From Lacrimispora sphenoides JCM 1415 (GTDB lineage: Bacteria; Bacillota; Clostridia; Lachnospirales; Lachnospiraceae): a DNA stretch of 64,000 nucleotides. The DNA is taken from NCBI RefSeq assembly GCF_900105615.1, contig NZ_LT630003.1, forward strand, positions 5,086,001-5,150,000, given 5' to 3'. Made by a program: the position numbers and the translations under genes. Numbering within the stretch: position 1 is the first letter of the stretch; each line of letters starts with the position of its first letter. The notes beneath the pieces were generated by a model. It worked only from the letters and a program-made list of their open reading frames with translations, had not been told where the DNA came from and did not search any database. Below are positions 1-64,000 of this stretch, one piece after another.

Positions 1-1
1 A

Positions 2-505
2 GAATTAAAAAGAGCTAACAGAAAGATGAGTGAGTACGGCATTCAGCTTAGAGAAAAGCAGAAAGCCAAATTCATCTACGGAGTTCTTGAGAAACCTTTC
101 CGTAACTACTATGCTAAGGCTTCCAGAATGAATGGTCTTGTGGGTGAAAACCTGATGATCCTTCTTGAGAGAAGACTTGACAATGTAGTATTCCGTATGG
201 GATTCGGAAGAACAAGAAGAGAGACCAGACAGATGGTTGACCACAAGAGCATTCTTGTAAACGGCAAATGCGTAAACATTCCTTCTTATTTAATTAAGGC
301 TGGAGATGTGATCGAAGTTAAAGAGAAATGCAAAGCCAATGCAAGATTCAAAAGTGTTCAGGAATCAACCGCAGGACGTATGGTTCCGGCATGGCTTGAT
401 GTTGACCATGAGAATTTACGTGGTACTGTAAAAGAGTTTCCAACAAGAGATGAGATTGATGTTCCGGTGAATGAAATGCTTATCGTCGAGTTGTACTCCA
501 AATAA
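2..505 (+). CDS. rpsD: 30S ribosomal protein S4, 5' end cut by window
   Basis: S4 binds 16S rRNA early in 30S assembly and often autoregulates its operon. The reading frame is open from base 2 (reads ELKRANRKMSEYGIQLREKQ), so the ATG at 26 is internal and the true start lies upstream of the window. The C-terminal two thirds contain the S4 RNA-binding fold: GFGRTRRETRQMVDHKSILVNG is the conserved S4-domain stretch, followed by the usual tail ending in VELYSK. It leads into rpoA after about 105 bp, as in the alpha operon of Firmicutes. Confidence 0.97.
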   Translation, partial: ELKRANRKMSEYGIQLREKQKAKFIYGVLEKPFRNYYAKASRMNGLVGENLMILLERRLDNVVFRMGFGRTRRETRQMVDHKSILVNGKCVNIPSYLIKAGDVIEVKEKCKANARFKSVQESTAGRMVPAWLDVDHENLRGTVKEFPTRDEIDVPVNEMLIVELYSK

Positions 506-535
506 TTGAAAGTCTGTTGATTGAAGCCGGCTTTC

Positions 536-557
536 GCCCAGGGGCTACCCCCTGGGC
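536..557 (+). other. Intercistronic hairpin between rpsD and rpoA
   Basis: A perfect 9-bp stem (GCCCAGGGG / CCCCTGGGC) with a 4-base CTAC loop lies between the rpsD stop and the rpoA ribosome-binding site. There is no T run after it, so it is unlikely to be a terminator. A processing or mRNA-stability role is possible but only inferred. Confidence 0.6.
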
Positions 558-610
558 AAGGTTTGAGTATAAGACCCTCGATACAAAATACCCAAAAGGA
601 GGGGCTATTA

Positions 611-1579
611 GTGTTCGATTTTGAAAAACCAAACATTGAGATTGCTGAAATCTCAGAAGACAAGAAATATGGCAAATTTGTAGTTGAACCGCTTGAAAGA
701 GGTTATGGCACGACTTTAGGAAATTCCTTGAGAAGAATCATGCTTTCTTCCTTACCGGGCGCTGCAGTCAGTCAGGTAAAAATCGACGGCGTTTTGCATG
801 AATTCAGTTCTATTCCAGGAGTTAAGGAAGATGTGACTGAAATCATCATGAACATCAAGAGCTTATCTATTAAGAATAATAGCGATACCAACGAAGCTAA
901 GGTTGCATACATTGAGTTTGAAGGCGAAGGCGTTATTACGGCTGCGGACATTCAGGCGGATCCGGATATTGAGATCATGAATCCGGAACAGATCATTGCA
1001 ACTCTCAGCGGCGGCACGGACAGCAAGTTCTATATGGAACTTACTATCACCAAGGGCCGTGGCTATGTAAGCGCAGACAAGAATAAGAGTGAAGATTTAC
1101 CGATTGGCGTGATTGCCGTTGATTCTATCTATACACCAGTCGAGCGCGTCAACATGACGGTAGAAAACACCCGAGTAGGTCAGGTTACCGATTATGATAA
1201 GCTGACATTAGATGTTTTTACAAACGGTACTTCGGCACCGGATGAAGCGGTCAGCCTTGCCGCTAAGGTGCTCAGCGAGCACTTAAACCTGTTCATTGAT
1301 TTATCTGAGAACGCCAAGACTGCAGAAGTTATGGTGGAAAAAGAGGATAATGAAAAGGAAAAGGTTCTGGAAATGAACATTGATGAACTGGAGCTTTCCG
1401 TCCGTTCATACAACTGTCTGAAGAGGGCCGGCATCAATACAGTAGAAGAACTGTGCAACCGTACCTCTGAGGATATGATGAAGGTTCGTAACCTGGGCCG
1501 CAAGTCTTTAGAAGAAGTGTTGGCCAAATTAAAAGAGTTAGGCTTGCAGCTTAACCCAAGCGATGATGCCAGTGTATAA
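611..1579 (+). CDS. rpoA: DNA-directed RNA polymerase subunit alpha
   Basis: The alpha subunit dimerises to nucleate RNA polymerase assembly and contacts activators and UP elements. The GTG at 611 is chosen because AAAAGGAGGGG lies just upstream and the protein then starts [13 protein letters not shown], typical of the family; an in-frame ATG at 521 would add an unrelated tail. The N-terminal domain shows [22 protein letters not shown]; the C-terminal domain (about residues 240-315) shows [22 protein letters not shown] and GRKSLEEV. At 322 residues it has the usual length. It sits between rpsD and rplQ as expected. Confidence 0.97.
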
Positions 1580-1677
1580 CTGGACCGCTTGAAGCAGGTA
1601 ATTTATGGAGATTAAGCGCCGGTACAGTAAGTCCGAAGAAGCATGTACCTGTGTTCCACAAATGGAGGATTATTAAA

Positions 1678-2214
1678 ATGGCAGGATATAGAAAGCTGGG
1701 AAAAACTTCCAGCCAGAGAAAAGCATTAATCAGAAGCCAGGTAACTGCATTATTATATAATGGCAAAATCGTGACAACAGAGGCAAGAGCAAAAGAAATC
1801 CGCAAGGTGGCTGAAGGCCTCATCGCTTTAGCGGTAAAAGAGAAAGACAACTTTGAGACTGTTAAGGTTACCGCAAAGGTTGCACGTAAAGATAAAGACG
1901 GCAAGAGAGTAAAAGAAGTTGTTAACGGCAAGAAAGTTACCGTTTACGATGAAGTAGAGAAAGAGATCAAGAAAGACCTTCCTTCCAGACTTCACGCAAG
2001 AAGACAGATGTTAAAGGTTCTTTACGATGTAACAGAAGTTCCTGCACAGGCTGCTGGAAGAAAGAAAAATACAAAATCTGTTGATCTGCCAAAGAAACTG
2101 TTTGAAGAAGTTGCACCAAAGTACGTATCCCGCAACGGTGGTTACACACGTATCGTTAAGATCGGCCAGCGTAAGGGTGACGGAGCTATGGCAGTCGTGC
2201 TTGAACTGGTATAA
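1678..2214 (+). CDS. rplQ: 50S ribosomal protein L17 with internal insertion
   Basis: L17 is a 50S protein near the exit tunnel. The start at 1678 follows a GGAGG site; the upstream in-frame ATG at 1651 lacks one. The ends match the family well: MAGYRKLGKTSSQRKALIRSQ at the N-terminus and RNGGYTRIVKIGQRKGDGA near the C-terminus. The protein is 178 residues, against about 120 in Bacillus subtilis. The extra length is mainly a lysine-rich segment of about 45 residues (around 55-100) before LHARRQ. Longer L17 proteins are known to me in Clostridia. It is the last gene before the inserted block. Confidence 0.96.
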   Translation: MAGYRKLGKTSSQRKALIRSQVTALLYNGKIVTTEARAKEIRKVAEGLIALAVKEKDNFETVKVTAKVARKDKDGKRVKEVVNGKKVTVYDEVEKEIKKDLPSRLHARRQMLKVLYDVTEVPAQAAGRKKNTKSVDLPKKLFEEVAPKYVSRNGGYTRIVKIGQRKGDGAMAVVLELV

Positions 2215-2240
2215 TCCACGAAAGCAATGAGCAGTGCTGA

Positions 2241-2301
2241 AGAAAGGTTCGATAAAATTTTCGTTGTGCTTGCACATAAGAAAATCTTATCGAACCTTTC
2301 T
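2241..2301 (+). repeat. Inverted repeat downstream of rplQ
   Basis: Perfect 15-bp arms AGAAAGGTTCGATAA (2241-2255) and TTATCGAACCTTTCT (2287-2301) flank a 31-base loop. Only two T follow, so termination would be weak. It is the first of three hairpins in the 370-base gene-free stretch after rplQ. Confidence 0.6.
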
Positions 2302-2322
2302 TCATAGGGCGAATGCCCGTGA

Positions 2323-2349
2323 GCTGGCAAATCCAAAGGATTTGCCAGC
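2323..2349 (+). repeat. Compact inverted repeat, 12-bp arms
   Basis: GCTGGCAAATCC (2323-2334) and GGATTTGCCAGC (2338-2349) form a perfect stem with a 3-base loop. There is no T run. This is the second hairpin of the rplQ 3' region, possibly a mobile palindromic unit. Confidence 0.55.
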
Positions 2350-2397
2350 TTATACTGCGGACTCAACGACCCGCCAGCTTGCACTGCCCCCCCCCAA

Positions 2398-2434
2398 CCC
2401 AGTATTGGAGCACCTCCAATATCGGGATTTTTTT
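2398..2434 (+). terminator. Rho-independent terminator after rplQ
   Basis: Arms CCCAGTATTGGAG and CTCCAATATCGGG pair over nearly their whole length and are followed by A and seven T. This is the best terminator in the region and probably ends the rpsD-rpoA-rplQ transcript before the inserted cell-wall protein genes. Confidence 0.8.
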
Positions 2435-2487
2435 GTTTTACTGCTACTCCATACAGAAATGCAAGAATAAAGAAAGAATATCGTAAG

Positions 2488-2517
2488 TTGACGGATAATT
2501 GCTTTTAGGGATATAAT
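2488..2517 (+). promoter_or_regulatory. Sigma-A-like promoter for cell-wall-binding protein gene
   Basis: TTGACG at 2488-2493 and TATAAT at 2512-2517 are separated by 18 bases, about 65 bases upstream of the next start codon. The inserted genes therefore seem to have their own promoter. Confidence 0.65.
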
Positions 2518-2581
2518 GTCAGTAATAGAAGTAGATGACTGTATTGTCAAATTACGTTAATTTATAGTGGGAGGTTTTTTT

Positions 2582-3808
2582 ATGAGACTTTTTAAACGGT
2601 TAGCTGCAATGGCTTCTATGGTGAGCCTGCTGGGACTCAGCATCCCATTTGAATCTCTGGCTGCTGTAAAGACCATAACATCAGTTACCATTTACGCAGG
2701 ATTAGAGGAGCTTGCCTCAGGGGATACGCTGCCATCAGAGAGTAGTTTTAAGACTAACGAAGGTACAGGGAATTACGTTTATAGCAACAACGATAGATAC
2801 GAAGTAACGGATTTGGACTGGATCACATCTGATACGAAGGAAATGAAGGTTGGTTCTGAACCAAAGATGAAGGTGACTTTAAGGGCCACAAACTCCGATG
2901 AGTATGCTTTTAAGGGTGGTTATCAGTCCAGTAATGTATCAATTAAAGGCGGAACCTATGTTTCTTCTAGCCGCTCAGGGTCAGATACTCTGTATGTCAC
3001 ATTTACCTTTAAGCCTGTAAAGGGAACTTATGAATCACCCCAGGATGCTGATTGGAGAGATTCCGGATACGGTACTGCCAAGTGGAGCTCTGTAGCTAAT
3101 AGTTCAGGCGCCTATGATGTTTATCTGTACCGGGGAAGCAGTATTATAAAAAAGGTGGAGAAGCTTAAGGCTACCACTTATAACTTCTTCCCTTATATGA
3201 CAAAAGCAGGCACCTATAGCTTTAAAGTTCGTACCGTACCTTATACGGAGAGCGAGCAGAAATATGGTAAGAACAGCGAATGGACGGAATCTGGCGAAGT
3301 ATACCTGCCCCAGGAAAAGGTATCCGATGGAAGCGGTCAGGATAACAGTGCGGTAGCAAACGGCCAGGTCGGCTGGATCAAGACCGGAAACATCTGGTAT
3401 TACCGATATCCGGATGGAACCTATCAGAAGAATAACTGGGCTAAAATCAATAATAAATGGTATTTATTTGATTCAAACGGAGGTATGGTCACCGGCTGGC
3501 AGCAGAGGAATAATACATGGTATTTCTTAAACAGCGATGGCGCGATGACAACGGGCTGGGTTGTTTCCAATAACAAATGGTATTATTTAAATCCATCTAC
3601 GACAAGCGGAGTAGAGGGAGCCATGATCACAGGCTGGGTTAATTACAATAATAAATGGTATTATACGGATTCCACCGGAGCTATGCAGGAAGGCTGGAGG
3701 CAGGTAGACGGAAATTGGTACTACTTCTATCCAGGTGAAGGCTCAAAGGCTGTCAATACTACCATCAGTGGCTTTCCGGTAGACGGCAACGGTATCTGGC
3801 GTAAGTAA
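2582..3808 (+). CDS. Secreted cell-wall-binding repeat protein (copy 1)
   Basis: Probable surface or secreted protein attached through choline/glucan-binding-type (CW_binding) repeats. The start at 2582 follows GGGAGG; the GTG at 2567 overlaps that site. Residues 1-28 form a signal peptide (MRLFKRLAAM, hydrophobic core, SLAA). Residues of about 28-250 are an Ser/Thr-rich beta-type region without a recognised catalytic motif. From about 262 there are roughly seven aromatic repeats of the kind NNKWYYLNPS / GAMITGWV. The 408-residue protein is a paralogue of the next gene with the same architecture. Ligand and function are unknown. Confidence 0.85.
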   Translation: MRLFKRLAAMASMVSLLGLSIPFESLAAVKTITSVTIYAGLEELASGDTLPSESSFKTNEGTGNYVYSNNDRYEVTDLDWITSDTKEMKVGSEPKMKVTLRATNSDEYAFKGGYQSSNVSIKGGTYVSSSRSGSDTLYVTFTFKPVKGTYESPQDADWRDSGYGTAKWSSVANSSGAYDVYLYRGSSIIKKVEKLKATTYNFFPYMTKAGTYSFKVRTVPYTESEQKYGKNSEWTESGEVYLPQEKVSDGSGQDNSAVANGQVGWIKTGNIWYYRYPDGTYQKNNWAKINNKWYLFDSNGGMVTGWQQRNNTWYFLNSDGAMTTGWVVSNNKWYYLNPSTTSGVEGAMITGWVNYNNKWYYTDSTGAMQEGWRQVDGNWYYFYPGEGSKAVNTTISGFPVDGNGIWRK

Positions 3809-3831
3809 TATCAGGAAAGGAAGTAGATACA

Positions 3832-4857
3832 ATGAAGTGGATGCAGGGGAAAAGGAAGTGGCTGGTGCTTTTATGCGCTTTCATGGTTCTGGGAACTGGG
3901 ATGACAGTCCCGGCTTCCGGAAGCTTGAAGATCCGCCTGGATAATGGAAGTAAAAGCAGCTGGACGGAAGGGATTCAGGTTCCGACAGTAACCGTCAACT
4001 ATTCCGAGGTGAATCCGGAATGGAGCAAGGAGGATGTAGACGATTGGGTTCCGGGTAAGAAGATCACCGGCATCATAAGCGTAGACGGCACGTTTACCAG
4101 ATCTGATTGCACGATTTATGGTGGAAGCCTGGTTTCTGTAAAGGCAGAAGATGGCGTAACCGAAATAAAAGTTTCCTACGTTCCGGTAGCAATGCTGGAA
4201 AGCCCGAAAGAGGCAGGTTGGAGCGACAATGCAAAGACGAAAGCTTCCTGGAAAAAGGTTCCTTTCGCATCCAGGTACCAGGTGGTCCTGTACCGGGAAG
4301 GCGGAATCTGGGTCAAGAGCCTTACTACCTCATCTACTTCTGTGGATCTTTTGCAGTATATGGATGGAGGTTATAAATACTTCTATACCGTAAAGGCGAT
4401 CCTAAAAGATTCTTCTGAAGAAGATTATTTAAAAGAAGGAGAAGTGACCACCTCTGATGATTCCGTGGTACAGGAGCTTGGTGATACTTCAGGAACCTGG
4501 GCAGAGTATCAGAACGGAAAAAAATACCGGGGCGAGGACGGAAATTACGTTGTCGGTCAATGGAAAATGGTCAGCGGAAAATGGTACTATTTTAACAAGG
4601 ATGGCTACGCAGTTGTTGGCTGGCAGTTAATAGGCGATAAGTGGTATTATATGGGAGCTAACGCCCAGATGATGACCGGCTGGCAGCAGATAAACGGTAA
4701 GTGGTATTATTTAAACTCCGACGGAGACATGGCTATCGGCTGGATCCAGCCGCAGCCTGGAAAGTGGTATTATCTTTATAGCGACGGCAGCCTGGCGGTG
4801 AATACGAAGGTTGACGGTATTTACCATATTGACGCTTCCGGACTTTGGGTTCCGTAA
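3832..4857 (+). CDS. Secreted cell-wall-binding repeat protein (copy 2)
   Basis: Paralogue of the preceding gene, 23 bp downstream of it, with a GGAAAGGAAG ribosome-binding site. Residues 1-30 form a signal peptide (KRKWLVLLCAFMVLG). A middle region carries ESPKEAGWSDNAKTKASWKKV, which parallels ESPQDADWRDSGYGTAKWSSV in copy 1. From about residue 225 there are W/Y repeats (GKWYYF, DKWYYM, GKWYYL). No enzymatic domain is visible in 341 residues. The shared layout points to tandem duplication inside the ribosomal superoperon. The IS3 element begins only 7 bp after its stop codon. Confidence 0.83.
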   Translation: MKWMQGKRKWLVLLCAFMVLGTGMTVPASGSLKIRLDNGSKSSWTEGIQVPTVTVNYSEVNPEWSKEDVDDWVPGKKITGIISVDGTFTRSDCTIYGGSLVSVKAEDGVTEIKVSYVPVAMLESPKEAGWSDNAKTKASWKKVPFASRYQVVLYREGGIWVKSLTTSSTSVDLLQYMDGGYKYFYTVKAILKDSSEEDYLKEGEVTTSDDSVVQELGDTSGTWAEYQNGKKYRGEDGNYVVGQWKMVSGKWYYFNKDGYAVVGWQLIGDKWYYMGANAQMMTGWQQINGKWYYLNSDGDMAIGWIQPQPGKWYYLYSDGSLAVNTKVDGIYHIDASGLWVP

Positions 4858-4928
4858 TAATAAATGGCACAGATACATGATATGCCCCCTGTCAAGTAGA
4901 CAGGATAAATATCTAAAATGAAGTGCCG

Positions 4929-4962
4929 AAAAACGATCACACATATTTGTGTGGTCGTTTTT
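4929..4962 (-). terminator. Bidirectional terminator at the left end of the IS
   Basis: AAAAACGATCACACA and TGTGTGGTCGTTTTT form a 15-bp stem with a 4-base loop, flanked by A and T runs on the two sides. It lies just after the transposase stop and could stop transcription in either direction, insulating the IS from the cell-wall protein genes. Confidence 0.75.
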
Positions 4963-5928
4963 CTATGCACACCATTTCTCTTTATATTTCTCAATTCGTT
5001 TGTTTTCGGGAATCGGGTATTCTTTTGGCCTTTCGGAAGATAGCGCTTCGGTTCTTACTTCCAACGGTGTTTTACAATGATATCTATCTTGAGGACGCTC
5101 TTTCCTATAAAACCTTATATAATCCTTTATTGCATATCTCAATGATGCTTCATCCATGATTTCATACATTTGGTACATCTCTGTTTTAATGATACCCCAA
5201 AAGCCTTCTGTAGGACCATTATCAATACAGTGACCAACTCTGGACATTGATTGTTCCATTTCCTGAACTTTTAGTTTATTTTGGAATACTTTACTTGTAT
5301 ATTGAAAGCCTCTATCACTATGAAAAATAGGTTTTGCATGGGGATTTGAAGAGATTGCTTTATCAAATGTTTTAAATACCAGCTTGCTATCATTCCTGCT
5401 ACTGATTACATATGAAACAGGATACCTGTCATACAGATCTATGATTGCACTTAAATACAATTTCTTTCTTTCGCCGGGTACTTTGAATTCGGTTACATCT
5501 GTTGTCCACTTCTCATTTGGAGCTGTTGCATAGAAATCTCTATTAAGCTTATTCTCAGATATTGTTTCAGGTGTAGATGAATTATATTTCTTCTTTTTCT
5601 TCCTGATGACTGAATGTATGCTTAACTTCTTCATAATCCTGTGTACTCTGTTTTGGCTATAGTTGGTATGATTGAAGTTATTAATCCATGAAGTCATTCT
5701 ACGATAGCCCAGGATATGGCGAAAGCGTTCGTCGTATTCTTTGATAAGTTCTGCAAGCTCAATATTTCCTAATTCCTGTTCCGGAGTCTTACGATGTAAC
5801 CATTTATAATAAGCTGCCCGGGATATTCCAAGCTGTTTACACATCCATTCGATACTCCATTTCTTTGTTTCATGAAAATATCCAACAGCTAAATATTTTG
5901 TTTCGTAGCGCAGTTTGCCAAGTCTCAC
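4963..5928 (-). CDS. IS3-family transposase OrfB (DDE integrase core)
   Basis: Catalytic part of the transposase, 321 residues. The N-terminal region (SIEWMCKQLGISRAAYYKWLHR) is the IS3 OrfB HTH_21 segment. The DDE catalytic residues are visible as WTTDVTEF, HSDRGFQYTS and EGFWGIIKTEMY. The GTG start overlaps the stop of orfA by four bases (ATGTGA), so it is probably made by translational coupling or by frameshifting to an OrfAB fusion, as in IS3 relatives. There is no internal stop, so it may be active. Confidence 0.92.
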   Translation of the reverse strand: MRLGKLRYETKYLAVGYFHETKKWSIEWMCKQLGISRAAYYKWLHRKTPEQELGNIELAELIKEYDERFRHILGYRRMTSWINNFNHTNYSQNRVHRIMKKLSIHSVIRKKKKKYNSSTPETISENKLNRDFYATAPNEKWTTDVTEFKVPGERKKLYLSAIIDLYDRYPVSYVISSRNDSKLVFKTFDKAISSNPHAKPIFHSDRGFQYTSKVFQNKLKVQEMEQSMSRVGHCIDNGPTEGFWGIIKTEMYQMYEIMDEASLRYAIKDYIRFYRKERPQDRYHCKTPLEVRTEALSSERPKEYPIPENKRIEKYKEKWCA

Positions 5929-6602
5929 ATCCCTTCGAATTCTTTCACTTTTTTTAACAATTCAACTACCATATCTTTTTCTTCAAGTTGGCGTTTGAGC
6001 CTGAGATTTTCCCGACGCAAACGTTCTAATTCACCTACCTCATCATCGGTTTTATGGCGACCACGTTTATCTGATAATCCCTCTTCTCCATTAGCGTCGT
6101 ACTTTTTCACCCAGGAATAGACCTGACTGTATGAAACATCATAGATGCTTGCAGATTCTTTATAATCACGATTATGTTTAAGACAGTATTCAACGATTTC
6201 TTTACGTTCTTCAATAGATGTTCTTCTTCTTGCTTCTGCCATATAGACCTCCTTTTTAGGATTATAATCCTTAAGTTCTCTATTGGCATTATAACGCTTT
6301 ATCCAGTTTCTGAGTACCTCTCTGGAAGATATATTGTATTTAGCAACGATATCATCTACACTTCCTTCGCCTGATAAAACAGCTTTAACACATATAATTT
6401 TAAAATCAGATGAATAGGAAGTGTTACCTGATTTGTGAGCGAATGCTGCAATTCCATAAATCGTATATTTTGAAATCCATTGTCTTAAGGTTTTACTTCC
6501 AATGTTATATTTAGCAGATATATAATCGTAGGAACCAACTCCATCAAGATACTCCTGTGAAACCTTTGCACGGAATTCAGGAGTATGTGGTGATTTTGCC
6601 AT
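5925..6602 (-). CDS. IS3-family transposase OrfA with repeated HTH
   Basis: DNA-binding component of the IS, 225 residues from the ATG at 6602, which follows GGAGGATTATTTT; an upstream in-frame ATG at 6641 lies nearer the IS end. Three helix-turn-helix-like units can be seen: SYDYISAKYNIGSKTLRQWISKY, SVDDIVAKYNISSREVLRNWIKR and YKESASIYDVSYSQVYSWVKKY. A C-terminal leucine-rich coiled coil (LERLRRENLRLKRQLEEKD) follows. This is longer than classical OrfA proteins (about 100 residues) and fits the IS150 branch. Confidence 0.88.
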   Translation of the reverse strand: MAKSPHTPEFRAKVSQEYLDGVGSYDYISAKYNIGSKTLRQWISKYTIYGIAAFAHKSGNTSYSSDFKIICVKAVLSGEGSVDDIVAKYNISSREVLRNWIKRYNANRELKDYNPKKEVYMAEARRRTSIEERKEIVEYCLKHNRDYKESASIYDVSYSQVYSWVKKYDANGEEGLSDKRGRHKTDDEVGELERLRRENLRLKRQLEEKDMVVELLKKVKEFEGM

Positions 6603-6769
6603 AAAATAATCCTCCATAAGTAGATTTTGGTTATTTACCATGTCTACTTATGGAGGATCATATCAACATCTGTGCCATTTTTTTATCTCTGGATATAAAG
6701 TAAAGGTTTCAAACATTTCATTTTAATGCCTTTTTCACCCCTGAATTTACAAAAGATTTGCGTCTATGC

Positions 6770-6798
6770 TTGACTGTTATGAAATATTCATCTAAAAT
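6770..6798 (+). promoter_or_regulatory. Sigma-A-like promoter for the ecf operon
   Basis: TTGACT (6770-6775), a 17-base spacer and TAAAAT (6793-6798) lie 45 bases upstream of ecfA1 and outside the IS. The ECF-truA genes therefore need not depend on read-through from rplQ, which now lies 4.6 kb away. Confidence 0.65.
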
Positions 6799-6842
6799 TA
6801 TGTGGCATATGTATGTTTGAGTTCATCAGAGAAAGGTCTACT

Positions 6843-7748
6843 ATGGGAATAATAAAAACCTCGAAACTGATATTTGATTATATCAGAAGAGATGAGGAAG
6901 AAAACATTGAAGAGATTAAACGTGCCATTGACGGCGTCAGTTTAGATATTAAGGCGGGGCAGTTTGTAGCCATTCTTGGACACAACGGTTCCGGTAAGTC
7001 AACCTTTGCAAAGCAGTTAGATGCGATTCTCCTACCTACGGAGGGTACCGTGTGGATTCAGGGAATGGACACTTCCGTGGAAGATAATTTATGGGAAGTT
7101 CGGAAAAAGACCGGAATGGTATTCCAGAATCCGGATAATCAGATTATCGGAAATATCGTAGAGGAAGATGTAGGGTTTGGTCCTGAAAATCTTGGAGTTC
7201 CTACTGAGGAGATATGGAAGCGGGTAGATGAGAGTCTGGAGAGTGTTGGAATGGCTGCATTTCGCTTAAAATCCCCTAATCGGCTTTCCGGTGGCCAGAA
7301 GCAAAGGGTTGCCATAGCCGGCGTTATGGCAATGCGGCCCCAGTGCATTGTGTTGGACGAGCCTACAGCCATGCTGGATCCTAACGGCCGGAAGGAAGTT
7401 GTGAAGACGGCCAGGGAGTTAAATAGGAAGGAAGGAATCACGGTCCTATTGATTACTCATTATATGGAAGAGGTCATAGATGCAGACCGGGTCATTGTCA
7501 TGGATAACGGTAAGGTGGTCATGGACGGAACTCCAAAGGAAATTTTTTCAAGGGTCGAGGAGCTTAAATCCTACCGCCTGGATGTTCCCCAGGTAACAGA
7601 GCTGGCCTATGAACTGCAAAAGAATGGGGTAGACTTACCGGATGGGATACTGACACTGGAAGAACTGATGGAAAATCTTCTGCCAAAATTTGCAGAGCGT
7701 TTTCCTGGAACGGTGACACTAGGGAATGGAGTAAAGGATGGCAATTAG
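6843..7748 (+). CDS. ecfA1: Energy-coupling factor transporter ATPase EcfA1
   Basis: One of the two ATPases of the ECF module that powers vitamin and metal uptake with interchangeable S components. The start at 6843 gives [13 protein letters not shown] after GAGAAAGG; an in-frame ATG at 6813 lacks a site. Motifs: Walker [10 protein letters not shown] (about residues 44-52), Q-loop FQNPDNQ, signature [13 protein letters not shown], Walker [13 protein letters not shown] and switch His in LLITHYMEE. The 301-residue protein overlaps ecfA2 by 11 bases, implying translational coupling. Confidence 0.95.
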
Positions 7749-8586
7749 AGCAGAGCATTTGAATTATGTTTATGGGCTTGGAACAGCCTTTGAGCAGCGT
7801 GCGCTAAAGGATGTGAATCTGGAAATAAATGATGGGGAATTTGTCGGCCTTATCGGGCATACAGGTTCCGGGAAGTCGACCCTGATCCAGCACTTAAACG
7901 GATTGATGAAAGCCACTGATGGCGCCATCTATTATAATGGAAGAAACATTTATGAGGAAGGATACAATTTGCGGGCCTTAAGAAGCAAGGTTGGACTTGT
8001 ATTCCAGTATCCGGAGCATCAGCTTTTTGAGATCAATGTGTTTACAGACGTTTGCTTTGGTCCAAAGAATCAGGGTCTTTCCAGAGAGGATGCCGAGAAA
8101 AGGGCAAGGGAAGCACTCACTATGGTGGGGCTTGACGAAAGCTTTTATTCCCGTTCGCCTTTTGAACTTTCCGGAGGACAGAAAAGGCGGGTGGCCATTG
8201 CAGGAGTTCTGGCCATGGAGCCGGAGGTGCTCATACTGGACGAACCTACTGCAGGCCTGGATCCAAGGGGTAGAGACGAGATCCTGGACCAGATTGCGCG
8301 GCTTCATAAGGAAAGGAATATGACCATCATTCTGGTTTCCCACAGCATGGAGGACATTGCCCGGTATGTGGACCGGATTCTGGTTATGAATCAAGGGGAA
8401 AAGGTGTTTGATGATACTCCGAAGGAAGTATTTAAGCATTACAAGGAGCTGGAAGCGATCGGCCTTGCGGCGCCTAAAATCACCTATGTGGTCCATTCGC
8501 TGCAGGACCACGGAGTTCCTGTTGATGATAACGTTACAACCGTAGAAGAAGCCAGAGACGAGATTTTACGGCTTCTTGAAAAATAG
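7738..8586 (+). CDS. ecfA2: Energy-coupling factor transporter ATPase EcfA2
   Basis: Second ATPase of the ECF module, 282 residues. It shows Walker [20 protein letters not shown] (the Q-loop form common in EcfA2), signature [13 protein letters not shown], Walker [13 protein letters not shown] and LVSHSMED. It begins inside the end of ecfA1 and ends about 13 bases before the ecfT start. The order A1-A2-T followed by truA is the standard arrangement behind the alpha operon in Firmicutes. Confidence 0.95.
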
Positions 8587-8599
8587 ATCGGGAGATATT

Positions 8600-9400
8600 A
8601 TGCTGAAAGATATTACTTTAGGGCAGTATTATCCGGTGAATTCAAAGCTTCATAGGCTGGATCCCCGGACAAAGCTGTTTGGGACTATGGTTTTTATTAT
8701 ATCCCTTTTTATTGCAAATGACATATGGGCGTATTTGATCGCCACTTTTTTTCTGATCACATCGGTCCGTTTAAGCCAGGTTCCCTTTAAATTCATGGTA
8801 CGCGGGTTAAAGGCGATTGTGTTTCTTCTGCTCATCAGCGTCAGCTTTAATTTATTCCTGACTCCGGGAGAACCCATCTTCCAGCTGGGATTTTTAAAAT
8901 TGACAAGGGAAGGTGTGAAAACGGCGTCCTTTATGGGAGTCCGGCTCATTTACCTGGTGGTTGGTTCTTCTATTATGACTCTCACCACCACACCGAACCA
9001 GCTGACCGATGGCCTGGAAAAGAGCCTTGGGTTTTTAAAGAAGGCGGGAGTTCCGGTCCATGAGGTATCCATGATGATGTCCATTGCTTTAAGATTCATT
9101 CCGATCCTTGTGGAAGAGACCGATAAGATCATGAAGGCTCAGATGGCCAGGGGTGCTGATTTTGAAACAGGGAATCTGATTCAGAAGGCAAAGAATATGA
9201 TTCCTCTTCTGGTACCCTTATTTATTTCCGCATTCCGCCGTGCTACGGACCTGGCAATGGCCATGGAGGCCAGATGCTACCGGGGCGGAGAAGGAAGGAC
9301 TAAAATGAAGCCTCTTCGGTATGGAAAACTGGACGGGATCGCCTATCTGGTATGTCTGGTATATCTGGCCGCTATCACTGGACTTCGAATCATGGGTTAA
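8600..9400 (+). CDS. ecfT: Energy-coupling factor transporter transmembrane protein EcfT
   Basis: Integral membrane scaffold joining the two ATPases to the S component. The ATG at 8600 is preferred because GGGAGAT precedes it and the protein then starts MLKDITLGQYYPVNSKLHRLDPRTKL, typical of EcfT. Several hydrophobic segments follow, and two Ala-Arg-Gly type coupling motifs occur late in the protein (AQMARGADFE, AMEARCYRG), which bind EcfA grooves in this family. It is 266 residues, the normal length. No S-component gene is adjacent, as expected for a group II ECF. Confidence 0.94.
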   Translation: MLKDITLGQYYPVNSKLHRLDPRTKLFGTMVFIISLFIANDIWAYLIATFFLITSVRLSQVPFKFMVRGLKAIVFLLLISVSFNLFLTPGEPIFQLGFLKLTREGVKTASFMGVRLIYLVVGSSIMTLTTTPNQLTDGLEKSLGFLKKAGVPVHEVSMMMSIALRFIPILVEETDKIMKAQMARGADFETGNLIQKAKNMIPLLVPLFISAFRRATDLAMAMEARCYRGGEGRTKMKPLRYGKLDGIAYLVCLVYLAAITGLRIMG

Positions 9401-9424
9401 GGCCCCCATAAAATAGGAGGATGT

Positions 9425-10450
9425 ATGAAACGGGTTAAAATGATTGTGGCCTATGACGGCACCAATTACTGCGGCTGGCAGATCCAGAATAACGGGATCA
9501 CCATAGAGGAGATACTTAACAGGGAACTGACGAATCTTTTAAAGGAGACTGTAACCGTAATCGGGGCCAGCAGAACCGATTCCGGGGTTCACTCGGAGGG
9601 AAATGTGGCGGTCTTTGATACGGAGAACCGGATGCCTGCCGATAAAATATGCTTTGCATTAAACCAGAGGCTGCCGGATGATATCCGGATCTTACAATCT
9701 GAGGAGGTGGCACCGGATTATCATCCGAGAAAGCAGAACTGCGTGAAAACTTATGAATATAAAATCATGAACCGGAAAATTGAAGTACCTACCATGAGGC
9801 TTTACAGCTATTTCTGCTATTTTCCCCTGGATGTGGAGCGGATGCGGGAAGGCGGGGCCTATCTGGTGGGAGAACATGATTTTAAAAGCTTCTGTACGGC
9901 CCGTGGGCAGGCGGAAGAGACCGTACGTACCATTTATAGCCTGGACATTGAAAAGACCGGGGATCTCATTACAATCCGCATTAAGGGCAGCGGTTTCCTG
10001 TATAACATGGTGAGGATCATTGCAGGTACGTTAATGAAGGTCGGCATGGGGGTGTATCCGCCGGCTCATGTGGAAGAGATTCTTGATGCCAGGGACCGGA
10101 ATGTGGCAGGGCCAAAGGCTGCGGCAAAGGGACTTTCCCTGATAAGCCTTGATTATGAAACAGAACTTAAAAATCAGATCCAGAGAGAGAATAAGGAATG
10201 GAGCTATACTCTTTCCCAGGATAAGATTGTTTCGGAAGGAAAAGCCTGGCTTCACATTCACCGGTGCAGGGAAGAGGATTTTGAAAGACTTTTGATCCGT
10301 GTGGTCCATCAGGCGGTTCAAAATGGTGCAAAAACCATTTTTGTTCGAGACGAGGAGATGGATGGAAGGATCATTTTGGGAAAGCCCTACGGATTTTATA
10401 TTTTTCAGGCTGATCCTGAGAGCAGGGGATGGTACGTGACACAAAAATAG
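9425..10450 (+). CDS. truA: tRNA pseudouridine(38-40) synthase TruA with C-terminal extension
   Basis: Isomerises uridines at 38-40 in the anticodon arm. Residues 1-245 are a full TruA: YDGTNYCGWQIQ at the start, SRTDSGVHSEGN with the catalytic Asp at residue 52, and GSGFLYNMVRIIAGTL with the conserved C-terminal-half motif. TruA is usually about 245-260 residues, but this protein has 341. The extra 95 residues (NQIQRENKEWSYTL to the end) resemble nothing I recognise and read as a compact alpha/beta segment. Good AGGAGG site; 24 bp after ecfT. Confidence 0.93.
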   Translation: MKRVKMIVAYDGTNYCGWQIQNNGITIEEILNRELTNLLKETVTVIGASRTDSGVHSEGNVAVFDTENRMPADKICFALNQRLPDDIRILQSEEVAPDYHPRKQNCVKTYEYKIMNRKIEVPTMRLYSYFCYFPLDVERMREGGAYLVGEHDFKSFCTARGQAEETVRTIYSLDIEKTGDLITIRIKGSGFLYNMVRIIAGTLMKVGMGVYPPAHVEEILDARDRNVAGPKAAAKGLSLISLDYETELKNQIQRENKEWSYTLSQDKIVSEGKAWLHIHRCREEDFERLLIRVVHQAVQNGAKTIFVRDEEMDGRIILGKPYGFYIFQADPESRGWYVTQK

Positions 10451-10482
10451 GCCGAAAAACCTTGATTTTATGGGAAAAGAGG

Positions 10483-10511
10483 TTGACACATCCGGCTGAA
10501 TGTAATATAAT
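10483..10511 (+). promoter_or_regulatory. Consensus sigma-A promoter of rplM-rpsI
   Basis: Perfect TTGACA (10483-10488) and TATAAT (10506-10511) with a 17-base spacer. It is among the strongest promoters in the window and gives rplM-rpsI a separate transcript with a leader of about 95 bases. Confidence 0.88.
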
Positions 10512-10532
10512 GTATAACTGTGACGTTAGACG

Positions 10533-10567
10533 AAAATGTTCAGCCAAAGCCCCGGAGTGAGCATTTT
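10533..10567 (+). promoter_or_regulatory. Structured leader of rplM, possible L13 autoregulatory site
   Basis: AAAATGTTCA (10533-10542) and TGAGCATTTT (10558-10567) form a 10-bp stem in the leader between the promoter and rplM. Firmicutes are known to have an rplM leader RNA family (L13 leader). Equivalence here is inferred from position only; I could not match the consensus. Confidence 0.4.
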
Positions 10568-10615
10568 GCAATATAGTTATGCTTAATAAAACCATAATTT
10601 ACAGGAGGTTGTCCA

Positions 10616-11050
10616 ATGAAGACTTTTATGGCTAGTCCAGCAACAATTGAAAGAAAATGGTACGTAGTTGATGCTACAGGATATACATTAGGACGTTTGG
10701 CTTCAGAAGTAGCTAAAGTATTAAGAGGTAAAAATAAACCGATCTACACACCGCATATGGATTGCGGCGATTATGTGATCGTTGTAAATGCAGATAAGAT
10801 TGCCGTTACCGGTAAGAAATTAGATCAGAAGATCTACTATAACCACTCTGAGTATGTTGGTGGTATGAGAGAAACAACTTTAAGAGAAATGATGGCTAAA
10901 AAGCCTGAAAAAGTTATTGAACTGGCTGTTAAGGGTATGCTTCCCAAGGGACCTTTAGGAAGAAGCATGATAACAAAACTTCACGCATATGCAGGTGCAG
11001 AGCATGGTCATGCAGCTCAGAAACCAGAAGTTTTAGAGTTCAAATTTTAA
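10616..11050 (+). CDS. rplM: 50S ribosomal protein L13
   Basis: Early-assembly 50S protein. [30 protein letters not shown] is the canonical N-terminus, and [21 protein letters not shown] and [11 protein letters not shown] are conserved family stretches. It has 144 residues, the normal length. The start has AGGAGG nine bases upstream. It is co-transcribed with rpsI 28 bp downstream. Confidence 0.97.
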
Positions 11051-11078
11051 TCAGAGGTGCTGAAAGGAGGAAGTTATC

Positions 11079-11471
11079 ATGGCTAATGCAAAATTTTACG
11101 GAACAGGTAGAAGAAAAAAATCTATCGCTAGAGTATATTTAGTACCAGGTACAGGTAAGATCACTATCAATAAGAGAGATATCGACCAGTATTTAGGTCT
11201 TGAAACATTAAAGCTTGTTGTTCGTCAGCCGTTAGTTGCTACAGAGACAGTTGATAAGTTTGACATTATGGTTAACGTTCACGGCGGTGGATTCACTGGA
11301 CAGGCCGGTGCAATCAGACACGGTATTTCAAGAGCTCTGCTTCAGGCAGATGGAGAATATCGCCCGATTCTTAAGAAGGCAGGCTTCTTAACAAGGGATC
11401 CAAGAATGAAAGAAAGAAAGAAGTACGGCTTAAAGTCAGCTCGTCGTGCTCCACAGTTCTCAAAGAGATAA
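11079..11471 (+). CDS. rpsI: 30S ribosomal protein S9
   Basis: S9 contacts the P-site tRNA through its basic C-terminal tail, here [12 protein letters not shown]. The N-terminus [24 protein letters not shown] and the motif [19 protein letters not shown] are family hallmarks. It has 130 residues, full length, with a GAAAGGAGG ribosome-binding site. It ends the superoperon; a terminator follows within 40 bases. Confidence 0.97.
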
Positions 11472-11497
11472 GCAGACAGAAAATCGAATTACAGCAG

Positions 11498-11530
11498 AAC
11501 CCCGAAAAACACTGTGTTTTCGGGGTTTTC
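11498..11530 (+). terminator. Terminator after rpsI
   Basis: AACCCCGAAAAC pairs with GTTTTCGGGGTT, followed by TTC and further T. It closes the rplM-rpsI transcript. Confidence 0.85.
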
Positions 11531-11581
11531 TTATTGCTTTTTTTCCTCTGAATTTCCTAACGAAAATCATAAGAAAAGGGA

Positions 11582-11610
11582 TTGCAATCTACCGGCTTTC
11601 ATGTTATTAT
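11582..11610 (+). promoter_or_regulatory. Putative sigma-A promoter of tdh-kbl
   Basis: TTGCAA (11582-11587), 17 bases, TATTAT (11605-11610), about 100 bases upstream of the tdh start. Confidence 0.55.
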
Positions 11611-11710
11611 GTCCCTGAGGGGGAGACATTAAATGGAAATATGTCTGCGCATAAAAGACATTTTTCGTCTCACAAAGACATATAAAGCAATAAGAAAGGT
11701 GGAGGTTACA

Positions 11711-12757
11711 ATGAAAGAAAGAATGATGTATGCAATTGTAAAAGAAGAGGCGGCGCGTGGGCTGGCACTTAGAGAGGTCCCCATTCCCGAAACAGGGGAA
11801 AATGATGTAAAGATCAAGATTCACTACACATCAATCTGCGGTACGGATTTACATATCCATAACTGGGATAAGTGGTCTCAGGAAACCATAAAACCGCCGA
11901 TGACCATCGGACACGAATTTGTAGGTGAAATCGTGGAAGTGGGCAGCCTTGTGAAGGAATATAAAATCGGCGATATCGTATCGGGAGAGGGCCACATCGT
12001 ATGTGGACACTGCCGTAACTGTAAAGCAGGAAAACGCCATCTCTGTAAAAATACCGTCGGTGTAGGGGTAAACCGTGACGGTGCATTTGCACAGTATCTG
12101 GTGATTCCGCAGACCAATGTGATTATCTGTGAGCCGGGAATCTCCGAAGAATTATGTTCTTCTTTCGATCCTCTGGGCAATGCAGTACATACCGCTTTGT
12201 CCTTTGATATGGTGGGAGAGGATGTGTTGATCACAGGTGCCGGACCTATCGGCATCATGGCCGCAGCGATCTGCCGCCACGTGGGAGCCAAACATGTGGT
12301 AATCACCGATGTCAATGATTACCGGTTAAATCTGGCCCGGGAAATCTGCGGTGCCCATACTGTCAATGTAGCCAGAGAGAACTTAGATGATAAGATGCGG
12401 GAGCTTCATATCGAAGAAGGTTTTGATATCGGACTTGAGATGTCCGGCAATGGCCAGGCGTTTACTTCCATGATTGACCATATGTACAACGGCGGCAAGA
12501 TTGCAGTGCTGGGCCTTCAGGGAAGCGATACCGTAGTGCCATGGAATAAGATCGTGATTAACTGTCTGCAGTTAAAGGGAATTTATGGAAGAGAAATATT
12601 TGAAACCTGGTACAAGATGATGGCTATGCTAAACAGTGGCCTTGAAATTGAGAAGATTATTACCCATAAGTTTGATTTCCGGGAGTTCCAGAAAGGGTTT
12701 GACGTAATGAACAGCGGACAGTGCGGAAAGGTAGTTCTGGACTGGACGAAGATTTAA
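11711..12757 (+). CDS. tdh: L-threonine 3-dehydrogenase, zinc-dependent MDR family
   Basis: Oxidises L-threonine to 2-amino-3-ketobutyrate with NAD+. The start at 11711 follows GGTGGAGG; the upstream in-frame ATG at 11633 would add an unrelated tail. Catalytic zinc ligands are visible in [12 protein letters not shown] and GHEFVGEI, the structural zinc in [15 protein letters not shown], and the Rossmann motif in [10 protein letters not shown]. It has 348 residues, the family length. The next gene encodes the enzyme that consumes its product, which supports threonine dehydrogenase over a generic sorbitol dehydrogenase. Confidence 0.9.
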
Positions 12758-12839
12758 TAGAGGATGGGACGAACGAATTAACATAGATAAGGTTATTCAG
12801 CCAGACATGGAAAATGAACGATAGGAGAGAAGTGATATT

Positions 12840-14021
12840 ATGAAAAAAGCATTAAACTATTATAAAGAAGCGGTGGAACAGGCCAGAGAAGACGGAACTT
12901 ATAAGGAGGAGCGCATTATTACAACTCCTCAAAGGAGCAGAATCAATACTACGAAGACAGAAAATGTCATCAATATGTGTGCCAACAATTATCTTGGACT
13001 TTCTGACAACCAGGAGATTATAGAGGCGGCAAAATCCACTTATGATACATGGGGATACGGCTTGTCTTCCGTACGTTTTATCTGCGGAACCCAGGGGATA
13101 CACAAAGAACTGGAAGCAAAAATCTCTTCCTTCCTGGGCATGGATGATACGATTTTGTACTCCTCCTGCTTCGATGCTAACGGAGGCCTGTTTGAGACAT
13201 TGCTGACAGAGGAAGATGCGGTGATCAGCGATGCATTAAATCATGCCAGCATCATTGACGGCGTGCGTTTATGCAGGGCAAAGCGCTTCCGTTATGCCAA
13301 TAATAATATGGAGGAGTTAGAACAGTGCTTAAAGGATTCCCAGGATGCCAGGATACGTCTGATTGCCACAGACGGTGTATTTTCCATGGATGGCATCGTG
13401 GCTGATTTAAAAGCTATCTGCGATCTGGCTGACAAATACGACGCAATGGTGATGGTGGATGACAGCCATGCAGTAGGATTTATGGGAAGGCTTGGCAAGG
13501 GTACACCGGAGCACTGCGGCGTCATGGGCCGGGTGGATATCATCACCGGTACACTGGGCAAGGCTCTGGGTGGAGCCAGCGGCGGATATACCAGCGCCAG
13601 ACAGGAAATCGTGGATTTGCTCCGTCAAAAGAGCAGACCGTATCTATTTTCCAATACTGTAGCTCCTGCAATCGCCGGAGGTGCCATAAAGACTTTTGAA
13701 ATTCTTGAGCGGAGTACGGAGTACAGGGACCGCGTTCATGAAAATACCCGTTATTTTAGGGAAAAGATAAAAGAGGTAGGTTTTGATATTATAGAAAGTG
13801 ATCATCCGATTGTAGCGATCATGCTGTATGATGCAAAGACGGCCGTGGAATTTGCAGCAAGGATGCTGGAGCGCGGCGTTTATGTGATCGGATTCTGCTA
13901 TCCGGTGGTGCCAAAAGGAAAGGCCAGAATTCGTACACAGATATCCGCCGCCCATACAAGGGAGGATTTGGATTTTGCAGTAGAATGCTTTAAGCGTGTA
14001 AAGGAAGAGATGGGGATTTAA
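12840..14021 (+). CDS. kbl: Glycine C-acetyltransferase (2-amino-3-ketobutyrate CoA ligase)
   Basis: PLP enzyme that splits 2-amino-3-ketobutyrate with CoA into glycine and acetyl-CoA. It has 393 residues in the alpha-oxoamine synthase family. Visible motifs: [12 protein letters not shown] near residue 47, the [11 protein letters not shown]sp/His pair that binds PLP, and [14 protein letters not shown] with the Schiff-base lysine. Together with tdh it forms a complete threonine-to-glycine route. The GGAGAG site sits a few bases before the ATG. Confidence 0.94.
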
Positions 14022-14066
14022 GAAAATAGTGGAGCCGATTTTACTGTAAAATGAAATAGACGAGAG

Positions 14067-14105
14067 CGGGGAACAGGATTATATTTTATCCTGTTCCCCG
14101 TTTTT
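14067..14105 (+). terminator. Terminator after kbl
   Basis: CGGGGAACAGGAT pairs perfectly with ATCCTGTTCCCCG across an 8-base loop and is followed by five T. It ends the tdh-kbl operon. Confidence 0.9.
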
Positions 14106-14131
14106 GTGCGCTGACTGTTCTATTAAAATTA

Positions 14132-14155
14132 TTTTTGTTGACTTGACAACAAAAA
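14132..14155 (+). promoter_or_regulatory. Palindromic operator over the marR promoter
   Basis: Perfect 9-base arms TTTTTGTTG (14132-14140) and CAACAAAAA (14147-14155) surround a 6-base centre that contains the start of the -35 box. The position over the promoter of a MarR gene suggests autorepression; this is inferred. Confidence 0.7.
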
Positions 14156-14171
14156 GTTGGTGTGTTATCAT
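14143..14171 (+). promoter_or_regulatory. Sigma-A promoter of the marR-cyclase operon
   Basis: TTGACA (14143-14148), 17 bases, TATCAT (14166-14171). The -35 box is embedded in the palindrome described at 14132-14155. Confidence 0.7.
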
Positions 14172-14207
14172 AAGATTGCTTACCAGGAAACAAAAAGGAG
14201 ATATAAA

Positions 14208-14660
14208 ATGGAGCGGGAAATACTTCAACAATTTACGCAGCTTTATAACAATCAAGACTTACTCAGCAATCTTATAAATAGTGGTTTAAATTCACGATAT
14301 AGTAATTCGGAATTGCATTGTATTGAAGCGATCGGAAAGCTTGAACACCCAAATGGAGTGCAGCTCGCTGCGCTTCTTTCTATGACTCGAGGTGCAGTTA
14401 CAAGGCTGGCTAAGCGCTTGCTGCAGGATGGACTTATCGAGCGTTATGTTCTTCCGGATAATAAAAAAGAAATATACTATCGGCTGACCTCTAAAGGAGA
14501 GGTTCTGTATAAAGAACATGAGGTTGCTCATACGAAATGGGAAGAACGAGATATCGCCTTTTTATATTCTGTTCCAATAAAGGAGCAACAAGTAATACTT
14601 GACTTTTTACAAAAGTTCAATAACTATCTGAAAGACAAAATACAGGAGGAATCGTTATGA
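14208..14660 (+). CDS. MarR-family transcriptional regulator
   Basis: Winged-helix repressor of 150 residues; the start at 14208 follows AAAAAGGAG. The wHTH core is GVQLAALLSMTRGAVTRLAKRLLQDGLIERYVLPDNKKEIYYRLTSKGEVL, with the recognition helix at TRGAVTRLAKRL and the wing at DNKKEIYY. It overlaps the cyclase-like gene by four bases (ATGA), so the two are translationally coupled. It probably controls its own promoter, which holds a perfect palindrome. The inducer is unknown. Confidence 0.85.
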   Translation: MEREILQQFTQLYNNQDLLSNLINSGLNSRYSNSELHCIEAIGKLEHPNGVQLAALLSMTRGAVTRLAKRLLQDGLIERYVLPDNKKEIYYRLTSKGEVLYKEHEVAHTKWEERDIAFLYSVPIKEQQVILDFLQKFNNYLKDKIQEESL

Positions 14661-15235
14661 AATATGATTTGACAACACAAGTGGATCAGTGCTTAATAGA
14701 GCAATGGCTCTCCACACAGGAAAACCGCCATATAGCCACAGGACACGTGGGAACACATTTGGATACCTATGAGAAAAGCGTTATCCCGCTAGATTACATT
14801 ACGTGCCCGGGTATTCTTTGGGATGTATCAGATATTGCAGAAGATCGTGAAATCTCCCTCTCTGATATTGAGAATTTACACATACCAGAACATGCCTTTC
14901 TTTTCATATACACGGGTCGAAGTGAAAAAGAAAAATATGGTACCGCTGATTATTTTCGTGATCATCCGCAGTTATCCAATGAGTTGATCCAGTGGCTTAC
15001 GAATCAACCGCTTCGATTTTTGGGAATTGACTGCTCAGGAATACGCCGTGGAAAAGAGCATGAACCTGCTGACAGGCTGTTGGAGAAGAATGGCATATAC
15101 GTTATCGAGAACTTAAGTGGTCTTAATCAATTGATAGACATTGGTGCCTTTAAAGTCTATACTCTTTGGTTTGATGATCCTGTTGCTACCGGACTACAAT
15201 GCAAAGTGGTGGCGGATACTGATATCTCAACTTAA
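14657..15235 (+). CDS. Cyclase/kynurenine-formamidase-like protein
   Basis: Short (192 residues) member of the metal-dependent cyclase family that includes KynB. The family metal motif HxGTHxD is present as ATGHVGTHLDTYEKS near residue 30, and a distal GIDCSGIRRGKEHEPADRLLEKNGIYVIENL matches the family pattern of a second conserved region. Members act on formamides or lactones; the substrate here is unknown. Coupling to a MarR regulator suggests response to a small aromatic or antimicrobial compound, which is an inference. Confidence 0.75.
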   Translation: MKYDLTTQVDQCLIEQWLSTQENRHIATGHVGTHLDTYEKSVIPLDYITCPGILWDVSDIAEDREISLSDIENLHIPEHAFLFIYTGRSEKEKYGTADYFRDHPQLSNELIQWLTNQPLRFLGIDCSGIRRGKEHEPADRLLEKNGIYVIENLSGLNQLIDIGAFKVYTLWFDDPVATGLQCKVVADTDIST

Positions 15236-15321
15236 ATGCGAGTGAATTCGCTTGTTGCGTTATGGGTTTAACTGGAGCTGTGTGATAATATTTAATTATG
15301 AATTTAGGGGGAGGTTATTAC

Positions 15322-16116
15322 ATGGCAACACTTAAACTTAAAATAGCAGAATTGAGAAGGGCTAAAGGGATAGCCCAGCAGGATTTAGCTGATGTATTGG
15401 GTGTATCTTTTCAATCGGTCAGCAAATGGGAAACTGGTACTACAATGCCCGATATAACGTTACTTCCAGGTATTGCTGAATACTTTAATGTTTCTGTTGA
15501 TGAACTATTAGGCCTTAAACCGCTGCGCCAACAAGCTTACAAACCACGTAATACTGATCATCGTGATCATTGGAATGGAAAGACGAATGAGCTTTATAAG
15601 AATAGAAAGTACTTTTGGAATGATGATTACTTGAGTTTCCTTGTGACAAATGTCTGGCACGTAGATATTCCAGTAGATGTTATTGAATTAAGATGTGGAG
15701 AAGGCTGTTTAGGAATGCAGTTGCTTGACCATCTGCCTGCAGGAAGCACTTATACAGGGGTTGATAATGAATATTTTACGAATAGAGCCAAATTAAGCTT
15801 TCATAATTCGGGATTTGAGATAAATTTTATTGTATCAGATATATACTCCTTTGAAACAAATAAAAAATATGACATCGCTGTCTGCCAGTCCGGATTACGT
15901 CACATGAACAAACCAATGGAAGTATTAAAGAAAATGGCGGAGTCTGTTAAAAAAGAGGGCCTTGTTGTCTGTATGGATGTCAATCGGGAGCTTGAAAATG
16001 TTGGATTTTACTTTGATGACATTCGCTATGATTATCTTTGCACAGCGTTTGATTTTCATAAGGTATGGAAGAAAGAACTGGAATGTGAAGGCAGAGATTA
16101 TGCGATCGGAAGCTGA
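15322..16116 (+). CDS. XRE-type HTH fused to SAM-dependent methyltransferase-like domain
   Basis: 264 residues; the start at 15322 follows GGGGGAGG. Residues 1-70 are an HTH_3 domain (LRRAKGIAQQDLADVLGVSFQSVSKWETGTTMPDITLLPGIAEYFNVSVDELLGL). From about residue 105 there is a methyltransferase-like fold: VIELRCGEGCLGMQLLDHLPAGSTYTGVDN is motif I (ELRCGEG instead of the usual DxGxG) with the acidic GVDN residue after it, and a later KKEGLVVCMDVNRE strand. It may sense SAM or modify a small molecule while binding DNA. It is monocistronic, and the function is not known. Confidence 0.75.
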   Translation: MATLKLKIAELRRAKGIAQQDLADVLGVSFQSVSKWETGTTMPDITLLPGIAEYFNVSVDELLGLKPLRQQAYKPRNTDHRDHWNGKTNELYKNRKYFWNDDYLSFLVTNVWHVDIPVDVIELRCGEGCLGMQLLDHLPAGSTYTGVDNEYFTNRAKLSFHNSGFEINFIVSDIYSFETNKKYDIAVCQSGLRHMNKPMEVLKKMAESVKKEGLVVCMDVNRELENVGFYFDDIRYDYLCTAFDFHKVWKKELECEGRDYAIGS

Positions 16117-16184
16117 AAGGGTAACTTCCCGCCTCGTATCTATTTTCCAAAAGACAATGATTGCCTGCAAATTGCAGGATAGAA

Positions 16185-16220
16185 AAAGACTCCTGAGAGT
16201 TTCTCCCAAGGAGTCTTTCT
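16185..16220 (+). terminator. Terminator after the HTH-methyltransferase gene
   Basis: AAAGACTCCT (16185-16194) and AGGAGTCTTT (16209-16218) form a perfect 10-bp stem followed by CTT. No gene is seen from here to the C39-like gene at 16648, only the promoter, repeat and hairpins listed below. Confidence 0.75.
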
Positions 16221-16426
16221 TATGTGCCGAATTTCACCGTATTAAATTGAATTTATGTAATAACGTTAAAGTTTTGTGGCACAATGTTATAGTGAACCAC
16301 CCTGATTATCTGCCAGGAAAGATTCAGACCTTTGCTGAACCGATAAAAATGAACAACCATCAGCTGCCATAAACTTTCGTATTGTGACTGCATAATATAA
16401 AAGGTATAATACGATCTGAAAATATA

Positions 16427-16455
16427 TTGACAATAGTGTACTAAAATGATACAAA
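16427..16455 (+). promoter_or_regulatory. Putative promoter ahead of the repeat element and C39-like gene
   Basis: TTGACA (16427-16432), 17 bases, TACAAA (16450-16455). A transcript from here would carry repeat copy A in its leader, about 190 bases before the C39-like start codon. Confidence 0.5.
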
Positions 16456-16486
16456 TAATGCTTATAAGAAAGAAATATGGTATGTG

Positions 16487-16536
16487 AGTTTAACCTCATC
16501 TAGCAGGGTCGAGGATTACGAATATCCGATTGACTA
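16487..16536 (+). repeat. 50-bp dispersed element, copy A
   Basis: This 50-base block matches 21012-21061 at 43 of 50 positions by eye, without gaps. The 3' half (CGAATATCCGATTGACTA) is identical. GGAT/ATCC in the centre can form a small stem. A hairpin (16554-16580: CCTGTAATGG / CCATTATAGG) and then an ATACCGGTAT palindrome with five T follow. It lies between a promoter and the C39-like gene, so it could be a structured leader RNA; I do not recognise a known riboswitch. Confidence 0.7.
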
Positions 16537-16647
16537 AAGAATATCGTTTGACTCCTGTAATGGTAAAAAGCCATTATAGGTATACCGGTATTTTTAACAT
16601 ATAACTGGTAACCGTGTATGAAAATCTTTGAAGGAAGTGAATTCAAT

Positions 16648-17268
16648 ATGAAAAATCCGCTAAATTATCAGGTCACGGAATACGACTGCGGCCCGACTAC
16701 ATTACTGAATGCAATGAGTTATCTCTTCACCCGGGATCAGATTCCGCCGGATATCATCAAACATATTATGCTGTTTTGTCTTGATTCCTATAATGCCAAG
16801 GGGGAGTTCGGGAAAAATGGAACCTCACGTATGGCTATGATGTTTTTTAGCAACTGGATCAACCAATTCGGAAAGATGAAAAAATTCCCGGTTCAAAGTG
16901 AATATCTGACTGGGGACGAAGTGTTTATAGGAGAAAACAGCAAGATCATGTATGGACTGCAGCAGGACGGAGTTGTGGTGGCGCGTGTGATGTTAGGCTG
17001 CTGGCACTATGTACTGGTAACAGGGGCCGATGAGGAAAATGTTTATTTATTTGATCCTTATTTCAGAAAGAAGCCTTTTAAGCAAAAGGGATTGGAGCTG
17101 ATCACAGATATGCCTTACCATAGGAACCGGTGTGTGCCATGGGAAATGTTTAATGACACGGGAAAGGGTACTTATGCCCTTGGACCCAAGGAAACAAGGG
17201 AGGCTGTCATCATATTTAACAGGGTGACACAGAAGAAACCGGCAGATACCATTGAATATTTCATTTGA
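16648..17268 (+). CDS. C39-like cysteine peptidase domain protein
   Basis: 206 residues, starting at 16648 after GAAGGAAG; an ATG at 16618 lacks a site. The Peptidase_C39-like triad is visible: Cys in TEYDCGPTTLLNAMSYLF (residue 13), His in GCWHYVLVTGAD and Asp in NVYLFDPYF. No signal peptide, transmembrane segment or ABC domain is present, so it is probably a cytoplasmic protein or works on a peptide substrate not encoded next to it. The AspRS leader promoter overlaps its stop codon. Confidence 0.75.
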   Translation: MKNPLNYQVTEYDCGPTTLLNAMSYLFTRDQIPPDIIKHIMLFCLDSYNAKGEFGKNGTSRMAMMFFSNWINQFGKMKKFPVQSEYLTGDEVFIGENSKIMYGLQQDGVVVARVMLGCWHYVLVTGADEENVYLFDPYFRKKPFKQKGLELITDMPYHRNRCVPWEMFNDTGKGTYALGPKETREAVIIFNRVTQKKPADTIEYFI

Positions 17269-17293
17269 CAATATACGCTCTTTGTGATAACCT
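17265..17293 (+). promoter_or_regulatory. Promoter of the AspRS leader transcript
   Basis: Perfect TTGACA (17265-17270) overlaps the C39-like stop codon. A 17-base spacer leads to TAACCT (17288-17293), a weak -10 box. It predicts a transcript start near 17300, shortly before the leader ORF, and an untranslated leader of about 300 bases before the synthetase gene. Confidence 0.55.
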
Positions 17294-17322
17294 GAATCAA
17301 ATTATAAATGGAGGCAGCTATT

Positions 17323-17370
17323 ATGAATCAACATCAACAACTTAAAAAGTTGAATTGGGACGACGATTGA
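17323..17370 (+). CDS. 15-residue leader peptide with C-terminal Asp triplet
   Basis: The ORF reads MNQHQQLKKLNWDDD then TGA. GGAGG lies eight bases before the ATG, so it should be translated well. The last three sense codons are GAC GAC GAT, and the stop codon is one base away from the first attenuator stem. The gene downstream encodes an aspartyl-tRNA synthetase. Asp codons at the exact point where a ribosome would affect RNA folding are the mark of a leader peptide that senses charged tRNA-Asp. Expression is not shown; it could alternatively be a short unrelated peptide. Confidence 0.7.
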   Translation: MNQHQQLKKLNWDDD

Positions 17371-17371
17371 C

Positions 17372-17489
17372 AGCGCTTGTATCTGTGACAAACCACAGGT
17401 GCAAGCGCTAAAAGCGTTGCGCCTATGTGGATAGAATATTTAGGACCACATTGGTAAATTTAATTTGCTCGTGTGGTTCTATTTTTTTT
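17372..17489 (+). promoter_or_regulatory. Attenuator with alternative stems and terminator ahead of AspRS gene
   Basis: Stem 1:2 pairs 17372-17387 (AGCGCTTGTATCTGTG) with 17394-17409 (CACAGGTGCAAGCGCT), 16 pairs with two G-U. Stem 2:3 pairs 17393-17408 with 17414-17430, 15 pairs with small bulges. Stem 3:4 pairs 17422-17430 (CCTATGTGG) with 17446-17454 (CCACATTGG), 8 of 9. Stem 4:5 pairs 17441-17450 (TAGGACCACA) with 17472-17481 (TGTGGTTCTA) and runs into eight T, an intrinsic terminator. Neighbouring stems exclude one another. No T-box consensus is present. A 110-base stretch without visible features separates it from the synthetase start. Confidence 0.75.
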
Positions 17490-17600
17490 ACCCATACGAG
17501 AAAGGGAAAGGTTGTGATCGTATGGGACATATTGATGATGTCCTTATGGATATATTTATAGCAATAAAAATAAAATAATAATAATCCAGGAGGAAAGACA

Positions 17601-18926
17601 ATGAAGAGTATCATTGGAGAAATCAAAGAGATAACCGTTGAGGCGGAGGAATTAATAAACCATATCGGTGAAACTATAAGAATTCATGGAAGCATCTATA
17701 AAATCAGGAAAATGAGCGATTTTGCTTTTGTACTATTAAGAACGAAACGTAACGTGGTTCAGTGCATTTATTCTAAGGAAATTTCCCGGTTTTCTCTTGA
17801 TGAAATAAAGGAAGAGAGCAGCGTAATCGTGACTGCTTGTGTCAAAGGGGAAGAAAGATCCAGAACAGGCTATGACCTTCAGATAATTGGCATAGAGATA
17901 TTATCAAAGCCGGAAGAGCAAAGCCCAGTTGTAATAAATAATAAATGTGTAGATACTTCTATGGAAACTCTGCTTAATTTCAGGCCGGTTACGCTTCGTA
18001 ACGAAAAAGAACGTGCTATTTTTAAGCTGCAGGAAGGGATCACTTATGGAATACGTGAGTTCTTAAAAAAGGAAAAATTTACAGAAATCCGTACGCCTAA
18101 AATCGTTTATGCAGGCGCTGAAGGCGGAGCAAATATTTTCCGCTTAGACTATTTCGGCAGAGAGGCATATTTAGCTCAAAGCCCGCAATTTTACAAGCAG
18201 ATGATGGTAGGCGTTTTTGAAAGAGTGTATGAAATTGCTCCGGTTTTCCGGGCGGAAAAACATGATACCTCCAGGCATTTGAATGAATATACAAGCGTGG
18301 ATTTTGAAATGGGGTACATTTGCAGTTTTGAAGACATTATGCAGATGGAAACGATGATGCTAAAATATGTAATGGAATATTTAAATGAACAATATGAAGA
18401 TGAAATAAGGCTGTTAAAAGTGAAGCTGCCTGTAATCAAAGAGATTCCGGCGATTAAATTTAAAGAAGCAAAAGAATTGATTTCAATGGAGTATCATAGA
18501 CCTATAAAAGATTTTGATGATTTTGAGCCGGAAGAAGAAAAACTTCTTTACGAGCTGATAAAGCAGAAAACAGGAAGTGAATTTGTATTTGTAACCCATT
18601 ATCCAAGCAAAAAGAGACCCTTTTATGCCATGGATAGCATGGAGAATGAGGAGGAAACCTTAAGCTTTGACCTTTTATTCCGTGGACTGGAAATAACAAC
18701 AGGCGGTCAAAGAATTCATGGGTATAAGGAACAGATTGATAAAATGGAACGCAGAGGCATGAATACAGAATTATTTGAAAGCTATCTTATAATGCATAAA
18801 TATGGGATGCCGCCGCATGGAGGCCTGGGCCTGGGCCTGGAACGTTTTACAAGCAAGCTGCTTGAACAGGAGAATGTGCGGTTTTCCACCTTGTTTCCAA
18901 GAGATATTAACCGGCTGATTCCATAG
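17601..18926 (+). CDS. Aspartyl-tRNA synthetase, archaeal/non-discriminating type
   Basis: Class IIb aminoacyl-tRNA synthetase of 441 residues. The N-terminal OB-fold anticodon domain (about 1-110) contains GETIRIHGSIYKIRKMSDFAFVLLR. The catalytic domain shows AGAEGGANIFRLDYFGREAYLAQSPQFYKQMM, motif 2 FRAEKHDTSRHLNEYTSVDFEM and motif 3 GLGLGLERF. The short size and lack of the bacterial GAD insertion place it with archaeal-type AspRS (AspS2), known in some clostridia as a second enzyme making Asp-tRNA(Asn) for GatCAB; AsnRS is the alternative. Good AGGAGG site. The leader suggests control by tRNA-Asp charging. Confidence 0.82.
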   Translation: MKSIIGEIKEITVEAEELINHIGETIRIHGSIYKIRKMSDFAFVLLRTKRNVVQCIYSKEISRFSLDEIKEESSVIVTACVKGEERSRTGYDLQIIGIEILSKPEEQSPVVINNKCVDTSMETLLNFRPVTLRNEKERAIFKLQEGITYGIREFLKKEKFTEIRTPKIVYAGAEGGANIFRLDYFGREAYLAQSPQFYKQMMVGVFERVYEIAPVFRAEKHDTSRHLNEYTSVDFEMGYICSFEDIMQMETMMLKYVMEYLNEQYEDEIRLLKVKLPVIKEIPAIKFKEAKELISMEYHRPIKDFDDFEPEEEKLLYELIKQKTGSEFVFVTHYPSKKRPFYAMDSMENEEETLSFDLLFRGLEITTGGQRIHGYKEQIDKMERRGMNTELFESYLIMHKYGMPPHGGLGLGLERFTSKLLEQENVRFSTLFPRDINRLIP

Positions 18927-18983
18927 AATCATGAAATGGATTTCATTTAATAAATAACAGATAGTGGGGGAGGATAAAGAATA

Positions 18984-19562
18984 ATGACAAGAGTATATTT
19001 TGTACGTCACGCACAGCCGGACCATGCCTGGGAGGATGACAGAACCAGGCCCTTAACAACGGAAGGCAGAGAAGACTCCAGGAAGGTGTTTAAATTCTTG
19101 CAGGATAAAAATATTGATTCGTTTTATTGCAGTCCTTATAAGCGGAGTTTAGACACCATAGGGGAAACGGCAGCGCATTATGGTAAGGAAATCATCACCG
19201 ATGAACGTCTCCGTGAACGTGAAAGCGGGAGAAACGGGAATCATCATGAATTGTTTCGAAAGCGTTGGGAAGATCATGACTTTCATGAGGAGGGCGGAGA
19301 ATCAATTGCCATGGTACAGGGCAGGTATGTGACGGCATTAAAGGAAATTATTCGAAACAATGATGGCAGGAATATTGTCATTGGAACCCATGGAACAGCA
19401 CTTAGCAGTATCTTAAATTATTATGATACAGACTATGACTGTGATTCTTTCCTGCGGATTCTGGATTGGATGCCTTATATCATAGAGCTTGATTTTGTAG
19501 ACGGAGAATTTACGGATAAAATCGAGCATTTGCATATAAAAAAGGAGTTTTTGGGAATATAA
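18984..19562 (+). CDS. Histidine phosphatase family protein
   Basis: 192-residue member of the phosphoglycerate-mutase-like branch. The RH motif is YFVRHAQPDHAWEDD, the second arginine lies in SPYKRSLDTIGETAA, an acidic residue in RLRERESGRNG, and the second catalytic His in IVIGTHGTALSS. The phospho-histidine mechanism is known for the family; the substrate is not predictable. It starts after GGGGGAGG, 57 bp behind the AspRS gene, possibly co-transcribed with it. Confidence 0.88.
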   Translation: MTRVYFVRHAQPDHAWEDDRTRPLTTEGREDSRKVFKFLQDKNIDSFYCSPYKRSLDTIGETAAHYGKEIITDERLRERESGRNGNHHELFRKRWEDHDFHEEGGESIAMVQGRYVTALKEIIRNNDGRNIVIGTHGTALSSILNYYDTDYDCDSFLRILDWMPYIIELDFVDGEFTDKIEHLHIKKEFLGI

Positions 19563-19749
19563 AAAATGAATATGAAACAATGATTCTTTCCGCCAAACCA
19601 TACTTTTCCTGGAATTAGCATCTTTCCCATGAATGGTATGGTAAGGAAGAAGAAAAAGTATTATAATAATAACTATCATAGAATCACCGGATTTGATAAA
19701 AATATCAGTACTACAAAGAAAATCAAAACGTACTTGCGGGAGGTATCTT

Positions 19750-20994
19750 ATGCAGACATTTAAGCAGTTGTATGAAAGTTTGGTAAAGTCCGTACTAAAT
19801 GACAATTTGGATCCGGAGATGAATTTGGAAACCTCGTACGATCCTCATCATCTTGACTGTCTTTTGAATCCTACGAAGCACCCGGTAGTAATCCGTACCG
19901 GAACCTGCACCTGTTCCAAAGAGGAACGGGAGGAATGCTTAAAGCGCTGTCCTTTCGGGGCATTGGGGATCGGAAAGGATGGGGTCACTGTTGATCCGGA
20001 GCTGTGCCTGGGCTGTGAAAATTGCATTGAAGGCTGCGCACCGGAAAAACTGACAGCCAGTACGGATATTATCCCGGCTTTAAAAGCGATAAGAAGCTCC
20101 AAGGGACTGGTATATGCAATGATAGCTCCCGCATTTTTAGGCCAGTTTTCAAAAGAGGTTACTCCCGGAAAGCTTAGGTCGGCATTAAAAGCCGTAGGGT
20201 TTGACGGAATGCTGGAGGTTGCCCTGTTTGCGGACATCCTTACATTAAAAGAAGCCCTTGAATTTGATAAAAACATCAATGATATTAATGATTACCAGCT
20301 GACAAGCTGCTGCTGTCCCATGTGGATCGGTATGATCCGCAAAGTCTATCACCAGCTGGTTCCTCATGTGCCTGGCTCGGTATCGCCCATGGTTGCCTGC
20401 GCAAGAGTCGTAAAAGAACTCCATCCCGATGCTCTGACCGTATTCATTGGACCATGCCTTGCCAAAAAGGCGGAAGCCAGGGAAAAGGATCTGGCCGGTG
20501 CGGTTGACTTTGTTCTTACATTCCAGGAGGTAAAGAATATATTTGATGCCCTGGGAATCGACCCGGCTGTCATGGAAGAAAGTGAAAAAGACCATTCTTC
20601 AAGGGCCGGAAGGATCTACGCCAGAAAGGGAGGAGTCAGTGAGGCGGTAGAGAGTACGGTAAGAGCCATTAATCCCAATAAAAAAACAGAAATCCGTACC
20701 AAACAGGCAGATGGGGTACCTGCGTGCCGGAAGATGATCCAGGATATTATGGATGGGAAGATAGAAGCAAACTTTTACGAAGGCATGGGCTGTAAGGGCG
20801 GCTGTGTCGGCGGACCAAGGTCCATTTTAGGAGTGGAGCAGGGAACAGAACTGGTCAATGATTACGGGGAAAAGGCGACTTATTTGCATCCGGCAGAGAA
20901 TCCATATGTGATCGAGCTGCTGCACCGTCTGAACCTGGACAGCATTGAAAGCCTGCTGGAAGAAACCGATTTATTCAGCAGAAATATAACGTAA
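19750..20994 (+). CDS. Stand-alone [FeFe]-hydrogenase-like protein with 2x[4Fe-4S] domain
   Basis: 414 residues; the ATG at 19750 follows GGGAGG. A ferredoxin domain lies at about 45-100: CTCSKEEREECLKRCPFGAL and CLGCENCIEGCAPE. The C-terminal domain carries all three H-cluster signatures in modified form: L1 as TSCCCPMW, L2 as GPCLAKKAE and L3 as EGMGCKGGCVGGPR, so the four cysteines expected to bind the H-cluster are present. There are no PAS, phosphatase or NADH-linked subunits nearby. It resembles the small, poorly studied group C/D-type hydrogenase homologues. H2 catalysis, H2 sensing or an electron-transfer role are all open. Confidence 0.82.
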   Translation: MQTFKQLYESLVKSVLNDNLDPEMNLETSYDPHHLDCLLNPTKHPVVIRTGTCTCSKEEREECLKRCPFGALGIGKDGVTVDPELCLGCENCIEGCAPEKLTASTDIIPALKAIRSSKGLVYAMIAPAFLGQFSKEVTPGKLRSALKAVGFDGMLEVALFADILTLKEALEFDKNINDINDYQLTSCCCPMWIGMIRKVYHQLVPHVPGSVSPMVACARVVKELHPDALTVFIGPCLAKKAEAREKDLAGAVDFVLTFQEVKNIFDALGIDPAVMEESEKDHSSRAGRIYARKGGVSEAVESTVRAINPNKKTEIRTKQADGVPACRKMIQDIMDGKIEANFYEGMGCKGGCVGGPRSILGVEQGTELVNDYGEKATYLHPAENPYVIELLHRLNLDSIESLLEETDLFSRNIT

Positions 20995-21011
20995 GGCAAA
21001 TTGCTTTCATA

Positions 21012-21061
21012 AGTTTAACTTAATCAAGCAGGGGCACGGATTGCGAATATCCGATTGACTA
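21012..21061 (+). repeat. 50-bp dispersed element, copy B
   Basis: Second copy of the element at 16487-16536, same orientation and same length with seven mismatches. It begins 17 bases after the hydrogenase-like stop codon and is followed 10 bases later by a strong terminator hairpin. CGGAT/ATCCG can form a 5-bp stem around TGCGAAT. Confidence 0.7.
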
Positions 21062-21071
21062 TCATTTCAGT

Positions 21072-21126
21072 AAAATCAGTACCTTGGAGCCGTGGCTGGC
21101 GGCTCCCGGGTACTGATTTTCGGTTT
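21072..21126 (+). terminator. Strong terminator with nested stems
   Basis: Outer arms AAAATCAGTACC (21072-21083) and GGTACTGATTTT (21109-21120) enclose an inner GGAGCC/GGCTCC stem. CGGTTTTCTT follows. It ends the transcript of the hydrogenase-like gene, or forms the expression platform of repeat copy B. Confidence 0.85.
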
Positions 21127-21217
21127 TCTTGTTTGCATCTTGCTTTTCACCCCTTAAAAATGATAATATAAAAGAGTATGCATGGACAAGACAGGCAACT
21201 GAAAGAAGGGAAATGGT

Positions 21218-22201
21218 ATGGCAACAGGCAGAATGAATCAGCTGTTGGTAATGGTCAATTTATGCAGCAGTGTTGTGGAAGGAATCGAACACCTAATGGC
21301 CTATAAGGAAAATGAACGGCTGAAAGAGGATACTGTCACAGGGCTTCTCACTCTGGAGGAGAGTTTAAAGGGATTTATGGCAGATAAATCGGTGATCCAT
21401 GAAACGAAATGGATGGCGGAAGTCATAAAGACCCGGCTGTTTGTTTTCGACCAGGAATTTAAAAACAGACTGTACCGCTGGTATTTTTCAGCGTTAAAAG
21501 AACTTCGGAACTTAATGACGGCAGAAGTAGAGCGGTGCCCCGTCTGCTCAGGAAAGGGTGTCCCCCATTATGGTGCAGTTCTCTATATGGAAGGCGGAGA
21601 GGCGGATGAATATGTGCTGGAGCCTGTCCGGGTCTTTATGAAGTGCATGGATTGCGGGAATTATTATCTTGCAAGGGAAGAAAGCCGGATTGTAAACAGA
21701 AAGAAGGGCTCTCACCGCACAAAAGCAAGATGCGAGCGGCTTTTAGCCGACATCGGTGAAGTTGCAGCAGAAGGAACGATGCTGTTTGTCGGGGAAGAGA
21801 AAAGCCCATTATATAAAGAGGCCAAAAAGGCCGGATATAATCCTCAGGCCATGTCCTTAGAGGAAGCCGATGAACGAATAGAAGGCGGTAAGGAGGCGTA
21901 CCAGATCGTCCTCATTGACCGGATCTCCCGTACTCAGGATCTGAAGCTGATCCTGACCCGTGCGGCGGAGTATCTGGCAGAGGACGGGATTCTCTGGTTT
22001 GACGGCCCGGATCTCGATAAATCCATTAAAAATCTGGAAAAAAAGGGAGCTTCCATGTGGAAGGGAGAAGCGGCAGAGGTTTGCCTCACGGACAGCGGCA
22101 TAGAGGCTCTGGCGGAAAAATGCGGACTTTCCATAAGATCATACCGTCATGTGGGGACTGCTTCCGGGCGTATTGAAGTAATTGCCCAGAAGAAGGAATG
22201 A
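21218..22201 (+). CDS. Zinc-ribbon protein with degenerate methyltransferase-like C-terminus
   Basis: 327 residues; function not recognised. Residues of about 1-100 are helical. A zinc ribbon is visible as CPVCSGKG near 108 and CMDCGNYY near 145. From about 180 the chain reads like a Rossmann-type methyltransferase half (MLFVGEEKSPLYKEAKKAGYN, YQIVLIDRISRTQDLKLILTRAAEYLAEDGILWFDG) but lacks the glycine-rich SAM motif. It shares direction with the greA-like gene 40 bp downstream and may be in one operon with it. Confidence 0.6.
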   Translation: MATGRMNQLLVMVNLCSSVVEGIEHLMAYKENERLKEDTVTGLLTLEESLKGFMADKSVIHETKWMAEVIKTRLFVFDQEFKNRLYRWYFSALKELRNLMTAEVERCPVCSGKGVPHYGAVLYMEGGEADEYVLEPVRVFMKCMDCGNYYLAREESRIVNRKKGSHRTKARCERLLADIGEVAAEGTMLFVGEEKSPLYKEAKKAGYNPQAMSLEEADERIEGGKEAYQIVLIDRISRTQDLKLILTRAAEYLAEDGILWFDGPDLDKSIKNLEKKGASMWKGEAAEVCLTDSGIEALAEKCGLSIRSYRHVGTASGRIEVIAQKKE

Positions 22202-22241
22202 CGGATCCTATAGGAGAATGTAGAAAGAGGGAAGGAACAAC

Positions 22242-22745
22242 GTGTTTGACAAATTAACGGAAATTGATATTAAGAAAATGCAGGAAGAAATAGACCACCG
22301 GAAGCTGGTCGTTCGGAAGGAAGCACTGGAAGCGGTAAAAGAAGCAAGAGCTCATGGGGATTTAAGTGAAAACTTTGAATATCACGCCGCAAAAAAGGAT
22401 AAGAACCAGAATGAAAGCAGGATCCGTTATCTGGTGAAGATGATAAAGACGGCCCAGGTCATATCCGATGAATCCAGAGACGATGAGATCGGGCTCTATA
22501 ATACGGTTGACTTGTATTTTGAGGATGATGACGAGGAGGAGACCTACAAGCTTGTAACAACCGTCCGTGGAAATTCCATGAAAGGCCTTATCAGCTCTGA
22601 GTCTCCTTTGGGAAAGGCTGTTATGGGACATAAGGTAGGCGACCGGGTTTATGTAAAGATCAATGACAATACAGGCTACTACGTAGTGGTAAAACGTCTG
22701 GAAAATACAAAGGATGATGGCAGTGAGAAGCTAAGGAGCTATTGA
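22242..22745 (+). CDS. GreA/GreB-family transcription elongation factor
   Basis: 167 residues, GTG start after GGGAAGGAAC. The N-terminal coiled coil that enters the RNA polymerase secondary channel shows EARAHGDLSENFEYHAAKKDKN, with the tip acidic residues Asp and Glu conserved. The C-terminal FKBP-like domain has SPLGKAVMGHKVGDRVYVKI. The middle (YFEDDDEEETYKL) differs from canonical GreA, so this may be a second paralogue of the Gre family rather than the main GreA. Confidence 0.88.
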   Translation: MFDKLTEIDIKKMQEEIDHRKLVVRKEALEAVKEARAHGDLSENFEYHAAKKDKNQNESRIRYLVKMIKTAQVISDESRDDEIGLYNTVDLYFEDDDEEETYKLVTTVRGNSMKGLISSESPLGKAVMGHKVGDRVYVKINDNTGYYVVVKRLENTKDDGSEKLRSY

Positions 22746-22767
22746 TCCGCCAAAGGGGCAGGATGAT

Positions 22768-24117
22768 ATGATGAAGGATATGACAAGAGGAAATATTTCA
22801 TCTCAATTGATACGGTTTTCCATTCCGCTTGTTTTGGGAAATTTATTCCAGCTCACTTATAACGCGGTAGATTCCATTGTGGTAGGACGGTTTGCGGGAG
22901 AAGAGGCGCTGGCAGCAGTTGGTGCCGCAGGCCCGGTCATGAACATTGTGATCCTGGGAATTACGGGGATCTGCATCGGGGCTTCGGTACTGATGAGTGA
23001 GTATTTTGGAGCAGGAAGCCATGAAAAGTTAAAGCAGGAGATAGCAACCACCCTTTTATTTGGCTTTTATTTTTCCCTGGTCATTGTGGGCCTGGGGGTG
23101 TTTTTTTCCGGCGGGATCATAAGGCTTCTCCGTGTACCGGAGGAAATCTCAGAAGATGCGGCTGTTTATTTAAGGGTTATATTAATAGGAACGCCCTTTA
23201 CCTTTTTTTATAACGGAGTGGCTTCTGCCCTCCGGAGTGTGGGCGATTCAAAGACTCCGGTTCACTTCCTGGCTATGGCCTCGGTTTTAAATGCATTATT
23301 GGATCTGGTATTTGTGGCAGGGTTTCATATGGGAGTTTTTGGGGCTGCGTTTTCTACGGTCATTGCGGAGGCGGTTTCCGCGCTTCTGTGTATCTCCTAC
23401 ATATATAAAAAGGTTCCCCTTCTTAAACTTAAACCAAAGGAATTCCGTATGGACCGGGAGCTTTTAAGCCTTACTGTTAAGCAGGGTGCGGTCACGGCAT
23501 TGCAGCAATCCTGCCAGCCGATTGGCAAGCTTTTGATACAGGGAGTCATAAATCCTCTGGGAGTCAGCACCATAGCCGCGTTCCAGGCAGTGAACCGGGT
23601 GGATGATTTCGCTTTTACTCCGGAACAAAGTATTTCCAGCGGTATGATGACCTTTGTGGCACAAAACCGGGGAGCCGGTAATGGAGAACGGGTAAAGAAA
23701 GGTTTTCGGACCGGACTTTTTATAGAAGCAGGCTATTGGGTGATCATATGCATTGTCATCCTGCTGGTGAAGGAACCGGTGATGAGATTATTTGTACCCA
23801 ATGGGGATGGAGCCATGGTAAGGATTGGGGCGGAATATTTACACCTTATGGCTTTTTTCTATCTGCTGCCGGCGTTTACCAATGGGATCCAGGGTTTTTT
23901 CCGGGGAATGGGAAATATGTCCATCACCTTAATCTCCACCCTGATCCAGATCTCCGTCCGGGTGGCATTGGTCATCCTGCTGGTTCCGTCTATGGGAATG
24001 AATGGAGTTCCATATGCATGCCTGGCCGGATGGGCCTGTATGCTGCTTTATGAGGTTCCCTATTATTTCTGGTTTAAAAAGAAAAATGAATTATTACAGG
24101 AGAAAAATCATGATTAA
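22768..24117 (+). CDS. MATE family efflux transporter
   Basis: 449-residue integral membrane protein with about twelve hydrophobic segments. The MATE pattern is visible at the N-terminus (FSIPLVLGNLFQLTYNAVDSIVVGRFAGEEALAAVGAAGP) and in the second half (GVSTIAAFQAVNRVDDFAFTPEQSISSGMMTFVAQNRGAG). The family exports drugs or metabolites by Na+ or H+ antiport; the substrate is unknown. It overlaps the HAD gene by eight bases, so the two are translationally coupled. Confidence 0.92.
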   Translation: MMKDMTRGNISSQLIRFSIPLVLGNLFQLTYNAVDSIVVGRFAGEEALAAVGAAGPVMNIVILGITGICIGASVLMSEYFGAGSHEKLKQEIATTLLFGFYFSLVIVGLGVFFSGGIIRLLRVPEEISEDAAVYLRVILIGTPFTFFYNGVASALRSVGDSKTPVHFLAMASVLNALLDLVFVAGFHMGVFGAAFSTVIAEAVSALLCISYIYKKVPLLKLKPKEFRMDRELLSLTVKQGAVTALQQSCQPIGKLLIQGVINPLGVSTIAAFQAVNRVDDFAFTPEQSISSGMMTFVAQNRGAGNGERVKKGFRTGLFIEAGYWVIICIVILLVKEPVMRLFVPNGDGAMVRIGAEYLHLMAFFYLLPAFTNGIQGFFRGMGNMSITLISTLIQISVRVALVILLVPSMGMNGVPYACLAGWACMLLYEVPYYFWFKKKNELLQEKNHD

Positions 24118-24724
24118 AAATATAGTATTTGACATGGGCAGAGTGCTGGTACATTACGATGGAGATATTGTCTGCAGGCATTTTATTGAGGATGAGGCAG
24201 AGCGGAAGGCAGTAAGGATCGCTGTATTCGAGTCTCAGGAGTGGCTGTTTCTGGATATGGGGCTGATCTCAGAGGAAGATGCCTTAAAGAAGATGCAGGC
24301 ACGTCTGGATACTGCCCATGCAAAGGAAATGGCAGCTCTTTGCCTTGAGCACTGGCATGAATATAATATGTGGCCTGATAAAGAGATGGGGGAACTGGTA
24401 GGGCAGCTTAAGGAGAGGGGATATGGTATCTATCTTTGTTCCAATGCTTCCCTTCGTCTGCTGACGTGTTATAATATCATTCCGGGAATTGAACATTTTG
24501 ACGGGATCTTATTTTCCGCTGAGGTAAAGTGTTTGAAGCCTCAAAAGGAAATGTACAGCCATTTATTTGAGCGGTTCCACTTAAAGCCGGAGGAATGCTT
24601 TTTTATCGATGATTTGCCCATGAATATTGAAGGAGCAAGGGCCTGCGGTATGGATGGGTACTGTTTTGAGGACGGAGATGTGAAACGGCTGAAAGAATTT
24701 CTGGCCCATTTGAATGATAACTAA
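24110..24724 (+). CDS. HAD-superfamily hydrolase, subfamily IA (YihX-like)
   Basis: 204 residues starting at 24110, with AGGAG a few bases upstream inside the MATE gene. Motif I is VFDMGRVLVHYD, motif II the Ser in LCSNAS, motif III the Lys in VKCLKPQKEMY and motif IV CFFIDDLPMNIEGAR. FDMGxVL is the form seen in YihX-type sugar-phosphate phosphatases. The substrate is unknown; coupling to a MATE exporter is unusual but may only reflect gene packing. Confidence 0.88.
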   Translation: MIKNIVFDMGRVLVHYDGDIVCRHFIEDEAERKAVRIAVFESQEWLFLDMGLISEEDALKKMQARLDTAHAKEMAALCLEHWHEYNMWPDKEMGELVGQLKERGYGIYLCSNASLRLLTCYNIIPGIEHFDGILFSAEVKCLKPQKEMYSHLFERFHLKPEECFFIDDLPMNIEGARACGMDGYCFEDGDVKRLKEFLAHLNDN

Positions 24725-24782
24725 GAATGACCTGGAAACATTAGGTCTTATGGCTTTGCAATGAAATGGAGAAACGCTTATT

Positions 24783-25664
24783 ATGTACCGGATTCAGATA
24801 AAGGATATGGATTTTGAACAGATCGCAAGGTCCGGCCAGTGCTTCCGCATGGAAGGCCGGGAGGGCGAAAACGGAGTCTGGTCGATCGCAGCTGTGGGAG
24901 AATATGTGGAAGCAGTCAAAGATGGAGACAGCTTCTTATTTTCCTGCGGGGAGAGGGAGTTTAAAGAAACATGGGCCGGCTATTTTGACTTACAGACCGA
25001 TTACGGCGGCTATAAAAAACATGTGGACTCTGAAGATGCCTATCTTAGAGAAGCCATGGAATGGGGATGGGGAGTCCGGATCCTTCATCAGGATCTATGG
25101 GAAATGCTGGTGACTTTTTTGATCTCCCAGAATAACAACATCACCCGCATCACAGGCAGTGTTAAGGAGCTGTGTAAACGGTTCGGAGACAAAAGGAAGG
25201 GGCTGGGTCTGACCATGTCTCCTGACGGGAGCTGGAAAGAAACAGTAAGAAACTATGATGCCTTTCCGGAGCCGGAGAGCCTATCTTTGGCGGGCCTTAA
25301 GGGATTGGCCGGTCTGGGTCTGGGTTACCGGGATAAATACATCCTGTCAATTGCAGAAATGTGCAGCGGTCCAGAAGGAAAGGAATGGCTTTTACGCTTA
25401 AAGGAAGCAGATTATAAAAGCGCCCACAGCATTTTAATGGAGCAGTATGGGATCGGAAGGAAGGTGGCAGACTGCATCTGCCTGTTCGGGCTTCACCATG
25501 TGGGGGCTTTTCCTGTGGATACCCACGTAAAGCAGATTTTAGAGCTTCATTATCCTCAGGGCTTTCCCCTGGAGCGGTATCAGGGATATGCCGGGATCCT
25601 CCAGCAGTACATGTTTTATTATAAGATAAATCAGATACCCCGCAGCAAACTGCGGGGGACTTGA
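24783..25664 (+). CDS. ogg: 8-oxoguanine DNA glycosylase/AP lyase, clostridial Ogg
   Basis: Removes 8-oxoguanine opposite cytosine. 293 residues in the Ogg1 layout: N-terminal domain, LVTFLISQNNNITRI helix, then the HhH-GPD region YGIGRKVADCICLFGLHHVGAFPVDTHVKQI, with the catalytic Lys in GRKVADCI and the Asp in FPVDTH. The last nine residues (PRSKLRGT region) are encoded inside a perfect hairpin (25638-25657), so the native C-terminus may have been altered by a palindromic insertion. A group II intron follows in its terminator but does not interrupt the gene. Confidence 0.9.
   Translation: MYRIQIKDMDFEQIARSGQCFRMEGREGENGVWSIAAVGEYVEAVKDGDSFLFSCGEREFKETWAGYFDLQTDYGGYKKHVDSEDAYLREAMEWGWGVRILHQDLWEMLVTFLISQNNNITRITGSVKELCKRFGDKRKGLGLTMSPDGSWKETVRNYDAFPEPESLSLAGLKGLAGLGLGYRDKYILSIAEMCSGPEGKEWLLRLKEADYKSAHSILMEQYGIGRKVADCICLFGLHHVGAFPVDTHVKQILELHYPQGFPLERYQGYAGILQQYMFYYKINQIPRSKLRGT
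25638..25657 (+). repeat. Perfect palindrome covering the ogg 3' codons
   Basis: CCCCGCAG (25638-25645) and CTGCGGGG (25650-25657) pair around CAAA. It encodes part of the Ogg tail and lacks a T run; it looks like a REP-type or processing hairpin. Confidence 0.55.
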
Positions 25665-25684
25665 CCCCATCCCTTATTTTGATT

Positions 25685-25715
25685 GCCTGTGCAGCAAAAG
25701 CTGCCCAGGCTTTTT
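25685..25715 (+). terminator. ogg terminator, target of the group II intron
   Basis: GCCTGTGCAGC (25685-25695) and GCTGCCCAGGC (25700-25710) form a stem, followed by five T. The T run appears to continue after the intron (TTTTG from 27576), so the intron splits the tract. This is the known target type of group IIC introns. Confidence 0.75.
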
Positions 25716-26204
25716 GTTTGCGCGCCATGGGCGCGCTCTTATGGGTGCAAGTCCCAAACATGCCCAGGTAGTGGGAAATGTATAGCTAAACAGCAAGGGT
25801 GTCCATCGTGAGGTGGAATCTGAAGGAAGCTGTAAGCAAACCTCTGGTCTGACGGACAGAAATCGCATATAAGGCTAGGCTTTGAGAGATAAGTTGGCAA
25901 AAGACAACGAAGTCTAATAACTACCACATTTGTAGAAGCAGAGTAAATGCGGCGGATATATGGAGGGAAAGAGCGTGCACCTTAAGCGTGGAGGTCTCAC
26001 AGCGGTTTCATTAGCCGAGTAACAACGAACTGTGAGAAGTCAGCCGAGTCCATAGTAGTGAAGAAGTTTCTGTAATGGAAATGGAGCGAAGGGGCGAACA
26101 ATCAATCAGTTGGAGTAGGTCTCGTATTGCAGAAATGACAACATCTGCCGTAATCAATCGGGATAATGGTGGTCAAATTTAGCGAGACGGAAAGGAAACA
26201 ATGC

Positions 26205-27488
26205 ATGGAAACAAGTAGTCTAATGGAGCAGATACTAAGTAAAGAAAATCTTAATACAGCATATCTGCAAGTTGCACGAAACAAAGGTGCAGAGGGCGTG
26301 GACGATATGAAGTACACAGAACTCAAGGAACATCTTGAAAAGCACGGTGAAACCATTAAGGAACAGTTGAGAGCAAGAAAATATAAGCCTCAACCAGTAC
26401 GCAGAGTAGAAATACCAAAGCCAGACGGTGGTGTCAGAAACCTAGGAGTAGCAACAGTAACAGACCGATTCGTACAACAAGCAATAGCACAGGTATTAAC
26501 ACCAATCTATGAAGAACAGTTCCATGACCATAGTTATGGATTTAGACCTAATAGATGTGCTCAACAAGCGATCATCACGGCACTTGATATGATGAATGAT
26601 GGAAGCGCTTGGATTGTGGACATTGACTTGGAAAAGTTCTTTGATACAGTAAATCATGATAAGTTAATGACCTTAATAGGGAGGACAATCAAAGATGGCG
26701 ATGTTATTTCTATCATCAGGAAGTTCTTGGTTAGTGGAATCATGGACGATGATGAGTACAAGGAATCAGTGATAGGAACACCACAAGGTGGCAACCTTTC
26801 ACCACTTCTTGCAAATATCATGCTGAATGAACTTGACAAGGAGATGGAACAAAGAGGACTGAACTTTGTTAGATACGCAGACGATTGTATTATCATGGTC
26901 GGAAGCGAAATGTCTGCGAAGCGAGTGATGAGAAATCTCACGAAGTTTATTGAGGAGAAACTAGGTCTAAAGGTAAATATGTCAAAGAGTAAGGTGGATA
27001 GACCGAGCGGTCTTAAATACCTCGGATTTGGATTTTACTTTGACAGTAGAGCACATCAGTATAAAGCAAAGCCACATGCAAAATCAGTAGCGAAGTTCAA
27101 GGCAAGAATGAAACAGATTACTTGTAGAAGTTGGGGAGTAGGAAATGACTACAAAGTAAAGAAACTCAATGAACTTATCAGAGGGTGGATTAACTACTTC
27201 AAAATCGGAAGTATGAAAACGCTCTGTGCAAAGATGGATAACAACATTCGCTATCGACTGCGTATGTGCATTTGGAAACATTGGAAAACACCACAGAACA
27301 GAGCTAAGAATCTTATAAAATTAGGCGTACCGGGTTGGTCAGCATGGAAAATGGCATACCTACATGGATATGCAAAGCCAGCAAGATGTCGAGATGTACA
27401 CCAAGCAATAAATAACAAGAGATTAGCCTCATTTGGACTAATCTCAATGTTAGATTACTACACCGAAAGGTGTTACTTGTTAAGTTGA
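26205..27488 (+). CDS. ltrA: Group II intron reverse transcriptase/maturase
   Basis: 427 residues from the ATG at 26205 after GGAAAGG; an ATG at 26166 is in frame but has no site. RT motifs visible: EIPKPDGGVRNLGVATVTDRFVQQAI (RT2), SYGFRPNRCAQQAI, DIDLEKFFDTVNHD (RT4), GTPQGGNLSPLLANI (RT5-6) and the catalytic RYADDCII. The maturase (GIIM) domain with RGWINYF follows. There is no HNH endonuclease, which agrees with class C and terminator targeting. The frame is intact. Confidence 0.95.
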   Translation: METSSLMEQILSKENLNTAYLQVARNKGAEGVDDMKYTELKEHLEKHGETIKEQLRARKYKPQPVRRVEIPKPDGGVRNLGVATVTDRFVQQAIAQVLTPIYEEQFHDHSYGFRPNRCAQQAIITALDMMNDGSAWIVDIDLEKFFDTVNHDKLMTLIGRTIKDGDVISIIRKFLVSGIMDDDEYKESVIGTPQGGNLSPLLANIMLNELDKEMEQRGLNFVRYADDCIIMVGSEMSAKRVMRNLTKFIEEKLGLKVNMSKSKVDRPSGLKYLGFGFYFDSRAHQYKAKPHAKSVAKFKARMKQITCRSWGVGNDYKVKKLNELIRGWINYFKIGSMKTLCAKMDNNIRYRLRMCIWKHWKTPQNRAKNLIKLGVPGWSAWKMAYLHGYAKPARCRDVHQAINNKRLASFGLISMLDYYTERCYLLS

Positions 27489-27492
27489 TTGA

Positions 27493-27524
27493 ACCGCCGT
27501 GTACCGAACGGTACGCACGGTGGT
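27493..27524 (+). ncRNA. Group II intron domain V
   Basis: ACCGCCGTG (27493-27501) pairs with CACGGTGGT (27516-27524), and TACC/GGTA extends the upper stem around a GAAC loop. A two-base CG bulge (27514-27515) is on the 3' side. This is the size and shape of the catalytic domain V and lies just after the reverse transcriptase stop. Confidence 0.75.
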
Positions 27525-27702
27525 GTGAGAGGTCGAAAATTTCTCAATTAGAGGAATTTTCTCCTACTCGATTATTTTTGAGTTTGTCGAAATATTTCAT
27601 ACTTTTATCACACAATCAACAAAAATATATCACACAATTTTCACAATTCCCTTTTACCCTAAGTAAGGATGCAAAATGCATAAAAGACAGGAGGAGAGAG
27701 AG

Positions 27703-28770
27703 TTGATTGAAGTCAGAAATCTGGTAAAGGATTACGGCGGTCATCTGGCTGTGGACCATTTAAGCTTTACGATCAACGATGGACAGATCTATGGATTTCT
27801 AGGACCAAACGGGGCCGGAAAATCCACCACAATGAACATTATGACCGGGTACATAGGAGCTACGGAGGGCGATGTGCTGATCAATGGCCATAATATACTG
27901 GAAGATGGGGAGGAAGCAAAGAAATGTATTGGGTATCTACCGGAGCTTCCGCCGCTTTATGTGGATATGACTGTGGAAGAGCAGCTGCAGTTTGCTGCGG
28001 AATTAAAGAAAATACCCAAAAAGGAGAGGAATGAGGCTGTCTATGAGGTCATGGAGCTTGCCAAACTGGTGGATGTAAAAGGCCGTTTGATCCGCAACTT
28101 ATCAAAGGGCTATAGACAGCGTGTAGGCCTGGCCCAGGCAGTTTTAGGGTTTCCGCCGGTTATTATTCTGGATGAACCAACCGTAGGACTGGATCCTAAG
28201 CAGATCATCGAAATCAGGGATACCATCCGCAGGCTTGGGCAGAAACATACGGTTATTTTAAGCTCCCATATCCTTTCCGAGGTCAGCGCAGTGTGTGATC
28301 ATATCATGATCATTGACAAGGGAAGACTGATTGCCAGCGATACGCCGGAGAATCTGGAACGCCAAATGGCCGGAACTGCAGGAATAGAGCTTTTAGTAAA
28401 AGGGACAGAAGAACAGATCCTAGAAGTTTTGGAAGCCATTCCCCAGGCAGCCGATGTGTCGGTACGGGAGAGCGGAGAAGAGGGAATAAACAGAGCTAAT
28501 TTCCGCATCTGCACAGAAGCGGAAGGGACAGAAGATGGAGAGGATATCCGGGAAACTATTTTCTTTGCATTTGCTGACCAGAGGATTCCCATTCTTTCCA
28601 TGAAGACCATAAGGGCGTCCCTGGAAGAGGTATTCCTTGAACTGACAGGGGAAGGAACGGCAGAGGGGATAGAGACAAGTGAAAGCCTTGAAACAGATGA
28701 TTTTGAATGGGAGCCTTCAGAGGCAGACCTTAAGGAAGAAAAGGAAGACGGAGAGGGGGATGAAGAATAA
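27703..28770 (+). CDS. ABC transporter ATP-binding protein, GldA-like
   Basis: 355 residues; TTG start at 27703, eight bases after AGGAGG, giving MIEVRNLVKDYGG; an ATG at 27676 is the alternative. Walker A is GPNGAGKSTTMN, signature LSKGYRQRVGLAQA, Walker B VIILDEPTVGLDP. A C-terminal extension of about 110 residues ends in a very acidic tail (ETDDFEWEPSEADLKEEKEDGEGDEE region). It is the first gene of a four-gene ABC operon that resembles the GldA-GldF-GldG set. The stop overlaps the next ATG by one base. Confidence 0.9.
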   Translation: MIEVRNLVKDYGGHLAVDHLSFTINDGQIYGFLGPNGAGKSTTMNIMTGYIGATEGDVLINGHNILEDGEEAKKCIGYLPELPPLYVDMTVEEQLQFAAELKKIPKKERNEAVYEVMELAKLVDVKGRLIRNLSKGYRQRVGLAQAVLGFPPVIILDEPTVGLDPKQIIEIRDTIRRLGQKHTVILSSHILSEVSAVCDHIMIIDKGRLIASDTPENLERQMAGTAGIELLVKGTEEQILEVLEAIPQAADVSVRESGEEGINRANFRICTEAEGTEDGEDIRETIFFAFADQRIPILSMKTIRASLEEVFLELTGEGTAEGIETSESLETDDFEWEPSEADLKEEKEDGEGDEE

Positions 28771-29636
28771 TGGCAGCAATTTATAGAAGAGAACTGAAAG
28801 CCTATTTTCAGTCCATGACCGGATACGTATTTATCGCCTTTATGGTGCTGTTTATAGGAATTTACTTTATGGCTTATAACATGATGAGCGGATACCCCTA
28901 CTTTTCCTATACTCTGTCTGGCATGGTGACCATTATTATGATTGGCATTCCGGTGCTTACCATGAGAAGCTTTGCAGATGACCGGAAGACCAAAACAGAC
29001 CAGCTTCTGCTCACCTCTCCGGTAACCGTTGCCCAGATGGTTCTTGGAAAATATCTTTCCATGATAACCGTCTATGCTGTCCCGGTACTGCTTTCCGGAA
29101 TCTGTCCTCTCATCATCAAGCTGAATGGAAATGCAAATTTAAAAGCGGATTACGCTTCTTTGCTGGCCTTTTTCCTGCTGGGCTGCGTTTATATTGCCAT
29201 CGGGATGTTTATTTCTTCCTTAACAGAAAGCCAGATCATTGCAGCCGTAGGAACCTTTGGAATCATCCTTCTTCTGCTTTTATGGCCCAGCCTTGTTGGA
29301 TTTTTGCCCACATCGGCGATCGGCTCTGCAGCAGGGTTTCTGATTCTTTGGTCTGGGATCGTTTTTGCGGTATCCCGTATAACGAGCCATGGTCCCCTTG
29401 CAGCTGTTCTGGAAGCGGCTGGAGTCCTCTGCATCGCAGTGCTGTACCTTGTAAAAAAGGGCCTTTTTGAGCGCGCACTGACCAATGTTCTGGAAAAGAT
29501 TGCAGTGACCGATGTATTTCAGAACTTTGCCAGTCATGACATCTTTGATGCAGGAGGCCTGGTTTACTATATCAGCATCATATTCCTGCTGGTATTCTTG
29601 ACCGTGCAGTCCATAGAGAAACGCAGATGGAGTTAG
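28770..29636 (+). CDS. ABC-2 type permease, GldF-like
   Basis: 288-residue membrane protein with six predicted segments. The N-terminus AIYRRELKAYFQSMTGYVFIAFMVLFIGIYFM and the stretch FADDRKTKTDQLLLTSPVTVAQMVLGKYLS are typical of GldF/ABC-2 permeases. Gliding itself is not expected in Clostridia; homologues are thought to export or to remodel the envelope. It is coupled to the ATPase gene upstream. Confidence 0.88.
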   Translation: MAAIYRRELKAYFQSMTGYVFIAFMVLFIGIYFMAYNMMSGYPYFSYTLSGMVTIIMIGIPVLTMRSFADDRKTKTDQLLLTSPVTVAQMVLGKYLSMITVYAVPVLLSGICPLIIKLNGNANLKADYASLLAFFLLGCVYIAIGMFISSLTESQIIAAVGTFGIILLLLLWPSLVGFLPTSAIGSAAGFLILWSGIVFAVSRITSHGPLAAVLEAAGVLCIAVLYLVKKGLFERALTNVLEKIAVTDVFQNFASHDIFDAGGLVYYISIIFLLVFLTVQSIEKRRWS

Positions 29637-29646
29637 GAGGATGGAG

Positions 29647-31017
29647 ATGACTAGAAAATTAAAAAAAGGAGGCTACACGGCAATCCTAACGTTGATTGTC
29701 ATAGCAGCCGTGGTAATATTAAACCTTATCGTAGGCCGTCTTCCGGAGAAGGTACGGCAATGGGATATGAGCAGCAGCCAGATCTATACCCTGGGCGGAA
29801 CCACAAAGGATCTTGTTAAGGCGCTTGATAAGGATGTTACGATTTATGTGGTGGCAGATCCGGACTCGGTGGATAAGCGGATTACAAGCTTTATAAAACG
29901 TTACGAGGATTTATCCGGCCACATCAAGGTCGTGACCGTGGACTCCGTTCTTCATCCGGACCAGGTACAAAAGCTTAAGGCACAGGATAACACGCTTTTG
30001 GTAAGCTGCGATTCCACAGGAAGGACAGAATCCATCGCCCTGACCGATATCATTAAAATGGATGAAATGTCCTACTATTATTACGGACAGTCTAAGGAGA
30101 CCGAATTTGACGGAGAGGGTCAGCTTACCGGGGCCATCTCCCATGTGATCAACGATGTGCAGAAAACCGTTTACGTGACAGAAGGACATGGAGAGGTGGC
30201 TCTTGGAGCTACTGCTTCTGATATGTTGAAAAAGTCAAATCTGACCGTAAACTCCCTGAATCTTTTGACAGGAGGAAGCATTCCTGAGGATTGTGAACTT
30301 TTGCTTATCAATGCTCCGGCATCAGACCTGGCGAATGATGAAAAGAAGATGATCTCTGATTACCTGGATAAAGGGGGAAGGGTTCTGATCCTCGCCGGCT
30401 ATGCGGAAAAGGACCGCCCGAACTTAAGTGCCCTAATGAGCGATTACGGCCTGAATCTGGAAAACGGACTTGCAGCAGATACCAAGAAGTTTTATCAGAA
30501 CAATCCCTATTATATTTTCCCGACCATTCAGGCAGGAAGCGAAGTGACGAACGGCATTGATGGAAAAAGCGCAGCCCTTGTCCTTCAATCTGCAGCCATG
30601 ACCCAGAAAGAGGATTTGCCGGAAGGCGTGGAGGTAACTCCTTTTATGGAGACCAGTGATGGAGGCTTGCTGGTAACGGCCGATAAGCAGGCAGAAGGAA
30701 CCTATATCCTGGGAGCCGTATCAGAGAAGACTTTAAGCTCCGGAACGGCACGTTTGACTGTATTCACTACCCCTTCCCTTATCGATGAGGGGCTGAACAC
30801 CAGCTTTACCAATTTAACTAATTTAAATCTTTTCATGAATGCAGTTACGGCTAATTTTGATGACGTTTCCAATGTATCCATTCCTGCCAAAAGCCTGGAT
30901 GTGACCTATAACACCGTTACCCACGGAGGCATGTGGGGAATCCTGTTTATATTTGTTATCCCGGTGATGACACTGGCAGCAGGACTGGTGATCTGGCTGA
31001 AGCGCAGGCGTCTGTAA
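29647..31017 (+). CDS. GldG-family ABC transporter auxiliary protein
   Basis: 456 residues. The ATG at 29647 has AGGAGG at correct spacing; the ATG at 29641 directly abuts it. One N-terminal membrane segment (AILTLIVIAAVVILNLIVG) leads to a large extracytoplasmic domain with the GldG/ABC_transp_aux pattern (SSQIYTLGGTTKDLVKAL, VTEGHGEVALG, LLINAPASDLANDEKKMISDYLDKGGRVLIL). A C-terminal membrane segment (WGILFIFVIPVMTLAAGLVIWL) ends in KRRR. It probably works with the ABC pair on an exported or envelope substrate. Confidence 0.85.
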   Translation: MTRKLKKGGYTAILTLIVIAAVVILNLIVGRLPEKVRQWDMSSSQIYTLGGTTKDLVKALDKDVTIYVVADPDSVDKRITSFIKRYEDLSGHIKVVTVDSVLHPDQVQKLKAQDNTLLVSCDSTGRTESIALTDIIKMDEMSYYYYGQSKETEFDGEGQLTGAISHVINDVQKTVYVTEGHGEVALGATASDMLKKSNLTVNSLNLLTGGSIPEDCELLLINAPASDLANDEKKMISDYLDKGGRVLILAGYAEKDRPNLSALMSDYGLNLENGLAADTKKFYQNNPYYIFPTIQAGSEVTNGIDGKSAALVLQSAAMTQKEDLPEGVEVTPFMETSDGGLLVTADKQAEGTYILGAVSEKTLSSGTARLTVFTTPSLIDEGLNTSFTNLTNLNLFMNAVTANFDDVSNVSIPAKSLDVTYNTVTHGGMWGILFIFVIPVMTLAAGLVIWLKRRRL

Positions 31018-31031
31018 AAGGAGGCTGAAAC

Positions 31032-32012
31032 ATGAAAAAGAAAAAGGGCCTTTTATATGGAACAGCCGCTCTGGCGGCCCTGTGTGTGATCTATGTGGGG
31101 GTGGGCCAGTATATGAACCACTCCAAAGAACAGGCGAAGGAGAAAGAGGAGGGGGAGAAAGTCTATCTCACCGACCTTTCAAGTGTTTCCAGCCTTTCCT
31201 ATGATATTGACGGACAGGAGTTGTCCTTTACAAAAAAGGATGGCAAATGGAGCTATGACGGAGATGATCTTTTTCCGGTAAAACAGGAGGAAATGGATTC
31301 CCTTGCTTCCACGGTTTCAAAGCTTGAAGCCCTGCGGAAGCTGGAAGGCGGAGACAGCCTAAGTGCTTATGGTCTGGATAAGCCCATAAGAAAGATCGCT
31401 GCAGCAGCAGAGGATGGGACGAAATCCGTGATCCTCCTTGGCAATGCCACCGGTGACGGGGATTATTATGCAGCACTGGAAGGGCAGGATACCCCGTATC
31501 TCATCAGCTCCACCCTGTACAATGAAACCGGCACCGGACTAAATGATCTGATGGCCCTGGAGGAGTTCCCGGCTGTTTCCGGAGCTGACATAAAGAGCAT
31601 TACAATAACAAAGGCAGGCATCAGTGAACATTATGTAAAAAAGAAGCTGGATGAGAAAGATGGGACGATCGAATGGTACAGGGACTCTGCGGATTCGCCG
31701 GACAACAAGCTTTCCGATAATTCCGGCCTGAATGTCCTGGCAGATTCCTTAAGCGGTCTGAAGGTAAAGAGCTGCTCCAATTATAAGGTACAGGATGGCG
31801 AACTGGCAGGCTACGGTCTTGATCAGCCTGCTGCGGTCATTACCTATACTTATGATAAGAATGGCTCGGAAGAATCCTTTACCCTGTCTGTGGGTTCCTT
31901 AAACAGCGATTCCAGCTGCTATTACACCCGTACAGAAGGATCTTCCAATATTAATGAAATAGAAAAGGCTTCTATTGATAAGTGTTTGACGGTAGATAAA
32001 GGCATTTCATAA
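31032..32012 (+). CDS. DUF4340 domain protein
   Basis: 326 residues, last gene of the Gld-like operon, 14 bp after it with AGGAGG. A signal anchor (LLYGTAALAALCVIYVGVG) is followed by an extracytoplasmic region with repeated DUF4340 units (YDIDGQELSFTKKDGKWSYDGDDLFPVKQEEMDSLASTVSKL and a second in the C-terminal half, LSDNSGLNVLADSLSGLKVKSC). DUF4340 proteins are often next to GldG; their role is unknown. Confidence 0.85.
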   Translation: MKKKKGLLYGTAALAALCVIYVGVGQYMNHSKEQAKEKEEGEKVYLTDLSSVSSLSYDIDGQELSFTKKDGKWSYDGDDLFPVKQEEMDSLASTVSKLEALRKLEGGDSLSAYGLDKPIRKIAAAAEDGTKSVILLGNATGDGDYYAALEGQDTPYLISSTLYNETGTGLNDLMALEEFPAVSGADIKSITITKAGISEHYVKKKLDEKDGTIEWYRDSADSPDNKLSDNSGLNVLADSLSGLKVKSCSNYKVQDGELAGYGLDQPAAVITYTYDKNGSEESFTLSVGSLNSDSSCYYTRTEGSSNINEIEKASIDKCLTVDKGIS

Positions 32013-32019
32013 AAATAGT

Positions 32020-32051
32020 AAATGGTACCCTGATTCTTCAGGGTACCATTT
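32020..32051 (+). terminator. Bidirectional terminator between convergent operons
   Basis: AAATGGTACCCTGA (32020-32033) and TCAGGGTACCATTT (32038-32051) form a perfect 14-bp stem, A-rich on one side and T-rich on the other. It serves both the Gld-like operon and the leftward cupin/lsrK genes. Confidence 0.85.
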
Positions 32052-32058
32052 TCGAAAT

Positions 32059-32409
32059 CTAAAACGAATAGTCCTCTACTTCGACCTTATCTACCTGCTG
32101 ATACGGTGCCAGAGTAGATATCATCTTTACTCTGCTCTTGTATGGATTAAAGCAGTAGTGAACCTCGGAAGGTTCAATGTGAATGAAATCTCCCTGTTTT
32201 AAATGGTGGACAACTCCATCTACAACAATATTGATCTCTCCCTCCAGAATGAAGAAATCTTCTTCCATTACGTTATGATAGTGAGCGGTGAAATCCTCAC
32301 CTGGCTGGAACTGTACGACTGCAAAATTCATGCGCGGTCCTTTCATCAAATATTTTGGGCCGCTGTCCCCAAAACGGAATTCTTTTTCTGATTCATTGGT
32401 AATGAACAT
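32059..32409 (-). CDS. Single-domain cupin protein in the lsr locus
   Basis: 116 residues; start at 32409 after AAAGGAGAAAAAAAT, 23 bp behind lsrK on the same strand. Cupin motif 1 is present as GEDFTAHYHNVMEEDFFILEGE (two His and a Glu for metal) and motif 2 as GDFIHIEPSEVHYCF. In Escherichia coli the lsr operon encodes LsrG, an isomerase for phospho-AI-2; no LsrG-like gene is seen here. The cupin may replace it or bind a sugar-like ligand; this is an inference from position. Confidence 0.8.
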   Translation of the reverse strand: MFITNESEKEFRFGDSGPKYLMKGPRMNFAVVQFQPGEDFTAHYHNVMEEDFFILEGEINIVVDGVVHHLKQGDFIHIEPSEVHYCFNPYKSRVKMISTLAPYQQVDKVEVEDYSF

Positions 32410-32432
32410 ATTTTTTTCTCCTTTTTCTTCTC

Positions 32433-33998
32433 TTATAAACCAGGTGCTATCCACATATTCTTAGTGATCTTACGGTCACAGAGAGCCAGCTGAGCCTGAT
32501 AAAATTCTCTCCATTTCCCATAGATTTCCCCATAAATCTTATGATTCTCCATGTTAGGCATAAACTGCCTCTCTATCGTTACCAGCCCTTTTGCAGTTTC
32601 AGCTATATCCTGATACATGCCGATTCCATATCCGGCCAGGATCGCAGCGCCCAGTGCAGTGGCTTCCTTTACCTTAGGAACCTTTACCGGAAGCCCCAGA
32701 ACATCAGACAGGATCTGGGCCCAGAGGGAACTGTTAGAGGCTCCGCCGGCAAACGTGATTTCTTCTGGAAGATGGCCGATGGCATCCTGGACCAGATCCA
32801 GATGTCCTTTTGTAACCAGAGCCGCATTCTCTAAAATTGCCCGGTAGAAGGTATAATGGTTATATTTCCCGGGATCAAGGCCAAAGTTGGAGAAGGTCGG
32901 TGCGGCGTGTTTCCAGTTAATAAAGTTCATTACATCCGAAAAAGTGCACATCATTCCATAGCACCCTGCCGGTATTTTCTCTGCTTCCTCATTCATCAAA
33001 TCATAGATGCTCATACCTGCTTCCTCTGCCAGCTTTTTTTCTGCATGGCAGAAGCTGTCCCGATACCATCGCATGACAAGGCCAGGCTGAAAAGCAAGGG
33101 CTTCAAATTGCCAGATACCTGGTATGGCATGACAGTTTACACGGACACGGCAGTCCGGATCCGTATCCGGTTTCTCAGTGTTGTACTCATACTGCCAGAA
33201 GCTGCCTCCGAATACCGCGGCTTCCCCGGCATGTACCACTCCTACGCCAATACAGCCAAGCTGGGCATCTCCTCCGCCAACGACGACGGGAATTCCTTCC
33301 GGCAGTCCAGTCTGGTCTTTGCAGCAGGAAGCGGTTTTCCCGATTACGGTCCCGCATTCCTTTACAAGGGGAAATATATCTGTCCGGAGTCCGCACCGTC
33401 CGGCAATCTCCGGATTCCAGCAGCGGTTTTTTAAATCAAACAATCCTGTGGTTGATCCGTTGCTTGGCTCTACGGCAAGGATCCCGGTCAGCTTAAATAT
33501 GAGCCAGTCATTGAACATTCCAATGTATGCGGCCCGTTTATAAATATCAGGCATTTTATTCTTCACCCAGAGAAGCCTTGGAAGGGCATCCAGTGCATAG
33601 GACTGTCCTGTTTCCTGATAGAGGAGGCGTTCAAGCTCCGGATCACTGCGGATCAGTTGTTCAACTTCTTCATTGCTCCGGGCATCTACATTGGCGCAGG
33701 CCCAGATTTCTTTTCCTTCCTTGTCGTAAAGAACGATACCTTCTCTCATGCAGGTGGTGGAGATTGCGGCTACCTCATAAGGATCGATAGAGCTTGTGCA
33801 TAAGACCCTTCGGATACAGGATGCGGCAAGCTCCCAGTTATGTACCCAGTCAAAATCCATACTCCCCGGATACCGGGGATCTTCCCTGTGTTCCCATTCC
33901 TCTTGAATACAAGAGATCTGATTGCCCATGCTGTCAAAAAGTACGGCACGGATGCTGCCGGTGCCTGCATCAATTGCTAAAAGGTAATTTGATGACAT
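32433..33998 (-). CDS. lsrK: Autoinducer-2 kinase LsrK (FGGY kinase)
   Basis: Phosphorylates imported AI-2, trapping it and producing the LsrR inducer. 521 residues from the ATG at 33998, eight bases after GGAGG. FGGY features: AIDAGTGSIRAVLFD at the N-terminus, and GGASNSSLWAQILSDVLGLPVKVPKVKEATALGAAILAGYG in the C-terminal lobe. Context settles the assignment: lsrR is 21 bp upstream on the same strand, and lsrACDBF is divergent. A generic xylulokinase is the alternative if only the family is considered. Confidence 0.9.
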   Translation of the reverse strand: MSSNYLLAIDAGTGSIRAVLFDSMGNQISCIQEEWEHREDPRYPGSMDFDWVHNWELAASCIRRVLCTSSIDPYEVAAISTTCMREGIVLYDKEGKEIWACANVDARSNEEVEQLIRSDPELERLLYQETGQSYALDALPRLLWVKNKMPDIYKRAAYIGMFNDWLIFKLTGILAVEPSNGSTTGLFDLKNRCWNPEIAGRCGLRTDIFPLVKECGTVIGKTASCCKDQTGLPEGIPVVVGGGDAQLGCIGVGVVHAGEAAVFGGSFWQYEYNTEKPDTDPDCRVRVNCHAIPGIWQFEALAFQPGLVMRWYRDSFCHAEKKLAEEAGMSIYDLMNEEAEKIPAGCYGMMCTFSDVMNFINWKHAAPTFSNFGLDPGKYNHYTFYRAILENAALVTKGHLDLVQDAIGHLPEEITFAGGASNSSLWAQILSDVLGLPVKVPKVKEATALGAAILAGYGIGMYQDIAETAKGLVTIERQFMPNMENHKIYGEIYGKWREFYQAQLALCDRKITKNMWIAPGL

Positions 33999-34019
33999 CT
34001 CCATTCCTCCATTCTATTT

Positions 34020-34949
34020 TCATATCGGTGAGTCGGGATCTTCCTCCATCAGGTTTAATGCCGTTTGTTCATCTGTGATTAACACATTTAAATAGCCTCC
34101 CTTTAAAGAAGCACGTATGGCTTTTACTTTGCTGTCACCTGCGGCAACTCCAATGACATTGGGCAGGGTGCGCAGGGTTGCAAGAGATGTGCTTAACAGC
34201 CGGTCTTCGATATCAGTATGAATGGGATTTCCGTCCTGATCGATGAAATGGCTCAGGATATCACCTACGGCTCCCTGCATGGATAAATAGAGAAAGTCAT
34301 TCTTTGTGAAAATTCCATTCTTGATTATGGTTGCATCTTCTCTGATCCCTCCTATGCCTACGACGGTCATGGAAGCCAGATTCACCATGCGGGAAATTTC
34401 CTGTACGGAAGGCTCGTTCTGCATGGCACTGCAAAGCTCCTTGGTTGAAACAACGAGCGGTGCAGGATACAGAAACAGTTTTGCATTAAATTTGCTGGAA
34501 AATGTATTTGGAAGATAATAACTGACTCCTCCTGTTAAAGATACGGCAGACAGAGGTGCTTCTGTTATGGTGGCCAGGTGATTGATAACCCGTCCAAGAG
34601 TATCTCCGTATCCTATATTGATGTATGTGTTTTCTGTAATCCGGTCACTGATATACATAGCGGCGGCTTTGGCAATGGTATCGTTGAGAGAGGAACTGCC
34701 TGGTACAGAAGGAACTACAAATGCATCCTTTAAATTCCATCTGCGGATTAACTCCTGTTCGACTTTTAAGTGACGGCTTCGTTCCTGGGAAATCTGAAAC
34801 TGGATCACTCCATCCTGCCTGGCTTTCTCTAAAAGCTTAATCACTTTCATACGGGATATTCCCAGTTTTTCGGAAATTTTTTGCTGGGTCATATTTTCTA
34901 TATAATAATACCATGCTGTCTTAATAATAAGGGAATCTTCATAGTTCAT
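34020..34949 (-). CDS. lsrR: LsrR-type transcriptional repressor (SorC family)
   Basis: 309 residues. The N-terminal HTH (AWYYYIENMTQQKISEKLGISRMKVIKLLEKARQDGVI) is followed by a sugar-phosphate-binding domain (INIGYGDTLGRVINHL, TVVGIGGI, GVAAGDSKVKAIRASLKGGYLNVLITDEQTA), the SorC/LsrR pattern. LsrR represses lsr genes until phospho-AI-2 binds. AGGAGAC precedes the ATG. It is transcribed with lsrK and the cupin, away from lsrA; the 304-base spacer holds both promoters. Confidence 0.92.
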   Translation of the reverse strand: MNYEDSLIIKTAWYYYIENMTQQKISEKLGISRMKVIKLLEKARQDGVIQFQISQERSRHLKVEQELIRRWNLKDAFVVPSVPGSSSLNDTIAKAAAMYISDRITENTYINIGYGDTLGRVINHLATITEAPLSAVSLTGGVSYYLPNTFSSKFNAKLFLYPAPLVVSTKELCSAMQNEPSVQEISRMVNLASMTVVGIGGIREDATIIKNGIFTKNDFLYLSMQGAVGDILSHFIDQDGNPIHTDIEDRLLSTSLATLRTLPNVIGVAAGDSKVKAIRASLKGGYLNVLITDEQTALNLMEEDPDSPI

Positions 34950-34981
34950 TTTTAGGTCTCCTGTTCTTTATTGTTCTAAAC

Positions 34982-35009
34982 AAATGTTTCTAGTCGAATA
35001 AAATGTTTC
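34982..35009 (-). promoter_or_regulatory. Direct repeat near the lsrR start, candidate LsrR operator
   Basis: AAATGTTTC occurs at 34982-34990 and 35001-35009, a 19-base period, just downstream of the lsrR -10 box. Binding by LsrR is inferred. Confidence 0.4.
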
Positions 35010-35020
35010 GAATTTTCTTT

Positions 35021-35049
35021 AGTATAACAAATGGAATTTCATATGTCAA
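35021..35049 (-). promoter_or_regulatory. Sigma-A promoter of lsrR-lsrK-cupin
   Basis: On the minus strand TTGACA (35049-35044), 17 bases, TATACT (35026-35021). It lies about 70 bases from the lsrR start. Confidence 0.75.
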
Positions 35050-35161
35050 TAGTGACGGATCAAAAAATATAAACCCGTAATCGATAAGTAAAATATCATA
35101 AATAATACATATTATATCGTTTAAATTAGTTCAAAAACACCATATATTTCTGAAAAAACTA

Positions 35162-35190
35162 TTGACAACGTGTTTTGCGTCATGTATGAT
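35162..35190 (+). promoter_or_regulatory. Sigma-A promoter of lsrACDBF
   Basis: TTGACA (35162-35167), a 17-base spacer and TATGAT (35185-35190), 64 bases before the lsrA start codon. Confidence 0.78.
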
Positions 35191-35198
35191 ATGGGCAT

Positions 35199-35224
35199 GA
35201 ACAAAAGTTAGCTATGCGAACAAA
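35199..35224 (+). promoter_or_regulatory. Direct repeat downstream of the lsrA -10, candidate operator
   Basis: GAACAAA occurs at 35199-35205 and 35218-35224, again with a 19-base period as on the lsrR side. A repressor bound here would cover the transcription start. The link to LsrR is inferred. Confidence 0.4.
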
Positions 35225-35253
35225 TATATCAAATATGATGGGTGGGAGGAAAT

Positions 35254-36789
35254 ATGAAACAATCAGAAGCAGCCCGTTCGGAACAGACACTGTTTTCTGC
35301 CAGAGGTATTGTCAAATCATTTGGCTCCAATGCTGTTTTAAAAGGCATCGATTTAAGCGTAGGAGAGGGGGAAGTACTTGCCCTGATTGGCGGAAACGGA
35401 GCGGGAAAAAGCACCTTGATGAAAATCATTATGGGAATCTACCAACCGGATGCCGGAAACGTAACGGTTGCTGGGGACATGCTTTCGGTATTCAAACCGT
35501 CTGTTGCTCTTTCTAAAGGAATATATATGGTTCCCCAGGAACCCATGCTGTTTCCTAATATGACTGTTGAAGAGAATATCCTGATCGGTTTTAGTGAAAA
35601 TACGGCTGTTCTTAGGAAGCGGCTGCGAAACATCATGGATGAGATCGGCTGGCATCTGGATACGGACCGGAAGGCAATGAGCCTTTCTATCGCAGAACAG
35701 CAGCTGGTGGAGCTTTTAAGAGGGCTCTTAAGGCAGGCGAAGCTTCTGATTTTAGATGAACCTACCAGTGCACTGACCTTTGATGAGGTAGAGAGCCTTT
35801 TCCGGATTGTGGAGGATTTAAAGAAGAAGGGCATTGGGATCATCTATATTACTCACCGTCTGGCTGAGGTATTCCAGATCGCTACTCATGTGGCAATTAT
35901 GAGGGACGGCGTGATTACATTGAAGGGAAAGACCTCGGACTTTACCAGGGAGATGCTGGTTAAGGGGCTGCTTCCTCCCAACATGGATGGGCAGCAGAGA
36001 GCTGGGGAAAAAGAATCCAGTTATCTGGAATACTCTGCGCTGGAGCCGGTATTTGAACTGAAAGGTTATTCCGGTTACGGATTCCGGGACATAAACCTTA
36101 AGATTTATCCTGGAGAGATTCTTGGGGTCGCAGGAGTTGTGGGAGCCGGGCGTACCGAACTTGCAGTTACGATTTTTGGAAAAGATAAGGTTCTTGGAGG
36201 GAAGGCTTTTCTGGATGGAAAAGATGTGACAGGCCTATCCACCAGGGAGGTTTTAAGAACCGGTATCAATTATGTACCGGAAGACCGCCGCTTAAATGGC
36301 CTGTTTGGTATCAGTGATGTTGCGGCTAATATCACCTCTGCTCTGGTTCCGGGGAAATCCCTTGGGCGTATATTTTTAAATAAGAAGGCGGAGCAATTGA
36401 TCACCCGGAAATATGTAGAGGATTTCCGCATCAAGATTACGGGTCAGGATCAGATTGCGGGAAGCCTTTCCGGAGGCAACCAGCAGAAGATCGTAATCGG
36501 CCGGTCTCTGTCTACCAATCCAAAGCTGGTGATTCTGGATGAGCCTACACGTGGTATTGATGCAGCGGCACGGGGAGATGTGTATGCAATTATCCACGAA
36601 CTGAAAAAAAAGGGAGTGGCGGTTATGCTGATTTCTTCCGATATGGAAGAGATTGTAGAGCTTTCAGACCGGGCAGTTGTGGTCTTTCAGGGACGGCTTA
36701 GAGGAGAATTAGGCAAACATGAGATCTCCCAGGCAAGCCTTATGGCGGCATCTTTTGGCGTGACAGAAGGAAAGCAGGTGGAAGCATGA
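35254..36789 (+). CDS. lsrA: AI-2 ABC importer ATPase LsrA
   Basis: 511 residues with two ABC domains, as in sugar importers. Domain 1: GGNGAGKST, VPQEPMLFPNMTVEEN, ILDEPTSALTFDE. Domain 2 is degenerate in Walker A (GVVGAGRTELA) but keeps LSGGNQQKIVIGR and ILDEPTRGIDAAA, the usual asymmetry. The start at 35254 follows GGGAGGA; an ATG at 35242 lies upstream of that site. It is first in lsrACDBF and overlaps lsrC by four bases. Confidence 0.93.
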   Translation: MKQSEAARSEQTLFSARGIVKSFGSNAVLKGIDLSVGEGEVLALIGGNGAGKSTLMKIIMGIYQPDAGNVTVAGDMLSVFKPSVALSKGIYMVPQEPMLFPNMTVEENILIGFSENTAVLRKRLRNIMDEIGWHLDTDRKAMSLSIAEQQLVELLRGLLRQAKLLILDEPTSALTFDEVESLFRIVEDLKKKGIGIIYITHRLAEVFQIATHVAIMRDGVITLKGKTSDFTREMLVKGLLPPNMDGQQRAGEKESSYLEYSALEPVFELKGYSGYGFRDINLKIYPGEILGVAGVVGAGRTELAVTIFGKDKVLGGKAFLDGKDVTGLSTREVLRTGINYVPEDRRLNGLFGISDVAANITSALVPGKSLGRIFLNKKAEQLITRKYVEDFRIKITGQDQIAGSLSGGNQQKIVIGRSLSTNPKLVILDEPTRGIDAAARGDVYAIIHELKKKGVAVMLISSDMEEIVELSDRAVVVFQGRLRGELGKHEISQASLMAASFGVTEGKQVEA

Positions 36790-37784
36790 AAAAGATTGGA
36801 AAAATCCGTGAGTTAAATAGTTTTCTGTTTCTGGCAGGACTGATTTTTCTGGTAGGCCTGGTGAACAGGAGTTTCTGGCAGCCGGCAGCCATATGGAACT
36901 GCTTTAATGACAGCGTTGTATTTACCCTTCTGTCGGCAGGAATTGCCTTTGTTATCTTAACGGGAGAAATCGATGTTTCCATTGGGGCTGTGCTGGGCTT
37001 ATCGGCAGCCGTAGGAGCCGCTCTCTTAAGAGATGGATATGGGATGGTGGCAGCTACGGCAGCTGCTCTGGCCATCGGTATTCTTACCGGACTGGTCAAT
37101 GGAGTCGGCGTGGCTGTATTTCACATTCCCTCTCTGATTTTTACTTTAGGTGTTAACGGTGTTGTGCGCGGGATGATTTATGTATACACGAAGGGTGCCT
37201 GGGTTGAAAACCTTCCGGCGGATTTTACCAGAATGTCAAACCGCATCCTGATTGGAAACTTAACTGTTTTTTATGCGCTGGCAGTCCTTGTGATCTTGAT
37301 TGGCCATCTTATTTTGACGAAAACGAAAAAGGGAAAATATTTTATCGCAGTCGGAGATCATGCGGCTGGTGCAACCTTGGTGGGAATACCGGCAGATAAA
37401 ACAAAGATTGCAGCTTATATCCTGTGCGGAGTGTTTGCTTCCGCCGCAGGTATGATTTATGCGTCCCGCATTGGCTTTATTACGCCCACAGCAGGGAATG
37501 GATATGAGATGAAGGCAATTGCTGCCTGCGTTCTCGGAGGCTTAAGTTTAAGCGGCGGGATTGGAAGCCTGGCCGGAGCCTCCATCGGTGCGGTCATCAT
37601 GTCCTCCATCAGCAGAATTCTTGTCTTTCTTGGATTTTCTTCTGATTATGACAATACGATCACAGGTGTCATGCTGCTGACCATTGTTGTAATTAATACT
37701 GTGTCTCAGAACCGGGCAGTAGAGAAAAACCGTCACCGGATCCTGGCCGCAAGGACTGCAGAAAAAGGAGGAGAGAAGAAATGA
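36786..37784 (+). CDS. lsrC: AI-2 ABC importer permease LsrC
   Basis: 332-residue membrane protein of the BPD_transp_2 family used by ribose/AI-2 importers. It shows FVILTGEIDVSIGAVLGLSAAVGAALL, GLVNGVGVAVFHIPSLIFTLGVNGVVRG and CVLGGLSLSGGIGSLAGASIGAVIMSSI, the conserved loop that contacts the ATPase. It has eight to ten hydrophobic segments. It overlaps lsrA and lsrD by four bases each, so the three are translated together. Confidence 0.92.
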   Translation: MKKIGKIRELNSFLFLAGLIFLVGLVNRSFWQPAAIWNCFNDSVVFTLLSAGIAFVILTGEIDVSIGAVLGLSAAVGAALLRDGYGMVAATAAALAIGILTGLVNGVGVAVFHIPSLIFTLGVNGVVRGMIYVYTKGAWVENLPADFTRMSNRILIGNLTVFYALAVLVILIGHLILTKTKKGKYFIAVGDHAAGATLVGIPADKTKIAAYILCGVFASAAGMIYASRIGFITPTAGNGYEMKAIAACVLGGLSLSGGIGSLAGASIGAVIMSSISRILVFLGFSSDYDNTITGVMLLTIVVINTVSQNRAVEKNRHRILAARTAEKGGEKK

Positions 37785-38776
37785 AATCTCATATCTGGAA
37801 AAAGTGGGAATTTGTACTCTCTTTGATATTAATTCTGGAAATTGTTGTTTTTGCATCAAAGAACAGTAAGTTCCTTATGCCGAGAGTGCTGTTTGGCAGT
37901 ATGAATGATATCATTTCCATTTGTATTATTTCACTGTTTGTCACCTTTGTAATGATCACAGGAGGAATCGATATCCAGGCTGGTTCCATTGTAGGGCTTT
38001 CTTCCATTATTCTGGGAGTTGCCTGGCAGGATGGAGGAGTGAACATTTGGGTTGCCTCCCTGATCGCTATGATTGCAGCCGGGTTTTGCGGTGCCCTTTC
38101 CGGCTATTTTATTGCATTCTGCGGCGTACAGCCTATGGTGGTCACTCTTGGAGGGAGTTTTCTGTACTCGGGAATTGCTCTTCTGGTGTCCAATTTGTCA
38201 GCAACGGAGAGCTACAAAGGAATCAGCGGTTTCCCGGATGGTTTTTTAAGGCTTTCTAAAGTAAAGCTGTTTGGTGTGATTCCAAGTCAGGTGATCATTT
38301 TTCTTATCCTGGCAGTGCTGGCTTATTTTCTTCTACATAAAACCAGATATGGCAGACAGGTATTTCTGGTAGGGGTAAATCCCGATGCGGCGGAATATTC
38401 CGGAATTCATGCCAAATTCATTATTATGAGCACTTATATTCTTTCTGGAATCAGTGCGGCGGTTGCAGGAATCATCCTGACTTCTTATCTTGGTACGGCA
38501 AAAAGCGATATTGGCTCTACCCTGACCCTTCCCATCATCACTGCGGTGGTCTTAGGCGGTACTTTAAGTACAGGAGGAAAAGGAAGCGTACCTGGAACGG
38601 CCCTTGCCGCGGTAGTGATCGGTACTTTGAGATTCGGGCTTCCTCTGTGCTTTAAGGTAAGCCAGCAGTATTTGGACATTCCGGCCGGGCTTCTATTACT
38701 GGCAGTGGTGACGGGCAGGGCTGTTCTGAATAATCCGGCTCTCAAAGCACGTTTTCTGAAACGAGAACAAAAGTGA
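37781..38776 (+). CDS. lsrD: AI-2 ABC importer permease LsrD
   Basis: 331 residues, paralogue of LsrC. It shows FVMITGGIDIQAGSIVGLSSIILGVAW, GYFIAFCGVQPMVVTLGGSFLYSGIALLV and AVVLGGTLSTGGKGSVPGTALAAVVIGTL. Two different permeases in one operon separate the lsr system from ribose importers, which usually have one. It is followed by lsrB after 64 bp. Confidence 0.92.
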   Translation: MKSHIWKKWEFVLSLILILEIVVFASKNSKFLMPRVLFGSMNDIISICIISLFVTFVMITGGIDIQAGSIVGLSSIILGVAWQDGGVNIWVASLIAMIAAGFCGALSGYFIAFCGVQPMVVTLGGSFLYSGIALLVSNLSATESYKGISGFPDGFLRLSKVKLFGVIPSQVIIFLILAVLAYFLLHKTRYGRQVFLVGVNPDAAEYSGIHAKFIIMSTYILSGISAAVAGIILTSYLGTAKSDIGSTLTLPIITAVVLGGTLSTGGKGSVPGTALAAVVIGTLRFGLPLCFKVSQQYLDIPAGLLLLAVVTGRAVLNNPALKARFLKREQK

Positions 38777-38840
38777 TTGGTAACATGGGGTGTAAACCTC
38801 ATTCATATAAAACGATCAAAATATAAGGAGGTTTTTATTT

Positions 38841-39992
38841 ATGAGAAAAGCAATGGTACTTGTATTGGCAGGGCTGATGGCGGCATCGCTGACTGCTTGT
38901 GGCAGCTCAGGAAAACCTGCTGCGGCATCTAATGCACCAGCTGGGGAAACGAAAACAGAATCAAAAGCAGAAGAGAGCAAAGACAATACCGGTTCTTCCG
39001 GTATTTCTGGAAAAACAGTTGCATTTATTCCTAAGCTGACAGGAAATGCATTTTTTGAATCCGCCAATGCGGGAGCACAGAAGTATGGAAAGACCTGGGA
39101 TATTACCGTTGACTATCAGGGAAGCGCCAATGCGGCTGTAGCTGACCAGGTTCAGGTAATCAACAATGCGGTGGCAAGCGGCGTGGATGCCCTTTGTGTT
39201 TCTTCCGTAGATGCAACAGGGCTTGACTCCGCATTAAAAGAAGCGTCTGACGCAGGTCTGACTGTGGTCACATGGGATTCTGATGTTTCAGATACGGTGC
39301 GTACGTTAATGGTTTCACAAGGAACTCCTGAGATGCTTGGGAAAATGCTGGTAGATATGGGAGTGGATTCTTTAACAAAGCGGGGGAAGGATGTCAAAGC
39401 TGATGCGGTGAAATACTGCTGGCATTATTCCCAGGCAACGGTAGCGGATCAGAATTCCTGGCAGGTTGCGGGAGAAGCCTATATCAAAGAGAACTATCCT
39501 AACTGGGTGAATGTGGCTCCGAATAATTATTATTCCGAACAGGATGCGGAAAAAGCGGTTTCGATCGGGGCATCTATTCTGGAAGCCAACCCGGATATTG
39601 ACCTGATTATCTGCAATGACTCTACGGCTCTTCCAGGCCAGTGTAAGGCAGCCCAGAACAAGGGCCTTACAAAAGAAGATGTAACCATTACCGGTTTTGC
39701 CTCCCCCATGTCCATTAAGGATTACTGCAATGCGGGTGTGATTGAGCAGTGGGGGCTCTGGGACTGCCAGGTGCAGGGAGCGATTGGCTGCTATCTTGCC
39801 GCCTATCTGTCCGCAGGGAATCAGGTAAAAGTAGGAGACAAGATTGATATTCCGGAAATCGGTACCGTGGAAGTAATGCCAAATGACTGTTTGGTAGAGG
39901 GGGCAACCACCGGTGAGGTAAACAATGGAGTTGTTCTCCTTCCAGAGCGTACGGTATTTAATAAAGATAACATGAACAACTATGATTTCTAA
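38841..39992 (+). CDS. lsrB: AI-2-binding lipoprotein LsrB
   Basis: 383 residues with a lipoprotein signal: MRKAMVLVLAGLMAASLTAC, lipobox LTAC, then a Ser/Ala/Glu linker. The ligand pocket residues known from Salmonella LsrB appear at matching places: Lys in FIPKLTGNAFFE, Asp in VTWDSDVSD, Asp-Gln in ATVADQNSW, and the loop GFASPMSIKDY followed by EQWGLWDCQVQG. This is strong support for true AI-2 binding rather than ribose. It has its own AAGGAGG site. Confidence 0.93.
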   Translation: MRKAMVLVLAGLMAASLTACGSSGKPAAASNAPAGETKTESKAEESKDNTGSSGISGKTVAFIPKLTGNAFFESANAGAQKYGKTWDITVDYQGSANAAVADQVQVINNAVASGVDALCVSSVDATGLDSALKEASDAGLTVVTWDSDVSDTVRTLMVSQGTPEMLGKMLVDMGVDSLTKRGKDVKADAVKYCWHYSQATVADQNSWQVAGEAYIKENYPNWVNVAPNNYYSEQDAEKAVSIGASILEANPDIDLIICNDSTALPGQCKAAQNKGLTKEDVTITGFASPMSIKDYCNAGVIEQWGLWDCQVQGAIGCYLAAYLSAGNQVKVGDKIDIPEIGTVEVMPNDCLVEGATTGEVNNGVVLLPERTVFNKDNMNNYDF

Positions 39993-40051
39993 TACGGCTG
40001 AACACCAGGAATCATGACAGTAAATAATATAGAAGCAAAAGGAGAAAGAAT

Positions 40052-40933
40052 ATGGCAGATTTGGATGGAATGAAAGTAGAACATGATTATCACCTGGATG
40101 AACCATTTGCAAACAATAAGCCTTTTTATGTAAAGGGTGCTGGTCATCTGGATTGGGGAATGAAGAAGCATTTATCAAATATTTTTGATGAGAACAGCGG
40201 AAATACGGTGATGTTTGCTTTTGATCATGGATATTTTATGGGTTCTGTATCTGGCCTGGAGAGACTTGATATAGTGGTGCCTAAGCTGCTTCCTAATATT
40301 GATGTTTTAATGGGGACAAGAGGGGCAATCAGGAGCTGTGTGCCGGCAGAAGGAAGGAAAGGCATTGCACTGCGTGTTACCTCCGGTTCTTCTATGCTTG
40401 ACGAGGATTTGTCCCATGAAGTCCTTGCCGTTGACATAGAGGATGTGATTCGCATGAATGCGGATTGTATGGCGGTTCAGACGTTTATCGGGGGGGATGG
40501 ACAACTTTCAAGCCTTGATAATCTGTCAAAAGCGGTAAATTTGGGTATGCGCTACAGCATTCCTACCATGGGAGTTGTGGCAGTCGGAAAGCAGATGGAG
40601 CGTACAGACCGGTTCTTTAAGCTGGCTACCCGCATTGTGGCGGAGTTAGGAGCCAATATCATAAAAACCTACTACTGTGAAAACTTTGAAGAAGTGGTAT
40701 CTGCCTGCCCTGTTCCCATTGTGGTAGCAGGAGGCAAGAAACTTCCGGAGAAAGAAGCTTTGGAGCTTGCATATAACTCCATCAGCCAGGGGGCAAAAGG
40801 GGTTGATATGGGAAGAAATATCTTCCAGAGTCAGAGCCCTGTGGAGATGAGCGCGGCAGTCCGTAAGATTGTACACGAAGGTTTTACTGCAAAAGAGGCT
40901 TTTGAGTTCTATCAGGATATGATTCATCAGTAA
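40052..40933 (+). CDS. lsrF: 3-hydroxy-5-phosphonooxypentane-2,4-dione thiolase LsrF
   Basis: Last step of phospho-AI-2 breakdown, giving DHAP and acetyl-CoA. 293 residues of the DhnA/class I aldolase type. GAGHLDWGMKKHLSNIF, MFAFDHGYFMGSVSGLERLD, IIKTYYCENFEEVVSACPVPIVVAGGKKLPEKEALE (catalytic Lys in KTYY) and GAKGVDMGRNIFQS follow Escherichia coli LsrF closely. It closes the operon before a terminator. tam/lsrG relatives are not next to it. Confidence 0.94.
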   Translation: MADLDGMKVEHDYHLDEPFANNKPFYVKGAGHLDWGMKKHLSNIFDENSGNTVMFAFDHGYFMGSVSGLERLDIVVPKLLPNIDVLMGTRGAIRSCVPAEGRKGIALRVTSGSSMLDEDLSHEVLAVDIEDVIRMNADCMAVQTFIGGDGQLSSLDNLSKAVNLGMRYSIPTMGVVAVGKQMERTDRFFKLATRIVAELGANIIKTYYCENFEEVVSACPVPIVVAGGKKLPEKEALELAYNSISQGAKGVDMGRNIFQSQSPVEMSAAVRKIVHEGFTAKEAFEFYQDMIHQ

Positions 40934-40955
40934 ATAACGGTTTCATTTTTAGGTT

Positions 40956-40988
40956 AAGTACCTGCCCAAATTGGCAGGTACTTTTTTG
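40956..40988 (+). terminator. Terminator of lsrACDBF
   Basis: AAGTACCTGCC (40956-40966) and GGCAGGTACTT (40973-40983) form an 11-bp stem followed by TTTT. Confidence 0.88.
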
Positions 40989-41071
40989 CTGCAACAGAAT
41001 CGTTTTTGTGATATGCCAAATGCTATGACTGACGGTAAACCCTTTATGGAAGGGCGCAATAAGGGGATTAG

Positions 41072-41098
41072 ACAGTAAGAGATTAGAAACATATATTA
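41072..41098 (+). promoter_or_regulatory. Possible sigma-K-type sporulation promoter
   Basis: AC at 41072-41073, 16 bases, then CATATATTA (41090-41098), which fits the mother-cell pattern AC-N16/17-CATAnnnTA. It lies about 100 bases before the collagen-like gene, where late sporulation expression would make sense. The motif is short and could occur by chance. Confidence 0.45.
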
Positions 41099-41185
41099 AT
41101 GTATAAAGAGGTGAAATCCCCTTTATGTTATGACTTCAGCTTTGTACAAAGGTCTTACAAGTAAACACCGTAATTTACGCTCTAA

Positions 41186-42679
<1,494 letters not shown>

Positions 42680-42690
42680 GCAATAGAAGC

Positions 42691-42731
42691 AGGCCTGTAT
42701 CCAGCTTTGCAGCAAGATACAGGCCTTTCTT
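42691..42731 (+). terminator. Terminator after the collagen-like gene
   Basis: AGGCCTGTATC (42691-42701) and GATACAGGCCT (42716-42726) form a perfect 11-bp stem followed by TTCTT. Read-through would be needed for the ACP operon, unless it has its own promoter; none is obvious in the 47 bases between. Confidence 0.78.
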
Positions 42732-42777
42732 CGTAACTAGGAATATCCGGAAGAATAAGGAGGGAAAACCGGCAGTT

Positions 42778-43017
42778 ATGATCAATGACGAAATTATCCG
42801 TATGATAGAGGAAGCGGCCCAGTTTCCGGTTTCTGACAGAAAGACCAATCTGTATAAGGATCTGGGGCTTGACTCCCTTTCTTTTATCCATCTTTTACTT
42901 AAGATAGAAGATACGTATTCCATTACCTTTGATATTACGGAAATGGAATCTTGTCTGGAAGTTGGCCGGATGATTGAACTGGCTGAGAAGAAAGTAAAGG
43001 AGAAAAATATAAAATGA
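42778..43017 (+). CDS. Acyl carrier protein-like protein
   Basis: 79 residues. The phosphopantetheine site is visible as KDLGLDSLSFIHLLLKIED, with the modified Ser in LDSL near residue 38. It is too divergent in helix 3 and in context to be the fatty-acid ACP (no fab genes). It overlaps the adenylating enzyme gene by four bases, so it is probably the carrier loaded by that enzyme. It starts after AAGGAGGG with rather long spacing. Confidence 0.85.
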   Translation: MINDEIIRMIEEAAQFPVSDRKTNLYKDLGLDSLSFIHLLLKIEDTYSITFDITEMESCLEVGRMIELAEKKVKEKNIK

Positions 43018-44498
43018 TCAGAGATTTGTTCATGAATCAAACAAACCTGGAGAAACAAGCGATTATTGATGGAGAAACAAGTATCACGTACCAGAACCTG
43101 GTTCAAAAAGCCGCGGCAATACAGGCTTTCCTGCCCAAGAATGATTGGAAAATTGCCGCAATATTTTTACCGGATGGGAGCGATTATATCGCTGCTCTTT
43201 TCGGAATATTCCTGTTGGGGAAAACAGCTTTCCCTATCAGTGTCCGCTTGACAAAACACGAAGTAACTCCTCTCCTGGACCAGACATCCACAGATATAAT
43301 CATTACTTCCATAAGATACCGTTCGTTTTTTGATGAAATAAAATCCATGGATGTACCTGATTTACGGGTGACTTACGTTGAAGAATGCCTGCTGGGGGAA
43401 TCTATGCAGGTTCTTTACGAAAACAGCCCGGGACCCGATGAACCCATAATTCTCTTAACAACATCAGGCTCTACCGGCAGGGTGAAAATTGTACCTCTTT
43501 CAGAAAGGAATGTTGAAACTTCCGTTTTGGGATACATCGATAAAATGTGTTTTGAGGAGATGGATGAGAAGGATATCAGGTACATCCTTGCAGCTCCTTT
43601 TTCTTCTGCATATGGAATGATGATCCTTTGTGCATGTCTCATGAAAGCGTTCCCTATAGTTTTTCTCAAGGAAGATTTTACGCTGGACTCCTTTTATAAA
43701 GCGGTTCAGGAGAATAGAGTGACCCATTATGAGGGTGGGGCATTGGTTCCCCTTCTGATGGAACAGACAACGGGCAGGCCCATTCCTTATGATATTCATT
43801 TATTAAAATATTTCGGATTTGGAGGAAGCAAAGTTTCCGGTACCACATTGAAAAAGCTTATAACAGCTTATCCGGGAATCCAGCTGTGGCAAGGCTACGG
43901 GATGACAGAAGCAGCCCCGTTAATTACAAAATGCTCGAAAATCAGTTTAGAGAAACTGGATTCCGTAGGAAAGGCGATAAAGGGGGTTGAAATATCCATA
44001 GAAGCTGACGGGGTGATTACGGATGTTCCATACACCAATGGGGAAATTCTTGTAAAGGGACCCAATGTGATGTCGGGATATTTTAGAAATGAAGAGGAAA
44101 CAAAGAAGGTACTGAAACATGGCTATTTGTATACGGGTGATCTTGGCTACCTGGATGAAGACGGCTATTTGTATATCTGCGGGCGGAAGAAAAACGTAAT
44201 TATTGTCAGAGGATTCAACGTATATCCGGAAGAAGTGGAAGCCTGTATCTTAAACAGTCTGCTTGTAAATGACTGTGTTGTTTATGGAGAAACGGATCCT
44301 TTAGGAATTGAAACCGTATGCGCAGATATCGTTCCGGCCGATCCTCTGGTCAGTCAGGAAAAAATCGAGGAAGAAATCAGGGCTTACTGCAAAGTGCATT
44401 TGTCAGGATTTAAACAGCCCCGGAAAATTCAAATAGTTGATGCGATCAGAAAAACTGTATCTGGAAAAAATGAAAGGAGAAAAGGGGAGCAACTATGA
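43014..44498 (+). CDS. AMP-binding acyl/aminoacyl-carrier-protein ligase
   Basis: 494 residues of the ANL superfamily. P-loop ILLTTSGSTGRVKIVPLSERN (motif A3), GYGMTEAAPLI (A5), YTGDLGYLDEDGYLYICGRKKNVIIVRGFNVYPEEVE (A7-A8) and a final catalytic Lys in RKTVSGKNERRK (A10-like). It would activate a carboxylic acid with ATP and load it on the adjacent carrier. The specificity pocket cannot be read safely. It overlaps both neighbours by four bases, so the three genes form one tight operon. Confidence 0.88.
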   Translation: MIRDLFMNQTNLEKQAIIDGETSITYQNLVQKAAAIQAFLPKNDWKIAAIFLPDGSDYIAALFGIFLLGKTAFPISVRLTKHEVTPLLDQTSTDIIITSIRYRSFFDEIKSMDVPDLRVTYVEECLLGESMQVLYENSPGPDEPIILLTTSGSTGRVKIVPLSERNVETSVLGYIDKMCFEEMDEKDIRYILAAPFSSAYGMMILCACLMKAFPIVFLKEDFTLDSFYKAVQENRVTHYEGGALVPLLMEQTTGRPIPYDIHLLKYFGFGGSKVSGTTLKKLITAYPGIQLWQGYGMTEAAPLITKCSKISLEKLDSVGKAIKGVEISIEADGVITDVPYTNGEILVKGPNVMSGYFRNEEETKKVLKHGYLYTGDLGYLDEDGYLYICGRKKNVIIVRGFNVYPEEVEACILNSLLVNDCVVYGETDPLGIETVCADIVPADPLVSQEKIEEEIRAYCKVHLSGFKQPRKIQIVDAIRKTVSGKNERRKGEQL

Positions 44499-45364
44499 AT
44501 CTGATTTATTTTCAGGGATTAAACTGCTATACCAGCAGCATGTTAAATGCTGCTGTTTTCATAGGAGTGGATTACCGGAATGCGCTTGCTGACTTATGGT
44601 CGGAAACAGACTTTACCTATGACCAGATCCATCACTTATATTTATCCAGAAGAATGCCTGCAAATCTGGAAGCCTTGGGTGTAAACCTGAAATTTTTGAA
44701 TTGCTGCTCCAAACAGGAAATGGAGAAAAATATATCCAGTCTTACCTTAGGACAATATCATGTAGTTGAAATGGATGCATTTTTCATTCCGTGGGTTCCT
44801 TATTATCATACATTACACAGTTTCCATTATTTTATTGCCCGGAAGGAGGAAAAAGGGGTTTTTTCCTGTTTTGACCCTACGTATGATAATAAATATATGG
44901 AATTAACAGAGGAAGATATGATTTCCCACGTCTCTGATATTTGCCAGATCCAGAAGGTTTCGGAAAAACAGTTCTGTAAGGGAATCCGGCAGGAGGCACA
45001 GGAAATTTTGTGCACTCATCAGAAAAAACAGGATAATCTGCTTGAACAAATCAGAGAATGCGCTTATGGAAAACAGAAGAATGGGGAACTGCTTGCAAAG
45101 TACATAGATGCTTTGATTAACAACCGATATCTCTATCTTCATTATCTTCAAAACATGCCATTGTTCAGAGAATCATATGACAGGTATTTCCATAAGGAAT
45201 ACTTCATAAAGTGGACGGCAGTGAAACATGGGTTATATAAGGCTTCTTTCAGGCAGAACAACCGGGAAATCATCCAGGAAGTATGCGGGCATTTCCAGGA
45301 ACTGATCCAGGAAGAAATGGACATTGCCCGGAAAATTGAGGCATTGGGCCCAGAAGAGATTTAG
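44495..45364 (+). CDS. BtrH-like N-terminal domain protein, putative acyltransferase
   Basis: 289 residues; function not established. The N-terminus LIYFQGLNCYTSSMLNAAVFIGVDYRNAL has the Cys-containing helix start typical of BtrH_N proteins, and HSFHYFIARKEEKGVFSCFDPTYDNKY supplies His and Asp in papain-like order. BtrH in butirosin synthesis transfers an acyl group from a carrier protein to an aminoglycoside. Here it follows a carrier and its ligase, so transfer of the loaded acyl group to an unknown amine or hydroxyl is a reasonable inference. Confidence 0.65.
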   Translation: MNLIYFQGLNCYTSSMLNAAVFIGVDYRNALADLWSETDFTYDQIHHLYLSRRMPANLEALGVNLKFLNCCSKQEMEKNISSLTLGQYHVVEMDAFFIPWVPYYHTLHSFHYFIARKEEKGVFSCFDPTYDNKYMELTEEDMISHVSDICQIQKVSEKQFCKGIRQEAQEILCTHQKKQDNLLEQIRECAYGKQKNGELLAKYIDALINNRYLYLHYLQNMPLFRESYDRYFHKEYFIKWTAVKHGLYKASFRQNNREIIQEVCGHFQELIQEEMDIARKIEALGPEEI

Positions 45365-45378
45365 GTAGAAAAACAGCC

Positions 45379-45410
45379 AATGGGAACCGGATGATCGGTT
45401 CCCATTTTTT
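45379..45410 (+). terminator. Terminator after the BtrH-like gene
   Basis: AATGGGAACCG (45379-45389) and CGGTTCCCATT pair over 11 bases and a T run follows. Confidence 0.88.
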
Positions 45411-45483
45411 TATCTTATAACTTAAATTTATAGTATCGATTCCAATCTCATATATTCTTTTCCCGAAAATTATTTTATTTTAG

Positions 45484-45512
45484 TTGAAAAATCCCGATAA
45501 ATGTTCTATTAT
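45484..45512 (+). promoter_or_regulatory. Sigma-A promoter of the leuB-ilvD-ilvB-serC-serA run
   Basis: TTGAAA (45484-45489), 17 bases, TATTAT (45507-45512), 50 bases upstream of leuB. The leader is short and holds no T-box or leader-peptide signal. Confidence 0.68.
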
Positions 45513-45561
45513 GAGAAGAAATATATTAGCATAGTACAGTGTCATAGAGGGAGTGGAAGAG

Positions 45562-46677
45562 ATGAATTACAACATTGCAGTGATTCCCGGCGACGGGATC
45601 GGGCCTGAAATCATTGGAGAGGCGAGAAAAGTCCTTGATAAAGTGGGAAGTGTATACGGTCATGAATTCCAGTATACAGAGGTATTGATGGGCGGCATTT
45701 CCATTGATACATATGGAGTTCCCCTAACAGATGAAGCCCTTGAAACAGCGAAAAACAGTGATTCCGTTCTCCTTGGGGCAGTTGGCGGAAATGTAGGAAA
45801 TTCAAGATGGTACGATGTGGCACCGAATCTGAGACCTGAAGCGGGGCTACTTGCCATCCGTAAGGGTCTTAATTTATTTGCCAATATCCGCCCGGCCTAT
45901 CTGTATAAAGAGCTATCGGATGCCTGTCCTTTAAAGAAGGAGATCATTGGAGACGGGTTTGACATGGTCATCATGAGAGAACTGACAGGAGGTCTGTATT
46001 TCGGAGAGCGGTATACCAAAGAGGTAGAGGGCGTTATGACTGCCGTGGATACCCTTACCTATAATGAAAATGAAATAAGAAGAATCGCCGTTAAGGCTTT
46101 TGATATTGCCATGAAGCGCCGGAAGAAAGTAACCAGCGTTGATAAGGCAAATGTGCTGGATTCCTCCAGACTTTGGAGAAACGTGGTGGAAGAGGTGGCA
46201 AAGGATTATCCGGAGGTGGCCTTAACCCATATGCTGGTGGATAACTGTGCGATGCAGCTTGTCATGAATCCGGGACAGTTTGATGTGATCCTGACAGAGA
46301 ATATGTTCGGCGATATCTTATCCGATGAAGCCAGCATGATCACAGGCTCCATTGGAATGCTATCCTCGGCCAGCATGAATGAAAGCAAATTTGGAATGTA
46401 TGAACCAAGTCATGGCTCCGCCCCGGATATTGCGGGTAAAAATATTGCAAATCCTATAGCAACCGTTCTTTCCGCCGCTATGATGCTTCGTTATTCCTTT
46501 GATCTGGATACAGAAGCAGCAGCCGTGGAGGCAGCCGTGGAGCAGGTGCTTAAGGAAGGATACCGGACGGCAGACATATATTCGGAAACGTGTAAAAAAG
46601 TCTCAACCGCAGAGATGGGAGATCTGATTGCGGAACGGATTGGAAAAGAAAAGGAGTGTGCAGCACATGAAAAGTGA
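45562..46677 (+). CDS. leuB: 3-isopropylmalate dehydrogenase
   Basis: Oxidative decarboxylation of 3-isopropylmalate in leucine synthesis. The ATG at 45562 is eight bases after AGAGGGAG; the GTG at 45553 overlaps that site. 371 residues. Motifs: [29 protein letters not shown] with the substrate arginines, [25 protein letters not shown], the metal-binding [19 protein letters not shown] and [18 protein letters not shown]. It overlaps ilvD by 11 bases. leuA and leuCD are not in the window. Confidence 0.95.
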
Positions 46678-48328
46678 TTCAGTAAAAAAAGGGATGCAGC
46701 AGGCACCTCACCGTTCCCTGTTTCACGCACTGGGAATGACAGAGGAAGAGATGGAAAGACCTCTGATCGGTATTGTCAGTTCTTATAACGAAATCGTACC
46801 AGGCCATATGAACCTGGACAAAATAGTGGATGCCGTTAAAATGGGAGTCGCCATGGCAGGCGGTACACCGGTGATGGTTCCGGCCATAGCAGTATGTGAT
46901 GGAATTGCCATGGGACACATTGGCATGAAATACTCACTGGTTACCAGGGACCTGGTTGCAGATTCCACAGAATGCCTTGCAAGAGCCCATGCTTTTGACG
47001 CCCTGGTCATGGTACCCAACTGTGATAAGAATGTTCCTGGACTTTTAATGGCAGCAGCCCGCATTAACATACCCACAGTGTTCGTCAGTGGCGGACCAAT
47101 GTTAGCAGGGCATGTGCACGGTCATAAAACCAGCCTCTCCAGCATGTTTGAGGCGGTGGGAGCTTATACCGCAGGAAACATGACAGAAGAGGATGTTAGG
47201 GAATTCGAGCAAAAGGCATGCCCTACCTGCGGATCCTGTTCCGGTATGTATACGGCCAACAGCATGAACTGCCTGACCGAGGTTTTGGGAATGGGACTGA
47301 AAGGAAACGGAACCATTCCGGCAGTTTATTCGGAACGTCTTAAGTTAGCAAAACATGCGGGAATGGCAGTTATGGAGATGCTTAAGAAGAACATCTGCCC
47401 CCGTGACATCATGACGGAAAAAGCCTTCCGCAATGCCCTGACCATGGATATGGCTCTGGGATGCAGTACCAACAGCATGCTTCATCTTCCTGCCATTGCT
47501 CATGAGGCAGGAGTGGATTTAAATCTGGAAATTGCAAATGAGATCAGTGCAAAGACACCTAACCTTTGCCATCTGGCTCCGGCAGGACCCACTTATATGG
47601 AAGATTTAAATGAAGCAGGCGGCATTTACGCTGTTATGAATGAGGTCAGCAAGCTGGGACTTCTGGAATTAGACTGTATGACAGTAACAGGTAAAACGGT
47701 TGGAGAGAATATTAAGAGTTGTGTAAATAAGAATCCTGAAGTGATCCGGCCGGTGGAAAATCCTTACAGCCAGACTGGCGGAATCGCCATATTAAAGGGA
47801 AACCTGGCCCCTGATTCCGCAGTGGTAAAGCGCTCCGCCGTAGCGCTTGAGATGTTAAAGCATGAAGGCCCGGCTAGAGTGTTTGATTGTGAAGAGGATG
47901 CCATAGCAGCCATCAAGGGTGGAAAGATTGTGGCAGGAGATGTGGTTGTTATCCGTTATGAAGGTCCCAAGGGAGGCCCGGGCATGAGGGAGATGTTAAA
48001 TCCCACCTCAGCCATTGCAGGCATGGGGTTAGGTTCCTCAGTGGCCCTCATTACCGACGGACGTTTCAGCGGCGCTTCCAGAGGCGCCTCCATCGGGCAT
48101 GCATGTCCGGAGGCAGCGGTGGGTGGTCCCATTGCTCTGGTGGAAGAGGGAGACATCATTTCCATTGATATTGATAACCATCGGTTAGACGTGAAGGTAT
48201 CTGATGAAGAAATGGCCAGAAGAAAGGCCAATTGGCAGCCAAGGAAACCACAGGTGACCACTGGATATCTGGCACGCTATGCAGCCATGGCAGCCCCGGC
48301 AAGCCGGGGAGCGATTCTCGAAATATAA
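46667..48328 (+). CDS. ilvD: Dihydroxy-acid dehydratase
   Basis: Fe-S enzyme making 2-keto acids for valine and isoleucine. 553 residues from the ATG at 46667 (AAGGAG upstream, inside leuB). Cluster cysteines appear in [19 protein letters not shown] and [19 protein letters not shown]. The C-terminal [21 protein letters not shown] and [15 protein letters not shown] are family signatures. It is translationally coupled to leuB. Confidence 0.96.
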
Positions 48329-48343
48329 AAAAAGGAGCAGCCT

Positions 48344-50023
48344 ATGAAGACATTGACAGGAGCAGAGATTGTGATCGAATGCCTGAAAGAGCAGGAAGTG
48401 GATACTGTTTTTGGATATCCGGGCGGTACGATCTTAAATATATACGATGCCCTTTATAAACATCAAGATGAGATCACCCATATCCTGACCTCCCATGAAC
48501 AGGGCGCAGCCCATGCGGCAGACGGATATGCAAGAGCCACCGGCAAGGTGGGAGTTTGTCTGGCCACCTCAGGGCCTGGAGCCACCAACCTGGTAACCGG
48601 AATTGCCACCGCATTTATGGATTCCATCCCAATGGTTGCCATTACGTGCAACGTGGCAGTGAGCCTCCTGGGAAGAGACAGCTTCCAGGAGATCGATATC
48701 ACCGGTGTGACCATGCCTATTACAAAGTACAACTTCATTGTTAAAGATATAACAAAGCTGGCTGATACCATCCGCCGGGCCTTCCAGATCGCACAGACCG
48801 GAAGACCGGGACCTGTGCTGGTGGACATCACAAAGGATGTAACCGCCGGCACCTTTGAATATGAATCCCAGACTCCGGAGCCGGTAAAAAGGCAGGAGGA
48901 TACCATAACCGAGGAGGATTTAGAGACAGCGCTGCAGCTGATCCGGAAATCCCAGAAGCCTTATATCTTCGTAGGAGGAGGGGCGGTTGCTGCCAATGCC
49001 TCGGAGGAGCTTTCTTCCTTTGCCCACAAAATTCAGGCCCCGGTGGCAGACAGTCTTATGGGAAAAGGAGCTTTCGACGGAACCGATGAATTGTATACCG
49101 GAATGGTAGGAATGCATGGGACCAAGACCTCTAATTTTGGAATTACGGAATGTGACTTATTGATCGTAGTGGGTGCCCGGTTCAGTGACCGGGTGACCGG
49201 TAATGCCGCCAAGTTTGCCAAGAGGGCAAAGATCCTTCAGTTTGATGTAGACCCGGCGGAGATCAATAAGAACGTTAAGACATATGCCAGCGTCGTCGGT
49301 GATGTAAAAGTGATCTTAAGAAAGCTGAATGCCCGTTTGGATCCCATCAATCATGAAGAGTGGCTGGCCCACATTGACCGGTTGAAGGATATGTATCCCA
49401 TGCGCTTTGATAAGAGCGCGCTGACCGGTCCCTATATCATTGAAAAGATTTATGAGATCACACAGGGAGACGCCATCATTACAACTGAGGTAGGCCAGCA
49501 TCAGATGTGGGCTGCCCAGTTCTACCAGTATAAATATCCCAGAAGCTTCCTTTCCTCTGGTGGTCTTGGAACCATGGGCTATGGCCTGGGGGCTTCCCTG
49601 GGAGCAAAGCTGGGTTGCAAGGATAAGGTAGTCATTAACGTGGCAGGAGACGGATGTTTCCGTATGAATATGAATGAGATCGCCACGGCGACCCGCTACA
49701 ATATTCCCATCATTCAGGTGGTTTTAAACAACCACGTGTTAGGCATGGTCCGTCAGTGGCAGACCCTGTTCTATGGAAAGAGATATTCACATACAGTTCT
49801 AAATGATCAGGTGGATTTTGTAAAGGTAGCGGAAGGGCTGGGAGCTAAGGCTTACCGTGTGACCAGTAAGGACGATTTTGAGCCTGTCCTCAGAGAAGCT
49901 ATAGAGTTAAACGTTCCTGTTGTTATAGATTGTCAGATTCATTGTGATGACAAGGTATTCCCAATGGTATCACCGGGAGCGCCCATCCAGGATGCGTTTG
50001 ACGCAGAAGACTTAAAGATTTAA
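48344..50023 (+). CDS. ilvB: Acetolactate synthase large subunit
   Basis: ThDP enzyme joining two pyruvates or pyruvate with 2-ketobutyrate. 559 residues. FGYPGGTILNIYDALYK, the catalytic Glu in HEQGAAHAADGYARATG, GPGATNLVTGIATAFMDSIP and the ThDP-Mg motif GDGCFRMNMNEIATATRYNIPIIQVVLNN are visible. The N-terminal half matches biosynthetic AHAS, but no small regulatory subunit gene (ilvN/ilvH) follows; serC does. The subunit may be encoded elsewhere. Confidence 0.95.
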   Translation: MKTLTGAEIVIECLKEQEVDTVFGYPGGTILNIYDALYKHQDEITHILTSHEQGAAHAADGYARATGKVGVCLATSGPGATNLVTGIATAFMDSIPMVAITCNVAVSLLGRDSFQEIDITGVTMPITKYNFIVKDITKLADTIRRAFQIAQTGRPGPVLVDITKDVTAGTFEYESQTPEPVKRQEDTITEEDLETALQLIRKSQKPYIFVGGGAVAANASEELSSFAHKIQAPVADSLMGKGAFDGTDELYTGMVGMHGTKTSNFGITECDLLIVVGARFSDRVTGNAAKFAKRAKILQFDVDPAEINKNVKTYASVVGDVKVILRKLNARLDPINHEEWLAHIDRLKDMYPMRFDKSALTGPYIIEKIYEITQGDAIITTEVGQHQMWAAQFYQYKYPRSFLSSGGLGTMGYGLGASLGAKLGCKDKVVINVAGDGCFRMNMNEIATATRYNIPIIQVVLNNHVLGMVRQWQTLFYGKRYSHTVLNDQVDFVKVAEGLGAKAYRVTSKDDFEPVLREAIELNVPVVIDCQIHCDDKVFPMVSPGAPIQDAFDAEDLKI

Positions 50024-50047
50024 GACAAAAGTATGAGGAGGAAGATT

Positions 50048-51133
50048 ATGAGCAGAGTGTACAATTTTTCCGCAGGGCCTGCTGTGCTGCCGGAAGAAGT
50101 CCTGAGAGAAGCCGCAGAGGAGATGATGGATTACAGAGGTTGTGGTATGTCAGTCATGGAGATGAGCCACAGGTCTAAGATGTTCGAATCCATCATCGGT
50201 GATGCAGAAGCGGATTTACGGGATTTATTGAAGATTCCGGACAATTACAAGGTATTATTTTTACAGGGCGGAGCCTCCCAGCAGTTTGCTATGGTTCCCA
50301 TGAACTTATTCAAGAATCGCGTAGGGGATTACATCATTACGGGACAGTGGGCTAAGAAGGCATACCAGGAAGCAAAGCTTTACGGTACGGCCAATGCGGT
50401 TGCGTCAAGCGCCGACAAGACCTTCAGTTATATCCCGGATGTTTCGGATCTGCCGATTTCTGATGATGCGGATTACGTTTATATCTGTGAAAATAACACA
50501 ATTTACGGGACTAAGTTTAAAACATTGCCAAATACAAAAGGAAAAACACTTGTTGCCGATCTCTCCTCCTGTTTCTTATCGGAACCTATTGACATCTCAA
50601 AATACGGCCTGATTTTTGCAGGCGCCCAGAAGAACGTAGGGCCTGCAGGCGTGGTCATCGCCATCATCCGGGAAGACTTGATCACAGAGGATGTGCTTCC
50701 GGGAACGCCTACCATGCTCCGATATAAGACTCATGCCGATGAGAAATCTCTTTATAACACACCGCCGGCTTATGGAATCTATATCTGCGGAAAGGTGTTT
50801 AAGTGGTTAAAAAACCTTGGCGGTCTGGAAGCCATGAAAGAACTCAATGAAAAAAAGGCAGCCATTTTATATGATTATCTGGACCAGAGCAAGATGTTTA
50901 CCGGTACTGTAGTAAAGGAAGACCGTTCTCTGATGAATGTACCCTTTGTGACCGGAAGCGAGGAACTGGATGCACTGTTTGTAAAGGAATCAAAGGCAGC
51001 AGGTTTTGAAAACTTAAAAGGCCACCGGAGCGTAGGTGGTATGCGTGCCAGCATTTATAACGCCATGCCCATAGAAGGTGTGGAGAAGCTGGTTTCCTTT
51101 ATGAAGGATTTTGAAGCAAAGCATGGGAAATGA
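50048..51133 (+). CDS. serC: Phosphoserine aminotransferase
   Basis: Converts 3-phosphohydroxypyruvate to phosphoserine. 361 residues from the ATG at 50048, after AGGAGGAAG. MSRVYNFSAGPAVLPEEVLREA is the standard start; the PLP Lys is in FAGAQKNVGPAGV; HRSVGGMRASIYNAMP is the conserved C-terminal element. It overlaps no neighbour but is 25 bp from both, and pairs with serA. Confidence 0.96.
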   Translation: MSRVYNFSAGPAVLPEEVLREAAEEMMDYRGCGMSVMEMSHRSKMFESIIGDAEADLRDLLKIPDNYKVLFLQGGASQQFAMVPMNLFKNRVGDYIITGQWAKKAYQEAKLYGTANAVASSADKTFSYIPDVSDLPISDDADYVYICENNTIYGTKFKTLPNTKGKTLVADLSSCFLSEPIDISKYGLIFAGAQKNVGPAGVVIAIIREDLITEDVLPGTPTMLRYKTHADEKSLYNTPPAYGIYICGKVFKWLKNLGGLEAMKELNEKKAAILYDYLDQSKMFTGTVVKEDRSLMNVPFVTGSEELDALFVKESKAAGFENLKGHRSVGGMRASIYNAMPIEGVEKLVSFMKDFEAKHGK

Positions 51134-51158
51134 CCATACAGTTAAGAGAGGAGACATG

Positions 51159-52322
51159 ATGAGAAAAATTCATTGCCTCAATGCGGTTTCCAGCTGCGGA
51201 ACCGCATTGCTGACAGAAGATTATACCTTAACAGATGACATAAAAGAAGCGGATGGTGTCCTTGTCCGAAGCGCTTCCATGCACGAGCTTGAATTCCCTG
51301 AGGATCTTTTAGCCATTGCAAGAGCTGGAGCAGGAGTCAATAACATCCCCCTGGATGAGTGTGCCGCAAAGGGAATCGTGGTGTTCAATACACCGGGAGC
51401 CAATGCCAACGGAGTCAAGGAGCTGGTCATTGCAGGCCTTATGCTGGCTTCCAGGGATATTGAAGGAGGCATCCGCTGGTGTAAAGACAATAAGGATGAT
51501 GAGAATATTGCAAAATCTGCGGAAGTAGCTAAAAAAGCCTTTGCAGGATATGAAATTAAAGGAAAGAAGCTGGGCGTCATCGGACTTGGAGCCATTGGTG
51601 CGGAAGTGGCCAATGCCTGCACTTCCTTAGGGATGGAGGTTTATGGGTATGATCCCTACATTTCCATAAATGCGGCATGGAAGCTTTCCAGAAATATCAA
51701 GCACATCACATCCGTAGATACCATTTACCAGGAATGCGATTACATAACCCTTCACCTGCCGTTAATTGATTCCACAAAAGGAATGGTGAATAAGGCGGCT
51801 CTTGAACGTATGAAGGATGGCGTTGTGGTCTTAAACTTCTCAAGAGACGTCCTGGTGAATGAGGATGATATGGCAGAAGCCTTAAAAACCGGCAAGGTGA
51901 AAAAGTATGTGACGGATTTCCCCAATCCAAAATCCGTTCATATGGAAGGAGCCATCGTTATCCCTCACCTAGGGGCTTCTACCGAGGAATCTGAGGATAA
52001 CTGTGCCAAAATGGCGGTAGAAGAGATCGTGGATTACATTGATAACGGGAATATCCGCAATTCCGTAAACTTTCCTGCCTGTGATATGGGAGTGTGCAAG
52101 GCAGCAAGCCGTATCGCAGTGCTTCACTTAAATATCCCAAACATGATCGGGCAGATTACAGGAACCCTGGCAGCAGGAGATATGAACATCTCTGATATGA
52201 CCAACAAAAGCCGTGAAAAGTACGCATATACCCTGCTCGACTTGGAAAGCGTTCCGGATGAAGAGAGCATAAGTAAACTAAGTGAAATAAAGGGCGTACT
52301 CCGGGTGAGGGTAGTTAAATAG
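51159..52322 (+). CDS. serA: D-3-phosphoglycerate dehydrogenase with ACT domain
   Basis: First step of serine synthesis. 387 residues; of two adjacent ATGs (51156, 51159) the second fits the GAGAGGAG spacing better. GAGVNNIPLDECAAKGIVVFNTPGANANGVKELVIAGLM and the Rossmann motif GLGAIGAEVANACTSLGMEV are clear, as are the catalytic Arg (NFSRD), Glu (SEDNC region) and His (IPHLGAST). A C-terminal ACT domain (LHLNIPNMIGQITGTLAAGDMNISDM) suggests serine feedback. serB is not in the window. Confidence 0.94.
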   Translation: MRKIHCLNAVSSCGTALLTEDYTLTDDIKEADGVLVRSASMHELEFPEDLLAIARAGAGVNNIPLDECAAKGIVVFNTPGANANGVKELVIAGLMLASRDIEGGIRWCKDNKDDENIAKSAEVAKKAFAGYEIKGKKLGVIGLGAIGAEVANACTSLGMEVYGYDPYISINAAWKLSRNIKHITSVDTIYQECDYITLHLPLIDSTKGMVNKAALERMKDGVVVLNFSRDVLVNEDDMAEALKTGKVKKYVTDFPNPKSVHMEGAIVIPHLGASTEESEDNCAKMAVEEIVDYIDNGNIRNSVNFPACDMGVCKAASRIAVLHLNIPNMIGQITGTLAAGDMNISDMTNKSREKYAYTLLDLESVPDEESISKLSEIKGVLRVRVVK

Positions 52323-52345
52323 TGTAGGAGTTAAGTCATGTCATA

Positions 52346-52403
52346 AATCATTTAGCGGGTAGATGTATTTCCAAAGGGGAAAGATATGGGCCGCTAAATG
52401 ATT
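52346..52403 (+). repeat. Inverted repeat after serA
   Basis: AATCATTTAGCGG (52346-52358) and CCGCTAAATGATT (52391-52403) pair perfectly around a 32-base loop. There is no T run. Confidence 0.6.
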
Positions 52404-52424
52404 CATGCCGGGCGTCAGCCCTAT

Positions 52425-52488
52425 AGAAACATGTATGTAATTTGTGCGGTGAGCTAGCTCACTAAGCACAAATTACATACATGTTTCT
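52425..52488 (+). repeat. Very long perfect hairpin with 23-bp stem
   Basis: Bases 52425-52447 and 52466-52488 are exact reverse complements (begins AGAAACATGTATG, ends CATACATGTTTCT). The 18-base loop itself contains GTGAGCTAGCTCAC, a second palindrome. No T run follows. It lies 35 bases upstream of the DUF1015 gene. It may be a mobile palindromic unit, a small-RNA or double-strand processing site, or a terminator without T run. Confidence 0.8.
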
Positions 52489-52523
52489 GCATGACTGAAC
52501 TGTAAACAAATAAAGGAGATATT

Positions 52524-53762
52524 ATGGCAATTGTAAAACCATTTCAATGCGTTAGGCCTGATGAACGGTATGCCAGTCAGGTGGCAGCCCTTCCCTATGA
52601 CGTATACAGCCGTAAGGAGGCCTGCCAGGTAACGGCAGCCAACCCAAGGTCATTTTTAAACATTGACAGGCCGGAGACCCAGTTTTCTGATGATGTGGAT
52701 ATCTATGATGACCGTGTTTATGAAAAAGCCAGGGAAATGCTGAAAAGCTGGATCGAGGACGGGACTCTTAAAAAAGATTGTCTGGAAGCCTATTATATCT
52801 ATGAACTTACGATGGACGGAAGGCGTCAGACGGGAATCGTGGCTTGTTCTTCCATTGATGATTATGTGAATGGAGTCATAAAAAAACACGAAAACACCAG
52901 AGAGGAAAAGGAAGTGGACCGGATCCGCCATGTGGATACCACCGATGCACAGACCGGCCCCATTTTTCTGGCCTACCGTTCCAATGAAACGGTCAATAAA
53001 ATTGTGAATTTAATAACAGACACTGAGCCTTTGTATAATTTTACGGCAGAAGACGGGATCAGTCACAGGGTATGGCAGATCCATGACAAAGACAGCATCT
53101 CCCTGATCGAGAAGGCTTTCCAGACGATCCCCTCTACTTATATTGCAGATGGCCATCACAGGGCGGCTTCCGCTGTAAAGGTTGGGCTTAAGAGGCGCAT
53201 GGAGAATCCGGGGTATACAGGAGAAGAACCCTTTAACTATTTCCTTTCCGTGCTGTTTCCCCATGACCAGCTGATGATCATGCCATATAACCGGGTGGTA
53301 AAGGATTTAAACGGCCTTACAGAAGATGAGTTTCTTCAAAAGGCAGGGCAGTCCTTTGAAGTATCCTGTATGGGAACCGAGGCCTTTGCACCTTTGGAAA
53401 AAGGATCCTTTGGTATGTACTTAAACCGGAAATGGTACTGTTTAAAAGTTTTCGATTCCTTAAAATCCCCAGATCCGGTAAAGGGCCTGGATGTATCCAT
53501 CCTCCAGGATTATCTGCTTGGTCCTGTTTTGGGAATCGGAGATCCCAGAACGGATAAGAGAATTGATTTTATCGGAGGGATTCGTGGGCTTAACGAACTG
53601 GAGAAACGATGCAGCCAGGATATGAAAGTGGCATTTTCCATGTACCCCACCTCCATTCAGGAGCTGTTTGCCGTGGCGGATGCAGGGCTTTTGATGCCTC
53701 CTAAATCCACATGGTTCGAGCCAAAGCTCCGCAGCGGATTATTTATTCATCTTCTAAAATAA
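52524..53762 (+). CDS. DUF1015 family protein
   Basis: 412 residues. MAIVKPFQCVRPDERYASQVAALPYDVYSRKEACQVTAANPRSFLNIDRPE is the characteristic DUF1015 N-terminus, and YIADGHHRAASAVKVGLKRR with its His pair is the best conserved central motif. The function is not established; the family is often found next to serA/serC, as here, which hints at serine or phosphoserine metabolism. It has an AAAGGAGAT site and its own spacing from serA by the large hairpins. Confidence 0.88.
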   Translation: MAIVKPFQCVRPDERYASQVAALPYDVYSRKEACQVTAANPRSFLNIDRPETQFSDDVDIYDDRVYEKAREMLKSWIEDGTLKKDCLEAYYIYELTMDGRRQTGIVACSSIDDYVNGVIKKHENTREEKEVDRIRHVDTTDAQTGPIFLAYRSNETVNKIVNLITDTEPLYNFTAEDGISHRVWQIHDKDSISLIEKAFQTIPSTYIADGHHRAASAVKVGLKRRMENPGYTGEEPFNYFLSVLFPHDQLMIMPYNRVVKDLNGLTEDEFLQKAGQSFEVSCMGTEAFAPLEKGSFGMYLNRKWYCLKVFDSLKSPDPVKGLDVSILQDYLLGPVLGIGDPRTDKRIDFIGGIRGLNELEKRCSQDMKVAFSMYPTSIQELFAVADAGLLMPPKSTWFEPKLRSGLFIHLLK

Positions 53763-53765
53763 AAC

Positions 53766-53804
53766 ACGCCGTCCCTGGCTGGCAAAAGCCTATGGGGACG
53801 GCGT
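53766..53804 (+). terminator. Bidirectional terminator between DUF1015 gene and aguR
   Basis: ACGCCGTCCC (53766-53775) and GGGACGGCGT (53795-53804) form a 10-bp stem with T-rich sequence to the right and A-rich to the left. The last codons of the leftward aguR gene lie inside it. Confidence 0.8.
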
Positions 53805-54806
53805 TTCTTTTTCTGGTTCTTTATTTAGCTGTTCATCCCGGTAAGCGGCATAAACCTCGAGAAGCTGAGGGCGTTTTACAACCCCGATTTTTTGAAAGAT
53901 ATTATGAACATGCGTTTTCGCTGTTCCCAGGGAGATGTATAGATCATCGCTTATTTCCTGATTGGTTTTATCCATGAGAAGCACTCTCAGTATTTCCCTC
54001 TCCCTTGCGGTAAGATGGTTCGCTTCGCTGAAACGGTACAGAACACTTTCTTCTATATCAGAGGGCAGGTTTCCCCTGGTATTGCTGGTTACTTCCGAAA
54101 CAATGGTATTATTCTTTAACAATATCATCATGTAGTACATAAGATATCCGGCAGAAAATAAGGCATAAATGAGGTATAGAATATCAGAGGTTAAACTCCT
54201 GTTATTCATATTAATATAATATTTTGAATAAGTATCAAAATTAAAGATTACAATGGTATCTTCCGCAATGATGAGGATATTCATGATAACAGTGATATAA
54301 AAAAGTCTTTTACACCATTTAAAGAAAGGGTCCTGATATTCCTCAGGATTCTTTTTTATTATTCTTAGACATTCCGCTCCTATATAAGCGTTGTAAAGCT
54401 GGCTTGGGAGGAAATAGAGCCATATTTTCCAGGCACTGTTGTCCATGGCCGGAACAAACAGCATGAAAGTCACGTATACTGCTAAAATTCCATAATCACG
54501 GTAGGTTATCATCCGGTTTAACAGCCGTTTGAAGATGGTTAAGTATCCCAGTGACAGGATCAGGTAGATCATGGTCTTATGGGTCGGAACGATCATAAAA
54601 ATCCTATTATAAGATTCTGCAAAATTCCCAAACATTTCTGATGCAAAAATCACAATATCATCCGTTAAAACTGCTCCGAATATAATCCCTACCCATAACA
54701 GGATCTTTTCTTTTCCATTAAAAAAGAGCGAAAAAGACGTCCAAAAGACTCCGGAGTAGATCATGATCAAAACCAGATTGTAAATGAATAAGATACCTTT
54801 TCCCAT
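53790..54806 (-). CDS. aguR: Membrane-bound LuxR-type regulator, AguR-like
   Basis: 338 residues. About seven hydrophobic segments fill residues 1-235 (for example LFIYNLVLIMIYSGVFW, ILLWVGIIFGAVL, YLILSLGYLTIF, ILYLIYALFSAGYLMYYMMILL). A GerE/LuxR HTH closes the protein: ANHLTAREREILRVLLMDKTNQEISDDLYISLGTAKTHVHNIFQKIGV. AguR of Enterococcus and Lactococcus is the same kind of transmembrane LuxR activator of the agmatine deiminase operon. Divergent placement next to aguCBDA-type genes makes that role very likely; the ligand would be agmatine. Confidence 0.85.
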   Translation of the reverse strand: MGKGILFIYNLVLIMIYSGVFWTSFSLFFNGKEKILLWVGIIFGAVLTDDIVIFASEMFGNFAESYNRIFMIVPTHKTMIYLILSLGYLTIFKRLLNRMITYRDYGILAVYVTFMLFVPAMDNSAWKIWLYFLPSQLYNAYIGAECLRIIKKNPEEYQDPFFKWCKRLFYITVIMNILIIAEDTIVIFNFDTYSKYYINMNNRSLTSDILYLIYALFSAGYLMYYMMILLKNNTIVSEVTSNTRGNLPSDIEESVLYRFSEANHLTAREREILRVLLMDKTNQEISDDLYISLGTAKTHVHNIFQKIGVVKRPQLLEVYAAYRDEQLNKEPEKETPSP

Positions 54807-55080
54807 AATTCCTCCTGACTTTTGTTCGACCTCAAGCTGCCCATCATCAGTATAGCAAATAAAAATGTTTTTTCAACTCCTATTTTTCTTGAAAAGCTTA
54901 CTTTTTAGTGCATGTTGCACAAAAGTTTAGGAAAGTTTATGTGGATTAGAGTTAAAAGTGTTATAAATATCTACCCCTGGTTGAATTCTCAACCGGCGTG
55001 AGAACTGCTATTTTCATCTTGTGACGACGCGGCAAAAGCAAATCACAGCAAATCAAAAATTACAAAAGGAGGTTTTACTG
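54807..55080 (+). promoter_or_regulatory. aguR / agmatine operon divergent control region
   Basis: 274 bases without a gene. A TATAAA-like -10 box is at 54962-54967 with no good -35 box, as expected for an activator-dependent promoter. GGTTGA (54979-54984) and TCAACC (54989-54994) form a short inverted repeat downstream. AGTTTAGGAA and AAGTTTATG make a short direct repeat upstream of the -10. Which of these AguR binds cannot be said. Confidence 0.45.
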
Positions 55081-56025
55081 ATGGCAGAGAAAATAGTCCT
55101 TGCTTTAGGCGGAAATGCACTGCAGTCAGGAAAAGGAGAAGCAACTGCCAAAGCACAGCTTGAAGTCGTTCATAAGACTTGCGAGTATATAGCAGAATTA
55201 AATGAACGTGGCTATGAGATGGCTATTGTACATGGGAACGGACCTCAGGTGGGCAGAATTTTGCTTGCCTCTGAAACTGCAAAAGATGTAACACCGCCTA
55301 TGCCATTTGATGTGTGCGGGGCAATGTCCCAGGGTTATATCGGATATCATTTGCAGCAGGGCCTGAAATATGCGCTCAATAAGAGGAATCAGAACTTTCC
55401 TGTTGTCACCATCGCTACCCAGATGATTGTAGACGGACACGATCCGGCTTTTCACAATCCGACCAAACCCATCGGACCTTTCTATACCAAAGAAGAGGCT
55501 CACGCTCTGGAAGAGGAGAAGGGATACGTTATGAAAGAGGATGCCGGCCGGGGATACCGCAGGGTGGTTGCATCTCCGATTCCTAAAAAGATTGTGGAGA
55601 TTGAGGCGGTAAAAGAGTTGTGGCCAAAGGCAATTGTCATTACCTGCGGAGGAGGAGGAATTCCGGTCATTGAAGATCCAGCCGGCGCTCTTCATGGAAC
55701 GGCAGCAGTGATTGATAAGGATTTTGCAGCTGAACTCCTGGCAGAAGAAGTGGAGGCAGATATCCTGGTGATTTTAACGGAAGTGGAAAAGGTGGCAGTC
55801 AATTACAAGAAACCAGATCAGAGGAATCTGGATCATCTTAGCCTGATGGAAGCGAACAAGTATTGTGAGGAAGGACAGTTTGCACCGGGTAGCATGCTTC
55901 CCAAGGTTCAGGCAGCCATGAAATTTGTAAGATCCAATCCGTCAAAACGGGCGATCATCACTTCCCTTGACAATGCAGTTGAAGCACTGGACGGAAAGAC
56001 AGGCACCATATTCACATTTAATTAA
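55081..56025 (+). CDS. aguC: Carbamate kinase of the agmatine pathway
   Basis: Uses carbamoyl phosphate and ADP to make ATP. 314 residues from the ATG at 55081 after AAAGGAGG; an upstream ATG-less frame extends to 55021. ALGGNALQSGKGEATAKAQL, VHGNGPQVGRILLASE, VASPIPKKIVEIEAVKEL, CGGGGIPVI and VIDKDFAAELLAEEVEADILVILTEVEKV are the family motifs. It comes first in the operon here, whereas it is last in Enterococcus. arcC is the equivalent name in arginine operons. Confidence 0.93.
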   Translation: MAEKIVLALGGNALQSGKGEATAKAQLEVVHKTCEYIAELNERGYEMAIVHGNGPQVGRILLASETAKDVTPPMPFDVCGAMSQGYIGYHLQQGLKYALNKRNQNFPVVTIATQMIVDGHDPAFHNPTKPIGPFYTKEEAHALEEEKGYVMKEDAGRGYRRVVASPIPKKIVEIEAVKELWPKAIVITCGGGGIPVIEDPAGALHGTAAVIDKDFAAELLAEEVEADILVILTEVEKVAVNYKKPDQRNLDHLSLMEANKYCEEGQFAPGSMLPKVQAAMKFVRSNPSKRAIITSLDNAVEALDGKTGTIFTFN

Positions 56026-56059
56026 TAAACAATAAAAATTTATATAAGGAGACTTTGCC

Positions 56060-57088
56060 ATGAAAGCAAACGGAATTACACATTTTATTGACACCAACGA
56101 TTTTACTAAGGAGCAGTTGTTAGACATCATTGAACTGTCTCTGGCAATTAAAAGAAGCATCAAGGCAGGTTATTATCCCCCTCTGTTAAAAGGAAAAACA
56201 CTGGGAATGATTTTCCAGCAGTCTTCCACAAGAACCCGCGTTTCTTTTGAAACAGCGATGGAACAGCTTGGCGGACATGCCCAGTATTTAGGACCTGGCA
56301 TGATTCAGCTTGGCGGTCATGAGACCATCGGCGATACCGGAAGAGTGCTTTCCCAGCTGATCGATGTGGTAATGGCCAGAGTGGTTGAACACAACTCCGT
56401 GGTGGAGTTAGCCAAAGCATGTACAATCCCGGTATTAAACGGTATGAGTGATTACAATCATCCGACCCAGGAAATCGGAGATCTTTGTACAATCGTAGAG
56501 CATCTTCCAAGAGGCAAAAAGCTGGAAGACTGCAAGGTTGTTTTCGTAGGCGACGGAACCCAGGTATGCGCTTCTCTCGGATTTATCACCACAAAGCTTG
56601 GTATGCATTTCGTTCATTACGGACCAAAGAACAATCAGCTTTTGGAAGAGCACAAAAAGATCATGGTAGAAAACTGCAGGATTTCCGGCGGTACATGGGA
56701 AGTAACAGACAACCGTGACAGCGTAAAGGGAGCAGATTTCATTTATACAGACGTATGGTATGGACTATATGAAAATGAGACTCCAAAGGAAGAGCGTGTT
56801 GCTACATTTAAGGATTATCAGGTAAACAGAGATTTAATGTCTCTTGGAAATATCGGCTGCAAATTCATGCACTGCCTGCCTGCGACCAGGGGAGAAGACG
56901 TGACCGATGAAGTACTTGACAGCGACAGCTCCATAGCGTTCTTAGAGGCAGGGAACCGCCTGACAGCAATGAGAGGCCTGCTTGTTTACTTTACCCAGTA
57001 TCAGAGAGATCAGGCTCCAAGCGAGCTTCAGATCGCAGCGGCAAAGGAACAGTTAGAGAAATTCATGGATGATAGAAATATCAGATAG
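56060..57088 (+). CDS. aguB: Putrescine carbamoyltransferase
   Basis: Splits N-carbamoylputrescine with phosphate into putrescine and carbamoyl phosphate. 342 residues. Carbamoyl-phosphate site [19 protein letters not shown]; and [18 protein letters not shown]. The [12 protein letters not shown] stretch distinguishes putrescine from ornithine transcarbamoylases, which have an SMG loop at that place, and a long C-terminal helix is present as in PTC trimers. Context with the agmatine genes agrees. Confidence 0.93.
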
Positions 57089-57098
57089 GAGGAGAATG

Positions 57099-58460
57099 AT
57101 GTCAGACGCGCCAAAGAAGAAGTTTCGGTTAATTGATGCCATAATGACGGTTATATGCGTTGTATTTGTGGCAGAAGCAGCAAGTCCGGTGGCAGCGATT
57201 GGTAATTCCCAGTATTTTTGGTGGATTTTCCTCTTAATAGCATTTTTGCTACCATATGGCTTGATCTCCTCAGAACTGGGGACAACCTATGAGGGTGACG
57301 GTGGATTATATGACTGGGTGTCAAAAGCCTTTGGTAAAAAATGGGGAGGAAGGGTGTCCTGGTACTACTGGATCAACTTTCCGCTTTGGATGGCTTCTTT
57401 GGCGCTTATGTTCCCCGAGGTCATTAATCTTTTGACCGGAGGACAACTAGGATTTTTCCCGTCCTTGATCATAGAGCTTACGTTTGTATGGATCATTGTT
57501 TTCATCAGCTTTTTTTCCGTTTGTGACAGTACCTGGATCTTAAACGGAGCGGCAGTAATTAAAATCCTCATTGCAGTAATCCTGGGCTGCCTTGGCATTT
57601 ACGGTGCGGTCACTCACGGAGTTGCCAATGAATACACCTTAGCCTCCTTGATTCCAAGCTTTAATTTAAACAGCTTATCCTACATATCAGTTATTTTATT
57701 TAACTGCCTTGGATTTGAAGTTGTTTGTACCTTTGCAGATGATATGGAGAATCCTAAGAAGCAGATTCCTCAGGCGATTATTGCAGGCGGAATTGTCATT
57801 GCAGCGATCTATATCTTTATGGCCTTTGGAATCGGTGTTGCGATTCCGGCTGATCAGATCAGTACGAGTACCGGCTTGGTTGCAAGCGTCCAGCTTTTGA
57901 CCGGAAGCACCAGAGGGATCATTGTAACAGTGGTTGCCATTGGCTTCCTGCTTACACTTTTTGGAAATATGGTTTCCTGGTCACTTGGAGTAAACAATGT
58001 GGCAGCTTATTCGGCAGAGAATGGGGACATGCCGGCGGTATTTAAGATAAGGAGCAAAAAGAATGATATGCCCATTGGCGCTGCCATTATGAATGGACTG
58101 GTAGCCAGCATGGTTCTTATCATCGCTCCCCTTATTCCTAATCAGGATCTGTTCTGGTGCTTTTTCGCACTGAATCTGGTTATGTTTTTGCTTTCCTATA
58201 TCCCTGTATTTCCGGCCTTCTTAAAGCTTAGAAAGATAGACCCGGATACAGAGCGGCCCTTTAAGGTTCCGGGAAGCAATGGTTTCTTAAGGGTTTTGGC
58301 ATTCGTTCCAATGGCGCTGATCATCGTTGCGCTGATCTTCACCGCAGTTCCTTTAAGCTTTGATCCGGAAACTCTGGCAGGAGTCCTTCCGATCACCATC
58401 GGGGCAGCGATATTCCTCATACTTGGTGAGCTGATTGTAAACAGAAAAAGAGATAAATAA
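57099..58460 (+). CDS. aguD: Agmatine/putrescine antiporter (APC family)
   Basis: 453-residue transporter with about twelve hydrophobic segments, exchanging external agmatine for putrescine. Two adjacent ATGs (57096, 57099) follow TAGGAGGAG. FVAEAASPVAAIGNSQYFWWIFLLIAFLLPYGLISSELGTTYEGDGGLYDWV is the APC N-terminal signature, and LFNCLGFEVVCTFADDMENPKKQIPQAII is the helix 6 region. Uptake together with the pathway yields ATP and raises pH by consuming protons through ammonia release. Confidence 0.9.
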   Translation: MSDAPKKKFRLIDAIMTVICVVFVAEAASPVAAIGNSQYFWWIFLLIAFLLPYGLISSELGTTYEGDGGLYDWVSKAFGKKWGGRVSWYYWINFPLWMASLALMFPEVINLLTGGQLGFFPSLIIELTFVWIIVFISFFSVCDSTWILNGAAVIKILIAVILGCLGIYGAVTHGVANEYTLASLIPSFNLNSLSYISVILFNCLGFEVVCTFADDMENPKKQIPQAIIAGGIVIAAIYIFMAFGIGVAIPADQISTSTGLVASVQLLTGSTRGIIVTVVAIGFLLTLFGNMVSWSLGVNNVAAYSAENGDMPAVFKIRSKKNDMPIGAAIMNGLVASMVLIIAPLIPNQDLFWCFFALNLVMFLLSYIPVFPAFLKLRKIDPDTERPFKVPGSNGFLRVLAFVPMALIIVALIFTAVPLSFDPETLAGVLPITIGAAIFLILGELIVNRKRDK

Positions 58461-58479
58461 GAAAGAGAAGGGATAAATT

Positions 58480-59580
58480 ATGGCAAAGAGAATTGAGAAC
58501 ACAACACCAAAGCAGGATGGATACCGTATGCCTGCAGAATTTGAAGAGCAGGAACAGGTTTGGATGTTATGGCCGGAAAGGCCGGATAACTGGAGAAACG
58601 GCGCAAAGCCGGCACAGCGTGTATTTACTGAGGTTGCGAAAGCGATCCTCCAGTTTGAGCCGGTTACAGTTTGCGTATCTCCTGCACAATATCAGAACTG
58701 CCGTGCCCATCTTCCTGCTGAAATAAAGGTAGTTGAGATGACAAGCAATGATTCCTGGATCCGTGACTGCGGACCGACCTTTGTCATCAATGATAAAGGC
58801 GGCATCAGAGGCTGTGACTGGACCTTTAATGCATGGGGCGGTCTGGTAGACGGACTTTACTTCCCATGGGATCAGGATGATCTTGTGGCACAGAAGGTAT
58901 GTGAAATCGAAGGAATCGATTCCTACCGTACCGAAGGCTTTGTTCTGGAAGGCGGTTCCTTCCATGTAGACGGAGAGGGAACCATCATTACCACAGAGAT
59001 GTGCCTGTTAAGTGAGGGAAGAAATCCTCATATGACAAAAGAAGAAATCGAAGATATGCTGGATCAATACTTAAACTGCCAGAAGGTTATCTGGATTAAG
59101 GATGGCATTGATCCAAACGAAACCAACGGACATGTTGACGACGTTGCCCAGTATGTAAGACCGGGGGAAGTTGCCTGTATCTGGACGGAGGATGAAGAGA
59201 ATCCTTTCTATAGAGAAGCCCAGGAAGCTTATAAAACATTATCCGAAGCAGTAGACGCAAAGGGCCGTAAATTAAAGGTACATAAGCTTTGCCTGACCAA
59301 GAACCCTGTTCTGCTTCATGGTGCAGATGCGATTGATTTGGTAGAGGGTACCCTTCCAAGAGAAGACGGCGAGATTTCCATCGCTTCCTATATGAATTTC
59401 CTGGTCGTAAATGGGGGAGTGATCGTTCCCCAGTATGGCGATGAAAATGATGCATTGGCCTTACAGCAGATCCAGGAAATGTATTCGGACCGCAAAGTGG
59501 TTGGGGTACGTACGGAAGAGGTTGCATTTGGCGGCGGAAATATCCACTGCATCACCCAGCAGCAGCCAAAAGTAAAATAA
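58480..59580 (+). CDS. aguA: Agmatine deiminase
   Basis: Hydrolyses agmatine to N-carbamoylputrescine and ammonia. 366 residues. The guanidine-modifying fold shows SNDSWIRDCGPTFVIN, GFVLEGGSFHVDGEGTIITTEMCLLSEGRNPHMTKEEIE, GHVDDVAQYV (catalytic His-Asp) and the nucleophilic Cys in FGGGNIHCITQQQP near the end (residue 357). The four genes carbamate kinase, transferase, antiporter and deiminase form a complete pathway. Confidence 0.95.
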   Translation: MAKRIENTTPKQDGYRMPAEFEEQEQVWMLWPERPDNWRNGAKPAQRVFTEVAKAILQFEPVTVCVSPAQYQNCRAHLPAEIKVVEMTSNDSWIRDCGPTFVINDKGGIRGCDWTFNAWGGLVDGLYFPWDQDDLVAQKVCEIEGIDSYRTEGFVLEGGSFHVDGEGTIITTEMCLLSEGRNPHMTKEEIEDMLDQYLNCQKVIWIKDGIDPNETNGHVDDVAQYVRPGEVACIWTEDEENPFYREAQEAYKTLSEAVDAKGRKLKVHKLCLTKNPVLLHGADAIDLVEGTLPREDGEISIASYMNFLVVNGGVIVPQYGDENDALALQQIQEMYSDRKVVGVRTEEVAFGGGNIHCITQQQPKVK

Positions 59581-59615
59581 AGCGTTTCACACTGTCTCCT
59601 CGAATGTATGCAGAT

Positions 59616-59650
59616 ACAGGGGCTGTTGCACTTGCCGCAACAGCCCCTGT
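59616..59650 (+). terminator. Hairpin between convergent aguA and the M23 gene
   Basis: ACAGGGGCTGTTGC (59616-59629) and GCAACAGCCCCTGT (59637-59650) form a perfect 14-bp stem with a 7-base loop. The T run is missing, but the position between convergent genes suggests termination in both directions. Confidence 0.65.
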
Positions 59651-59662
59651 CATAGTTAGAGG

Positions 59663-60829
59663 TCAATTTTCTGCTTTAGGAGGTTCAGGCGGAATGAAAT
59701 TATCAGGGATTCCTGGATCCGTCATATTATAAACCCGGTTATATTCTTTTGTCTCCTGGTTCTTAAGCGTCTCGGAGCGGTTCATGGAAAGAAATTTGGT
59801 TAGCTCATAGCAGCTGACCCAGATCTCATTGTTGCCTTCCTTTTGTGACTCATCAAAGATAAGCTGAAGTCCAAAGTGGAGATGAGGTTCATTGATATTA
59901 TTGGTGTTTTCATTCCTGCTGTATCCGGTACGTCCCAGATAACCGATCACATCTCCTGCCGTAACGATGCTGCCCTGGCTTAAGGATTTATGATAAGGAT
60001 AATTCTTTCTTAAATGGGCGTAATAATAATACCGTTTTCCATCAAAGCTTCGTATTCCCAAACGCCAACCTCCATACTGGTTCCAGCCGATGGCCTCCAC
60101 ATAGCCGCTTTCCACTGCAATGATGGGAGTCCCTACCTGGCCCATCATATCATGCCCCAGATGTTGTCGTCTGTAGCCATAAGAGCGTGCAACTCCAAAA
60201 TCGTCAAAATCATTATAGGGGAAGCCCTTGGCAATGGGGGAAAAGCTTTTCAGCCCATACTTCTTTACCCAGACCTTATCCGGATCCTGGGTGCCGTCGG
60301 GAAGGAGGGCAGGAGTGGCGTACAGGGGTGCATTTTGAGAGGAAATCTGAATATCATACTGGCCCACAAGGCCATCAAGCACCGCTCCATAGGCTTCTCT
60401 GTAATAGGAATAGTGGGTCATTTTTGCAGTCAGTTCTTCCATGGTTTTACCGGCTAGAAGCTGCTCCGCCAGCCCATCTAAATCTTTGGTGGAATATCTG
60501 GAAAAATCCCCCCCGTACTTGGCACCAAGATAAGCAAGTAAATCCACCCAGTTTAAATGGGGCTCAGACTGGCAGGTATTAACATCATATCGGAAGGCCT
60601 CCTGCATGGCCCTTGCGGTCACATCAAAATCCACCCATTTTATAAATTTTTTTGCCTCCGAGGGACTGGCGTTACTGTCCTGATTGACTACCGGAAATGA
60701 GGGCTTCCCGCCTGGGGATATGAAAAACAAGGAGACCAGCAGAAATGTCAGAATAATGACTTCTATGTAAATGATGATATGGTGTCTGGATACATGGGAA
60801 AGTCTGATATCTTTATTAAATAGGTTCAT
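59663..60829 (-). CDS. Membrane-anchored M23 (LytM-type) peptidase
   Basis: 388 residues from the ATG at 60829, after AAGGAGAAC; an ATG at 60847 is in frame. A single anchor segment (IIIYIEVIILTFLLVSLFFI) near residue 30 puts the domain outside. Zinc motif HxxxD is HLGHDMMGQVG and the HxH motif is EPHLHFGLQL, with a Gly-rich core typical of active LytM peptidases. About 150 residues precede the domain without a recognised motif. It probably trims peptidoglycan crosslinks; clostridial relatives act in sporulation or division. Confidence 0.85.
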   Translation of the reverse strand: MNLFNKDIRLSHVSRHHIIIYIEVIILTFLLVSLFFISPGGKPSFPVVNQDSNASPSEAKKFIKWVDFDVTARAMQEAFRYDVNTCQSEPHLNWVDLLAYLGAKYGGDFSRYSTKDLDGLAEQLLAGKTMEELTAKMTHYSYYREAYGAVLDGLVGQYDIQISSQNAPLYATPALLPDGTQDPDKVWVKKYGLKSFSPIAKGFPYNDFDDFGVARSYGYRRQHLGHDMMGQVGTPIIAVESGYVEAIGWNQYGGWRLGIRSFDGKRYYYYAHLRKNYPYHKSLSQGSIVTAGDVIGYLGRTGYSRNENTNNINEPHLHFGLQLIFDESQKEGNNEIWVSCYELTKFLSMNRSETLKNQETKEYNRVYNMTDPGIPDNFIPPEPPKAEN

Positions 60830-61040
60830 AAGCGTTCTCCTTGTCATTCCATGGCATGATTTACTTTAATAAAGGCAAGCCAGGCCCGGACTGAAAAAAG
60901 CAGATCAGCCGTTCGATGAGCCGCCAGATGAATCGAACTACTTACATATGAAAAAGGAAAGCAGATTACTAAGGCTTTCCTTTATAAGATATGCTGTGAT
61001 AATAAAAAATATGAAGGGAAACAGGTGAGTAGAGTCCATA

Positions 61041-61069
61041 TTGGAAAAAAGAAATGTTCGTGGTATAAT
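61041..61069 (+). promoter_or_regulatory. Sigma-A-like promoter of the alcohol dehydrogenase gene
   Basis: TTGGAA (61041-61046), 17 bases, TATAAT (61064-61069), 65 bases before the start codon. Confidence 0.68.
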
Positions 61070-61133
61070 TTCTATTAAGAATAAAAATGATGCGGAACAT
61101 GAAGATTAAACCGCAGCGGAAAGTGAGGACAGA

Positions 61134-62321
61134 ATGAATAATTTTGAGTATTGTGTACCTACAAGGGTGATATTCGGCCGTGATTCCCACAAAAAGGCAG
61201 GTGCCATCATTTCTGAATATGGATTTCATAAAATCATGATTCATTATGGTGGAGGCAGCGTAAGAAAAAGCGACCTGCTTGGGCTGGTGGAAGAATCTTT
61301 AAGAGAGCATGGAATCGAATATGTTCTTTTTGGCGGAGTACAGCCTAATCCGGTTTTATCCCTGGCAAAAGAAGGCATGGAGTTATGCAGAAGGGAACAT
61401 GTGGAGTTTATTCTGGCAGTGGGTGGCGGAAGTGTTATTGACTCAGCCAAGTGCATTGCCGACGGAGCACTTAATCCTGAAATTGATCCCTGGAAATTCT
61501 TTTTAAAGGAAGAGGTTCCGGCAAAAGCACTTCCCCACGGAAACATATTAACCCTGTCTGCTTCAGGGAGTGAGACAAGCTTATCCTGTGTTATCACAAA
61601 TGAAGAGGGGGACTTAAAGCGAGGGTTTAACAGCCCGACCCATCGTCCTCTGTTTGCCATCTGCAACCCGGAGCTGACGTTTACTGTCAGCAAATTCCAG
61701 ACCGGATGCGGAACCGTAGATATCATGATGCACACGCTGGAACGGTATCTGGGAGGGACGACAAAGGATACGCCTTTAACGGACCGGATCGCAGAAGGGC
61801 TATTAACCTCTGTTATGGAAGCGGGAGCTGTGGCAGATAAAAATCCAGAGGATTATGAGGCACGTGCAACCCTTATGTGGGCAGGAAGCCTCTCCCATAA
61901 TGAGCTTACCGGTCTGGGAAGGGAATATATGATGCAGGTTCACCAATTGGAGCATGAGCTGTCAGGAATGTATCCGGCCATTGCCCATGGTGCCGGTCTG
62001 TCTGCCCTGTTTTGTTCCTGGTCCAGGTACGTATGCGAAATTGATCCTATGAGGTTTGCCCAGCTGGCTGTCCGGGTATTGAATGAGGAAATGAACTTTG
62101 AAGAGCCTTTAAAAACGGCTCTTAATGGGATCAACAGATTGGAAGGATATTTTAAGAGCCTTGGAATGCCTGTCAGCCTTAGAGAGCTGAATGCGGGAAT
62201 AAAGGAAGCGGATTTAGAAATTCTGGCGGATAAATGCTCCTTTTACGGAACCAGAACTTTGCCCGGAATCCGGTCACTGGGGAAACCAGAGATGATTGAT
62301 GTATACCGGCTTGCTTATTAA
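61134..62321 (+). CDS. Iron-containing alcohol dehydrogenase (BdhA-type)
   Basis: 395 residues of the Fe-ADH superfamily, closest in layout to NADPH-dependent butanol dehydrogenase. NAD(P) site AVGGGSVIDSAKCIADGAL; metal ligands in CGTVDIMMHTLERYL (Asp and His), MMQVHQLEHELSG and AIAHGAGLSALF. Start follows GTGAGGAC. Reduces aldehydes to alcohols in fermentation; true substrate unknown. It stands alone between a promoter and a hairpin. Confidence 0.9.
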   Translation: MNNFEYCVPTRVIFGRDSHKKAGAIISEYGFHKIMIHYGGGSVRKSDLLGLVEESLREHGIEYVLFGGVQPNPVLSLAKEGMELCRREHVEFILAVGGGSVIDSAKCIADGALNPEIDPWKFFLKEEVPAKALPHGNILTLSASGSETSLSCVITNEEGDLKRGFNSPTHRPLFAICNPELTFTVSKFQTGCGTVDIMMHTLERYLGGTTKDTPLTDRIAEGLLTSVMEAGAVADKNPEDYEARATLMWAGSLSHNELTGLGREYMMQVHQLEHELSGMYPAIAHGAGLSALFCSWSRYVCEIDPMRFAQLAVRVLNEEMNFEEPLKTALNGINRLEGYFKSLGMPVSLRELNAGIKEADLEILADKCSFYGTRTLPGIRSLGKPEMIDVYRLAY

Positions 62322-62326
62322 AGCTT

Positions 62327-62373
62327 AAGCGGCCTGCTTTGATCCGTACAAATCATGATCTGGCAGGCCGCTT
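62327..62373 (+). terminator. Hairpin after the alcohol dehydrogenase gene
   Basis: AAGCGGCCTGC (62327-62337) and GCAGGCCGCTT (62363-62373) form an 11-bp perfect stem with a 25-base loop. There is no long T run. Confidence 0.65.
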
Positions 62374-62451
62374 CCAATGAAAGAAAACCGGGGCAGGATA
62401 TATCCAATCTCCGATCTTGGTTTTTGCTTTCATAAAATCACCTTATTTTCA

Positions 62452-62748
62452 CTAACCTTTATAGCATCCCATTTTACATATACTAGTTACAACCGCCCTT
62501 AACTCCTCCTTTTCCCCCTCTTTGCAAAAGGGTTTGAAAATGCATACCATGGTTATGGCATTCTGGGGAGGGCGGGTCATAATGAAGGAATTGCAGATAA
62601 AGCGGAAGTTGATTCCCCTGGCCTCTTGAATGGATACCAGGTAGGGCTTATAGGTTGCGCCCCGTAATTCCCTTGTGGCCTCATAGAAGATCGCCAGGTC
62701 TTTGCAGTTTACATCGCGGTATGGGGTAAAAATGCATGGGCTGCACAT
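62452..62748 (-). CDS. Hypothetical 98-residue protein
   Basis: Not recognised. The ATG is preceded by AAAGGAG at good spacing on the minus strand, which supports a real gene. The chain is rich in Cys (six) and aromatic residues (MCSPCIFTPYRDVNCKDLAIFYEATRELRG at the start) and has no signal peptide or membrane segment. It lies between two convergent features, with no partner on its strand. Confidence 0.55.
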   Translation of the reverse strand: MCSPCIFTPYRDVNCKDLAIFYEATRELRGATYKPYLVSIQEARGINFRFICNSFIMTRPPQNAITMVCIFKPFCKEGEKEELRAVVTSICKMGCYKG

Positions 62749-62761
62749 ATAAGAAACTCCT

Positions 62762-63073
62762 TTGCTTTTTCTATTGTTATATCATATGCGGAACTTGACC
62801 TTAAGGTACGGGAAAAGGCCAGCTGTCCGCAGCTCCACTGGAATTGTATTTTTATTCATAGAAGAACCAGGGTATATCCCGCCGATATGGCCGGAAGAAA
62901 ACGAAAAGCAGCAAAAGCAAATGCATTTTGATTTCCAGGTTGACGATGTTTTTGAAATGTCAGAAGCAGCAAGAAAATTAGGGGCCGTTATGGCGGAGGA
63001 TCAATACGGCGGCGATGATTTTATCACAATGTTAGACCCGTCAGGGCATCCTTTCTGCTTGTGCAGGAAATAA
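62762..63073 (+). pseudogene. Truncated VOC/glyoxalase-family gene
   Basis: From about residue 24 the chain matches the C-terminal half of a VOC protein: SSTGIVFLFIEEPGYIPP, then KQMHFDFQVDDVFEMSEAARKLGAV and ITMLDPSGHPFCLCRK with the usual DPSGHPF ending. The first 23 residues (MLFLLLYHMRNLTLRYG) are unlike the family's first half, and no ribosome-binding site precedes them. About 50 N-terminal residues including the first beta-alpha-beta unit are lost, so the gene is probably a remnant. Confidence 0.7.
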
Positions 63074-63092
63074 GAATAAAGAATAGCAGAAA

Positions 63093-63127
63093 AAAGGTTC
63101 AACCGTGAGGGCGGCTGAACCTTTTCG
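63093..63127 (-). terminator. Bidirectional terminator for the 22-codon ORF and VOC remnant
   Basis: AAAAGGTTCA and TGAACCTTTT form a 10-bp stem around a GC-rich loop; on the minus strand T-rich sequence follows. It lies 6-7 bases behind the stop codon of the small leftward ORF. Confidence 0.75.
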
Positions 63128-63132
63128 TAATA

Positions 63133-63201
63133 TTATTTGCAGAACTGAGAAATTAAATCTAATAAATCGCTTAAGTTACATGAGCTTAAATCAAAGAACA
63201 T
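63133..63201 (-). CDS. 22-residue small protein with complete expression signals
   Basis: Minus-strand ORF from ATG at 63201. AAGGAGG lies nine bases upstream, a promoter-like pair 45 bases further up, and a terminator directly behind the stop. The peptide starts MFFDLSSCNL and ends LLDLISQFCK: two Cys, two Lys-free acidic/hydrophobic stretches, and an amphipathic helix-like Leu pattern. It is divergent from a membrane sensor gene. It could be a signal peptide, a membrane-active small protein or a leader; no family is recognised. Confidence 0.6.
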   Translation of the reverse strand: MFFDLSSCNLSDLLDLISQFCK

Positions 63202-63244
63202 GATACGTAACCTCCTTATTATTATTTGTTTTTTGAACAACTTC

Positions 63245-63273
63245 ATTGTAACACTTATGTAATAGAATTGTAA
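63245..63273 (-). promoter_or_regulatory. Promoter of the 22-codon ORF
   Basis: On the minus strand TTACAA (63273-63268), 17 bases, TACAAT (63250-63245), about 44 bases before the start codon. Confidence 0.55.
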
Positions 63274-63400
63274 CATATAAAAGATGGAATTTAAGGAAGG
63301 AATTGGTCTAATTATAAAAAACGACCATAACATCTATATTTAGTTGCATATTTATGATAAAATATACCATAAGAAGATACGATTGAAGGAAGTAAAAAGT

Positions 63401-64000
63401 ATGATAAACAAGGGTAAAGCTTATAAAAAGCTGTATTTATCTTATGGCTTCATTTTTCTAATCCCGATTTCCATGGGGATTTTGTTTTATTTTTATGCTT
63501 ATTATATTGCAAAGGAACAAGCGGATACCTCTAACCGGAGTTTGATTCAGACTGTGAAAAATACCTGTGACAGAGAGCTGGAATACTATGAGAATATTTT
63601 AACACAATTGGCTCTTAACAAGAACGTACAGCAGCTTTCTGTGGTGAAGGGAGAATTTCGGTCCGACAATTCCTATCAGCTTTATACGATTCAGAATGAA
63701 ATTATGGATCTTAAGGTAACGATCAATAAAAGCGGCGATTACTGCAAAGATATCATGGTTTATTTTAAGAACTGTAACAAAGTGGTCTCTTCCTTTGGTA
63801 ACATGGATTTTCCCATGTATAGCGATCTTTATTGTTTTGGAGCGGAAGATACAAAATCAGCTGAGATTTTGAAAAATCATCTGTCTGAATATCACTTTCG
63901 TGATTCCATTCCAATGAATTCCAAATGGACTCAGGGAAGACCTACCCTCCTTTTGACCATGAACAACTTAAAAGGAGAATTCGGAGAATCCACTGCAATG
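63401..64000 (+). CDS. Membrane sensor/regulator, 3' end cut by window
   Basis: Open frame of 200 codons from the ATG at 63401 (GAAGGAAG upstream) to the window edge. A membrane segment at about residues 12-38 (LYLSYGFIFLIPISMGILFYFYAYYIA) is followed by an extracellular part (NRSLIQTVKNTCDRELEYYENILTQLALNKNVQQL) like the Cache-type domains of YesM-type histidine kinases and of membrane-bound AraC regulators in Lachnospiraceae. The output domain is outside the window, so kinase or AraC cannot be decided. Confidence 0.7.
   Translation, partial: MINKGKAYKKLYLSYGFIFLIPISMGILFYFYAYYIAKEQADTSNRSLIQTVKNTCDRELEYYENILTQLALNKNVQQLSVVKGEFRSDNSYQLYTIQNEIMDLKVTINKSGDYCKDIMVYFKNCNKVVSSFGNMDFPMYSDLYCFGAEDTKSAEILKNHLSEYHFRDSIPMNSKWTQGRPTLLLTMNNLKGEFGESTAM

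Follow-up and report, generated by a model that had tools for sequence, protein, structure and literature searches.

What controls the auxiliary aspartyl-tRNA synthetase gene of Lacrimispora sphenoides JCM 1415? The window analyzed here, a stretch of 64,000 nucleotides from contig NZ_LT630003.1, carries an aspS2-type gene at 17601-18926 of the forward strand, assigned with NCBIfam and Pfam. It matches NCBIfam PRK05159 with 554.8 bits against a cutoff of 353, in agreement with the AspRS gene named in the initial annotation, and NCBIfam gives the product of such genes as aspartate--tRNA(Asn) ligase. The same genome holds six further matches to this gene, one of them a 57% identical AspS2 paralog followed directly by a gatC-like reading frame (locus L002); others are taken, from match length and identity, as a bacterial-type AspRS, an AsnRS and a LysRS. 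The leader-bearing gene is one of two AspS2-type copies in the genome. Comparison with related loci suggests, with high probability, that the element upstream of it is a ribosome-mediated transcription attenuator that senses tRNA-Asp charging and controls this auxiliary synthetase.

Organization of the aspS2 leader region

All parts of the leader lie on the forward strand. A 15-codon reading frame, ORF1 (MNQHQQLKKLNWDDD-stop, 17323-17370), begins at ATG 17323 behind the Shine-Dalgarno sequence GGAGG (17310-17314). It ends in three aspartate codons, GAC GAC GAT (17359-17367), with the stop codon TGA (17368-17370) directly after them. Segments 1 (17372-17387) and 2 (17394-17409) form a 16-bp stem just past the stop. 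Segment 2 can alternatively pair with segment 3 (17413-17430), and segment 3 with segment 4 (about 17444-17458) as an antiterminator. Segment 4 is also the partner of segment 5 (17467-17481), the 3' arm of an intrinsic terminator closed by eight T (17482-17489). Direct folding places the terminator hairpin at 17441-17481, though a consensus scan listed no terminator in the leader region. The same scan listed no promoter at 17265-17270, where the promoter-like TTGACA of the initial annotation, a possible -35 sequence, is nevertheless present. Each of the other parts named so far had been proposed earlier from this DNA alone; they were read or folded directly here, and they recur in relatives. 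Between the terminator and the gene stands a second small reading frame, ORF2 (MGHIDDVLMDIFIAIKIK-stop, 17522-17578), with the ribosome-binding region GAAAGGGAAAGGTTGTGATCGT (17500-17521).

The window leader folded at -71.3 kcal/mol (z = -7.54), and none of 200 shuffled sequences folded as well. No Rfam family was found at gathering level in the leader region, and no known Rfam leader or riboswitch reached its gathering score in the homologous loci scanned. Five sub-threshold Rfam matches in the leader region make no sense there, and relaxed thresholds likewise returned nothing useful for the leader. The window leader contains no TGGNACCGCG sequence and no Rfam match, as expected from the earlier remark that a T-box consensus is missing; Rfam also made no T-box call in L002 or in the f29 loci described below, which do carry the motif. 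Elsewhere in the window, two group II intron D1-D4 matches (RF02001 and RF01998) were observed at 25802-26094.

Conservation of ORF1 and its Asp codons

Relatives were the best 80 AspS2 loci from a longer list obtained by scanning genome contigs, mostly from Lachnospiraceae. An upstream ORF with Arg or Lys followed by Asp-Asp-Asp near its end was present at 71 of these best 80 loci. Together with L061, found by the motif, and L055 (TDDDR, GAT GAT GAT), 73 of the best 80 have a leader with Asp codons, which bears out the conservation of these codons that had been proposed as a check. On their contigs, six of the remaining seven loci (L025, L074, L076, L084, L086 and L087) are preceded by no more than 641 bases, and the seventh, L077, has just an RDND-like ORF upstream. 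The Asp-codon motif has a single mismatch-free occurrence in the window's genome.

The coding signature was assessed in 72 leaders, comprising the window and 71 loci from the best 80. Because these loci were chosen for having an in-frame stop at most 60 nt downstream, that stop is in part a product of the selection, unlike the upstream start. A Shine-Dalgarno sequence plus start codon 7-14 codons upstream was found in frame 0 in 69 of the 72 leaders, versus 3 and 4 in frames 1 and 2. No stop interrupted the eight upstream codons of frame 0 in any of the 72, versus 17 and 25 stop-free leaders in the other two frames. These signatures indicate that the ORF1 frame is coding across the relatives. 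A short ORF with Shine-Dalgarno sequence and start thus precedes the gene, and its translation is predicted from sequence.

The first Asp codon stands 13 nt from stem 1:2 in 72/72 leaders, in ungapped columns of the alignment. The stop codon, in contrast, follows after 0, 1, 4, 6 or 8 extra codons past the Asp block in 9, 36, 21, 5 and 1 leaders, respectively. A constant distance from stop to stem, as suggested in the initial annotation, was therefore not observed; the constant is the distance from Asp codon to stem. Base 30 of the alignment is a purine, giving TAA or TAG, in 23 of 27 leaders without an earlier stop versus 13 of 45 with one (Fisher p = 6e-6). A stop-positioned ribosome would overlap the stem by 9-33 nt in all 72 leaders if its edge lies, as assumed, at A-site +12.

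Codon usage in the 72 leaders was close to uniform: AGG in 70, GAC at the first Asp in 72, GAC (68) or GAT (4) at the second, and GAT at the third in 72. Arg or Lys directly precedes DDD in 71 of the 72; the window has W in this place, and the near-identical loci L055 and L211 have T. Distant members vary in the codon before DDD (CGA, AGA or AAA) and, synonymously, in the Asp block itself (GAC GAT GAT in L165; GAT GAT GAT in L055 and L211). The peptide upstream of the codon block diverges widely among relatives. The near-invariant AGG GAC GAC GAT of close relatives exceeds the needs of codon reading alone and is not fully explained. We asked whether GACGAC pairs with segment 3, which would account for this nucleotide invariance, and rejected the idea, as several segment 3 variants cannot pair and the codons are kept.

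Alternative pairings of the leader RNA

Pairing 1:2 was the most strongly supported by covariation: 92.5% of cells were paired, both sides had changed at 9 of 16 pairs, and none of 500 shuffles scored as high on any measure. For 2:3, 90.2% of cells were paired and 65 were double-changed, and none of 500 shuffles was as high for cells and score; on weaker measures, 75/500 shuffles reached the number of double-changed pairs and 140/500 the number of pair types. Pairing 3:4 was assessed in 69 leaders, the three without a detected terminator being left out. Complementarity of segments 3 and 4 to their own partners was 18.6 versus 15.2 for swapped partners (sd 0.34, maximum 16.3 of 1000), and own 3:4 beat all 100 shuffles of segment 3 in just 35 of the 69. 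The two segments change together in variant lineages, GCCTATGCGG occurring with CCGCATTGGT and CGTGGTCCTT with AGGGACCATG. Terminators were detected in 69 of the 72 leaders. The covariation that the initial annotation had envisaged was accordingly found for 1:2, 2:3 and 3:4. The pairings are mutually exclusive, and one of them is an intrinsic terminator.

Folding was repeated with a ribosome placed on the leader. Past a ribosome stalled at the first Asp codon, 1:2 formed in 70/72 leaders and 3:4 in 65/72. Past a ribosome at the stop codon, 2:3 formed in 67/72, and 3:4 was absent in just 47/72. For the window leader this state is borderline and turns on one base of the assumed ribosome edge: 2:3 wins when folding begins at 17382, and one base more upstream yields part of 1:2 with 3:4. 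The window leader folded up to 17459 with segment 1 uncovered gave 1:2 plus 3:4. At full length its MFE structure was 1:2 with 4:5, the terminator (-19.9) beating 3:4 (-10.0). Because the full-length terminator outweighs 3:4, antitermination would have to be kinetic, taking place before segment 5 is made. In classical attenuators antitermination likewise acts before the last segment of the terminator exists.

Proposed mechanism

Comparison of the leaders documents the ORF, its Asp codons, the fixed codon-to-stem distance, the alternative pairings, the terminator and, in the relatives described below, cognate codon swaps; we infer stalling, polarity, kinetics and the response of the gene to Asp-tRNA. 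When Asp-tRNA is scarce, the ribosome would halt once the first Asp codon occupies its A site, and its front would come to lie just short of stem 1:2, which would stay formed. With 1:2 intact, segment 3 would be free to pair with segment 4, and terminator 4:5 would be delayed beyond the decision point. With abundant Asp-tRNA, the ribosome would reach the stop codon and cover at least 9 nt of segment 1. Pairing 2:3 would then form, segment 4 would be released to segment 5, and transcription would end at about 17489. A stalled ribosome would thus turn the gene on, which is the physiologically sensible direction for a synthetase.

Distribution of the element and of T-box motifs

An exact DNA pattern found the element in just 8 of 299 family genomes, and covariance models were therefore used instead. 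Model R1 detected the element in 24/299 family genomes at E <= 0.01, 19 of them at E <= 4e-6. Among the five weaker matches, L125 and L127 were inspected and judged to be chance. AspS2 protein matches at E <= 1e-80 were present in 97 of the 299 genomes. The 15 genomes whose best AspS2 match exceeds 560 bits (59-100% identity, nearly full length) all belong to the 19, and 545 bits is the next score below them. G021, G046 and G114, with partial AspS2 matches of 59-61% identity and lower scores, are without the element. That leaves four of the 19: G164, whose AspS2 lies in two pieces; G272, with a partial match to a more divergent AspS2; G250, where the gene is a bacterial-type AspRS; and, as a candidate, G048 (locus L121).

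A tree of 36 AspS2 proteins, 20 leader-bearing rows (window included) and 16 without the leader, separated the two sets with support of 100/100. By word search, a T-box motif stands upstream of all 16 sampled members of the sister clade, the window genome's own paralog included, and in just 1 of the 72 leader-bearing upstream regions.

Codon swaps before other synthetase genes

Among 391 genomes of the class, R1 matched six at E <= 0.001, in one of them before a HisRS gene with the leader MIYAVVAKLNNHIHHHRKGACS. Leaders of its HisRS relatives read MICPIVSKLNNHIHHHRKRACS, MICTIISKLNNHIHHHRKRACS and MLNVLINTIQHHHNKRLRP, with CAT and CAC exchanged; upstream DNA of HisRS homologs was read for L169, L171, L172 and L173, and L174-L182 lie outside the count (ORF listing for L174 and L176). 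Model R2, built without the codon block, matched 22 of the 391 genomes at E <= 0.02. Its matches include HHH leaders before HisZ at L207, L209 and L215 (by NCBIfam) and L214 (by resemblance to L207), a CPSPS leader before ProRS at L217, and a TDDDR leader before AspS2 at L211. At L200 (1634-1834), a short ORF resembling only the C-terminal anticodon-binding domain of HisRS (PF03129, E 1e-5) follows an HHH leader. L202 carries its counterpart, by resemblance, also with an HHH leader.

HHH is present in 10/10 His-gene loci found with the scaffold (four HisRS, four HisZ and two HisRS-CTD-like). In eleven His/Pro leaders the control codon lies 13-16 nt from the stem, with the last HHH triplet as the reference point; three His leaders have a further His codon upstream of HHH. 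The DDD leader itself also precedes a bacterial-type AspRS, at L118. Control codons thus match the gene for DDD, HHH and CPSPS, and the match is not clean for the f29, LysRS and NSS leaders.

The f29 leaders (KLNNGYNI, KLNRGDNI and NLNHGDNI) precede AspRS with GYN or GDN, a poor fit to the codon rule, and the distance to the stem is 10 nt in the two measured. Bacterial-type AspRS genes stand behind the scaffold with GYN or GDN, not DDD, at L166 (by NCBIfam) and at L167, L168 and L183-L186 (by resemblance). A T-box-like TGGTACCGCGG follows the f29-type scaffold in all six upstream regions read (L166, L167, L168, L183, L184 and L186), placing two devices in tandem; Rfam made no T-box call at f29 loci despite this motif. 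At L192 a LysRS gene lies behind the same scaffold with the leader MRNVANLQYKRYRQRLI, which has a single Lys codon and fits poorly. A possible member at L208 has the leader MNYINNFNLKIQIFFNNHFR before a sodium-dependent (NSS-type) transporter.

Eight R2 matches (L203, L204, L205, L206, L210, L212, L213 and L221) were judged false for want of a fitting leader ORF or gene, L203 lying inside a HisZ-like gene; the matches L218 and L220 (G510) fall outside the inspected set. A third model, R3, consisting of the Asp leaders minus the codon block, gave E values between 2e-9 and 8e-4 for the His, Pro and Lys relatives, and matched none of 13 loci not picked by R1 or R2 (L002-L005 and L097-L105) at E up to 1. 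It scored chance hairpins that R1 or R2 had picked from hundreds of genomes as well (L204, 5.5e-9; L127, 2e-7). Since chance hairpins score equally well, R3 alone cannot prove common descent. It is the ORF, its codons, segments 3-5 and the gene that separate true relatives from chance hairpins.

The segments that the leaders share, and the KLN...R[K/Q] frame that some of them show, suggest one common ancestor. A wider reading is that these leaders form a homologous, re-targetable attenuator family in Clostridia. A constant five-segment relay would be preceded, 13-16 nt before stem 1, by a short codon block (DDD, HHH, P-S-P, perhaps others), re-aimed among AspRS, HisRS, HisZ and ProRS by codon swaps. 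At aspS2 it would be joined by another ORF with Asp codons, adjacent to the gene, with a possible effect on translation. We put this forward tentatively, as close to an even call that leans slightly to doubt. Read in this way, the codon block would be a ribosome-read counterpart of the T-box specifier.

A second Asp-containing ORF upstream of aspS2

A search of 81 loci (the window and the best 80) found ORF2 in 60, behind a strong ribosome-binding site and with the pattern M[G/R/W]H-x-D-[D/Y]-[V/A]-x-x-D; in the window, Asp occupies codons 5, 6 and 10. The search pattern fixed parts of codons 1-7, and Asn at codon 5 would have passed. Codon 5 encoded Asp in 60/60 (GAC 36, GAT 24), as did codon 10, which lies outside the pattern (GAT 55, GAC 5). 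A stricter ORF2 pattern occurred in 4 of 150 family genomes, always adjoining a leader-bearing aspS2; the other leader-bearing genomes among those 150 gave no exact match to it. ORF2 may, as a guess, be a second Asp sensor acting on translation.

A possible hairpin in ORF2 codons 2-8 (17525-17530 with 17538-17543 in the window) shows some compensatory changes and was present in just 23/60 MFE folds. The Shine-Dalgarno sequence of aspS2 was paired over at least 5 nt in 36/60 MFE folds, with varied partners. Given these varied partners and the 23 folds with the hairpin, neither an anti-Shine-Dalgarno model for ORF2 nor the hairpin is put forward as demonstrated.

Alternative explanations

The same attenuator might operate with the opposite polarity, so that a ribosome at the Asp codons would break 1:2 open and bring about termination while a free leader reads through. 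The layout permits this to some extent: with no ribosome on segment 1, the five segments give 1:2 plus 3:4 (the fold to 17459), and the exact ribosome edge is an assumption. The spacing of control codon and stem (13 nt in 72/72 Asp leaders, 13-16 nt in 11 His/Pro leaders) argues the other way, since at this distance a ribosome at the first control codon would just abut the stem. A reversed switch would, moreover, turn the synthetase off while its product is scarce, and we regard it as improbable.

If the leader were a ligand- or protein-binding RNA, a riboswitch or a site of AspS2 autoregulation with the ORF secondary, binding would take place at the invariant AGGGACGACGAT. Its near-invariance at the nucleotide level in the 72 leaders agrees with this, but ORF1 has a strong coding signature, distant members keep the residues but not the codons (CGA, AGA or AAA before DDD; the Asp blocks of L165 and of L055 and L211), His or Pro codons fill the block before cognate genes in relatives, and the leader region has no Rfam match. 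Such a binding RNA is, by a small step, even less probable than reversed polarity. A nascent-peptide or antibiotic-induced arrest leader of the erm/cat type, guarding a resistant extra synthetase, could account for a gene that is one of two AspS2-type copies and for Arg or Lys before DDD in 71/72 leaders. The peptide upstream of the codon block, however, varies widely, the codon block tracks the amino acid of the gene in most relatives, and W (window) or T (L055 and L211) can replace the residue before DDD. No conserved arrest peptide independent of the amino acid of the gene was found in these leaders, and we consider this explanation very improbable, the least likely of the three. An attenuator in which the stalled ribosome switches the gene on remains our preferred reading. 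It was proposed in the initial annotation and is now supported by the conserved codons, the codon-to-stem distance, covariation and the codon swaps, its stalled-on logic being a deduction.

Discussion

The trp and his attenuators of E. coli work by ribosome-mediated transcription attenuation. The leader described here resembles them in having an ORF with tandem cognate codons, alternative hairpins, an intrinsic terminator and the ribosome as predicted sensor. It differs in placing its control codons immediately before the first stem rather than inside it. The untranslated trp leader terminates, whereas the five segments here predict that an untranslated leader reads through. Like the T-box riboswitch, which stands as a motif upstream of the sampled sister AspS2 clade, the element would sense tRNA charging; unlike the T-box, its predicted sensor is a translated ORF.

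Leader-peptide attenuation was described in the initial annotation as rare in Firmicutes, with none known for AspRS. The first part is tempered by precedents. His leader peptides have been predicted for hisS*/hisZ in bacilli (PMC2965389). Predictions for his operons cover the B. cereus group, Erysipelotrichales and some Eubacteriales, Peptostreptococcaceae among them (PMC9413887). As far as the passages concerned describe them, these are Firmicutes leader peptides in place of T-boxes, partly for synthetase paralogs, as here; they differ in being for histidine only, and neither an Asp or Pro member nor a common RNA scaffold with swapped codons appears in those descriptions. A leucine-rich attenuator of ilv-leu in S. 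aureus, studied with mutants and lux reporters (PMC5794164), is likewise leader-peptide attenuation in a Firmicute, differing, in the part of the paper that presents it, by its biosynthetic operon and Leu codons. The predicted uORFC-8-2 motif upstream of cysS in Rhodobacterales (PMC8632094) also places a synthetase gene behind a leader with tandem cognate codons, and differs, by its summary there, in being alphaproteobacterial and using Cys codons. For aspS itself, one of three C. acetobutylicum copies is reported under a T-box (PMC2494555), and a Shewanella prediction lists the gene just as 'tRNA synthetase leader' (PMC2659441). The second part of the earlier statement stood: searches of the open-access literature, several of them with strict word combinations that returned nothing, found no leader-peptide attenuator for AspRS in Firmicutes, which does not imply absence from print.

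Two sister clades of one synthetase family, both represented in the window's genome, thus appear to have different sensors, a T-box motif in one and a translated leader in the other. The leaders would extend leader-peptide attenuation to AspRS and, in one locus, to ProRS. The codon swaps among relatives may serve as a natural experiment on how specificity changes in ribosome-read regulators, and a codon block 13-16 nt before stem 1 provides a sequence rule by which more such switches may be found in Clostridia.
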